Part shown: piece by piece, positions 1 through 40,789 of the stretch | Position numbering within the stretch: position 1 is the stretch's first letter | Layout: each line of letters opens with the position of its first letter | Assembly (NCBI GenBank): GCA_903922465.1 | Contig: CAIXTV010000213.1 | Span: forward strand, 1 to 40,789 | Source of the DNA: an uncultured bacterium | Lineage (GTDB): Bacteria > Bacteroidota > Bacteroidia > Bacteroidales > CAIXTV01 | Reading direction: 5' to 3' | DNA: 40,789 nt | The notes under the pieces: generated by a model | Told to the model about the DNA's origin: nothing | The model's database searches: none | The model's input: only the letters and a program-made list of their open reading frames with translations | Made by a program: the position numbers and the translations under genes

Positions 1-62
1 ACCATCGGTATAATAATCGCCGTCAGTTGTTCCTTGCTGGTGCAAAATTATTTAATATTTAT

Positions 63-70
63 TACCTTTG
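63..70 (+). promoter_or_regulatory. Bacteroidota -7 promoter motif TACCTTTG
   Basis: This matches the TAnnTTTG consensus. It lies about 165 bases upstream of the secreted-protein gene, giving a long leader that would contain the 175-215 inverted repeat. No convincing -33 element was identified. Confidence 0.4.
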
Positions 71-174
71 CATAACATTCTATAAGAAAGTCCGATTAAT
101 AGGGGGCTAGACCAGGTATATACTAATAATAATGTTAGTACTAATAAAGTGTTACTAAAATAATTAATCTAATA

Positions 175-215
175 GAATAGTAAAAAGTATGTAGTATTAA
201 TACTTTTTACTATTC
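175..215. promoter_or_regulatory. Perfect 16-bp inverted repeat before the large secreted-protein gene
   Basis: The arms at 175-190 and 200-215 are exact reverse complements (GAATAGTAAAAAGTAT and its complement) around a 9-base spacer. The element ends 20 bases before the ATG at 236. It is AT-rich and has no T-run directly after it. It could be a hairpin in the 5' untranslated leader or an operator for a dimeric regulator. The nearest clear -7 motif (TACCTTTG, 63-70) lies upstream, so the repeat would be transcribed if that promoter is used. Confidence 0.7.
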
Positions 216-235
216 TGCTTTAAAATACAAATATT

Positions 236-3200
236 ATGAAAAACAAAACTAACAATATTATTTTTATGACCATAATAGTTATTATGCTATTTGCTCAATT
301 AAAGGCTCAAAATCCCAACTGGCCATTTTTCAATCTTGATTTAAGAAATGATACGATGGTGGCTCCTAATGTTTATGAATTTGATATTTACCTGATGCAT
401 ACAGGCAATTTCATTACCCCCGTTCAATTTGTAATGAGTTCGATACAATGCGGTATCTATATTAATGGTGATTTTTTTAATGGAGGGACTGTGATACCTA
501 CGGTGGTACCTGGAACACAAAATGATTTACAGACATGGCAATGGCAGACAAATGCAAATCTGGCTGTTTCAGGTACTCCAAATAGTATAATGAAAACAAT
601 AATAATAAGTTTTGTACCCAATATGCAATTACAACCTGGTTCTTTAATAAAAAATATTTTGCAGGGAGGTTCACGGATAATGCGACTTAGATTGACAAAC
701 AATGTATATTTTAATACACTGGTAAATCCAGATCTTCATTTTTCATTTGATCCATATCCATCGTGGCCAACAACTGTTAGTGCATATATAGGTACAACTC
801 CTTATTCTATTAATCCAAATGGTACATTTACAAACAGCACAACGGTATACAATCCTCCAATAGACCCGGTTATGACAGGTGGGGGCATGTATTGTCAGAG
901 CGGGGCCTATGTGCCGGTAGGCATCAGTTTTTCTTCACCAATATGTAATTTCCAATTGCAAAAAGATGGCGGTAATTATGGACCTGAAGTACCCGGAACA
1001 GGGGGACCTTTAACCTGGTATGTTAATGAAGCTGGAAATTATAAATGTTTAGCAGGTTTATTTTCCATTACAGGAACTTCTGTTGTTGTGGACGGTATAC
1101 CTCCTAAACCCATCGGTGATACCGTACAAAGTTTTTGCCAGGGAGCTAAAATAATTGATCTTGCTATTACTGGAAACAATATTAAGTGGTATGATGCGCA
1201 AATTGGGGGGAATATACTCTATAATTTGAGTAATTTAGCAGATGGAACAACTTATTGGGCAAGTCAAACGAATGGCACATGCGAAGGGAAGGATAGATTA
1301 GGGGTGAAAATTGCATTGACCATAACTCCACCTCCTGATGCTCTATGCCTCCAAGCTTTTTGCAATAGTACTACTATTTCGAATTTAGCAATTTCAGGCA
1401 CAGAGTTACGATGGTATACTGCCTCGACCGGAGGAACAGAATTGCCAACAAATACCATTATTACAAATGATACAATTTTCTATGCCAGTCAAACATTAAA
1501 TGGTTGTGAAAGTTTCAATAGACAGCTTATACTTGTTACTATTGGGAATGTGCCGGCAGGACCACCAATGGGTGACTCCATTCAATATTTTTGCACATTT
1601 GCCACAGTGGGAAATATACATTTATACAATAGTACTCCAATCGTACATTGGTATGATGCCAATACAGGGGGTAATTTATTATCGCCTTCGCAAGAACTTG
1701 TTAACGGGCAGACTTATTATGTAAAGAGTGTGAATGGATGTGAGAGTGTGGACGGATTGCCAGTGAAAGTGTTTTATACACGTAATTCTGTTCAAACAGC
1801 GACTATATTGCTTGTTAATAATATACAACAAAGCAGTGCAAATTTTAATTCAAGTATAAGCTCTACTTGTGCAGGGCCGGTAACAAGCAATGGGTATTTA
1901 TATGCAAGGCATCCACATCCGATGTTTTCGGATAGTTCGTCTTTTAAAAAAATATCAGGTAGTGGGGTTGGTAATTTCAGTACTGTGGTAACTGGATTAT
2001 TATCCAATACTTACTATTGGGTTAAAGCCTATACTATTCTTGGGGGTGATACGACTTATAGCCAGGAAACTTCATTTAACACTTATCAATGGCCCTTTTT
2101 TAATTTGGAAATAAAAAATGCATATGCCACAGATAATAGTCATTTTGAGTTTGATATTTATATGGTATATAGAGGAAGTAATTCTATCCCTGCCCAGCTT
2201 GAATTGGCAGATATACAATTGGGTGTATATTTTAATAGTTCTATCCTTAATGGAGGTAACCCCACAGTTTCTATTGTTTCGGGGACACAAAGCAATATTA
2301 ATTTAGCACAACGACAGACCAATGCAGATATATCTGTTGTAGGACCAGCAATGGGGCTTAAAACCATTAAGATTAAACCCAAAACTGTTGCATCGGGAAG
2401 TGGGACAATTTTCACTTCATCAATATATAATAAGCGAATTATGCGTGTAAGACTTACGAATAGCGTACAATTTTATGACGGTACTTCATTTTTATCATTT
2501 TCACGAACTGATGCAGATAGTTCATTCCCCTGCATTGTAAGAGCCTATATCGGTAATGTTGCCACCAATATAAATATTAATCAAACTTCTTATACGTATT
2601 ATAATAATAAAACCTACTTCGGAGTCAGTAGTCCACCACCATTTCTTGATGGACATGGAATTGCACCGATTGTTATTCAAAATCCTACTCATAGCCTAAA
2701 GGGAGGGGGTGTATATTGCCCTAATGGAACACCTGTTATGATTTATATGGATTCGACAATTATTGGAGGTGATTATATTTTACGAAGAAAGAATAGTAGT
2801 GATTATTATACTGGTCATGGTTGGGGTAAGTCTATGGCTTGGTTTGTTACAGAACCAGGGGAGTATACCTGCAGTTATACTTACTTAATGGGTTCCACAA
2901 TTTATTTACCTGATAGTGTTGTAGTCACTTCGGGAGATCCAGGGATGCCTGTTGGGAGCACTCCACAATCTATTTGTCCTTCGGCTTCAATATCAAGCTT
3001 GGCTGTGAGCGGAAGTAATATTAAGTGGTATGATGCTCCTGTGTGGGGTAACATGCTTAGTATGAGTCAAGCTTTAGTAGGTGGATCGACTTATTATGCT
3101 AGCCAAAAGCCAGGGGGATGTGAAAGCAAAGATCGATTGGGGATAACGTATTTTAATAGCAGGTCGCTTAACGTTAAAGCTTATTTGGAAGGATTATTTG

Positions 3201-3754
3201 ATAATAATACTAATATGTTGAGGGAAGCGGTTGATGGTAATACGGGTTTGCCCAAATGGGGCGTTGGAATTGCTGATAAGATTGATTTGGAGTTGCATCA
3301 GGCTACAGCGCCTTATGCTTCTGTTTGCAGTGAGAATAATCTTGCTCTTGCTACTAATGGCATTGTTACTTCTGCTATGCCATGTGCTGATAGTAGTGAT
3401 TATTATATTGCTATCAAGAATCGTAATCATTTGCAGACCTGGTCGGCTGTGCCTGTGCCTTTCAATAATCAGAATATTACCTATGATTTTACTATGGATG
3501 CGATGCAGGCTTATGGGTTAAATGGGCAAGTGCAGGTGGCTCCTAATGTTTGGGCTTTCTATTTGGGTGATATTGACCATGGTGGTTGGGTGGATGCTTT
3601 GGACTTTAATATGTTTGAACCTGATTTGACGGCCGGTTCGGTTGGTTTTTATGATGCTGACTTTGATGGTGGGGGTTGGGTGGATGCTTTGGACTTTAAT
3701 CTGTTTGAGCCGAGATTGACGGAGGGGGTTAGCTCGCAGTGGCCGGGGAAATAA
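236..3754 (+). CDS. Large secreted Ig-like/Fn3-like multi-domain protein with dockerin-like C-terminus
   Basis: An 1172-residue exported protein. Residues 1-24 are a signal peptide (hydrophobic core, cleavage near LKA-Q). A module starting WPFFNL (about 29-195) recurs at about 619-785, so the protein contains an internal duplication; each copy is followed by an Ig-like domain opening GGG(M/V)YC (about 218-290 and 823-900). Ig_7-type repeats with the pattern C..., I.WY(D/T)A..GG, TYYASQ...GCE lie at about 291-361, 363-436, 440-515 and 904-973. An Fn3-like segment is at about 516-617. The last 200 residues match a C-terminal region I recall from Bacteroidota secreted proteins. They end in two dockerin-like calcium loops, GDIDHGGWVDALD and ADFDGGGWVDALD. 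No typical Por sorting domain is seen. No enzyme domain is visible; an adhesive or structural surface role is an inference. Confidence 0.85.
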   Translation: MKNKTNNIIFMTIIVIMLFAQLKAQNPNWPFFNLDLRNDTMVAPNVYEFDIYLMHTGNFITPVQFVMSSIQCGIYINGDFFNGGTVIPTVVPGTQNDLQTWQWQTNANLAVSGTPNSIMKTIIISFVPNMQLQPGSLIKNILQGGSRIMRLRLTNNVYFNTLVNPDLHFSFDPYPSWPTTVSAYIGTTPYSINPNGTFTNSTTVYNPPIDPVMTGGGMYCQSGAYVPVGISFSSPICNFQLQKDGGNYGPEVPGTGGPLTWYVNEAGNYKCLAGLFSITGTSVVVDGIPPKPIGDTVQSFCQGAKIIDLAITGNNIKWYDAQIGGNILYNLSNLADGTTYWASQTNGTCEGKDRLGVKIALTITPPPDALCLQAFCNSTTISNLAISGTELRWYTASTGGTELPTNTIITNDTIFYASQTLNGCESFNRQLILVTIGNVPAGPPMGDSIQYFCTFATVGNIHLYNSTPIVHWYDANTGGNLLSPSQELVNGQTYYVKSVNGCESVDGLPVKVFYTRNSVQTATILLVNNIQQSSANFNSSISSTCAGPVTSNGYLYARHPHPMFSDSSSFKKISGSGVGNFSTVVTGLLSNTYYWVKAYTILGGDTTYSQETSFNTYQWPFFNLEIKNAYATDNSHFEFDIYMVYRGSNSIPAQLELADIQLGVYFNSSILNGGNPTVSIVSGTQSNINLAQRQTNADISVVGPAMGLKTIKIKPKTVASGSGTIFTSSIYNKRIMRVRLTNSVQFYDGTSFLSFSRTDADSSFPCIVRAYIGNVATNININQTSYTYYNNKTYFGVSSPPPFLDGHGIAPIVIQNPTHSLKGGGVYCPNGTPVMIYMDSTIIGGDYILRRKNSSDYYTGHGWGKSMAWFVTEPGEYTCSYTYLMGSTIYLPDSVVVTSGDPGMPVGSTPQSICPSASISSLAVSGSNIKWYDAPVWGNMLSMSQALVGGSTYYASQKPGGCESKDRLGITYFNSRSLNVKAYLEGLFDNNTNMLREAVDGNTGLPKWGVGIADKIDLELHQATAPYASVCSENNLALATNGIVTSAMPCADSSDYYIAIKNRNHLQTWSAVPVPFNNQNITYDFTMDAMQAYGLNGQVQVAPNVWAFYLGDIDHGGWVDALDFNMFEPDLTAGSVGFYDADFDGGGWVDALDFNLFEPRLTEGVSSQWPGK

Positions 3755-4212
3755 TTGACAATTGACAAGGGAGAATTGACAATGAAAATTAAGAATTATG
3801 AATTGATTGAGATATAAAACGAACTAAGCCTGAAAAGCCTGATGAGTAGGGAAAATCTGATTAGAAAAAAAATATTAAACAACCGATAAAGAATTCGAAT
3901 TATTGTGCGTTTTGTTCATTGTAGGTTTCGACAGACTCAAGCATCGGCATGCTGTTTGGATGGATCCAAATAAATGAATAATAGAATCATTAAACCTCTG
4001 CTAAATGAATTCTATAGGCATCATTCCAAAATCTTAGAAATCTTTTAATTGGTATTATTAACATGAATAGTTTTCCAATAATGGTCAGACATTATTCAAA
4101 CAAAAGTTTATGTGGAAATGAAGAATAGAGATGAAAAACATTTTTACTTTAATGAAAAACATTAATCATAATTTTTTGTTTAGCTGAATATATCCACTAA
4201 CAGATAAAAAAG
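3755..4212. other. Gene-free gap of 458 bases
   Basis: No supported gene was found. The first 60 bases contain short direct repeats of an AATTGACAA-like word, a type of low-complexity filler common between Bacteroidota genes. The rest is AT-rich with many stops. No clear -7 motif was found for the pirin gene that follows. Confidence 0.5.
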
Positions 4213-4920
4213 ATGAACTCTATTTTACATAAATCAGAAAGCCGGGGCAAAGCCAATCATGGCTGGCTTATCAGCCGTCACACCTTTAGTTTTGCCGACT
4301 ATTTCAATCCCGACCGTATGAGTTTCGGTGTTTTAAGGGTATTAAACGACGATATTATAGATGCAGCAAAGGGCTTCGATACACATCCTCATAAAAACAT
4401 GGAAATTATTTCCATTCCTTTAGAAGGGGCCATAGAACATCGCGATAGTATGCAAAATACTACTGTTATTGAAAAAGGCGATATACAGGTTATGAGCGCA
4501 GGCACAGGGATTCAACATAGCGAATATAATCATAATAAAGATAAACAAGGGAAATTTCTTCAGATTTGGGTGATGCCAAATCAGCAAAACGTTACTCCCC
4601 GTTACGATCAAATCACTTTAGACCCCGAAGAGTATCATAACAGATTACAACAAATAGTTTCGCCCAATAAAGATGACGAAGGAGTGTGGATTCATCAAAA
4701 TGCCTGGTTTCATTTGGGCGAATTCGATAAAAAGATTTCTACTGAATATCAATTTAAAGACAAAAAAAACGGTCTTTATGTTTTTGTCATTAGCGGAAGT
4801 ATTAAAGTGAACGAACAGCAAATGGAACCTCGAGATGGTTTTGGAATATGGAATGTTGATAAGGTGCAAATTGAGGCAGTTTCAGATTCGGAATTCCTAT
4901 TGATGGAAGTTCCTATGTAA
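4213..4920 (+). CDS. Pirin family protein (cupin, YhhW-like)
   Basis: A 235-residue bicupin of the pirin family, usual length for the YhhW-type branch. The N-terminal cupin has the family signature: the HPHKNMEI segment supplies His58 and His60, and the GTGIQHSEYN segment supplies His102 and Glu104, together the four metal ligands known in pirins. Some relatives have quercetin 2,3-dioxygenase activity in vitro, but the physiological substrate is unknown in most bacteria. No signal peptide, so cytosolic. It stands alone between two gaps and is followed by a hairpin that probably ends its transcript. Confidence 0.92.
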   Translation: MNSILHKSESRGKANHGWLISRHTFSFADYFNPDRMSFGVLRVLNDDIIDAAKGFDTHPHKNMEIISIPLEGAIEHRDSMQNTTVIEKGDIQVMSAGTGIQHSEYNHNKDKQGKFLQIWVMPNQQNVTPRYDQITLDPEEYHNRLQQIVSPNKDDEGVWIHQNAWFHLGEFDKKISTEYQFKDKKNGLYVFVISGSIKVNEQQMEPRDGFGIWNVDKVQIEAVSDSEFLLMEVPM

Positions 4921-4972
4921 AAATCGAATAATTAATCTATTCGCCTCAAGAAGCAGAGGATTAAACTCATTT

Positions 4973-4998
4973 ATCCCGACGAGCTATGCTGTCGGGAT
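4973..4998 (+). terminator. Hairpin after the pirin gene
   Basis: Eight-base arms ATCCCGAC and GTCGGGAT flank a 10-base loop, followed by TTGTTC. It lies 52 bases after the pirin stop codon. The weak T-run makes it a possible rather than certain rho-independent terminator. Confidence 0.5.
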
Positions 4999-5132
4999 TT
5001 GTTCAACTTAAAATTTTCACTTTGCTGTCGCTCGTAAAAATTTAGTTTCACGAATAAAAACATTTTGCTATTCGGTGTAAATTTATAATTTCGTGGAATA
5101 TTTCAGGCATTAAAATTGCAAACACCAAACTT

Positions 5133-5660
5133 ATGAATTTAGAAATCGTTAAATCGAAAAATGTACTCGAAATGCTCACCGTAGCTCACGAGTTTTGTCT
5201 GTTCACCGAATCAGTCGAAAAGCATACACCTCAGGATATTCTTCATTATTATCACAGAATTTGCCCCTTACTTTATTTAAAGGGAGTTTTAATGCCTGAC
5301 ATTGTTCTAGAAGATAATTCGGCCTCCGAACGTTTTGTAAATGAAGAACAATGGGAAGCTATTTTCACCACTCTACAAACGAAATTGAAGGGCAATGATC
5401 TCTTTTATTATATCGAAGATAGCATAAGTGGCACTGAAACTTCTATCAAAACCAGCTTGGCAGAGTTTATTGCTGATGTGTATCAGGACATGAAAGATTA
5501 TGTTTTGTTGTTTCAAAAAAATCTTCTTGCTGCAAAAGAAAATGCTGTTTTCGATTGCAAGCAATTGTTTATTTCACATTGGGGGATGCGCGCCCTTGAA
5601 ATTCCTAAGGCAATTCATCAGATTACATTTAAAAATTCTATTTCTGATGAAATTATTTAA
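5133..5660 (+). CDS. DUF5063 domain-containing protein
   Basis: A 175-residue, mostly helical acidic protein without signal peptide or membrane segment. It resembles the Bacteroidota DUF5063 family: an N-terminal VAHEFC segment, a middle YHRICPLLYLKG segment, and a late DVYQDMKDYV segment. Function is unknown in the family. Its last 14 bases overlap the start of the M28 peptidase gene, so the two are probably co-transcribed and translationally coupled. Family assignment is from recognition of motifs, not a search. Confidence 0.7.
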   Translation: MNLEIVKSKNVLEMLTVAHEFCLFTESVEKHTPQDILHYYHRICPLLYLKGVLMPDIVLEDNSASERFVNEEQWEAIFTTLQTKLKGNDLFYYIEDSISGTETSIKTSLAEFIADVYQDMKDYVLLFQKNLLAAKENAVFDCKQLFISHWGMRALEIPKAIHQITFKNSISDEII

Positions 5661-7047
5661 AGTCAAAGCATTTTTGCTTTTTGCATTTGTTCTTTTGCTG
5701 TTTTTCATTCCCATCAAAAGCATCAAAGCACAAGATGCTGACTCGCTTTTGATAGATAAACTTACCAAAGAGACCTTTATAAGTGATGTGATGTATCAAA
5801 ATCTTTGGTATTTATGCAAGAATATTGGTGGACGTATTGCGGGTTCGCCTCAGGCAGCCCTGGCTGTTGAGTGGTCGAAGAAAGTCATGGAAACCATGGG
5901 CATGGATACGGTGTACAAACAGCCAATCATGGTTCATAAATGGTCGGCAGGGGATTACAAAGAACAAGCCTGGTATTATACCCCAACTCAGGGAAAGATA
6001 GATGTGGCCGTTTGTGCTTTAGGGGAATCGATAGGAACCGACTGGAAAGGGATAAAGGCGGAAATCATAGAAGTTAAATCTTTTAAAGAACTTGCGGCTA
6101 TTGGAAAAGGGACCATTCAGGGTAAAATAATTTTCTTCAATCGTCCCATGGATCCTTCCTTTCTTAATACTTTTGAAGCCTATGGTGGCGCTGCTGATCA
6201 AAGGGTGCATGGCGCCGCAGAAGCTGCAAAATATGGAGCTGTTGGAGTGATAGTTCGGTCCTTAACCTTGAGTAACGATAAGTTTCCACACACGGGTGTG
6301 ATGCATTACGATAGCGCCTATCCTAAAATTCCTGCCATTGCCATCAGTACAAAAGATGCTGATATTTTAAGTGAAGAAAACAAGAAAAACCCCCTGCTAC
6401 AGTTCTTTTTCAGGACTATGTGCGAGTCGGCACTGGATGTAAGGTCGCATAATGTGATTGGGGAAATCAAGGGAAGTGTTTATCCTGATCAAATCATTAC
6501 GATTGGTGGACATATCGATTCGTGGTGGTTAGGCGAAGGGGCACACGATGATGGAGCAGGTTGTGTTCAAACTATTGAAATTGCCCGCTTATTCATTAAA
6601 TTAGGCATTAAACCTAAAAGAACCCTGCGTTTTGTGATGTTTATGGATGAAGAAATCGCTCAGAGGGGTGGCGCCGCTTATGTGAAGATGGCTCAGGATA
6701 AAAAAGAAAAACATTATGCCGCTTTAGAGTCGGATGAAGGAGGATTATTACCAAAAGGTTTTACATTTGACACTACCGAAGAAAAAGTGAATGTGTGGCT
6801 CCCCTATATTAAATACTTCAAACCCATGGGTATTTATGAATTCTCTAAAGGTTACAGTGGAGTTGACATCAAGCATCTCAAGGATTTAAACGCTACTTGC
6901 ATCGGACTTTCCACAAATTCTCAAGCCTATTTTAATTATCATCATTCAGGAAACGACACATTCGAAAACGTAAACAAACGCGAACTTCAAATGGGAGCAG
7001 CTGCCATGGCCGCATTGATTTACTTGATGGATAAGTACGATTTATAA
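5647..7047 (+). CDS. Secreted M28 family zinc aminopeptidase with PA domain
   Basis: A 466-residue exported peptidase. The reading frame is open from 5500, but the ATG at 5647 is chosen because it gives a standard signal peptide (MKLFKVKAF..., cleavage near residue 28, KA-QD). A protease-associated (PA) insert lies at about 130-260. The M28 di-zinc site is visible: His289 and Asp291 (GGHIDSW), Asp301 (AHDDGAG), catalytic Glu335 and ligand Glu336 (MDEE), Asp363 (ESDEGG) and His432 or His433 (YHHSGNDT). It should remove N-terminal residues from peptides in the periplasm or outside the cell. It overlaps the DUF5063 gene by 14 bases. Confidence 0.9.
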   Translation: MKLFKVKAFLLFAFVLLLFFIPIKSIKAQDADSLLIDKLTKETFISDVMYQNLWYLCKNIGGRIAGSPQAALAVEWSKKVMETMGMDTVYKQPIMVHKWSAGDYKEQAWYYTPTQGKIDVAVCALGESIGTDWKGIKAEIIEVKSFKELAAIGKGTIQGKIIFFNRPMDPSFLNTFEAYGGAADQRVHGAAEAAKYGAVGVIVRSLTLSNDKFPHTGVMHYDSAYPKIPAIAISTKDADILSEENKKNPLLQFFFRTMCESALDVRSHNVIGEIKGSVYPDQIITIGGHIDSWWLGEGAHDDGAGCVQTIEIARLFIKLGIKPKRTLRFVMFMDEEIAQRGGAAYVKMAQDKKEKHYAALESDEGGLLPKGFTFDTTEEKVNVWLPYIKYFKPMGIYEFSKGYSGVDIKHLKDLNATCIGLSTNSQAYFNYHHSGNDTFENVNKRELQMGAAAMAALIYLMDKYDL

Positions 7048-7184
7048 GATAAAACTTCAATTATAAAGCAGACGATTATAAATATTTATCTTCAGAAGTA
7101 TTAATAATACAATGATATAAGTTTTCAATCCATATTAATTCTTCATTATTCATTATTAATTTTCTCAACTTCGTGAAGTATTTA

Positions 7185-7192
7185 TACCTTTG
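7185..7192 (+). promoter_or_regulatory. -7 promoter motif for gcvT (TACCTTTG)
   Basis: An exact TAnnTTTG match 38 bases before the gcvT ATG. It would start a transcript covering gcvT and probably comB, which begins 9 bases after gcvT ends. Confidence 0.65.
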
Positions 7193-7229
7193 CCTCTCTA
7201 AATAATCATACTAAAAATTTCAAATACCA

Positions 7230-8318
7230 ATGAAAAATACAGCATTTACTCAATTTCACGAAGCACTGGGTGCAAAAATGGTTCCATTCGCAGGATACAA
7301 CATGCCTGTTCAATATGAAGGAGTTTCAGCAGAACACGAAACGGTTAGAAAGACACTCGGTGTATTCGATGTTTCTCACATGGGTGAGTTTTGGGTTAAA
7401 GGTCCCAAAGCCCTTGAATTTGTTCAATGGGTAACTTCAAATGACGCTTCAAAATTATGGGATGGGAAAGTACAATATTCGTGTTTCCCAAATGGAAAAG
7501 GTGGCATAGTTGATGATTTATTGGTTTACAAAATTAATGATGAAACTTATTTGTTGGTAGTAAATGCCGCCAACATCGATAAAGACTGGGCTTGGTGTAA
7601 TGCTCAAAATAAAATGGGAGCCATTTTATACAATGCCTCTGATGAGATTTCACAATTGGCCATTCAAGGTCCGCTTGCTTTAAAAGCAATGCAAAAACTT
7701 ACCGAAACCACTATCACTGATATGGAATATTACACTTTCAAGAAGGTGGATTTTGCAGGGATTAAAGATGTAATTCTTTCCACAACAGGTTATACTGGTT
7801 CGGGTGGTTGTGAAATATATTTTGCAAATGAAGATGCTGCCGTAATTTGGAATGCAGTGTATGAAGCAGGAAAAGAATTTGGCGTAAAACCTATTGGATT
7901 GGCTGCCCGCGATACCTTACGCCTCGAAATGGGCTATTGTTTATATGGCAATGATATTGACGACACCACCTCCCCTATTGAAGCTGGTTTAGGCTGGATT
8001 ACCAAGTTCACCAACGAAAAAGATTTTATTGACAAAGCAGTTTTATCAGCACAAAAAGAAAATGGGGTTAGCCGCCGACTTGTTGGTTTTGAAATGGTTG
8101 ACAAAGGTATACCCCGTCATGAATATGAAATTTGTGATGCTGAAGGAAACTCTATCGGAATCGTTACTTCAGGCACCATGGGCCCTTCTGTGAAGATTGG
8201 TGTTGGCATGGGTTATGTTCCTCCAACCTACGCAAAAGAAGGCAGCGAAATTTATATTAAAATCCGCGAAAAAGTATTAAAAGCCAAAGTGGTTAAATTT
8301 CCTTTTTACAAAGGCTAA
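7230..8318 (+). CDS. gcvT: Glycine cleavage system aminomethyltransferase (T-protein)
   Basis: A 362-residue cytosolic T-protein, full family length. It takes the aminomethyl group from lipoylated H-protein, releases ammonia and makes 5,10-methylene-tetrahydrofolate. Seen in sequence: the N-terminal [13 protein letters not shown] and VFDVSHMGE segments, the folate-binding NAANIDKD segment, SQLAIQGP, the [14 protein letters not shown] block, [14 protein letters not shown], and the C-terminal barrel with [19 protein letters not shown]. Other gcv genes are not in the window. A -7 motif lies 38 bases upstream, and comB follows after 8 bases, so the two probably share a transcript. Confidence 0.96.
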
Positions 8319-8326
8319 GCGCAGCT

Positions 8327-9052
8327 ATGCCTAACACTAAGCCAACTGTCGAGGTCTGTTTTGCCCCGCCTCTTTATGAGTATAAACTGACGCAGGAAAA
8401 CTACATCACTGTTGTTGTTGATATTCTCAGAGCCAGCACTTCAATTTGCACGGCCCTTTATAATGGGGCAAACAAAATCATCCCTGTGCCAACAGTGGAT
8501 ATTGCTTCAACTTATATTGGAACAGGATACCTGATTGCTGGAGAACGCGAAGGGATCAAACTCGATATTGCAGATTTGGGGAATTCGCCAACCCAATTCA
8601 CCAAAGAAAATGTGATGGGAAGGTCAATTGTAATGACCACAACCAATGGCACACAAACCATCGAGATGGCTAAAACTGCCGATCAGGTGGCCATTGGGGC
8701 ATTCGTAAATATCAGCATACTTGCCGAATGGCTTATTGCTCAGCATACAAATGTAGTGATCTTTTGCTCAGGCTGGAAAAACAAGATGAATCTTGAAGAT
8801 AGCGTGTTTGCTGGTGCCTTATGCGAGAAATTGCTTGCCAATAATGAATTTGAAAACATCTGCGACTCTGTATCAGCAGCATTAGACTTATGGTCGATTG
8901 CCCGCCGCGACCTCAATCATTACATCAATAAAGCCCTGCACAACCAACGCCTAACCCGAATGGGATTTGAGGATGTCATCCCCTACTGTTTATCCAACGA
9001 CCTTGCCCCTGTTGTGCCTGTGTTGAAGGATAATGAGATTGTAAAGGCTTAA
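8327..9052 (+). CDS. comB: 2-phosphosulfolactate phosphatase family protein (ComB)
   Basis: A 241-residue member of the ComB family, named for the archaeal coenzyme M pathway phosphatase. In Bacteroidota the substrate is not established and a role in sulfolactate or related phosphate-ester metabolism is only inferred. Family blocks seen: VVVDILRASTSICTAL at the N-terminus, LIAGEREG, DLGNSPTQF, and MTTTNGTQTIE. It follows gcvT by 8 bases. Its last 110 coding bases (8940-9049) occur again, diverged but still mostly coding-neutral, at 9807-9916 beyond a toxin-antitoxin pair, showing that the 3' end was a point of insertion. No hairpin terminator directly follows this copy. Confidence 0.88.
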   Translation: MPNTKPTVEVCFAPPLYEYKLTQENYITVVVDILRASTSICTALYNGANKIIPVPTVDIASTYIGTGYLIAGEREGIKLDIADLGNSPTQFTKENVMGRSIVMTTTNGTQTIEMAKTADQVAIGAFVNISILAEWLIAQHTNVVIFCSGWKNKMNLEDSVFAGALCEKLLANNEFENICDSVSAALDLWSIARRDLNHYINKALHNQRLTRMGFEDVIPYCLSNDLAPVVPVLKDNEIVKA

Positions 9053-9110
9053 TAGTATTATCATTTTGGAATACTTGTAATTATTAAAATATTCCATTCA
9101 ATAATAAACC

Positions 9111-9500
9111 CTATCTTTCCCAAATTACTTTCGAATAATACTTTGGGAAATTCTCATCTTTCGAAATAATTACTAACTTTTCAACCATCCCTTGCGAAAT
9201 TATGATTCTGTCAAATGGATCACGATGGTGATAATCCAAGGTCAAAAGCTTTTGAATATGTTCGAAGGTAATGGGAAGCAACTCTATATCAAATTGACTC
9301 ATTATTTTTGAAATATCTTCAAACCCTCCATTCAATTCAAGTTTGCCTAACGACAATTTAATTGCTATTTCCCATATAGAAGCAACACTGACAAAGCAAT
9401 TTATGGTAAGGTCTTTAATAAGATTAATGGCTTTATCTGGTAATTGCTTATCACCATTAATAAACCATATTAAAGCATGAGTATCTAACAAAATATCCAT
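9111..9500 (-). CDS. PIN domain toxin (VapC-like)
   Basis: A 129-residue PIN domain ribonuclease, the toxin half of a type II toxin-antitoxin pair. The acidic metal-binding residues are visible: Asp6 in LLDTHALIWF, Glu in SIWEIAIK, Asp residues in HHRDPFDR, and Asp in ISKDENF. The start codon overlaps the antitoxin stop by one base (TAATG), giving tight coupling in the order antitoxin then toxin. It probably cleaves RNA when the antitoxin is degraded; the target is unknown. It points toward the end of comB, leaving 58 bases between the two stop codons. Confidence 0.88.
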   Translation of the reverse strand: MDILLDTHALIWFINGDKQLPDKAINLIKDLTINCFVSVASIWEIAIKLSLGKLELNGGFEDISKIMSQFDIELLPITFEHIQKLLTLDYHHRDPFDRIIISQGMVEKLVIISKDENFPKYYSKVIWER

Positions 9501-9700
9501 TACATATATTCTTTAAAATCTTCAAGGGGCGCATCAAAGTCATCATGCATAACTATTAAACCCTTTGCACACCCAAATTTCCTTTCTTTAATCGGCTCTT
9601 TCTTAGTTTTCGTTTTTAAAAAATCCACAAAATCATTAACCTCCTCCAGCATTGATGGAGGCAAAGAGCTAATTTTCGTAATTAAAGCTGTTGTATTCAT
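9500..9700 (-). CDS. DUF2281-type antitoxin
   Basis: A 66-residue antitoxin partner of the PIN toxin immediately downstream. The N-terminal SLPPSMLEEVNDFVDFLKTK segment is typical of DUF2281 proteins; the C-terminal FKEYM tail is the part expected to wrap around the toxin. A TATCTTTG promoter motif lies 18 bases upstream on the same strand. The pair probably autoregulates, as most type II systems do, but no operator was identified. Confidence 0.82.
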   Translation of the reverse strand: MNTTALITKISSLPPSMLEEVNDFVDFLKTKTKKEPIKERKFGCAKGLIVMHDDFDAPLEDFKEYM

Positions 9701-9717
9701 ACTCCTATTTATTTATG

Positions 9718-9725
9718 CAAAGATA
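9718..9725 (-). promoter_or_regulatory. -7 promoter motif for the DUF2281/PIN pair (TATCTTTG)
   Basis: A TAnnTTTG match on the minus strand, 18 bases before the antitoxin start, implying a very short leader. Confidence 0.6.
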
Positions 9726-9806
9726 CAAAATATTTGGTTTATCAAATTTATTCAATACAAATGATTAATCCCGCCCTAACCTAAGAGTGGATTTATCTTT
9801 TTCCCT

Positions 9807-9922
9807 ACAACCAGCGCCTGACCCGTATGGGATTTGAGGATGTTATCCCCTACTGTTTAACCAACGACCTCGCAGCAGTTGTGCCTGTGTTGAGGGGCAA
9901 TGAGATTGTGAGGGCTGAATAA
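9807..9922 (+). pseudogene. Detached second copy of the comB 3' end
   Basis: The 110 bases 9807-9916 align without gaps to comB 8940-9049 with 14 mismatches (about 87% identity). Read in the comB frame, 31 of 36 residues are identical and 7 of the 12 changed codons are synonymous, so this piece evolved as coding sequence in a full gene before being cut off. It ends in its own stop at 9920. No start or upstream part of the gene is present. A strong hairpin terminator follows at 9945-9977, suggesting this is the end of a once-intact comB transcript. The 9701-9806 stretch before it holds only the promoter of the minus-strand TA pair. Confidence 0.9.
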
Positions 9923-9944
9923 GATATTATTCTTTATTAGTAAA

Positions 9945-9977
9945 AAAGATTCCATCTTATGGAAAGATGGAATCTTT
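9945..9977 (+). terminator. Strong hairpin after the comB remnant
   Basis: Perfect 14-base arms AAAGATTCCATCTT and AAGATGGAATCTTT around a 5-base loop, followed by GATTTTA. Sited 22 bases after the remnant's stop codon, it is the likely ancestral comB terminator. Confidence 0.75.
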
Positions 9978-10026
9978 GATTTTACAGCAATCTTTTTTCG
10001 AAAATGTCATATCGAATAAATATTTG

Positions 10027-10034
10027 TATATTTG
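10027..10034 (+). promoter_or_regulatory. -7 promoter motif for the second TA pair (TATATTTG)
   Basis: A TAnnTTTG match 67 bases before the ATG at 10102. It argues against the upstream TTG at 10069 only weakly, but the ATG start fits homologous antitoxins better. Confidence 0.55.
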
Positions 10035-10101
10035 TTCCTTATAAATCGAAATACTAAATTAGTACTCGTTGAGTTTTTACAATATAAAAAAAGTCTTTAA
10101 A

Positions 10102-10332
10102 ATGAAAACATTAAACATCTCAATATCTGAACTCGAATTTGATAAGTTTGGAATAAAGAAAGACCATTTGACTTTTACTGAATTCATTGATATTGTCAGC
10201 AAGGAAATTTCCCGACAAACATTACATAAATGTGTTGAATTATCAGAGAAATATGGACTTTCAAAAATGACAATGGATGATATTACGAATGAAGTAAAGG
10301 CAGTTAGACAAAATGCAAAAAATCGTAATTGA
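10102..10332 (+). CDS. Antitoxin of a PIN (TIGR00305-type) toxin-antitoxin pair
   Basis: A 76-residue protein. The frame is open from a TTG at 10069, but the ATG at 10102 gives the usual beginning MKTLNISISELEFDKFG. The pattern, a short beta-strand start then a helical EKYGLSKMTMDDITNEVKAVR segment, resembles small proteins found directly before TIGR00305 PIN toxins in Bacteroidota. It overlaps the toxin gene by 20 bases. Antitoxin function is inferred from size, position and overlap. Confidence 0.75.
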   Translation: MKTLNISISELEFDKFGIKKDHLTFTEFIDIVSKEISRQTLHKCVELSEKYGLSKMTMDDITNEVKAVRQNAKNRN

Positions 10333-10729
10333 TACCAATGTCTTAGTCTCTGCACTAATTCAACGGTCTTATCCGTTTCTTATAATTGACGAACTATTCT
10401 TTGATAGTAAAATAACACTTTGTATTTCTGACGAATTATTAGAAGAATACTATGACGTTTTAAACAGAGATAAATTTGCGAAGTACCCCGACTTTGTTAC
10501 TAAAGCAGAACAACTATTAGTTGAGATTGAAGAAAAATCAACAATATATACACCTGAAATCAAATTGGATATTATTAAAGACAAGGATGATAATAAACTC
10601 CTTGAATTAGCCGATGAAAGCAATGCAGATTATCTAATTACAGGAAACACAAATGATTTCACTATTGCCAAATATAAGAATACTAAAATTGTAACACCAA
10701 AAGAATATTGGGGAAATTATAAACCTTAA
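10313..10729 (+). CDS. PIN domain toxin, TIGR00305 family
   Basis: A 138-residue putative toxin of the TIGR00305 PIN branch. Seen: VIDTNVLVSALI with the first catalytic Asp (residue 7), the conserved ISDELLEEYYDVL helix with acidic residues, DIIKDKDDNKLLELA, and the terminal ADYLITGNTNDF with the last Asp. A metal-dependent RNase is expected. It starts inside the antitoxin gene (20-base overlap) and is followed by a hairpin at 10756-10790. Its sequence is clearly different from the PIN toxin at 9111, so the two pairs are not recent duplicates. Confidence 0.87.
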   Translation: MQKIVIDTNVLVSALIQRSYPFLIIDELFFDSKITLCISDELLEEYYDVLNRDKFAKYPDFVTKAEQLLVEIEEKSTIYTPEIKLDIIKDKDDNKLLELADESNADYLITGNTNDFTIAKYKNTKIVTPKEYWGNYKP

Positions 10730-10755
10730 CAATTCATATTTATTATTTGATAATT

Positions 10756-10790
10756 AAAGCTTCCTTCTTTTGAAAAGAGGGGAGCTTTGT
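10756..10790. terminator. Imperfect hairpin between convergent TA genes
   Basis: Arms beginning AAAGCT and ending AGCTTT with inner C/T-rich and A/G-rich pairing, followed by a short T-rich run. It lies between the plus-strand PIN toxin and the minus-strand DUF2281 gene and may serve both. Confidence 0.5.
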
Positions 10791-11035
10791 TACTTATATT
10801 TACTTCTCCATTCGCTTGCCTTATGTTGCATATCCACAGAAGAGTATGTCGATTTATATTCTGATAAACTACCTTCCCAATTAAACTTAAAGTCATCAGT
10901 GTTGACCGGTTTCTTTTTGATATTTTTACCTGATTGCAAATATTTCATTGAAATAAATTCAATAAAATCAGCTATTTCGTTTTGAGCTTTTGAGGGCAAA
11001 TTCTGAAATCTATTAAATAATAAGGATGCATTCAT
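10790..11035 (-). CDS. Orphan DUF2281-type antitoxin
   Basis: An 81-residue protein. The frame is open from 11095, but the ATG at 11035 gives the family start MNASLLFNRFQNLPSKAQNE, aligning with the antitoxin at 9500-9700 (SLPPSMLEEVNDFVDFL versus NLPSKAQNEIADFIEFI). It is longer at the C-terminus (EWRSKYK). Unlike its relative, it has no toxin gene downstream on the same strand; the next gene is the convergent PIN toxin of another pair. It may be a relic of a pair that lost its toxin, or an antidote to a toxin elsewhere. Confidence 0.7.
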   Translation of the reverse strand: MNASLLFNRFQNLPSKAQNEIADFIEFISMKYLQSGKNIKKKPVNTDDFKFNWEGSLSEYKSTYSSVDMQHKASEWRSKYK

Positions 11036-11122
11036 AAAAATATATTGATTTATAAAAGTACGAAAATTTAAATTATCAGATATTAGTATGTCCATTTATA
11101 TTTTAAAGCTAATCTCAGCTTA

Positions 11123-11234
11123 CCTAAGTATCCACTTCCTCAAAGTATTTCTTCAGCCTCCGCTATTTTCTCCCAAACACAAAAAATCCCGCCCTTCCAA
11201 AAAAAAGAGCGGGATTTTCCTTTTCCCTCAACCT
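11123..11234. repeat. 112-bp direct repeat, left copy, with embedded terminator
   Basis: Matches 11820-11931 at 107 of 112 positions with no gaps. Within it, AAATCCCGC and GCGGGATTT arms around 11188-11216 form a hairpin with T- or A-rich flanks on both sides, so it could stop transcription from either direction. The two copies bracket the HicB/HicA pair. Confidence 0.9.
11188..11219. terminator. Bidirectional hairpin in the left 112-bp repeat
   Basis: Nine-base arms AAATCCCGC/GCGGGATTT with an A-rich loop; a run of A precedes and T follows. The same structure recurs in the right repeat copy. Confidence 0.75.
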
Positions 11235-11292
11235 TAACCCTGACTCAGAAAAAAAATATAAGAAAAAAGGAAACAATGAATGGAAATATTGG

Positions 11293-11300
11293 TAATTTTG
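11293..11300 (+). promoter_or_regulatory. -7 promoter motif for hicBA (TAATTTTG)
   Basis: A TAnnTTTG match 15 bases before the ATG at 11316, implying a nearly leaderless transcript and supporting that ATG over the upstream one at 11280. Confidence 0.55.
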
Positions 11301-11315
11301 CAAAAACGATTTAAA

Positions 11316-11558
11316 ATGAAAACAAATCTGAAATTGACTGCTGTTTTTGAACCCGATGAAGAATATGGGTACATTGCTTATATAGAAGAAATTCCGGGCG
11401 TAAACACTCAGGGCGAAACAATAGAAGAAGCAAAAACAAATCTCCTTGAAGCTCTCAATTTGATTATGGAAACGCGCCGCTCAATGGCAGAAAATGAATT
11501 AAAAAAGGGCTATAAATCTGAGCATAATTATATAAAAGAAGATATTGTTTTTGCCTAA
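11316..11558 (+). CDS. hicB: HicB-like antitoxin
   Basis: An 80-residue HicB-family antitoxin with the partly degraded RNase H-like fold of that family. Seen: LTAVFEPDEEYGYIAYIEEIPG, then NTQGETIEEAKTNLLEALNLIME, the hallmark of the family. No obvious DNA-binding domain follows, as in short HicB forms. The frame is open from 11280, but the ATG at 11316 is preferred because it matches family starts and sits after the -7 motif. Its stop overlaps the hicA start by one base (TAATG). Confidence 0.85.
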   Translation: MKTNLKLTAVFEPDEEYGYIAYIEEIPGVNTQGETIEEAKTNLLEALNLIMETRRSMAENELKKGYKSEHNYIKEDIVFA

Positions 11559-11746
11559 TGAAAATTGTTGATTTTATTAGGTATTTAAGGACACATCGTT
11601 GTGTATTTCTCGGAGAAGGTGGAAATCATAGTGTTTATATTAATACGGTCAACAATAGAATATCGACAGTTCCACGTCATAAAGAAATCAAAAATAAATT
11701 GTGCATGAAAATCTGTAAAGATTTGGGAATACCTTCGCCATTCTAA
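11558..11746 (+). CDS. hicA: HicA-like toxin
   Basis: A 62-residue HicA mRNA interferase with the double-stranded-RNA-binding-like fold. The catalytic His is in the GGNHSVYIN segment (His24), followed by VPRHKEIKNKLCMKICKDLGI, the typical C-terminal half. Here the gene order is antitoxin first, the reverse of the classical hicA-hicB order; this order is also common. It lies between two copies of a 112-bp repeat. Confidence 0.87.
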   Translation: MKIVDFIRYLRTHRCVFLGEGGNHSVYINTVNNRISTVPRHKEIKNKLCMKICKDLGIPSPF

Positions 11747-11819
11747 TCAAAAAATCTTAGGTATACCAAATTAACGTCATTTCATACCATAAATTAAAAT
11801 AGGTGATAATTTAAATTTG

Positions 11820-11931
11820 CCTAAGTATCCACTTCCTCAAAATATTTTTTTAGCATCTGCTATTTTCTCCCAAACACAAAAAATCCCGCCCTTCCAAAAA
11901 AAAGAGCGGGATTTTCCTTTTCCCTCAACCT
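11820..11931. repeat. 112-bp direct repeat, right copy, with embedded terminator
   Basis: Second copy of the repeat at 11123-11234, five mismatches. It begins 74 bases after hicA and includes the same AAATCCCGC/GCGGGATTT hairpin (about 11881-11913), which probably terminates the hicBA transcript. Confidence 0.9.
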
Positions 11932-11961
11932 CAACCTCAACCTCATTCAGGCGTGGTCAAC

Positions 11962-12003
11962 GGACAACTTAAAACTTAAATCTTAACACTTAAAACTTAA
12001 AAC
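11962..12003. repeat. CTTAAAACTTAAA low-complexity repeat
   Basis: A short run of the word ACTTAAAACTTAAA with variants. It is the reverse complement of the longer TTAAGTTTTAAGTG run at 40619-40789, so the same filler occurs twice in the window. Confidence 0.7.
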
Positions 12004-12006
12004 TCC

Positions 12007-12897
12007 TCAACCTATCACCACATTCACATGATTAGTAGTTCCCCTCTTAATAGTAACATTCATGGTAACTACAACTGCCCCGTTTAAGGTTCCGGTTAAA
12101 ATATCTTGCCCAGCTTTTACCTCTTCAATAGTAGCATTCCCTTCGCTATTGGTGGTTGCCGATTTTTTGGCATTGGTTAAAGTAAATAAAACATTTGGCA
12201 CAGCAACGCCACTTGGCGATGCAGCATGTATTTCGAGATAAGTATGATGCACATTTATAGTAGGAATCACCATGCTTCCCTTCATACGTTTGAAAAAATC
12301 CGGTTTACTTTCTTCATAGTCTCTGCACAAATATTTAAAATTGGGGATATGGCTTTTCAATATTTTAGCCTTACTTTTAAATTCTTTTGTCAGCAAAGTA
12401 GAAACTTCGTGCACCGTTTCGCTTGTACCTTGAATACTTTTAAAAGAATCTATTTTTTCTTGTAAAGTAACAAGATTTGCACCCGTAACGGTATTGGTAG
12501 GAGTCAATAATGCAAGATTAGTAAACATCAAATTATGGTCAGCTTGCGCATTAGCACCACATTGTGCATCCGATTCTGTTGTAAAATCAGTTGGCTCAGT
12601 ATGCAATTGTTCAGCAAGACTGAGCTTTCCCAATTTATTAAACTTAACAAAAGCCTTACCCGAAAGATTCGACGTAAAACTTGCTAAAAGCTGTTTGGCT
12701 TCTAATTTTTCGGCCGAAAAACCGCTATTATTCACATTTGCAGCCGCTAATGAAACTTTATAAGCTGCATAATCTTCCATGTAATCAGCCGCTTCTTCCA
12801 TGAAATCTTCGTTACCATCATACTGATCACTATCTGCTGTTAATTCCTCAAACAGTGCAGTATACATGGTATCTCTCGCTTGTTCTGTATTGGTCAT
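12007..12897 (-). CDS. Unrecognised cytosolic protein with C-terminal carboxypeptidase-regulatory-like domain
   Basis: A 296-residue protein not assigned to a family. No signal peptide. Residues 1-200 are mostly helical, with an acidic start (EELTADSDQYDGNEDFMEEAADYMEDY) and a QLLASFTSNLSGKAFVKFNK segment. The last 85 residues (from INVHHTYLEIHAASPSGVAVPNVLFTL) look like a small beta-sandwich similar to carboxypeptidase regulatory-like domains (TNSEGNATIEEVKAG is the typical turn). A TATCTTTG motif lies 42 bases upstream. A 21-bp tandem array begins 222 bases upstream. It shares the helical-then-beta layout, but no obvious sequence, with the protein at 27783-28550. Confidence 0.75.
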   Translation of the reverse strand: MTNTEQARDTMYTALFEELTADSDQYDGNEDFMEEAADYMEDYAAYKVSLAAANVNNSGFSAEKLEAKQLLASFTSNLSGKAFVKFNKLGKLSLAEQLHTEPTDFTTESDAQCGANAQADHNLMFTNLALLTPTNTVTGANLVTLQEKIDSFKSIQGTSETVHEVSTLLTKEFKSKAKILKSHIPNFKYLCRDYEESKPDFFKRMKGSMVIPTINVHHTYLEIHAASPSGVAVPNVLFTLTNAKKSATTNSEGNATIEEVKAGQDILTGTLNGAVVVTMNVTIKRGTTNHVNVVIG

Positions 12898-12938
12898 ATC
12901 AAATAATTTTAGTTATAAAAATACTTACTTCTAGGGTA

Positions 12939-12946
12939 CAAAGATA
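12939..12946 (-). promoter_or_regulatory. -7 promoter motif TATCTTTG
   Basis: A TAnnTTTG match on the minus strand 42 bases before the unrecognised 296-residue protein, supporting that it is expressed. Confidence 0.6.
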
Positions 12947-13118
12947 ATATAATATCCAAACATACAATCTTTTTTTTTTAAATTAATTTATTTTTTTCTT
13001 CATTCGCCTTTAAAGCAATCAAAATAGCTGAAAATAACAACTAAGATATTGAAAATATATTTTAAAAATATATCATTACCCACCTACAAATCAAATCATT
13101 ACTTATTGTCTCTCTCTT

Positions 13119-13370
13119 GATGGTCGTTAAATGACTGTTGACGGTCGTTAAATAAGAAGTGACGATCGTTTTATGACTGTTGGTGGTCGTTTTATGACTG
13201 TTGATGGTCGTTAAATGACAAGTTATGGTCGTTAAATAACAAGTGATGGTCGTTAAATGACTGTTGATGGTCGTTAAATGACTGTTGATGGTCATTAAAT
13301 GACTGTTGATGGTCGTTAAATGACTGTTGATGGTCGTTAAATGGAAAGTGATGGTCGTTTTATGTCAAGT
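13119..13370. repeat. Tandem array of twelve 21-bp units (GATGGTCGTTAAATGACTGTT)
   Basis: Twelve consecutive 21-base units without spacers; several are identical, others differ in the last six bases (GACTGTT, GACAAGT, AGAAGT) or have TTTTA for TTAAA. Each unit contains a near-palindrome GTCGTTAAATGAC; in the unit at 13287 it is perfect (GTCATT-A-AATGAC). On the minus strand the frame TTINSHL repeats without stops; all plus frames contain stops. There is no Cas gene or spacer variation, so this is not a CRISPR array. It lies between the minus-strand gene at 12897 and dnaE at 13656. Confidence 0.95.
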
Positions 13371-13655
13371 GACAAAAATTTCAATTTACCTTGCAATTAT
13401 TGCAATTTTATTTTCAATAAAACCAATCTGTGAATCTGTGGCAATGCTTTAATAAAAGCATAGTCATATCCTATTCAACAAATCAGCAATTTTCGAATTT
13501 CCAAAACATCAAATCAACAAAACTTTTAATTATTTTTCAACAAACTATCCTCCAAACATAATAAACAGTAATTTTATCGGGCAATTAGCTTGAGAAATCA
13601 TAGCGAAGCAAATCTCTAGAAACCAAATATATAAAATTATAATTCAGTTCCCCCA

Positions 13656-16600
13656 ATGTCAGAATTTACTCATCTTCATGTTCATACACAATACTCAATT
13701 CTCGATGGTTTTGCGGATATAGGAAGAATTATGGAAAAATCGATAGCAACAGGAATGAGATCTGTGGCTATTACGGATCATGGGGCCATGTATGGGGTGA
13801 TTAGTTTTGTAAAAGAAGCTCAGCGAAATTGCATTAAACCTATAGTTGGCTGCGAGGTGTATGTGGCAGCTAGGTCGCATTTAGATAAAAAAGCAAAAGA
13901 GGACCGTAGCGGTTTCCATTTAATTCTATTGGCAAAGGATTACGAAGGTTATAAAAACCTTTCGCGTCTGGTTTCAACAAGTTATTTAGATGGGCATTAT
14001 TATAAACCCCGTGTTGATATCGAATTATTAAATAAATATCATCAGGGGCTTATTGCTTCCACGGCTTGTTTAGGTGGAGAAGTGCCTCGTTCGATTAGGC
14101 AATATAATTTGATGCCTTCGGATATGGATTTTTCAAACTATCAATTTGATTTGAGCAAAGCGGAAGAAGTCATCGAAAAGTATTATAATATATTTAAGGA
14201 TGATTTTTATTTGGAACTGCAGCGCCATGGTCTTCCCGAGCAAGCCCTGGTGAATGAAGCATTAATGCAACTATCTCGTAAAAATGGCATCAAATGTATA
14301 GCGACTAATGATGTGCATTTTATCAATGCTGATGATGCGGAAGCCCACAATTTGTTGGTCTGCTTAAATACGAACAGCGAAGAAGATTCAAACGAAGGCA
14401 TGCATTATTCGGGGCAGGAATTTCTGAAAACGCCCGAAGAAATGGCAGAACTTTTTGCCGATTTCCCCGAAGCCATTTCAAACACTCAGGAAATTAGCGA
14501 TAAGATTCAATCGTATAAATTGGAGAAAAATGTGATGCTGCCCGTCTTTCCAATTCCTGAAGGATTCGACACTCAATTTCAGTTGCTCGAAAAACTAACA
14601 TGGGAAGGAGCTGCTGAGCGCTATCCTGATATGACTGATGAAATACGCGACCGCATTCAATTCGAATTGAATGTAGTGAACGAAACCGACTTCTCAGGCT
14701 ATTTCCTCATTGTTTCCGATTTCATCAGAGAAGCAAGAAGCATGGGAGTTAGAGTTGGTCCGGGACGAGGCTCTGCTGCAGGATCGGTTGTAGTGTATTG
14801 CATTGGCATCACCAATATCGACCCCATTAAGTATAATTTGCTTTTCGAGAGATTCTTAAACCCCGAACGTGTATCCATGCCCGATATGGACATCGACTTC
14901 GACGACGAAGGTCGCGAAAGAGTTATAGAATATGTTATCAATAAGTATGGTCAGGACAAGGTTGCCCAAATAGCCACCTTTGGCACCATGGCAGCCAAGT
15001 CAGCTATTAGAGATGTGGCAAGAGTATTGAAGCTCCCCTTGTCTGAATCTGACAAACTCGCCAAGCTTGTCCCTGAAAAACCCGGCACTACATTAAGTAG
15101 TGCATTTAAGGAGGTGCCTGAGTTGTTAAATGCTAGCCTCAAGGGCGATGATTTAACCCGTAAAACTCTTCACTTTGCTCAAAAACTGGAAGGTTCTACC
15201 CGCAGCGTAGGAAAGCATGCCTGTGGAATCATCATCGCTGCCGAATCACTTATTGATCATGTACCTCTTTGCACCGCCAAAGACACCAATATGCCCGTAA
15301 TTCAATATGAAGGCACATTGGTTGAATATGCAGGTTTACTTAAGATGGATTTTCTTGGATTAAGAACGCTTTCCATTATTAATGATGCTTTAGAAAACAT
15401 CCATAAACGACATGGGATAACGATAGATATCGATAAAATCCCGCTCGACGACGCTGCAACTTATGAACTTTTTAGCAGAGCCGACACAACCGGAGTTTTT
15501 CAGTTTGAATCGGACGGAATGCGTGCATATTTACAAGATTTAAAACCCGATCGCTTTGAAGATATCATTGCCATGAATGCCCTCTATCGTCCAGGGCCTA
15601 TGCAATATATCCCTCAATTTATCAATCGTAAGTTTGGCCGAGAACCTATCGAATATGCTTATCCTGAAATGAAGCTTTATCTCGAAGAAACTTATGGAAT
15701 TACAGTTTATCAGGAACAAGTAATGCTTCTTTCGCAACAGTTGGGGAATTTCACCAAGGGTCAGGCTGATTCATTGCGTAAGGCAATGGGTAAGAAGAAG
15801 AAAAAGGAGATGGACGAGTTGAAGGAGAAATTCTTTGCAGGGTGTGAGAAAAATGGATTTGAAAAAGTTAAGGTAGATAAAATTTGGTCCGACTGGGAAG
15901 CTTTCGCCGAATATGCATTCAATAAATCACATTCAACTTGCTATTCATTTATCGCCTATCAAACAGCCTACTTAAAAGTACATTACAAAGCTGAGTTTAT
16001 GGCGGCTGTTCTAACACATAAACTAAACGATATAAAGGAAATTTCTATGCTTATCGATGATTGTCGTAAGCAAAAGATTGAAGTCCTTGGTCCTAGCATT
16101 AACGAAAGTGTAATGAAATTCACAGTAAATCCAAAGGGAGAAATACTATTTGGGATGGGTGCTATTAAAGGAGTCGGCGAAGCTGCTGTTGAATCCATTG
16201 TCTTGGAAAGAAACCAAAACGGACCTTATAAAAGTATTTTTGATTTTATCTTAAGGGTGAATCTTCGCAATTGCAATAAAAGAAGTTTAGAAGCCATGGC
16301 AAAAGGTGGTGTTTTTGATTGCTTCGAATCGACACATAGGGCACAGTTTTTCTTTTCCGAGAACAATGATGAGGTAACATTTATCGAAAAAATCATTCGA
16401 TATGCTTCAAATGTTCAGCAAAAAATGAATAGTAATCAACAATCTTTATTTGGAGAAACTACGTCAGAAGTGCTTTCCGATCCACCTATTCCCAGTTGTA
16501 AGCCTTGGACCAAGCTCGAACAACTTAAATTTGAGAAAGAAGTAACTGGGTTTTACATCTCAGGACATCCTTTAGATGATTATAAAGTTGAAATCGATAG

Positions 16601-17156
16601 CTTCACAAATACAGGACTGGGTATTTTAAGCAAGGATTTGAAACCATTACAAAATAAGGAAGTTTGCTTTGCAGGAATAATTTCCTCCGCAAATCATAAA
16701 TCTGATAAAAACGGGAAACCATTTTGTAGTATTGTCATAGAAGATTATCACGATAATGTTCAACTTACATTATTTTCGGAAGATTATATAAAATACAAAA
16801 ACTACCTCGACACAGGCTATTACTTGATGATTAAAGGGAAAGTGCAAGCCCGCTGGAAATCGAGCGACCAGTTTGAAGTAAAGATATCACAGATGTTTTT
16901 ACTTCAGGATGTAATGAATAAATTCACTCAGAATATTTGTCTTTTCATCCCCGTTGTTGAAATTAATCAACAATTGACCCATAAACTGAAAGAATTGATG
17001 GAGAAAAATACAGGAAAGTGTCCTTTACATTTCCTTGTGCTTGACGCGAACGAACAATTGAATATTGATCTGAATTCAAAGAAATATCTAGTTGATCCAA
17101 AGAATTTCATCACGAGTTTATCTGCTCTGAAAAACATAAAATTCAAAATAAATTAG
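13656..17156 (+). CDS. dnaE: DNA polymerase III alpha subunit
   Basis: An 1166-residue replicative polymerase of the DnaE1 class, full length. N-terminal PHP domain starts HLHVHTQYSILDG (6-18). Palm catalytic residues are Asp410 and Asp412 in MPDMDIDFDDEGR and Asp565 in LKMDFLGLRTL. GPGRGSAAGS and the FNKSHSTCYSFIAYQTAYLK block match the family. A beta-clamp-binding motif QQSLF is at 928-932, and an OB-fold domain follows (about 1000-1090, FAGIISSANHKSDKNGKPF). It copies the chromosome as the core of Pol III. trxA follows by 69 bases with its own promoter motif. Confidence 0.97.
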   Translation: MSEFTHLHVHTQYSILDGFADIGRIMEKSIATGMRSVAITDHGAMYGVISFVKEAQRNCIKPIVGCEVYVAARSHLDKKAKEDRSGFHLILLAKDYEGYKNLSRLVSTSYLDGHYYKPRVDIELLNKYHQGLIASTACLGGEVPRSIRQYNLMPSDMDFSNYQFDLSKAEEVIEKYYNIFKDDFYLELQRHGLPEQALVNEALMQLSRKNGIKCIATNDVHFINADDAEAHNLLVCLNTNSEEDSNEGMHYSGQEFLKTPEEMAELFADFPEAISNTQEISDKIQSYKLEKNVMLPVFPIPEGFDTQFQLLEKLTWEGAAERYPDMTDEIRDRIQFELNVVNETDFSGYFLIVSDFIREARSMGVRVGPGRGSAAGSVVVYCIGITNIDPIKYNLLFERFLNPERVSMPDMDIDFDDEGRERVIEYVINKYGQDKVAQIATFGTMAAKSAIRDVARVLKLPLSESDKLAKLVPEKPGTTLSSAFKEVPELLNASLKGDDLTRKTLHFAQKLEGSTRSVGKHACGIIIAAESLIDHVPLCTAKDTNMPVIQYEGTLVEYAGLLKMDFLGLRTLSIINDALENIHKRHGITIDIDKIPLDDAATYELFSRADTTGVFQFESDGMRAYLQDLKPDRFEDIIAMNALYRPGPMQYIPQFINRKFGREPIEYAYPEMKLYLEETYGITVYQEQVMLLSQQLGNFTKGQADSLRKAMGKKKKKEMDELKEKFFAGCEKNGFEKVKVDKIWSDWEAFAEYAFNKSHSTCYSFIAYQTAYLKVHYKAEFMAAVLTHKLNDIKEISMLIDDCRKQKIEVLGPSINESVMKFTVNPKGEILFGMGAIKGVGEAAVESIVLERNQNGPYKSIFDFILRVNLRNCNKRSLEAMAKGGVFDCFESTHRAQFFFSENNDEVTFIEKIIRYASNVQQKMNSNQQSLFGETTSEVLSDPPIPSCKPWTKLEQLKFEKEVTGFYISGHPLDDYKVEIDSFTNTGLGILSKDLKPLQNKEVCFAGIISSANHKSDKNGKPFCSIVIEDYHDNVQLTLFSEDYIKYKNYLDTGYYLMIKGKVQARWKSSDQFEVKISQMFLLQDVMNKFTQNICLFIPVVEINQQLTHKLKELMEKNTGKCPLHFLVLDANEQLNIDLNSKKYLVDPKNFITSLSALKNIKFKIN

Positions 17157-17186
17157 TAGAAATCTTTTTTATATCGAAAGAACATC

Positions 17187-17194
17187 TATATTTG
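17187..17194 (+). promoter_or_regulatory. -7 promoter motif for trxA (TATATTTG)
   Basis: A TAnnTTTG match 31 bases before the trxA ATG; trxA and the following DUF58 gene may be transcribed from here independently of dnaE. Confidence 0.65.
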
Positions 17195-17225
17195 TAAAAC
17201 GTAATTTAATTTAAAAAACAATATT

Positions 17226-17543
17226 ATGGCATTAGAAATCAACGATAACAATTTCGAAGAATTGGTTATCAAATCTGATAAACCTGTATTAATAGATTTT
17301 TGGGCAGAATGGTGTGGCCCTTGCCGAATGGTGGGTCCTTATGTTGCCGAAATTGCTGTTGAATACGAAGGAAGAGCTGTTGTAGGGAAGGTTAATGTTG
17401 ACCACAACCCAGGAATTACATCACGCTACGGAATACGAAATATTCCTACAATTTTGTATTTTAATAATGGAGAAGTCGTCGACAAACAAGTTGGTGCAGT
17501 TCCAAAAAACGCTTTAATTGTCAAATTAGAATCATTGCTCTAA
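17226..17543 (+). CDS. trxA: Thioredoxin
   Basis: A 105-residue classical thioredoxin with no signal peptide. Active site WCGPC (Cys30, Cys33) in FWAEWCGPCRMVGP, buried Asp24 in VLIDFWAEW, cis-proline in RNIPTILYF, and the C-terminal GAVPKNALIVKLESL helix. It reduces cytosolic disulfides, for example in ribonucleotide reductase and peroxiredoxins. Location between dnaE and a DUF58 gene is a familiar Bacteroidota arrangement. Confidence 0.96.
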   Translation: MALEINDNNFEELVIKSDKPVLIDFWAEWCGPCRMVGPYVAEIAVEYEGRAVVGKVNVDHNPGITSRYGIRNIPTILYFNNGEVVDKQVGAVPKNALIVKLESLL

Positions 17544-17567
17544 AAGCATTTATTACCTTTTATTACT

Positions 17568-18503
17568 TTGAGCATTCAACTCGATAATAGTTTACTATTT
17601 TCCATTGGATCTCTTGAATTGCTTGCACGCCAGGCAGTAGAGGGATTTATTACTGGACTTCATAAAAGTCCTTATCATGGATTTTCTGTAGAGTTTTCTG
17701 AACACAGGGCATATAATTCCGGGGAATCAACACGTTTCATCGATTGGAAATTGTTTGGGCGCACCGATAAATTGTATGTAAAACGATTTGAAGAGGAAAC
17801 TAACCTCAGATGTCAATTAATTATTGATGTTTCTTCTTCTATGTATTTCCCAATCACAGACAAGATTACCCAGGAGAACTTAAATAAAATTGCTTTTTCT
17901 GCTGTTGCTGCTGCTTCAATAATGTTGTTGCAACGCAAACAACGCGATGCAACCGGTCTTACTGTATTCTCTGACACAATCGAACAACATCTCAATGCTC
18001 GTTCCACTCCGCAACATTACAAGCTACTTTTAGCTCAATTAGAGCAACTTCTTCAGCCCTACAACAAAGAAAAGAAAAAAGAAACTGAAATTGCTGCTTC
18101 ATTACATACGATTGCTGAAAATATCCATAAACGTTCATTAGTAATTATCTTTAGTGATATGATGGATAACATGGATAAGACCAACGAAATTTTTAGTGCA
18201 CTGCAGCATTTGCGTCATAATAAACATGAGGTAATATTATTTCATGTAAAAGATGAAAGTTTAGAATACAATCTCGACTTTAGCAATCGTATGCACAAGT
18301 TTATTGACATGGAAAGCGGAGATGAGATTAAGCTGAATCCAACAGATATTAAGAAGCAATACATTAGCAACATTGCTGAGTTTAAAAAGGAAATCAAATT
18401 ACGCTGTAATCAATATCATATTGATTTTGTTGATGCTGACATCAATAAAGGCTATAGGCAGATATTATTGCCTTGGCTATTAAAACGTCAGTCTTTATAC
18501 TAG
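17568..18503 (+). CDS. DUF58 domain-containing protein (vWA-like)
   Basis: A 311-residue cytosolic protein. The N-terminal DUF58 signature is seen in FSEHRAYNSGESTRFIDWKLFGRTDKLYVKRFEEE, followed by a von Willebrand A-like fold with a metal-site motif DVSSS (Asp87, Ser89, Ser91) and a later IIFSDMMDNM. Related proteins sit beside MoxR ATPases and are thought to help assemble metal-binding or membrane complexes; no moxR is in this window. The start is a TTG at 17568, 24 bases after trxA, since no ATG precedes the conserved region. It is convergent with the fucosidase gene, 33 bases away. Confidence 0.85.
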   Translation: MSIQLDNSLLFSIGSLELLARQAVEGFITGLHKSPYHGFSVEFSEHRAYNSGESTRFIDWKLFGRTDKLYVKRFEEETNLRCQLIIDVSSSMYFPITDKITQENLNKIAFSAVAAASIMLLQRKQRDATGLTVFSDTIEQHLNARSTPQHYKLLLAQLEQLLQPYNKEKKKETEIAASLHTIAENIHKRSLVIIFSDMMDNMDKTNEIFSALQHLRHNKHEVILFHVKDESLEYNLDFSNRMHKFIDMESGDEIKLNPTDIKKQYISNIAEFKKEIKLRCNQYHIDFVDADINKGYRQILLPWLLKRQSLY

Positions 18504-18536
18504 AATACTTCTACTGAAATAAATGTTTCTCCTTTT

Positions 18537-20039
18537 TTAATAAAGGCTGATATTGGATATTAGCGGGCAAGCCTTTGCATCTATGATAGATACTTTTATT
18601 TTATTAGTTTCAATCGGCTTACATTTCAATATACGTTTGTAGCCTATAGTTGTGCCCTCAACAAGGGTTTGCCATCTTTGATTTACCATAGTTTCCACCT
18701 TAAAAGATTTGACCCTTTGTCCCAATTTGATGTATTCCTGAAGTAGAATGTACTTTATTATAGAAGCTTGTTTGAGCGTGATTTCGATGATAGCTGTTGT
18801 TTCATTATCATTACTTGCCCAATAGGTTTCAGAATTATTATCAAGGACGTTTTCTGGTGCATAAAGTTTGCTATTCCCTCGAAAAGTGCTTGCTTTTATT
18901 GAAGCATTAGTAGCCAAGTCAAACTTAAATTCAATATCCAGCAACTTCCGGAAGCCAATAAGCGACTGTACATCGTTTTCATGAATTAACCCCCTACGGT
19001 CTGGAGGGATATTAAGCAAAAGAGTGGAACCTCTGCCAACAGTATTAAGATAAATCTCAAAGAGTTGCTGAGCTGTTTTCACAAGGGAATCTTCTTCTTT
19101 GTGATAGAACCAACCAGGACGAATTGAGACATCGCTTTCAGCTGGTATCCATTTGTCACCATCGGCTGATCCTGTATTTAATAAATGTTCAATACCAGAT
19201 TTTCCAGCATAAATTGAATCGGAATTAATAGTATGCCAGTTTGTTTCCCCTGCACTACCGGCTTCGTTTCCTACCCAACGAACACCTGGGCCGGCATCGC
19301 TGAAAAAGATTGTCTTGGGAAGTAATTGTTGCACCATTTTAATAGTTTCTGGCCATTTGTAATAGGTTGCTCCATCAATTTTACGTTTTTCTCTGCTTCC
19401 TCCATAATACCCATCACCTCCATTGGCACCATCAAACCAGATTTCAAAAAACGGCCCATAATTAGTAATTAACTCTTTTAGTTGATTGCGATAATATTCG
19501 ATGTAGGCAGGTTTTCCATAATCGAGATTGTTTCTATCCCATGGGGAAACATAAACTCCGAACTTCAAATCTTTTTCTTTGCAAGCAACAGACATTTCTT
19601 TTACGATGTCACCTTTGCCGTTTTTATAGGCGGAATTTTTAATGCTATGTTCCGTATATTTTGAAGGCCATAAACAAAAGCCATCATGGTGTTTACATGT
19701 AAGTATAACTCCTTTAAAGCCTGCATCTTTAAAAACCTTAGTCCATTGTTTTACATTAGTTTGGTCTGGGTTGAAAAGCATAGTGCTTTCGTCACCAAAA
19801 CCCCACTCTTTTCCCGTGAATGTATTGATTGTAAAATGAACAAACACATTCATTTCCATTTGATGCCATGCTAACTGGTAATCCGTGGGGATGGGATATA
19901 AGGGGGCAGGGGGATTTATGTTTTGTTGTGAACATCCAGTTAGATTGATACTTATTAGAAACACTAAGGTTATAGCTCTTAGGATTTTAATTCTATTAAA
20001 ACGCATATTTTTAAACTTAAACACATCTGTTATTTTCAT
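18537..20039 (-). CDS. GH29 alpha-L-fucosidase lipoprotein
   Basis: A 500-residue glycoside hydrolase family 29 enzyme. The lipobox LTGC around Cys35 predicts an outer-membrane or periplasmic lipoprotein; the internal ATG at 20006 (MRFNRIKIL) gives a more standard signal peptide and may be the real start. Catalytic domain about 50-370: HFTINTFTGKEWGFGDE, the LTCKHHDGFCLWPSKYTEHS block, and the nucleophile Asp in EIWFDGANG. The last 125 residues look like an F5/8 type C (discoidin) carbohydrate-binding domain (ENVLDNNSETYWAS). It should release alpha-linked fucose from glycans. No SusC/SusD or other glycan genes are beside it. Confidence 0.92.
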   Translation of the reverse strand: MKITDVFKFKNMRFNRIKILRAITLVFLISINLTGCSQQNINPPAPLYPIPTDYQLAWHQMEMNVFVHFTINTFTGKEWGFGDESTMLFNPDQTNVKQWTKVFKDAGFKGVILTCKHHDGFCLWPSKYTEHSIKNSAYKNGKGDIVKEMSVACKEKDLKFGVYVSPWDRNNLDYGKPAYIEYYRNQLKELITNYGPFFEIWFDGANGGDGYYGGSREKRKIDGATYYKWPETIKMVQQLLPKTIFFSDAGPGVRWVGNEAGSAGETNWHTINSDSIYAGKSGIEHLLNTGSADGDKWIPAESDVSIRPGWFYHKEEDSLVKTAQQLFEIYLNTVGRGSTLLLNIPPDRRGLIHENDVQSLIGFRKLLDIEFKFDLATNASIKASTFRGNSKLYAPENVLDNNSETYWASNDNETTAIIEITLKQASIIKYILLQEYIKLGQRVKSFKVETMVNQRWQTLVEGTTIGYKRILKCKPIETNKIKVSIIDAKACPLISNISLY

Positions 20040-20223
20040 ATATATTGATTTTGTAATGATGTGGTAAAGGTAGACTAATTTATATTTTGATTAAACAAAC
20101 TTCATCAAATATAATTAGGGTTAATTCAAATAAACAGAAATTCTATGATTTTCAAGAAATGCTTATAACCATAATGCTGGAAGTAAAGAAAAGCAATTTA
20201 GAATTTCTGGTTGAAATTAGCTT

Positions 20224-21336
20224 TTATGAAGGTGAGTTGGAACTGGGAATGCTTGAATCTTCAATATTTGCATAAACAATTTTAGCAAGTGCCGCAATTA
20301 TTTCCGGGAGCTTTTTAAGGTCTTTGCCTTTAGTCATAACTACAAGAAGGTAGGCTGTATTATTTAGGTATATAAAGCCAGCTTCGTGAAGCTCATGAGA
20401 TTCATCTCCGTGTCCCCATTCGCCAAATTTATGTGCTATTGGGGTTCCCACAGGAAAACCTGCGGAAAATCCAAGGAGGAAATCGCATTTTGTAAGTAAT
20501 TCAACAGCATATTCAGAATGATCTGAATTCAGATAAGATGCGTTGTATAAAACTTTCATGAAGCTAGAATATTCTCTAGCCGTAATTTGATAGTTTTTGT
20601 TAGCTTCATTAGGATAGGTAATGCCTATATAATCATAAGTTCTTTTGTATTCATCCATATCGACTACCGTATGTAATAAATCGGTAGCATAATTATCAGA
20701 ATAACACATCATATAGCTCAGTAGTTCTTTAATAGAATATGCTTTGCCAGTTTCAATTTGTTTTGAGTTGAAAGTTTGCGTTGGCAAATCCTTTCGTTTT
20801 GATTTGAGAATGAGTTTTCTTTCAATGAATCCGGGATGTTTTTCTTCGGTTTTGAGAAGGGTTATTAGTACTGCCATTTTCATTAATGAACCAGGATGAA
20901 ACTTGTCGTTTTGATAAGCATCCATCCATTCGGCTTTATTGAAATCTCTCAAATAAACGGATGCAGAAATAAGGCCCCCTGTATTTTTATAGCTTTCAAT
21001 AGATTGAAGAATTTCGTTTTTAAGAACGCCATATCTCGAACTTTCATTTTCTGGCTCAGCATATTGCAAGGGTTGAATGTATTTAAAACCTTGGATACGT
21101 TTTATTTGATAGACTCCACCAGAAGATTCCATGTTTTTATTTTCTAAAGCAAGCTTATTTGTGGTGGCACTTGAAGCTTTAAAATTATGGACACTTACTA
21201 AATAAGTGATGATACAACTTACAGCCGAAATAGTGATAAATTGCGCAATAGTACTTTTGGTAATAGTCATTGAAGATTGTTTAGTAATAGAGGTGACAAA
21301 AGTAATATTGTATTCCTTATGTGCATACTTTATCAT
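20224..21336 (-). CDS. Membrane-anchored class A beta-lactamase-like serine hydrolase
   Basis: A 370-residue protein with one N-terminal membrane segment (about 29-50), so the catalytic part faces the periplasm. The penicillin-recognising triad is visible: Ser150 and Lys153 in PGSLMKM, SDN at 213-215 (CYSDNYA), and KFG at 303-305 in place of KTG or KSG. The class A Glu166 loop is not obvious. This fits the beta-lactamase-related hydrolases rather than a resistance enzyme; a role in peptidoglycan or ester hydrolysis is possible. The start could also be the ATG at 21270, just before the membrane segment. Divergent from the methyltransferase gene. Confidence 0.82.
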   Translation of the reverse strand: MIKYAHKEYNITFVTSITKQSSMTITKSTIAQFITISAVSCIITYLVSVHNFKASSATTNKLALENKNMESSGGVYQIKRIQGFKYIQPLQYAEPENESSRYGVLKNEILQSIESYKNTGGLISASVYLRDFNKAEWMDAYQNDKFHPGSLMKMAVLITLLKTEEKHPGFIERKLILKSKRKDLPTQTFNSKQIETGKAYSIKELLSYMMCYSDNYATDLLHTVVDMDEYKRTYDYIGITYPNEANKNYQITAREYSSFMKVLYNASYLNSDHSEYAVELLTKCDFLLGFSAGFPVGTPIAHKFGEWGHGDESHELHEAGFIYLNNTAYLLVVMTKGKDLKKLPEIIAALAKIVYANIEDSSIPSSNSPS

Positions 21337-21612
21337 AGTATATCTTTTGTTATTTTAATCACAAGAATTAACGTTAAAGTCACTGTTTACAGGCGTTCTA
21401 TACGTAAATATTATGTTATCTTATGTTTTTTTGTTGAATTTGTTTCATGTTAAAGGAAACCATTTATTATAATATGAAACTTTGTTGTAAAAACATTATC
21501 ATTCATTTGTTTTCTTCAATAAACAATTGATTACAATATTCCATTTTTTCGACTCTTTTTAAGCCTGACCTCTATGAGTCTGATTTAAAATTCGTAACTC
21601 ACAACTTAATCT

Positions 21613-21620
21613 TATATTTG
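21613..21620 (+). promoter_or_regulatory. -7 promoter motif TATATTTG
   Basis: A TAnnTTTG match ending 11 bases before the methyltransferase ATG at 21632, implying a transcript with almost no leader. Confidence 0.6.
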
Positions 21621-21631
21621 CAGCCTATTAT

Positions 21632-22801
21632 ATGAAGAGAACTAACCAAACATTTCCTGCTGTTGCTAAAACAATGGCAGGTTTAGAAGAAATACTCGCC
21701 GATGAGTTGAATGATTTAGGCGTAAGTAATATTGAAATATTAAATCGGGCTGTGAGCTTTGATTGCACTCAAAAACAATTGTATGCAGCGAATTATCTTA
21801 GTCGTACTGCATTAAGAATATTGAAACCCATTGCTAGTTTTACAATTGCAACAGAGCAGGATTTTTATGATGAATTGATAAAAATATCATGGGAGAAAAT
21901 CTTCACTTTTCGCAATACCATTGCAGTAGATGCAACAGTTCTGAGTTCTGTGTTTACACATTCGCAATATGTTGCATTAAGATGCAAGGATGCGATAGTT
22001 GACCGCTTTAGAAATAAATATCATCAACGTCCATCCGTAGACACTCAGTTTCCTGATGTTCGTATCAATATTCATCTTAGCAATAACGAATGTCAGGTAT
22101 CATTAGACAGTTCTGGGGCATCGCTTCATAAAAGAGGATATCGGAAAAGCGTTTCTGAGGCTCCCATTAGCGAGGTTTTGGCTGCAGGCATGATATTATT
22201 AAGTGGGTGGGATCGCAAAACTGATTTCATGGACTTTATGTGTGGTTCAGGCACCCTAACCATTGAAGCAGCAATGATTGCTTCGAATATTCCTGCAGCT
22301 TATTATCGTGAATATTTTGGGTTTATGAAATGGAAGGATTTTAACGAAGAGTTATTTGAAGAAATCAAAAATGAGGCAGTAGAAAATATTGTTGAGCCTG
22401 AATGTAATATATATGGTTCAGACATTTCTGAAAATGCCATTCAAATTGCCTCACACAACATCCGCAATGCGAAGTTACATAAGGATATTCAGTTAGAAGT
22501 AAAAGATTTTGCAGAGCAGCGACCTAAAAATGAGAAATGTTTTATTGTTTGTAATCCCCCTTATGGCGAGAGAATTCAACCTGACGACATCATTAAGTTA
22601 TATAAAAGCATAGGCGACACACTCAAACAGAATTTCGTTGGCTGTGAGGCTTGGATTATCAGTTCGGCTTATCAAGCCCTTAAGTTTGTAGGCTTAAAAC
22701 CTTCAAGCAAGATTAATTTATTTAATGGCCCTCTCGAATGTCGCTTTGTGAAGTTTGAAATGTATGAAGGAAGCCGGAAAATAAGAGAAGTAGAAGAATA
22801 G
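21632..22801 (+). CDS. THUMP domain class I SAM-dependent RNA methyltransferase (RlmL N-domain/YpsC type)
   Basis: A 389-residue enzyme of COG0116. An N-terminal ferredoxin-like region and THUMP RNA-binding domain (about 1-160) are followed by a Rossmann methyltransferase fold with motif I FMDFMCGSGTLTIEAA (about 199-213) and catalytic motif NPPYGERI (from residue 308), the signature of N2-guanine or N6-adenine methylation. E. coli RlmL methylates G2445 of 23S rRNA with its equivalent half; the C-terminal RlmK half is absent here, as usual for this shorter class. The target is probably 23S rRNA but is not proven by sequence. Confidence 0.9.
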   Translation: MKRTNQTFPAVAKTMAGLEEILADELNDLGVSNIEILNRAVSFDCTQKQLYAANYLSRTALRILKPIASFTIATEQDFYDELIKISWEKIFTFRNTIAVDATVLSSVFTHSQYVALRCKDAIVDRFRNKYHQRPSVDTQFPDVRINIHLSNNECQVSLDSSGASLHKRGYRKSVSEAPISEVLAAGMILLSGWDRKTDFMDFMCGSGTLTIEAAMIASNIPAAYYREYFGFMKWKDFNEELFEEIKNEAVENIVEPECNIYGSDISENAIQIASHNIRNAKLHKDIQLEVKDFAEQRPKNEKCFIVCNPPYGERIQPDDIIKLYKSIGDTLKQNFVGCEAWIISSAYQALKFVGLKPSSKINLFNGPLECRFVKFEMYEGSRKIREVEE

Positions 22802-22970
22802 ATTAAAATATGCATTTCTAAAAATTGACTTAAAACCTCAAATTTAGATGCTTCATTTAAGAAAACATAGGGTATTAATCCGTTTATGCCTAGTTTGTGT
22901 CGCTTAAATTTGATTGAATTAATCTTTTCGAAAAGTTGAAATAAAATTTTATTGATAGTCTAATTGAATT

Positions 22971-22986
22971 TAATTTTGTAATTTTG
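22971..22986 (+). promoter_or_regulatory. Two tandem -7 motifs (TAATTTTG) before the T9SS cargo gene
   Basis: Two directly adjacent TAnnTTTG matches, 22971-22978 and 22979-22986, about 45-60 bases before the ATG at 23030. Confidence 0.5.
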
Positions 22987-23029
22987 ATTTCTTTTTCTAT
23001 TTGATTTATTCATTTAAAATATTTTTCCC

Positions 23030-24619
23030 ATGAAAACCATTCTGTTTTTCCTTTCCCTACTACTTTTTGGCGGAATGAACGAGCTTAATGCCCAAAACTA
23101 TTTCACTAAAGTTATTTACGATACTATTCATATCACAGAAGCAAGAGCCGCTATTCAAACATATGACGGAAATTTTGTGTTGGTGGGATTTTATGATAAT
23201 GTTTCGCAAGTGATTAAGATGGACAACCAAGGGACTTTTTTATGGGGCAAGAGTTTCGAAAATACTGGGATGCAAAACGATTTCAATTGCGTGACCGAAA
23301 CAGCCGACAATTGCATTGTCGCTGCAGGAAATATTTATAATCAGACAGGTGGCTATTTTGACTTGTTGTGTGTGAAGCTTAATTCAAATGGAGATACTCT
23401 TTGGACCAAAACCAATAAGCTTGGAAAATACGGAGATGCCATTTCGGTTTGCGGAACAAGAGATAGCGGAGCTATAGTTACCGCTTATTTTTCGAATGCT
23501 GATTATTCTTTATACACCATGAGTATACTTAAATACGGAGCCATTGGAAACCTGCAATGGTCGAAAAATTACACATCAGGCGATTGGTATAATTTTGGAT
23601 TTTCTATAAAAGAACAGGCTGATAGTGGGTATTATGTAAGTGGGTTTTCGCAATCCCACCCATCCACTTTAAGCCCTCCCCCTCCCCCTTCATTTGAAAA
23701 CAATGCTTTTCTACTAAAATTAAGTTCGACTGGTGCCGTTTTGGATGCTACTCGTTTTGCACTTCAATATCCTGACCTTCATTTAAAAGGTATGGATTTT
23801 AGTTTTTCGAACAATGAAATGATGTTGTTTATGAGGGGTGGTGATAATAATAATGCATATGTTTTGAAGCTCGACAGTAGTATGAATTTAATGTGGGCTA
23901 AGAAATACGATGCAATTCTTTATTCTTATTTTAATGACTTGACTCAAACCTTCAAATTCCATAAGACTGCCCACGAAAGTTATGTTTTTTCTTCTCCCGA
24001 TGAAGTAATAAAAATTGATTCGAGTGGAAATATCATCTGTGCAAAACAAACATTTATGTTTGGGAGAGTAGTTCAGTCACTTGAAACAAATGACAACGGA
24101 CTCTTTCTTATGAGTAATGGTCCAATAATGGGGGTAAAGAACGTACCTTCCACCAATCCTCAGATTGGAACAGCAAAAACTGATTCGGCAGGTTGGAATA
24201 ATACTATCTGTGCTTTCGCAACGACGATGAGTTCCGCCGAAGATACTATTATGGTTTTCCAAACGGCCATTACAGCAACAAACGGCCCTGGACTTGACTC
24301 TATTTTGCCTAAAATGCATACGATTAATTTATCTACAATTAGCAGTTGTGTGGCTTTCACAGGGGCAGTTCATGAGAATGATAAAGAAAAATCGCTTATT
24401 GTTTATCCTAATCCTAGCACAGGGATTTTTAATTTGGGTTTGAATCAAATAAAATCAATTGTAAGCATAGAAATTTATAACGTATATGGCAAATTGATTA
24501 ATCTGACCCAGACTTCAGAGAGTTCGATTGATATTAGTTCCCAACCCAATGGGGTTTATTTCTTAAAGCTTTTTACTGATAATAAGCAATACACTCAAAA
24601 GATAGTACTCAGTAGGTAA
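23030..24619 (+). CDS. Secreted protein with type IX secretion C-terminal sorting domain
   Basis: A 529-residue cargo protein of the type IX system. Residues 1-22 are a signal peptide (ends LNAQ). The middle has repeated beta-rich units of the form DGNFVLVGFYDN / TADNCIVAAGN / DSGYYVSGFS with GDTLW or GTFLWGK turns, suggesting a beta-propeller. A proline-rich stretch (SPPPPPSF) is near residue 220. From about residue 454 the Por secretion tail is clear: VYPNPSTGIFNLGL, IYNVYGKLI, ISSQPNGVYFLKLF, and the final QKIVLSR. It should be exported by Sec, then across the outer membrane. No enzyme motif was recognised. Confidence 0.9.
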   Translation: MKTILFFLSLLLFGGMNELNAQNYFTKVIYDTIHITEARAAIQTYDGNFVLVGFYDNVSQVIKMDNQGTFLWGKSFENTGMQNDFNCVTETADNCIVAAGNIYNQTGGYFDLLCVKLNSNGDTLWTKTNKLGKYGDAISVCGTRDSGAIVTAYFSNADYSLYTMSILKYGAIGNLQWSKNYTSGDWYNFGFSIKEQADSGYYVSGFSQSHPSTLSPPPPPSFENNAFLLKLSSTGAVLDATRFALQYPDLHLKGMDFSFSNNEMMLFMRGGDNNNAYVLKLDSSMNLMWAKKYDAILYSYFNDLTQTFKFHKTAHESYVFSSPDEVIKIDSSGNIICAKQTFMFGRVVQSLETNDNGLFLMSNGPIMGVKNVPSTNPQIGTAKTDSAGWNNTICAFATTMSSAEDTIMVFQTAITATNGPGLDSILPKMHTINLSTISSCVAFTGAVHENDKEKSLIVYPNPSTGIFNLGLNQIKSIVSIEIYNVYGKLINLTQTSESSIDISSQPNGVYFLKLFTDNKQYTQKIVLSR

Positions 24620-24655
24620 TCTTCGGAATTGACTTTCTTTTTCTTGCCACAAAAT

Positions 24656-24741
24656 CACCAAGGCTCGAAGATTCACAATGAAATATGAAGAAAGAGGTTG
24701 AATTTCTCTTCGTGTTTCTTTATGCCTTCGAGCCTTGGTGG
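24656..24741. repeat. 15-bp inverted repeat between convergent genes
   Basis: Arms CACCAAGGCTCGAAG (24656-24670) and CTTCGAGCCTTGGTG (24727-24741) are perfect complements around a 56-base spacer, and the pairing extends with a gap to GCCAC/GTGGC. It sits between the T9SS cargo and M49 peptidase genes, with T-rich sequence after it, and may work as a bidirectional terminator. A degenerate relative is at about 30240-30310. Confidence 0.75.
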
Positions 24742-24770
24742 CATTTTTATTTTCTTTTCCGACGTCCCTC

Positions 24771-26828
24771 TTAATTCTTTATCGGCAAGAAGGAATAATT
24801 CTTAGAATAATACAACATTTGTGCTGAATAATCTTCAGGATACTCGATTTTAACATCAGTAATCTTACCATCTTTCACAACAGGTTTCAGTACCGGATTG
24901 ATGAAGCCACCATAAGGAGTGAGTTTCAACTTTTCGTAACGAGTTTTCACTTCTTTGTGCAACACAGGGTCGACTTTTACGGCATAATCTTCTACTATTT
25001 TCTTTCCTGCCGTAAAATCACCTTCCGATTTGATGCGTTGCATTTCGGCTAAGAGTTGTCCGAAGAGTTTACGTAGTTTATCGTAATCGTTTATCACGAC
25101 ATACGTTTTGTTATTCTTCACTTTCAACTCCATTACGTTCTCTGCTTTGCCTTTTTCATAACACCATTTGGCAATCAACTGACGATTTCGCATGTGAGAT
25201 TCTTCAATATTCTTACCCAATTCTATTCTTACCAACTGCGTCATCAATCCATTGCGGATATAGCCATTGTATTCTGCCTTGGCAGCATCCAGATTAGGAA
25301 GGACTCCCAATTCAACCATTTTTTTATCCATAATATAATACAAAGCAAACAAATCGGCTCTGGATTCTTCTAAAGTGGAGTGATAATTCTTCATTGCTTC
25401 GGAACTAATGCCCGGTAGAAGCTGCCCTGAACCATGCCCGAGGCATTCATGTAAGTCGGTATGTATGTTCCCTGCCTGAAAACCATACTTTTCGGAAAGT
25501 TCTTTTTCTTCTTTGCTATAACAAAACTCATCAAGGAAACCATTTCCTATGGCTGCCTGGTCATAAGCGTAAGTGATGTTCTCCATCGTTACCGATTTAG
25601 AGCCATGTTCCTTGCGAATCCAGTCGGCATTGGGCAGGTTGATGCCAATAGGGGTGCTCGGATAGCAATCGCCACCCAACTGTACCACATTAATTACCTT
25701 TGCACTCACGCCTTTGCATTCTTTCTTCTTAAAACGTTTGTCGACAGGGGAATTATCCTCAAACCACTGCGCATTTTGACTGATGATTTCGGTTCTTTTG
25801 GTTTCTTCGATGTTTTTATAGTTGACAACCGATTCCCATGTGGCTTTCTTACCCAAAGGATCGCCATACACTTCAATAAATCCATTCACGAAATCCACTT
25901 TCGAATGGTCTTCAACCCAAATCAGGTTGTATTCGTCCCAGGTTTTTAAATCGCCTGTGGTATAATAGGATATCAAGGTTTTAATACCATTCTTTTGTTG
26001 GTCGTTTTCGGCAACAGCCAGGGCTTTTTGAAGCCAATACACGATTTTTTCTAAAGCAGGAGAATATAATCCTCCAATTTTATAAGTCTTTTCAACCAAC
26101 TTAGCGTTTTCTTTTACCAGTTTAGAGTTTAAACCATAAGATATAGGAGTAGAATCTTTAGGATTCTTCATCTTTTTGTAAAATGCATCTGCTTCTTTTT
26201 CACTTACTCCATCATAAAAGTTGGTTGCCGATTGTTTTATTAAATCGCCTGAAGGATCGAGACTAATCTTCTTGGGCGCAATAGTGGGATCGAAGAGAAT
26301 AGGAGTCAGGCGGGCGATAAAATTATCAATCGTTTCTCCTTTTTCTATTGGAAAATTGGCTTTAGCAGCATTCTTTACCAATTGTGCAAAGTATTCTTTA
26401 GATATTTCAGGAATGAACTTATCATTTGAATAGTGATGATGGATTCCGTTGGAAAACCACACCCTTTTAACATAGACCATGAACTTTTTATAGTCGTCGG
26501 CATTCTTATCGCCGCTATAGTTGTTCACGATTTCTTCCAGCGTATGACGAACCAGGAGATTATATTTGCAATTTTGGTCGAAAATGATGTCTCTACCACA
26601 AAGTGCAGCTTCGCTCAGATAATAGACGAGTTCTTTTTGTTGTAGGGTGAGCGAATCAAAATCAGGAACATTGTAGCGAATGATTTTCACATCGGCAAAC
26701 TGCTCGAGCAGGTATTTGAAATTGTCTTTGGCCACAGATTTATTGTCCTTAGTAGCAGGACTTTTACATGAATTGAAGGAAAGCATTATACTCATAAGTA
26801 TGAACAGATGATTTAATTTGGGTTTCAT
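24771..26828 (-). CDS. Dipeptidyl peptidase III (M49) lipoprotein
   Basis: A 685-residue zinc peptidase of family M49, which removes dipeptides from peptide N-termini. The M49 zinc motif is HECLGH at 460-465 (family consensus HExxxH), with the second motif EESRAD at 487-492 supplying the third ligand. The N-terminus (MKPKLNHLFILMSIMLSFNSC) is a lipoprotein signal, so unlike the cytosolic eukaryotic enzyme this one is in the periplasm or outer membrane, as in other Bacteroidota. It may act after the secreted M28 peptidase in peptide use. Start supported by a TAATTTTG motif 22 bases upstream. Confidence 0.93.
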   Translation of the reverse strand: MKPKLNHLFILMSIMLSFNSCKSPATKDNKSVAKDNFKYLLEQFADVKIIRYNVPDFDSLTLQQKELVYYLSEAALCGRDIIFDQNCKYNLLVRHTLEEIVNNYSGDKNADDYKKFMVYVKRVWFSNGIHHHYSNDKFIPEISKEYFAQLVKNAAKANFPIEKGETIDNFIARLTPILFDPTIAPKKISLDPSGDLIKQSATNFYDGVSEKEADAFYKKMKNPKDSTPISYGLNSKLVKENAKLVEKTYKIGGLYSPALEKIVYWLQKALAVAENDQQKNGIKTLISYYTTGDLKTWDEYNLIWVEDHSKVDFVNGFIEVYGDPLGKKATWESVVNYKNIEETKRTEIISQNAQWFEDNSPVDKRFKKKECKGVSAKVINVVQLGGDCYPSTPIGINLPNADWIRKEHGSKSVTMENITYAYDQAAIGNGFLDEFCYSKEEKELSEKYGFQAGNIHTDLHECLGHGSGQLLPGISSEAMKNYHSTLEESRADLFALYYIMDKKMVELGVLPNLDAAKAEYNGYIRNGLMTQLVRIELGKNIEESHMRNRQLIAKWCYEKGKAENVMELKVKNNKTYVVINDYDKLRKLFGQLLAEMQRIKSEGDFTAGKKIVEDYAVKVDPVLHKEVKTRYEKLKLTPYGGFINPVLKPVVKDGKITDVKIEYPEDYSAQMLYYSKNYSFLPIKN

Positions 26829-26850
26829 AATGGTGATTATTAATTTTCGA

Positions 26851-26858
26851 CAAAATTA
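26851..26858 (-). promoter_or_regulatory. -7 promoter motif for the M49 peptidase gene (TAATTTTG)
   Basis: A minus-strand TAnnTTTG match 22 bases before the start codon at 26828. Confidence 0.55.
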
Positions 26859-27024
26859 GGGTTTTTCTGTTAGTTTGAGCAGTATTATTAACAACCCTTA
26901 CCCCGAACTCAGGTTTTTAGCCATTTAGTAATTTAGGCCTTTAGGAAGAAAAGCCCCAAATTTCAAATTCCAAGACCCAAGGAGGTGTTTAGAATGTTAG
27001 TTTTTTGGAATTTTGTTTCATTGG

Positions 27025-27059
27025 AAAACCTACTAGGTTTTAAAAACCTCATAGGTTTT
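27025..27059. repeat. Two adjacent AAAACCT..AGGTTTT palindromes
   Basis: The first (27025-27041) is AAAACCTA-C-TAGGTTTT, a perfect 17-base odd palindrome; the second (27043-27059) is AAAACCT-CAT-AGGTTTT. Together they can form two small hairpins or one larger one. I recall similar CCTACTAGGTTT elements as dispersed intergenic repeats in Bacteroidota. Confidence 0.7.
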
Positions 27060-27782
27060 GGCTCTAATTATGTGCTTAGTGTATATATAGGATCTTCTAG
27101 ATTAATAGACTTTTTGGCAAGACCCAAATTTCAAGTTCAAAGACCCAAGAGGCGCCCCCCCCCCCATTTGAAACCTCATTGCGAGGAACTGACCTGCCCC
27201 ACAGGCAGGGAAGCACGAAGCAATCTCAAGACCAAAAGCTGTTTTGACGTTTAGCAGGGAAAAATAGAACACAGCTGACACTGATTCAAGAACCGCTGAT
27301 TAATTATGATTTGATTGCTGATACTACAGACTCTAGATATTGAGAATTAGAAAAATGAGTTGAGTTTCAATCCTGATTGGGACCAATGAAAATTAGGCGA
27401 ACAACAATTAGAATAAATTATATGATGTAATTTATATTTCTTTAATTTCACTCTTTTTACATTCATATTTTATCGTATATATTAACTACACATCTAAATT
27501 TTCACCCAAAAACAAGAAATTTGAATTTAAAATATGCCGCTTACAAGTTAAATTCAACCCCCTTAAATCTAATTACAGAATAAAGCACCCCGCTGAAAGC
27601 CTTGCTAATCGCCTAACCTAAAAGTTTAACAAGGATTTAACTATTATTATGATTGGAAATTTTGTCAATATAAAATTTAATGCTTACTTAGCAGCGCTTT
27701 TTCTCGTAAGAGTTTTTAATTTCTTACGTAATTAGTATTAATATTTTTTTTTGAACTTTAAATAACTTAAATCAGTTTTACA

Positions 27783-28550
27783 ATGGCAACAGGAATTCAA
27801 ATCAGCAACTTAATCGTTCTTAAAATGAATGCTAAAGGCAAAGTGGCAGACCTGGTACAACAAGGCTTAGACCAAGATGCAAGTTCTGTTACAGAACTTT
27901 CAGGCATTACGCACAACGATGTAGCTATGCATGGTCTTGCAACCACGCTTCTAACAGTAAATACCAATTATCATAGAAACCCGCCAACGGCTACAAAAAA
28001 TGCAGTTACAATTGCTATAGGCAATCTTGCTGATGCGTATAATGAAAATGCTGCTGAAATTCAAATTATTGCCCGCAAAGAGGCAAAATCGGCAGGTGAT
28101 GTGACTGTGGGGATTGATATTGTTGAAAAAGCTAATTATAGACTAAAGGATGTGCCCGGTCCTATAGAAATTGCTTTTAAAGTAGAAAATGATGGACAGG
28201 GTGCCGTTAAAATTAGTACCAAATCAATAGGTCAAGGTACTATTTATATACGTGAATTTGGTAAGACAACAGGTTTAGAAGTTGTGCCACCGTTAGCAAA
28301 CCGAAAGGAATTGCTTGTAAGTGGTGAAACTGAAATACGTTTAGAAGACTTGGAAAGATTTACGATGTATGCTTTTCGCGAAGCAAGCATAGTGCCCATT
28401 AGTCGCAAGGCAGATAGTGCTACCAAATTAACAGAGACGGAGAAAAAAGCAACGCCAAGTGCTATTACGAGAGCGCATCGCCGCATTTATAGTGCAAATG
28501 TTGAAACCAACTATGAATATTCTCCCTGGTTCTGGTTGATGGTTCAGTAA
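27783..28550 (+). CDS. Unrecognised cytosolic protein, helical N-half and beta C-half
   Basis: A 255-residue protein with no recognised family, signal peptide or membrane segment. Residues 1-125 look helical, with LADAYNENAAEIQIIARKEA. Residues about 130-215 look like an Fn3- or Ig-like beta-sandwich (PIEIAFKVENDGQGAVKIS, then LEDLERFTMYAFREASIVP). The tail YEYSPWFWLMVQ is rich in aromatic residues. A strong terminator follows at 28584, and a 21-bp tandem array starts 145 bases after the stop. It parallels the protein at 12007-12897 in general layout and in having an array next to it, but no sequence similarity is evident by eye. Confidence 0.75.
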   Translation: MATGIQISNLIVLKMNAKGKVADLVQQGLDQDASSVTELSGITHNDVAMHGLATTLLTVNTNYHRNPPTATKNAVTIAIGNLADAYNENAAEIQIIARKEAKSAGDVTVGIDIVEKANYRLKDVPGPIEIAFKVENDGQGAVKISTKSIGQGTIYIREFGKTTGLEVVPPLANRKELLVSGETEIRLEDLERFTMYAFREASIVPISRKADSATKLTETEKKATPSAITRAHRRIYSANVETNYEYSPWFWLMVQ

Positions 28551-28583
28551 TTAGCAAAGACTTATTTTCGACTTAGAAAATTT

Positions 28584-28621
28584 GCGCTAAGGTTTATAAA
28601 AAAAAACTTAGCGCTTTCTTT
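28584..28621 (+). terminator. Rho-independent terminator
   Basis: Arms GCGCTAAG (28584-28591) and CTTAGCGC (28607-28614), A-rich loop, followed by TTTCTTTTTT. It ends the transcript of the unrecognised 255-residue protein. Confidence 0.85.
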
Positions 28622-28694
28622 TTTAGTTTTATCAAGACGTGATAAAAGCTTGACATAGTAGCCTTAAAATCTACTTCGGTATAGGAAAATATAT

Positions 28695-28904
28695 CCGCTA
28701 TAGGGGCTAATGCAGCCGCTATAGGGGCTAATGCAGCCGCTATAGGGACTAATGCAGCCGCTATAGGGGCTAATGCAGCCGCTATAGGGGCTAATGCAGC
28801 CGCTATAGGGATTAATGCAGCCGCTATAGGGATTAATGCAGCCGCTATAGGGGCTAACACTTCCCCTATAGGGGCTAACACTTCCCCTATAGGGGCTAAC
28901 ACAT
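28695..28904. repeat. Tandem array of ten 21-bp units (CCGCTATAGGGGCTAATGCAG)
   Basis: Ten uninterrupted 21-base units. The first eight begin CCGCTATAGGG, the last two CCCCTATAGGGG, a perfect 12-base palindrome; in the other units the palindrome has one mismatch per arm. Unit ends change from AATGCAG to AACACTT in units 8-9 and AACACAT in unit 10. A minus-strand frame repeats APIAAAL without stops (116 codons from a TTG at 28944); one plus frame (AIGANAA) is also open within the array. No spacers, so not CRISPR. Confidence 0.95.
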
Positions 28905-29159
28905 TAGCGACTGAGGCAGATGATTTCTTGCTAAGTGCTAACAATTATATGATTAGGGAAAGATAGTTTTGATTAGAAATGTTGTTTGGTGGGCAAAATA
29001 TAAAAGATAAAGCTGGTAATGTAGGCAAATAAAGGATTGGGCTTTTGGATAAAGGAGTGTTTGATTGATGGGGGCGTTTATGCTAATTATTTCTGATTAT
29101 GTAGCTTTTAATGTAATTCCTTATAAAGTCAATAAAAGTTAGCACTAAACATAAGAGAC

Positions 29160-29400
29160 TCACCCTGCTCGGCATAGATTGAGCGCAGCTCAACGGAGGT
29201 TTCTCCGTCGTTCTATTTTTGTAGCATTTGCACCTTGTTTACTATATCCCCCGCTCGGCTAAGATTCCACCTCAGTCGAATATCTCCTTTCAGGCTTTGC
29301 CTGTATTCCAAATCTTAGGCATATAACAAAATACATGTTGCGGTTAAGCGGAATTTGCAATTCCGCTTTGAACACAGGATAATTTGCAATTATCTATTTT
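29160..29400. repeat. REP-like hairpin cluster
   Basis: Several short palindromes lie close together: TGAGC-GCA-GCTCA (29180-29192), ACGGAG-GTTT-CTCCGT (29193-29208), CTAAGATT (29259-29266) with AATCTTAG (29311-29318) enclosing CAGGC-TTT-GCCTG (29291-29303), AAGCGGAAT-TTGCA-ATTCCGCTT (29346-29368) and GATAAT-TTGCA-ATTATC (29378-29394). The last two share the TTGCA loop, like REP elements mobilised by Y1 (RAYT) transposases. CTGCTCGGCATAGATT and CCGCTCGGCTAAGATT also repeat directly. No transposase is present here. Confidence 0.75.
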
Positions 29401-29465
29401 GATAAAATCACCTCCCCTTTCTAAGCCTCAAATCTGAAAATATTATATCATTCAAAAGAATTCAT

Positions 29466-29473
29466 TACTTTTG
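29466..29473 (+). promoter_or_regulatory. -7 promoter motif for the CBS-domain gene (TACTTTTG)
   Basis: A TAnnTTTG match 34 bases before the ATG at 29507. Confidence 0.6.
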
Positions 29474-29506
29474 ATACTTCTTTTTTAATGATTAAAACCA
29501 CCTAAT

Positions 29507-30169
29507 ATGCAAGCTATAGATTTAATAACCGAAGAGGTTCTAACTATTAAAACATCCGACACAGCCAGTGCTGCTTTGGCGTTTATGGATGATTTAAAAG
29601 TCTCCCATTTGCCCATAGTAAACCATCAGGAGCTATTGGGCTTGATTTCGGAAAGCGATATTTATGAAGCCAATGCCTTCGACGAAAGCATAGGAAGCCT
29701 CAACCTTAAAAATAAAGGTGCATGTGTAAGCCATCAGCAACATATCTTCGACATCGTGGCCATTATGCATCAACAACAATTGAGTGTGTTGCCAGTGGTT
29801 GATGATAAAAACAATTATCTGGGTTCGATTACGCTTAAAGCTTGCATGGATGCTTTTGCACTACTCACTTCTGCCGACCAAAAAGGGGGTGTGATTATCC
29901 TCGAAATCAATCAGCACGATTACAATCTTACCGAAATCTCCAACATAGTTGAATCGAACGACCTGAAAATCCTATCACTTTTCTTTACTTCTCATTCTGA
30001 CTCAACCAAAATTGAAGTCACCATTAAACTTAATCGCAATGAATTGGGGGCTGTGTTGCAAACTTTTAACCGCTATAATTATAATATTACGGCTTCGTAT
30101 GCTGCCGAAGAAGATTCGGATTACCTTAGAGAACGCTACGATTCGTTGATGAATTACTTAAATATATAA
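29507..30169 (+). CDS. CBS-pair protein with C-terminal ACT-like domain
   Basis: A 220-residue cytosolic protein. Two CBS motifs form a Bateman module (about 1-125: AALAFMDDLKVSHLPIVNHQELLGLISESDIY and QQLSVLPVVDDKNNYLGSITLKACMD). The remainder (KGGVIILEINQHDYNLTEISNIVES...) looks like an ACT-type ligand domain. CBS pairs sense adenine nucleotides or S-adenosylmethionine; no catalytic domain is attached, so a regulatory role is likely but the partner is unknown. Bacteroidota commonly place such a gene just before nadK and the DUF6089-uppS-bamA cluster, as here. Confidence 0.85.
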   Translation: MQAIDLITEEVLTIKTSDTASAALAFMDDLKVSHLPIVNHQELLGLISESDIYEANAFDESIGSLNLKNKGACVSHQQHIFDIVAIMHQQQLSVLPVVDDKNNYLGSITLKACMDAFALLTSADQKGGVIILEINQHDYNLTEISNIVESNDLKILSLFFTSHSDSTKIEVTIKLNRNELGAVLQTFNRYNYNITASYAAEEDSDYLRERYDSLMNYLNI

Positions 30170-30239
30170 AGGAGTTAATTTGCTTCAATAATATTATGAC
30201 AAAACAAAAATCATTAATAAACCACCGATTTATTTCTTT

Positions 30240-30310
30240 GTTAATCTTAGTGCTTTTGAATCTTTGTGGCGAAAATTAATGCACGAAGACACTAAGACTC
30301 GAAGAACACA
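30240..30310. repeat. Degenerate dispersed inverted repeat
   Basis: The words CTTAGTGC..TTTGTGGC and GCACGAAGACACTAAGACTCGAAG form an imperfect inverted repeat about 60 bases long. The same vocabulary (CGAAG, GTGGC) is in the cleaner element at 24656-24741, suggesting one dispersed family. A 27-codon open frame (30196-30279) overlaps it and was not accepted. Confidence 0.5.
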
Positions 30311-30388
30311 CCAAATTTGCATTAAAATTCAATTCATCAAAATAAAAAATGTTGTATCCTGTCAGATATATATATAATGACTCAATGA

Positions 30389-31792
30389 ATGCTTAAATAT
30401 CTCATTTTTCTTTTTGTGCTTTTTAATGTCTTATTCGTGAGGAGTCAAACGAATCAAGGAAACAGCAATCCTAATTATATTGTAAATAAAATTGAGTTTC
30501 AGGGGAATCATAAAACCAAAGCTTACATCCTGCAAAGAGAACTGATTTTCGATATAGGGGATACGCTAAGCGAATCGGAATTAAACGCTAAACTCACGAA
30601 ATCGAAAGAAAATTTATTGAATTTATCGCTATTCAATTTTGTCACTATCGAATATTCTAGCGATAAAAACAAACAAATAAACTTCCTCGTTCAAGTGGTT
30701 GAACGTTGGTATCTATGGCCTCAAATCATATTGGATATACCGGGTCAAAACATAAACACCTGGCTGCGCACCACCGATTTATCGAAAGTAAATTATGGCA
30801 TCTGGCTTGCTCAAGGAAACTTCAGAGGCCGAAACGAAGTTTTAAAACTCAGATTCGGCTTGGGCTTCGACGAACAGTTGGGGGTTTCTTATTCGCTGCC
30901 TTATATCAATAAAAAACTCACTACGGGTATATCGCTCGAAGCATTATATATCCAGAATCATCAAGCTATGATTGAACTGCTGAACAATAAAAGGCAATAT
31001 ATCAGAACCAACAATCAATATCTCAGAAAATCAATTATGATGGGTTTGGGGATGAACTTAAGGAGGAATATTTACAACACCCATATTGTGAAACTTTCAT
31101 ACCAAAACGATCATTTTGCTGATACTTTGGCCCTCATTAATCCCGAATTTACGGGAAACCGTCAAATAACAAACCACTATTTCAGTTTGTATTATAAATA
31201 TAAAAACGATTTACGCGACAATAAATCTTATCCACTAAAGGGTCATTATTTTGATGTTGAATATCAGCAAAACGGATTTGATTTTATGAATGATAATATC
31301 GATTATGGTTTTTTGCATTCAAGCTACCGCCGATTTATGCATCTTTTCGATGGCTATTATTATCAGTTTACACTGAATGGGCTTTATAACATGGGGAGCA
31401 AGCAGCCTTTCTACCTCAGGCGCGATGTTGGAGGCGAAGCAGATGAAGTGAGTGGCTACGAATATTACCTGATCCCTTGCAACTATAGCCTATCGATTAG
31501 AAATAACTTGAAAGTAACCCTGTTGAAGCCACATGTGTTTAAATTTGGCTTCATTCCATGGGAAAAATTCAGCAAAATACACTATGCATTTTATTTAAAC
31601 GTATTTTCAACCTATAGTTTTATAAAAAATAAAACCCCCGATATTCTTAACTCACTGGGCAATTCATGGCTTTTTGCTTCAGGAGTTGGAATTGATTTTG
31701 TAACATATTATGATAAGGTATTTCGTTTTGAAGTATCTTTGAACAGAAAAAACGAAATGGGTTTTTTCATCCATCTTAATTCAGCATTATAA
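30389..31792 (+). CDS. Short BamA/TamA-like outer-membrane protein (one POTRA plus barrel)
   Basis: A 467-residue exported protein: signal peptide 1-19 (MLKYLIFLFVLFNVLFVRS), then one POTRA domain (about 30-112: YIVNKIEFQGNHKTKAYILQ..., DTLSESELNAKL, LFNFVTIEY), then a beta-barrel of the Omp85 bacterial surface antigen family ending in an aromatic-rich strand. The EVSGYEYY segment may correspond to the VRGF loop of BamA. It is much shorter than the true bamA at 35699. Its stop codon directly abuts the nadK ATG, so the two are co-transcribed. It might be an auxiliary insertase or an outer-membrane translocator; its substrate is not evident. Confidence 0.82.
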   Translation: MLKYLIFLFVLFNVLFVRSQTNQGNSNPNYIVNKIEFQGNHKTKAYILQRELIFDIGDTLSESELNAKLTKSKENLLNLSLFNFVTIEYSSDKNKQINFLVQVVERWYLWPQIILDIPGQNINTWLRTTDLSKVNYGIWLAQGNFRGRNEVLKLRFGLGFDEQLGVSYSLPYINKKLTTGISLEALYIQNHQAMIELLNNKRQYIRTNNQYLRKSIMMGLGMNLRRNIYNTHIVKLSYQNDHFADTLALINPEFTGNRQITNHYFSLYYKYKNDLRDNKSYPLKGHYFDVEYQQNGFDFMNDNIDYGFLHSSYRRFMHLFDGYYYQFTLNGLYNMGSKQPFYLRRDVGGEADEVSGYEYYLIPCNYSLSIRNNLKVTLLKPHVFKFGFIPWEKFSKIHYAFYLNVFSTYSFIKNKTPDILNSLGNSWLFASGVGIDFVTYYDKVFRFEVSLNRKNEMGFFIHLNSAL

Positions 31793-32668
31793 ATGAAATT
31801 AGCATTCTACGGAAAATCTATTGGCAGCGAAAGTATTTCCTATTTTCAGCAACTTCTCACTTTGCTTGAAAACTCCGGCTTCGAAACTTTGATTTATGAG
31901 CCTTTTTACAAGACCATTGTTCAGAAAGTTAAGTTCTCGAAGGGCTTTGGCATATTTAATCATGCATCTGAAATTGCAGATTGCGATTTCTTGTTTTCGA
32001 TAGGAGGTGATGGCACTTTGCTCGATTCTGTTACTATGGTAAGAGATTCGAATATTCCTATTATTGGGATTAATATGGGTCGTCTTGGATTCTTATCAAG
32101 CATCCCAAAAGAAGAAATAGATGGAGCCATCAACAACATCATTAATGGGAATTACAGCATTGAACAAAGAACTTTATTGAGCTTAACTACCCAAAACAAT
32201 CATTTCGGGGAATTAAATTTCGCATTGAACGACATTGTTATTTATAAGAAAAATCCTTTTTCGCTCATTAAAATTAAAACTTTCCTAAACGATGTGTATC
32301 TGAACACCTATTGGGCCGATGGTTTAATTATTGCCACACCAACAGGTTCCTCAGCCTATTCATTGAGTTGTGGAGGACCTATCATCACGCCACAATCAGA
32401 GAACTTTATCCTCACTCCTATTGCTTCCCATAATCTTACGGTGAGACCAATTGTCATTCCCGACACCGATGAAATTAGAATTGTGGTTGAAGGAAGAGAT
32501 AAAGATTGTTTTGTGAGCCTCGATTCGCGAATCGAAAACATCATGGAAAGTGTCGAACTTAAAATTAAAAAAGCACCTTTCAAAGTAACATTGCTGAGAA
32601 TGAATGATAAAGATTACTTTGGAACTTTACGTGATAAGTTAAAATGGGGATTAGATAATAGAAATTAG
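31793..32668 (+). CDS. nadK: NAD kinase
   Basis: A 291-residue cytosolic enzyme phosphorylating NAD to NADP. Family signatures: SIGGDGTLLDSV with GGDGT at 71-75, GINMGRLGFLS, FALNDIVIYK, ADGLIIATPTGSSAYSLSCGGPI, and ASHNLTVRPIVIP. It begins on the base after the upstream stop (TAAATG), an arrangement that suggests translational coupling. It belongs to the conserved gene neighbourhood leading to uppS and bamA. Confidence 0.97.
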   Translation: MKLAFYGKSIGSESISYFQQLLTLLENSGFETLIYEPFYKTIVQKVKFSKGFGIFNHASEIADCDFLFSIGGDGTLLDSVTMVRDSNIPIIGINMGRLGFLSSIPKEEIDGAINNIINGNYSIEQRTLLSLTTQNNHFGELNFALNDIVIYKKNPFSLIKIKTFLNDVYLNTYWADGLIIATPTGSSAYSLSCGGPIITPQSENFILTPIASHNLTVRPIVIPDTDEIRIVVEGRDKDCFVSLDSRIENIMESVELKIKKAPFKVTLLRMNDKDYFGTLRDKLKWGLDNRN

Positions 32669-32812
32669 TTTCATTAGACTTTATCGCGAAAACAAAAAAA
32701 TAATCAAACCTAAACATTTTAATAACCCAACATCATCCTCTAACAAAAAAAGCCTTTTCATCCCCAATGAATTCGAATTTTAAATACAGGATAAACTAAT
32801 TGATTAATCGAA

Positions 32813-33844
32813 ATGAAACTAAAAAGAATTGACTTAAGAAGCGATACTGTTACAAAACCCACACCCTTAATGCTTGAAGCTATGTTATCAGCAGAAGTAG
32901 GAGATGATGTTTTTGAAGATGATCCCACGGTAAAGCAACTTGAGCAAAAAATTGCTGCAATGTTTGGAATGGAAGCAGCATTGTTCTGCACTTCGGGAAC
33001 AATGACCAATCAATTAGCCATTCGTGTGCATTGTTCTCCTGGCAACGAAGTCATCTGCGATCAACTTTCACACATCTATCAATATGAAGGCGGAGGAATT
33101 GCACTCAATGCATTTTCTTCGGTTAAAACGCTTTTGGGTAATAGAGGCAGGTTAACATCCTATCAGGTTGAAGCGGCTATTAATAATCCTAAGGACATTC
33201 ATCAGCCAATTAGCAAATTGGTTTCTCTTGAAAATACCGTAAACAAAGGTGGCGGAAGCATATATGATGTTGAAGAAATTTTGAAAATCAAAAATGTTTG
33301 TGAACAAAATAATTTAAGTCTCCACCTTGACGGAGCACGACTTTTTAATGCTCTTGTAGAAACGAATGAAAGCCCATTAGTATACGGAAGTATATTTAAC
33401 TCCATTTCTATTTGTTTGTCAAAAGGTTTGGGATGCCCTGTGGGGTCATTGTTATTAGGGGAAAAGGATTTGATTCAGCAGGCAAAACGTTTTCGGAAAG
33501 TAATGGGTGGAGGATGGCGACAAGCAGGATATCTTGCAGCAGCAGGTATATATGCACTCGATAATAATATCGAAAGGCTAAAAGATGATCATAAAAGGGC
33601 AAAAACTATCGGACAAATTCTTTTGGGAAAAGCATTTGTAAAAGACATTTATCCCATTGAAACCAACATCGTAATCTTTGAATTACCTTCAGATATTCTT
33701 GCTTCAGATTTTGTTGCAAGAATGGCAGAGATGAACATTTATTGTGTTACTTTCGGAAAACACTTGGTTCGTTTTGTAACCCACCTTGACTTTACGGATG
33801 AACAGATGACGTATTTCGAACAATGCATTAATTCCTTTTCTTGA
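32813..33844 (+). CDS. ltaE: Low-specificity L-threonine aldolase
   Basis: A 343-residue pyridoxal-phosphate enzyme that splits L-threonine (and allo-threonine) into glycine and acetaldehyde. The start IDLRSDTVTKPTPLMLEAML, FCTSGTMTNQLAI, the LHLDGARLFNA segment carrying the Asp and Arg that bind the cofactor, and the Schiff-base Lys204 in SKGLGCPVGS are typical. It occupies the usual gap between nadK and the DUF6089 gene, where many relatives have nothing, and could supply glycine to the cleavage system represented by gcvT. 144 bases separate it from nadK. Confidence 0.94.
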   Translation: MKLKRIDLRSDTVTKPTPLMLEAMLSAEVGDDVFEDDPTVKQLEQKIAAMFGMEAALFCTSGTMTNQLAIRVHCSPGNEVICDQLSHIYQYEGGGIALNAFSSVKTLLGNRGRLTSYQVEAAINNPKDIHQPISKLVSLENTVNKGGGSIYDVEEILKIKNVCEQNNLSLHLDGARLFNALVETNESPLVYGSIFNSISICLSKGLGCPVGSLLLGEKDLIQQAKRFRKVMGGGWRQAGYLAAAGIYALDNNIERLKDDHKRAKTIGQILLGKAFVKDIYPIETNIVIFELPSDILASDFVARMAEMNIYCVTFGKHLVRFVTHLDFTDEQMTYFEQCINSFS

Positions 33845-34010
33845 TGATTAAATTCCAACTTTGATTTGAGACTTATTTGCAGTTTTTAACTTTAGGTCAA
33901 ATATAAAACCATCTGTATCAAAAATAAACCTAAAACCTTAAATATTTCCCGAAAAAATAATCAAAAGCCCATTACTGCATTACTCATAACCCTTTGTGTG
34001 ATTTTTTTTA

Positions 34011-34018
34011 TACTTTTG
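34011..34018 (+). promoter_or_regulatory. -7 promoter motif for the DUF6089-uppS-bamA unit (TACTTTTG)
   Basis: A TAnnTTTG match 36 bases before the ATG at 34055; it probably drives DUF6089, uppS and bamA together. Confidence 0.65.
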
Positions 34019-34054
34019 CAATATTATTAATCACATCACGTTAGTAATCGTAAA

Positions 34055-34864
34055 ATGAACAAGTTTCTATTAAGTATCGTTTTTTTTCTGCTTGTTTTGG
34101 CTTCAGTTTCTGCACAACGTCATGAATTAGGGGTTTTTGCAGGAGGTTCATATTATCTTGGGGATTTAAATCCTTCAGGTCATTTTGAACAATCGCAGCC
34201 AGCAGTAGGATTAATTTATCGCTATAACATCAATCCTCGATGGGCAATCAGAGTAAATGCCTTATTTGGGTCGGTTGAAGCAAGTGATGCTGTAAACAAT
34301 AAGAACAATCCGCGCAATCTTAGTTTTAAGTCACCAATTACTGAGTTTTCAGTATTAACGGAACTTAATTTCGTTCAATTCTATACTAAAAGTGAGAAGT
34401 ATCGCTTTACTCCATATATTTTCGCGGGATTAGGTATTTTTAATTTCAATCCTCAGGCACAATATGAAGGAAAATGGTATGAATTGCAACCTTTAGGCAC
34501 CGAAGGTCAGGGAGTGGCTGGAGGAAAAAGTCTTTATGCTTTAACTAACGCCAACTTCCCTTTTGGAATTGGGATTAAAATCGGTCTATTTAAAGTAGTA
34601 TGTGTTGGATTAGAATGGGGAATGCGAAAAACATTTACTGATTATCTTGATGATGTTAGCACAACTTATGTAAAGGCAAGTGTTTTTAATACCAATGATG
34701 AATACTCAACAATTGCAACAATTCTTGCAGACCGTTCGGAGGTAAAACATATAGCAGGAGCTCAAAGAGGGAACTCTTCGAACAACGATTGGTATAACTT
34801 TTATGGTGTTACAATTTCTTTTCATTTGGGTAAAAAAGAAAGCACTTGTTCTTCATTCAAATAA
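34055..34864 (+). CDS. DUF6089 family outer-membrane beta-barrel-like protein
   Basis: A 269-residue exported protein; signal peptide 1-20 (cleavage after SVSA-Q). The mature part begins HELGVFAGGSYYLGDLNPSG, typical of DUF6089, and alternates aromatic and polar residues as in an outer-membrane barrel of 8-10 strands (FTPYIFAGLGIFNFNP, FPFGIGIKIGLFKVVCVGLEWGMRKTFTDYLDDVS). Function unknown; the conserved place directly before uppS and bamA suggests a role in envelope assembly. 85 bases separate it from uppS. Confidence 0.85.
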   Translation: MNKFLLSIVFFLLVLASVSAQRHELGVFAGGSYYLGDLNPSGHFEQSQPAVGLIYRYNINPRWAIRVNALFGSVEASDAVNNKNNPRNLSFKSPITEFSVLTELNFVQFYTKSEKYRFTPYIFAGLGIFNFNPQAQYEGKWYELQPLGTEGQGVAGGKSLYALTNANFPFGIGIKIGLFKVVCVGLEWGMRKTFTDYLDDVSTTYVKASVFNTNDEYSTIATILADRSEVKHIAGAQRGNSSNNDWYNFYGVTISFHLGKKESTCSSFK

Positions 34865-34949
34865 AGAGAAAAGATCAAATAACATATTTTAACTATTTCA
34901 AAAATTTCTTATTGAAAAAAACGATTAATTTTGCTTTCTTAACAATATA

Positions 34950-35690
34950 ATGAGCGCAAAACAAAAGAATATAACACAAGACATACCACAACACGTTGCT
35001 ATCATAATGGATGGGAATGGTAGATGGGCGAAAAAACGTGGCAAGCTACGTACTTTTGGGCATGAACACGGTGTTAAAGCTGTAAGAGATACGGTAGAAA
35101 TTGCTGCAGAAAAAGGCATTAAATATCTAACTCTATTTGCTTTCTCAACTGAAAACTGGAAACGTCCTAAATTTGAAGTTGACACTTTGATGAGTCTATT
35201 GGTGAAATCTATTCATGATGAGATGCCTACATTAATGAAAAACAACATCATTCTTAGGGCAATAGGTGATATTGAAAGTCTGGAAAAAAATTGCAGGAAA
35301 CAACTTACTTCAGCCATTGAACAAACTAGCAAAAACACTGGAATGACTTTAGTTTTGGCCTTAAGTTATAGCTCTCGTTGGGAATTAACAGAAGCTTGCC
35401 GAAAAATTGCTGTGGAAGTTCAAAAAGGAAACATCCTACCTCATCAAATTACTGAATCAACGGTGCAATCTTTTCTAACTACAAATTCAATTCCTGATCC
35501 TGAACTTCTCATTAGAACCAGTGGGGAATATAGAATTAGTAATTTTCTTTTATGGCAAATTGCATATTCCGAATTATATTATACTCCTAAACTTTGGCCC
35601 GACTTTGGAAAAGAAGACTTCCTGGAAGCCATTGAAAACTTCAAACAACGCGAAAGACGCTTTGGACTTACCAGTGAACAAATTAAATAA
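34950..35690 (+). CDS. uppS: Isoprenyl (undecaprenyl diphosphate) synthase
   Basis: A 246-residue cis-prenyltransferase that extends farnesyl diphosphate with isopentenyl diphosphate units to the C55 carrier lipid for peptidoglycan and surface glycans. Signatures: [17 protein letters not shown] with catalytic Asp21, [11 protein letters not shown], and the C-terminal [27 protein letters not shown] block. Cytosolic, acting at the inner membrane. bamA begins 8 bases after its stop codon, so one transcript is likely. Confidence 0.96.
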
Positions 35691-35698
35691 AACATTTG

Positions 35699-38296
35699 AT
35701 GAATAACTCAAAACGACTCCTATTTCTCTTCTTTTTAACTTCATTTTCTTTTTTCCAACTTCATGCACAAATATTATTGGGTGATGAAGGAAAAGAATTT
35801 GATTTTTCAAGTCCTAAGGAATATGAAATTGGGGGAATTACAGTTTTTGGAGTTCAATACCTCGATAATAATGCCTTGGTTTTGCTTTCCGGATTAAAAG
35901 TAGGGGACAGAATTAAAATTCCAGGAGAAAAAATCACCAGAGCTATTGATAAACTATGGGAACAAGGTTTATTTGACGACATTAATATTTCAGCTAGCAA
36001 AGTTCAGGGTGATTTAATATTCTTAAAACTCAGCTTCAAAGAAAGACCACGCTTATCGAAATATATTCTTCAGGGCATTAGGAAAGGGGAAGCGGATGAT
36101 ATTCGTGAAAAGCTAAAATTAATACGTGGAGATGTTGTCACTGAGAATGTAGTTCAACGCTCGGTAAATGCAATTAAAGATTTTTATATTGATAAAGGTT
36201 TTCTAAATGTTCAGGTAATATCAAAACAAGAAAAAGATACAGCCTCGAGTAATAGTATTACGTTGTCTTTCACCATTGATAAAATGAGCAAGGTTAGGAT
36301 ACATAAAATCAATTTTTATGGGAATACTGCTTTGTCAAACAATAAACTACTTTCTACTTTTAAAGAAACAAAAGAAAGAAGCAAACTAATCCCCTTTGAA
36401 TCTATTGACACTGTTGCTACCTATTTTTTCAAGAATTTTTTTAAACCCAATTTTGACATTGGAGATGCTTTATCAAATTATATTAATGATCGTTTTAAGT
36501 TTAGAATATTTAAATCTTCAAAATTTATTAAAGCTGAATTCGAAAAAGACAAAGCAAAAATATTAGAGAAATACAACGAAAATGGTTTTCGTGATGCTTT
36601 GTTAGTGAAAGATTCTGTTTACAAATTCGACAATAAGTCGATTAATGTGGATGTGTATTTGTTTGAAGGAAACAAATATCATTTCCGAGATATAAAATGG
36701 GTTGGAAACACAAAATACTCCTCAACCCAATTAAGCTTAATATTAAATATAAACAAAGGCGATGTATACGATCAGAGTGTACTCGACTCTCGTTTAGCTT
36801 ATAATCCCGATGGTGCTGATATTAGTTCATTATATATGGATGATGGGTATTTGTTTTTTCAGGCAAACCCAGTTGAAGTTTTGGTTGAAAATGATTCTAT
36901 TGACATTGAAATTCGCATCATTGAAGGAAAGCAAGCCCGTATAAATAAAGTAACCGTTACGGGAAACACCAAAACAAACGACAAAGTAATTATTCGTGAA
37001 ATAAGAACAGTTCCCGGCGAATTATTTAGTCGTGCTGATGTTATTAGAACACAACGCGAACTTGCCCAATTAAAATATTTTAATGCTGAGAAGTTAGGTG
37101 TTCAACCTAAACCTAATCCTGTGGATGGAACTGTTGACATTGAATATACGGTTGAAGAAACATCATCCGACCAAATTGAACTCTCAGGTGGTTGGGGTTC
37201 GGGAATGATAGTTGGGACACTTGGACTTTCTTTTAATAATTTTTCAACCAAAAATTTCTTTAAAAAAGGAGCTTGGCGTCCTTTACCTTCAGGCGATGGA
37301 CAAAAGCTTTCGGTTCGGGCTCAATCAAACGGACAATATTATCAATCTTACAGCGCTTCATTTACTGAACCTTGGCTTGGAGGAAGAAAACCCATTGCCT
37401 TTTCCGTTTCTGCTTACTATTCTATACAATCTTATAGCTCTTCTTATATAAAAATATTTGGAGCAAGTCTTGGCCTTAGCAAAAGGGTTAAATGGCCTGA
37501 TGACTTTTTTATTCTTGCACAAGGAATCACCTATCAGAATTATAATCTAAAGAACTACGGAAGTGTATTCTTATTCAGCAATGGAACTTCTAACAATTTG
37601 AATTATAACATTGCATTAACCCGTAACTCTATTGATCAACCAATATTCCCTCGTTCAGGTTCTGAAGTAAGTATTGGAGTCCAACTAACGCCTCCTTATT
37701 CTTTATTTAGTAGCACCAACTTTGATTCGGTGACTGCTCAGGAAAAATACAAATGGATTGAATATCATAAATGGTCTATCAAGACTTCTTGGTTTCAGAA
37801 TATAATTGGAGACTTGGTGGTTAATGCAAGAGCTAAATTCGGTTTTCTTGGGTATTATAATTCTAAAATCGGCATGGCCCCTTTTGAAAGATATTACTTA
37901 GGTGGCGATGGTTTATCGGGATTTGCATTAGATGGAAGAGAATTAGTAGGATTAAGAGGCTACACTAACAATTCACTTACTCCTATGGGAAACAGTGGTT
38001 ATATTGGAGGAACTATTTATAATAAATATACTTTCGAACTCAGATACCCCGTATCTCTTAATCCAAGTGCTACCATTTATTTATTGGGATTCTTTGAAGC
38101 TGGAAACACCTGGTTAACTTTTAAAGAATTTAATCCTTTTAATGTTTATAAATCTGCAGGATTAGGGGTAAGAGTTTTTCTTCCAATGTTTGGTATACTT
38201 GGTCTTGATTGGGGTTATGGCTTTGATGAAATCCCAAATTCACCCAGTGCAAACAAAGGACAATTCCACTTTTCCATTAACCAGTCTATTGACTAA
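35699..38296 (+). CDS. bamA: Outer membrane protein assembly factor BamA
   Basis: An 865-residue Omp85 protein. The ATG at 35699 is preferred over a TTG three bases earlier. Signal peptide 1-22 or so (ends LHAQ). POTRA domains, about five, fill 30-430 (EYEIGGITVFGVQYLDNNAL..., KVRIHKINFYGNTALSNNKL, YHFRDIKWVGNTKYSS, ARINKVTVTGNTKTND). A 16-strand barrel follows, with the conserved L6 motif as ELVGLRGY and an aromatic C-terminal strand (GQFHFSINQSID). It folds beta-barrel proteins into the outer membrane; the ompH genes after it encode partner chaperones. Confidence 0.95.
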   Translation: MNNSKRLLFLFFLTSFSFFQLHAQILLGDEGKEFDFSSPKEYEIGGITVFGVQYLDNNALVLLSGLKVGDRIKIPGEKITRAIDKLWEQGLFDDINISASKVQGDLIFLKLSFKERPRLSKYILQGIRKGEADDIREKLKLIRGDVVTENVVQRSVNAIKDFYIDKGFLNVQVISKQEKDTASSNSITLSFTIDKMSKVRIHKINFYGNTALSNNKLLSTFKETKERSKLIPFESIDTVATYFFKNFFKPNFDIGDALSNYINDRFKFRIFKSSKFIKAEFEKDKAKILEKYNENGFRDALLVKDSVYKFDNKSINVDVYLFEGNKYHFRDIKWVGNTKYSSTQLSLILNINKGDVYDQSVLDSRLAYNPDGADISSLYMDDGYLFFQANPVEVLVENDSIDIEIRIIEGKQARINKVTVTGNTKTNDKVIIREIRTVPGELFSRADVIRTQRELAQLKYFNAEKLGVQPKPNPVDGTVDIEYTVEETSSDQIELSGGWGSGMIVGTLGLSFNNFSTKNFFKKGAWRPLPSGDGQKLSVRAQSNGQYYQSYSASFTEPWLGGRKPIAFSVSAYYSIQSYSSSYIKIFGASLGLSKRVKWPDDFFILAQGITYQNYNLKNYGSVFLFSNGTSNNLNYNIALTRNSIDQPIFPRSGSEVSIGVQLTPPYSLFSSTNFDSVTAQEKYKWIEYHKWSIKTSWFQNIIGDLVVNARAKFGFLGYYNSKIGMAPFERYYLGGDGLSGFALDGRELVGLRGYTNNSLTPMGNSGYIGGTIYNKYTFELRYPVSLNPSATIYLLGFFEAGNTWLTFKEFNPFNVYKSAGLGVRVFLPMFGILGLDWGYGFDEIPNSPSANKGQFHFSINQSID

Positions 38297-38368
38297 ATAT
38301 GTATAAGAACCAATTAGCAGATTTCAATTCCCATTTGGAAAACACCCCTAAGGAAAGCCTTGGAATTC

Positions 38369-38376
38369 TATATTTG
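38369..38376 (+). promoter_or_regulatory. -7 promoter motif for the first ompH (TATATTTG)
   Basis: A TAnnTTTG match 115 bases before the ATG at 38492, giving a long leader. A purine-rich AGGAGA at 38478-38483, unusual for this phylum, precedes the start codon by 8 bases. Confidence 0.5.
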
Positions 38377-38491
38377 TGCAATTGGACTTATTCCAAAAAC
38401 AATTTAACCCAACACAATTTATAATATTGGTATGTTTTTTGATTAAAGAAATAAAAAATTAATACAAACCTAAATACAGGAGAAATAAATC

Positions 38492-39118
38492 ATGAAAAAA
38501 ACACTTTTAATTTTAGTAGGAACTTTATTAATGAGCCTTAGCTCATTTGCACAAAAATACGCTTTCGTCGATACCGAATATATTCTTTCGAACATCCCCG
38601 AATATAAAGACGCACAGGATGATTTAGACAAAACATCTGTCACTTGGCAGAAAGAAATTGAAAAGAAATTCGGTGAAATTGATAAAATGTATAAATCATT
38701 TCAATCGGAATCGGCATTATTGCCAGAAGAAATGAAAAAGAAAAGAGAAGATGAAATTGTTAAAGCAGAGAAGGAAGCCAAAGATTTACAGAAAAAAAGA
38801 TTTGGAAACAATGGCGATTTAGCTAAGAAAAGAGCTGAATTGGTTAAACCAATTCAGGATAAAGTTTATAATGCTATTGAAGATTTAGCCACAACTAAAA
38901 ACTATGCTTTTATATTTGATCGCTCTGGAAGTTTATCAATTTTATATGCTGATTCTAAACTTGATGTTAGCGATGATATCCTAACACGCTTAGGTTATAC
39001 TCCTGGAACAAAGAAAGATACTAAAAACACCAATACTAATACAAAAACAGGCACTCAAGCTCCAACCGACAAACCAATTGGTGGAGAAGATGACAATAAA
39101 AAAGTCATTAGGAAATAA
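38492..39118 (+). CDS. OmpH/Skp periplasmic chaperone, first copy
   Basis: A 208-residue exported protein with signal peptide 1-20 (SLSSFAQ). The Skp/OmpH pattern is clear: YAFVDTEYILSNIPEYKDAQDDLDK, a long charged coiled coil (about 45-115), then LVKPIQDKVYNAIEDLATTKNYAFIFDRSGSLSILYADSKLDVSDDIL. Skp trimers hold unfolded barrel proteins on the way to BamA. A Thr/Asn/Lys-rich low-complexity tail of about 35 residues follows, absent from the second copy. It is preceded by its own promoter motif. Confidence 0.92.
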   Translation: MKKTLLILVGTLLMSLSSFAQKYAFVDTEYILSNIPEYKDAQDDLDKTSVTWQKEIEKKFGEIDKMYKSFQSESALLPEEMKKKREDEIVKAEKEAKDLQKKRFGNNGDLAKKRAELVKPIQDKVYNAIEDLATTKNYAFIFDRSGSLSILYADSKLDVSDDILTRLGYTPGTKKDTKNTNTNTKTGTQAPTDKPIGGEDDNKKVIRK

Positions 39119-39155
39119 TTAAGACTTATTAACACCTAATTTTGTCTTATTTTTT

Positions 39156-39163
39156 TACCTTTG
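39156..39163 (+). promoter_or_regulatory. -7 promoter motif for the second ompH (TACCTTTG)
   Basis: A TAnnTTTG match 35 bases before the ATG at 39198, so the second copy can be expressed independently of the first. Confidence 0.65.
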
Positions 39164-39197
39164 CCCCCAAAATTAAAATCTAAATCAATTAAAAAAC

Positions 39198-39710
39198 ATG
39201 AAAAAAATCATTCAATTCATTGCAATTGTTCTTCTTGTAGTTTCTACAACAACAATTTTTGCTCAAAACAAAGGGAAATTAGGCCATATTGATTCTAACG
39301 AACTCTTAAAATTAATGCCAGGTAGAGATTCTGCTTTAGCAAAGTATTCAGAATATGGAAAAACATTAGAAACTACTCTTACAACGATGAAAAATGAGTT
39401 TGATACTAAGTATAAAGATTTTTCTGATAATCAAGCAACAATGTCAGAGCTGATTCAAAAAACAAAAACTAAAGAACTACAAGACCTTCAGAGTCGTATT
39501 GAAGATTTTAAATCTTCTGCTCAAAAATCATTAAGCGAAAAAGAAAACGAATTGCTCTCACCAATTATCAACAAAGCTAAAAAAGCTATTGAAGAAATTG
39601 CCAAAGAAAACGGATTCAATTATGTTTTCGATACTGGTTCAGGCGTTTTCTTATATGCCGATGGTGAAGATATCATGCCTCTCGTGAAAAAGAAGCTTAA
39701 CATAAAATAA
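39198..39710 (+). CDS. OmpH/Skp periplasmic chaperone, second copy
   Basis: A 170-residue exported Skp-like protein; signal peptide 1-22 (TTIFAQ). Begins GKLGHIDSNELLKLMPGRDSALAKYSEYGK, then a coiled coil (about 55-120) and the C-terminal NGFNYVFDTGSGVFLYADGEDIMPLVKKKLNIK. It is a diverged paralogue of the gene before it, a pairing common after bamA in Bacteroidota. A strong terminator follows within 8 bases. Confidence 0.92.
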   Translation: MKKIIQFIAIVLLVVSTTTIFAQNKGKLGHIDSNELLKLMPGRDSALAKYSEYGKTLETTLTTMKNEFDTKYKDFSDNQATMSELIQKTKTKELQDLQSRIEDFKSSAQKSLSEKENELLSPIINKAKKAIEEIAKENGFNYVFDTGSGVFLYADGEDIMPLVKKKLNIK

Positions 39711-39717
39711 TACATCA

Positions 39718-39742
39718 AACCGCTGAAAAGCGGTTTTTTTTT
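39718..39742 (+). terminator. Rho-independent terminator after the second ompH
   Basis: Arms AACCGC and GCGGTT around TGAAAA, followed by a long T run. It closes the uppS-bamA-ompH cluster. Confidence 0.9.
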
Positions 39743-39857
39743 TGGTTTTTTATTTTCCGAAAAGCCATTTGAAATGTTTTTAGTCCCAAAATCCTAATTT
39801 CATAAATCAATATTATTTTTATTTGTACCTTTACATTGAATTTTAACCTTCAGAGTA

Positions 39858-40556
39858 ATGGAAAACGAAAATCATAATATCAGCATTAAACACTGGGCTG
39901 AAGATGACCGCCCACGCGAAAAACTAATCTTAAAAGGCAAAGCTGCACTAAGCGATGCCGAACTTATTGCCATACTCATTGGTTCGGGGAATAGGAATGA
40001 AACGGCTGTCGATCTTTCAAAAAGAATTCTCAATAGCACACAAAACAATCTGCTTTCGTTGTCGAAATTAAATCTAAAGGAGTTGCAGTTGTTTAAAGGG
40101 ATTGGCGAAGCTAAGGCAATTTCAATAATTGCAGCTCTCGAACTTGGCAAACGTCGTCGCGAATCGGAAGCTTTAGAAAAACCCAAAATCGCCACCAGTC
40201 GCGATGCCTTCGAAATCATTCAATCGGTTTTGTCTGATTTGCGTTACGAAGAGTTTTGGGTAATTCTGCTCAACCGTTCCAATAAAGTCATTGGTAAGTT
40301 TCAAGTTAGCGATGGAGGGGTTGCGGGAACGGTGGTCGACCCTAAGAAGCTTTTTAAGCTTGCCTTGGAAAATAATGCCTCCTACGTTATCCTTTCTCAC
40401 AATCATCCTTCAGGCAACCTTAAACCAAGCGAGGCCGACATTCTTCTTACGCGTAAGCTCATCGAGGCAGGAAAACTGCTTGAACTTCCTATTCTTGACC
40501 ATATAATTATGGGGGAAGAAAAATATCTGAGTTTTGCCGACGAAGGGTTATTATAA
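39858..40556 (+). CDS. radC: RadC family JAB-domain DNA repair-like protein
   Basis: A 232-residue cytosolic protein. The N-terminal helix-hairpin-helix UPF0758 part has the usual start (WAEDDRPREKLILKGKAALSDAELIAILIGSG) and FKGIGEAKAISIIAALELGKRR. The C-terminal JAB/MPN domain carries the metal motif in LSHNHPSGNLKPSEADILLTRKL (His-x-His-Pro-Ser-Gly and Asp). Once thought to be a recombination repair factor, its true function is unsettled. A weak promoter-like TACCTTTA lies 30 bases upstream. Confidence 0.93.
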   Translation: MENENHNISIKHWAEDDRPREKLILKGKAALSDAELIAILIGSGNRNETAVDLSKRILNSTQNNLLSLSKLNLKELQLFKGIGEAKAISIIAALELGKRRRESEALEKPKIATSRDAFEIIQSVLSDLRYEEFWVILLNRSNKVIGKFQVSDGGVAGTVVDPKKLFKLALENNASYVILSHNHPSGNLKPSEADILLTRKLIEAGKLLELPILDHIIMGEEKYLSFADEGLL

Positions 40557-40618
40557 TTTTAGTGACTGAAGGATGTAGGGGGGAGAACTTAGCTAGTTGA
40601 GGAGGGTTGAGATTTGAG

Positions 40619-40789
40619 GGTTAAGTTTTAAGTGTTAAGTTTTAAGTGTTAAGTGAGGGGGAGGGGGGGGTAAGTTTTAAGTGTAAAGTTTTAAGTTTTA
40701 AGTGGTAAGGGTTAAGTTTTAAGGGTAAAGTTTTAAGTTTTAAGTGGTAAGGGTTAAGTTTTAAGGGTTAAGTTTTAAGTTTTAAGTGG
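40619..40789. repeat. TTAAGTTTTAAGTG low-complexity array at the window end
   Basis: From 40619 to the end the DNA consists of the word GTTAAGTTTTAAGTG and variants, broken by a G-rich stretch at about 40655-40670. No gene is present. The same word in reverse complement occurs at 11962-12003. The array runs off the window, so its full length is unknown. Confidence 0.85.

Follow-up and report, generated by a model that had tools for sequence, protein, structure and literature searches.

How does an intact gene come to be followed, within a kilobase, by a second copy of its own 3' end, with a toxin-antitoxin (TA) pair lying between the two copies? The locus that raises this question lies in the window, by which we mean the whole stretch of DNA analysed, a single 40.8-kb contig (C213) of a metagenome-derived genome with 5.02 Mb in 312 contigs. 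Its comB gene (8327-9052, plus strand; 2-phosphosulfolactate phosphatase family, PF04029, 4e-69) is intact, and the last 37 codons lie inside the proximal copy, R1 (8940-9054, plus strand), which runs from within codon 205 to 2 nt past the stop codon. The distal, detached copy, R2 (9807-9921, plus strand), starts 867 nt after the start of R1, and the two form a gapless direct repeat of 115 nt with 87% identity. A BLAST search within the genome gives this match an E-value of 4.7e-34, which rules out a chance origin of the likeness, and returns no third copy of the repeat from the 5.02 Mb.

The two copies are separated by a cassette of 752 nt (9055-9806, without a strand) whose sole content is a TA pair. 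VapC1, a PIN-domain toxin (9111-9500, minus strand; PF01850, 1.3e-14), is adjoined by VapB1, an antitoxin of the DUF2281 family (9500-9700, minus strand; PF10047, 6.7e-19; NF050009, 2e-25), and on these profile matches, a PIN toxin next to a VapB-family antitoxin, the two are a predicted VapBC type II TA pair. On the 3' side of R2 stands a stem-loop, T1 (9945-9977, plus strand), probably the original comB terminator. The first-pass annotation had described it as a strong terminator following the detached copy only. The stem, perfect over 14 bp with a 5-nt loop, is indeed present only there, but T1 does not appear in the output of a consensus terminator scan, for which a short T-run is the probable reason, and the word strong thus rests on the stem. 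The same annotation had counted 14 coding differences between the recurring ends with 31 of 36 residues kept, figures that agree with ours for codons 206-241, and had proposed an insertion at the end of comB that keeps the gene intact and pushes end and stem-loop downstream; the layout predicted by such an event is the one observed.

The reading that we prefer, at a probability of roughly 58%, is that the VapBC cassette entered the 3' end of comB by insertion with a long target duplication, that this type of event recurs at TA loci, and that addiction aids persistence. A cassette holding only VapBC would have entered the gene end and come to be flanked on either side by about 115 bp of target; because target DNA would then stand on both sides, comB would stay complete and the copy of its last 37 codons would be displaced downstream together with the stem-loop. 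The entry step might be insertion with long target duplication in the strict sense or an integration driven by homology. Repeated events of the same kind would account for a second VapBC pair and a HicBA pair next door, and for TA loci elsewhere in the genome and in its order.

The region 3' of comB is a series of TA modules, of which VapBC2 and HicBA are absent from the first-pass annotation. The second VapBC-like pair consists of the putative antitoxin VapB2 (10102-10332, plus strand), which has weak family matches and is 69% identical to its counterpart in another genome of the order (G113), and the PIN_3-family toxin VapC2 (10313-10729, plus strand; PF13470, 1.7e-20; TIGR00305, 4.7e-27). 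It is followed by a stem-loop region, T2 (10737-10789, plus strand), that is related to the region including T1 (9928-9978): the two align with a score of 37, equalled by none of 3000 between-ORF pieces of the same genome. Because the T1 region is related to T2, VapBC2 is likewise flanked by related sequences. Further on, a HicB-like antitoxin (11280-11558, plus strand; family matches under the curated cut-offs) and a HicA toxin (11558-11746, plus strand; PF07927, 1.2e-9) lie between a left repeat of 120 nt with a terminator-like stem (11120-11239, plus strand) and a right repeat with 94% identity to it (11817-11936, plus strand). Parts of this 120-nt element are found at seven further places, including a pair around a PIN gene on contig C25 and a pair on C8. 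The region also holds a DUF2281 antitoxin gene (10793-11095, minus strand; PF10047, 5.8e-9) beside which no toxin gene was seen, and short similar units in a tandem array (13118-13372) immediately upstream of dnaE.

The same layout is found elsewhere in this genome, around several TA families. A VapBC pair on C33 is flanked by 224-nt copies of intergenic DNA (97% identity), the PIN gene on C25 by 46-nt terminator copies (91%), a HipBA pair on C30 by 59-nt copies (83%) and a lone MNT gene on C117 by 79-nt copies (81%). The closest parallel is on C29, where a RelBE/ParE pair lies between 121-nt copies (96%) of the 3' end of a histidine-kinase gene, an architecture that equals that of comB: the gene end is kept, the TA pair follows, and then comes the detached end. 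An MNT-HepT module on C4 (L088) lies between 72-nt copies with 86% identity and, as do the MNT-HepT structure on C14 (L098) and the Fic structure on C6 (L090), fails our automatic complexity filter. There are eight PIN loci in the genome; three are repeat-flanked (C213, C33 and C25), one is unflanked (C149) and four lie within repeat arrays.

Among the stretches chosen for a PIN gene or a repeat, the structures of the window, C33, C25 and C149 pass the filter, C149 with two structures, one of which holds a HicB-like gene; the other (L081, repeats at 8131-8206 and 8920-8997) holds a small membrane-protein-like gene and adjoins a RelE-like pair, both assigned by eye. We also sampled 99 stretches by contig number, 1.13 Mb in all. 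Here 12 repeat-insert-repeat structures pass the filter (L087, L091, L112, L117, L140, L141, L147, L152, L170, L176, L179 and L189), only three of them with a TA-type gene (L140, L141 and L170). A separate count of TA genes used queries drawn in part from these loci and is therefore no independent density. The remainder of the 12 have other cargo, such as a 467-aa gene on C223, an aspartyl-protease-like gene on C42 or no recognised gene on C226, or have their repeats within paralogous genes. L147, on C37, is a 48-nt direct repeat pair (18-65 and 321-368, 94%) with a short spacer, and in L189, on C237 (14707-16109), the end of an AHSA1 gene is duplicated around a non-TA cargo, VOC and DUF4287 genes, and the detached end has decayed.

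To compare TA loci with other loci we turned to other genomes of the order, taking about 1.5 kb per side where the contig permitted. Of 96 TA loci, 12 are repeat-flanked and 84 are not, against none of 84 controls (Fisher p = 3.8e-4). Under the final filter these are 7 of 57 HepT or DUF2281 loci and 5 of 39 further HepT loci; the controls, for the most part core genes, comprise 54 comB loci and 30 VOC-family loci, and comB, whose match exceeds the TA matches in length, is a slightly harder target. At random points in the sample of the present genome, a background that comes from a single genome, 118 of 20,000 (0.59%) are flanked. In E. coli K-12 none of nine TA loci is repeat-flanked, so the layout is not universal.

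The counts depend on the filter in the following way. By eye and without a filter, 13 of the 57 loci appeared flanked. The filter drops four for low complexity (L201, L206, L236 and L246), L225 (75% identity), the array L198 and L202 (coding paralogues, with a repeat of merely 43 nt), and adds L209. A first preset version gave 6 of 57; its length bias lost a tRNA case (L240), and the corrected version gives 7. Two of the 57, L237 and L249, are adjacent hits at one place. The 39 HepT loci are the next in hit-list order, less two (a hit at a contig start, and one that adjoined a hit already taken) and with L325 excluded, a locus of the present genome with internal stops and array-like surrounding repeats. 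One weak case, L328 (49 nt, 80%), is counted.

Across the other cases in this genome and the 12 elsewhere the repeats range from 45 to 365 nt, and what is duplicated differs from place to place. Targets elsewhere include the end of a DUF3006 gene, part of a Schlafen-type helicase gene and the DNA after a trkH-like gene (by eye), and one is a 365-nt block with a complete tRNA-Phe gene in each copy. The first-pass annotation had seen the replacement of a gene end as the mode of integration; as a rule this does not hold, since terminators, intergenic DNA and a whole tRNA-Phe locus serve as targets too. In G113 two TA pairs, which belong to the two families found beside comB, are surrounded by three occurrences of one repeat, apparently through serial insertion. 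A stretch of another genome (G102, L256, 2952-9558) holds a row of MNT-HepT-like pairs, identified by eye, with repeated spacers, and resembles an array built by repeated insertion.

The cassettes themselves are small. In nine single-module cases they measure 577-880 nt and fit closely around the TA genes; others are longer. No mobility gene was found among the cassette proteins scanned, which comprise VapBC and others, with the 12 cassettes of other genomes partly covered. Fifteen cassettes have no terminal inverted repeats, the longest exact inverted match between their terminal 60 nt being 4-9 nt, and no ends in common by eye, and we reject a transposon on this basis. An integron cassette array is rejected as well, for the repeats vary by locus and that of comB has no third copy.

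These data also bear on the idea that the locus is what remains of an integrase-borne island, with the repeats as att sites and the TA pair as the last of its contents. Islands that rebuild a gene end, such as e14 in icd, carry an integrase and a short core, and direct repeats at the end of an intact gene are typical of them. The comB locus shares with the e14 type an intact target gene and a detached 3' end. It differs in the integrase: for nine window proteins, comB and the eight that follow it ahead of dnaE, Pfam gives no integrase or transposase match, and NCBIfam gives none for eight of these. Moreover the repeats differ per locus, some targets are not genes, and the cassettes share no ends. 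We therefore consider an island origin highly improbable and, with a 752-nt cassette that carries only VapBC, reject it here.

A simpler account would be that the end of comB was duplicated in tandem, that the TA pair fell in later by chance, and that the copies then drifted apart. R1 and R2 are mutually closest in everything searched, as this would require, and repeat-insert-repeat structures free of TA genes do occur in this genome. What makes a chance arrival improbable is the difference between TA loci and controls, seen at targets that are unrelated, together with the tight fit of many cassettes around their TA genes. Less probable than any of these readings is an artefact of assembly. 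The genome is metagenome-derived and in many contigs, and repeats are classic sites of misjoining. However, the comB copies differ by 13%, so that reads can distinguish them, and the same layout is present in independent genomes and in a published example from Microcystis PCC 7806; we regard an artefact as extremely unlikely.

The manner in which the two comB ends diverged contains further information on where they have been. R1 and R2 differ at 15 positions, of which nine are synonymous, five are non-synonymous and one shifts the stop codon, which becomes a sense codon with a stop after it. Free drift of the detached end would be expected to make about 61% of the changes non-synonymous, and the observed 5 of 14 has a probability of about 0.03-0.06 under it. 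The kinase end on C29 has five third-position changes and one non-synonymous change (1 of 6). Pooling both ends gives P = 0.005 against free drift, rising to 0.012 when stop-codon changes are omitted or scored as non-synonymous. Scored against a family profile from 58 relatives, the distal end reaches 59.3, close to the 61.6 of the proximal end, a value with P = 0.085, 0.04 or 0.008 given 5, 7 or 11 free substitutions. Of the five residues that changed, three have both forms fairly often among relatives. A likelihood ratio favours selection on both comB ends by a factor of 3-8 for omega of 0.1-0.3 but falls to 0.42 at omega 0.05. There is thus modest support for both ends having been under selection during most of their divergence, in a small test that hinges on the assumed omega. 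The first-pass annotation had stated that the detached copy evolved inside a working comB; the silent bias agrees with this, at about 0.05 for comB alone and more strongly when pooled, and the reversal at low omega speaks against it.

If both ends were under selection, one of them may have come with the cassette from another lineage. On the codon pattern it seems fairly likely that one comB end first diverged in another lineage and was then brought in, together with the cassette, by homologous recombination. Taken as the explanation of the whole arrangement, DNA from a related strain, carrying a comB 3' end and VapBC, would have recombined into comB, leaving a proximal end that is partly foreign and a distal end that is native. 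This could happen by homology on one side and illegitimate joining on the other, or through a circle by one crossover. The silent bias at the ends of comB and of the kinase gene, the nearly equal profile scores and the residue forms shared with relatives are what one would expect. Set against this are the dependence on omega, the detached ends that have decayed with indels in two other cases (L217/L254 and L189), and the relatives found, which are no nearer than the same order and include no known donor. In addition, the repeated gene ends in G038 are nearly identical to each other and far from those of congeners. On balance we consider this explanation possible but rather unlikely.

Insertion with target duplication has a direction, on which relatives bear. 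Other genomes found in the searches for relatives and through the order belong to the same order only, and the best comB relative has 56% protein identity; the named loci with a comB relative number four, two in Cytophagales MAGs and two in Bacteroidetes MAGs, with 36-44% identity, and on this ground we assign the host to the Bacteroidota. In 37 of 58 relative loci comB has a gcvT match nearby. None of these 58 loci, with at least 1.4 kb of downstream sequence in 54 of them, has a second comB end or a match to the TA proteins of the window. A pair in G106 has 76% identity to VapC1 and 84% to VapB1, whereas comB of the two genomes is 54% identical, and this TA pair seems to move horizontally, across families. 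For comB we infer insertion rather than loss.

A comparison is offered by G038, where the end of a DUF3006 gene stands on both sides of two TA modules, in copies with 98.9% identity. In contigs of the congeners G402 and G398 this repeat is single and adjoins the same right flank; they end 355 and 537 nt past the repeat, which leaves room for a second copy. A contig of a third congener, G318, has part of the repeat, also once, with about 4 kb of sequence on both sides. The left flank in the congeners is non-homologous. Because the G038 ends are closer to each other than to those of congeners (98.9% versus 67-86%), they point to a local duplication at G038. This is the pattern that insertion with target duplication predicts, and the comparison partly bears it out, with a single copy in congeners seen in part and an incomplete empty site. 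At a further locus, in G061, there is no usable empty site because the relatives in its genus are just 70-77% identical in the neighbouring gene. A stretch of G038 (L252) also contains, at 69-211, a dispersed repeat about 143 nt long that has many copies in G038 and in other genomes of its genus.

The repeats recur, and TA loci have them more often than the controls that we used. This suggests that TA pairs enter chromosomes by duplicating local DNA, and the pairs may then guard the repeat arrangement from loss. Long direct repeats would permit deletion by a RecA-type process, restoring the empty locus, and it is because such a deletion would cleanly remove the pair that we would attribute persistence to addiction: a TA pair would penalise the cells that lose it, and repeats that carry one would outlast other repeats. 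It is plausible, as a hypothesis, that addiction protects a repeat prone to recombination. Tentatively, and at well under even odds, we extend the idea to TA modules of many families in this order, which would be self-stabilising cassettes that insert with long target duplication, are left between deletion-prone repeats and are kept by addiction. If this is true, the repeat-flanked loci are genomic footprints of chromosomal TA addiction in action. Two questions have long been asked of TA modules: how those free of mobility genes enter chromosomes, and whether pairs in the chromosome work as addiction modules. A frequent, recognisable scar around unrelated TA families makes both of them testable.

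Several known systems invite comparison. The TA cassettes of super-integrons are pairs within a repeat-rich array and have been proposed to stabilise such regions (PMC2654758); as far as the accessible text goes, the integrase there acts on repeats common to the cassettes, whereas here each repeat is a local sequence. The one published TA case with such repeats that we found is in Microcystis aeruginosa PCC 7806, where the accessible account describes a ParDE-like pair between two identical 152-bp direct repeats (PMC7935541). That pair, like those described here, lies between long direct repeats directly past another gene. The differences are that it concerns one locus, that its repeats are identical and contain an inner inverted repeat, and that the account, as available, claims no general pattern; its first repeat begins 14 bp past the neighbouring gene's stop codon, which leaves that gene's end outside the duplication. 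In the literature searched, with subscription journals mostly outside it and papers judged largely at abstract level, we found no general report of long target duplications or long flanking repeats for TA modules.

The nearest relatives of the process are restriction-modification (R-M) systems, for which insertion with long target duplication was reportedly described by Nobusato in 2000 and Furuta in 2010. R-M systems are reported to duplicate long target stretches of variable length, on the scale of 100 bp, when they insert (PMC3874152, PMC3031569). The accessible part of PMC3874152 treats the mobility of both R-M and TA systems and gives the long target duplication for R-M only. As far as these sources go, the two share a small addictive gene set, often with no known mobility gene, between long direct repeats of variable length. 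They differ in cargo, R-M genes there and several TA families here, and in the present genomes there is apparent serial insertion at one site, with copies diverged by up to about 20%. The comB case is one instance of a recurrent repeat-TA-repeat layout that extends the R-M mechanism, rather than a gene-end device of one TA pair.
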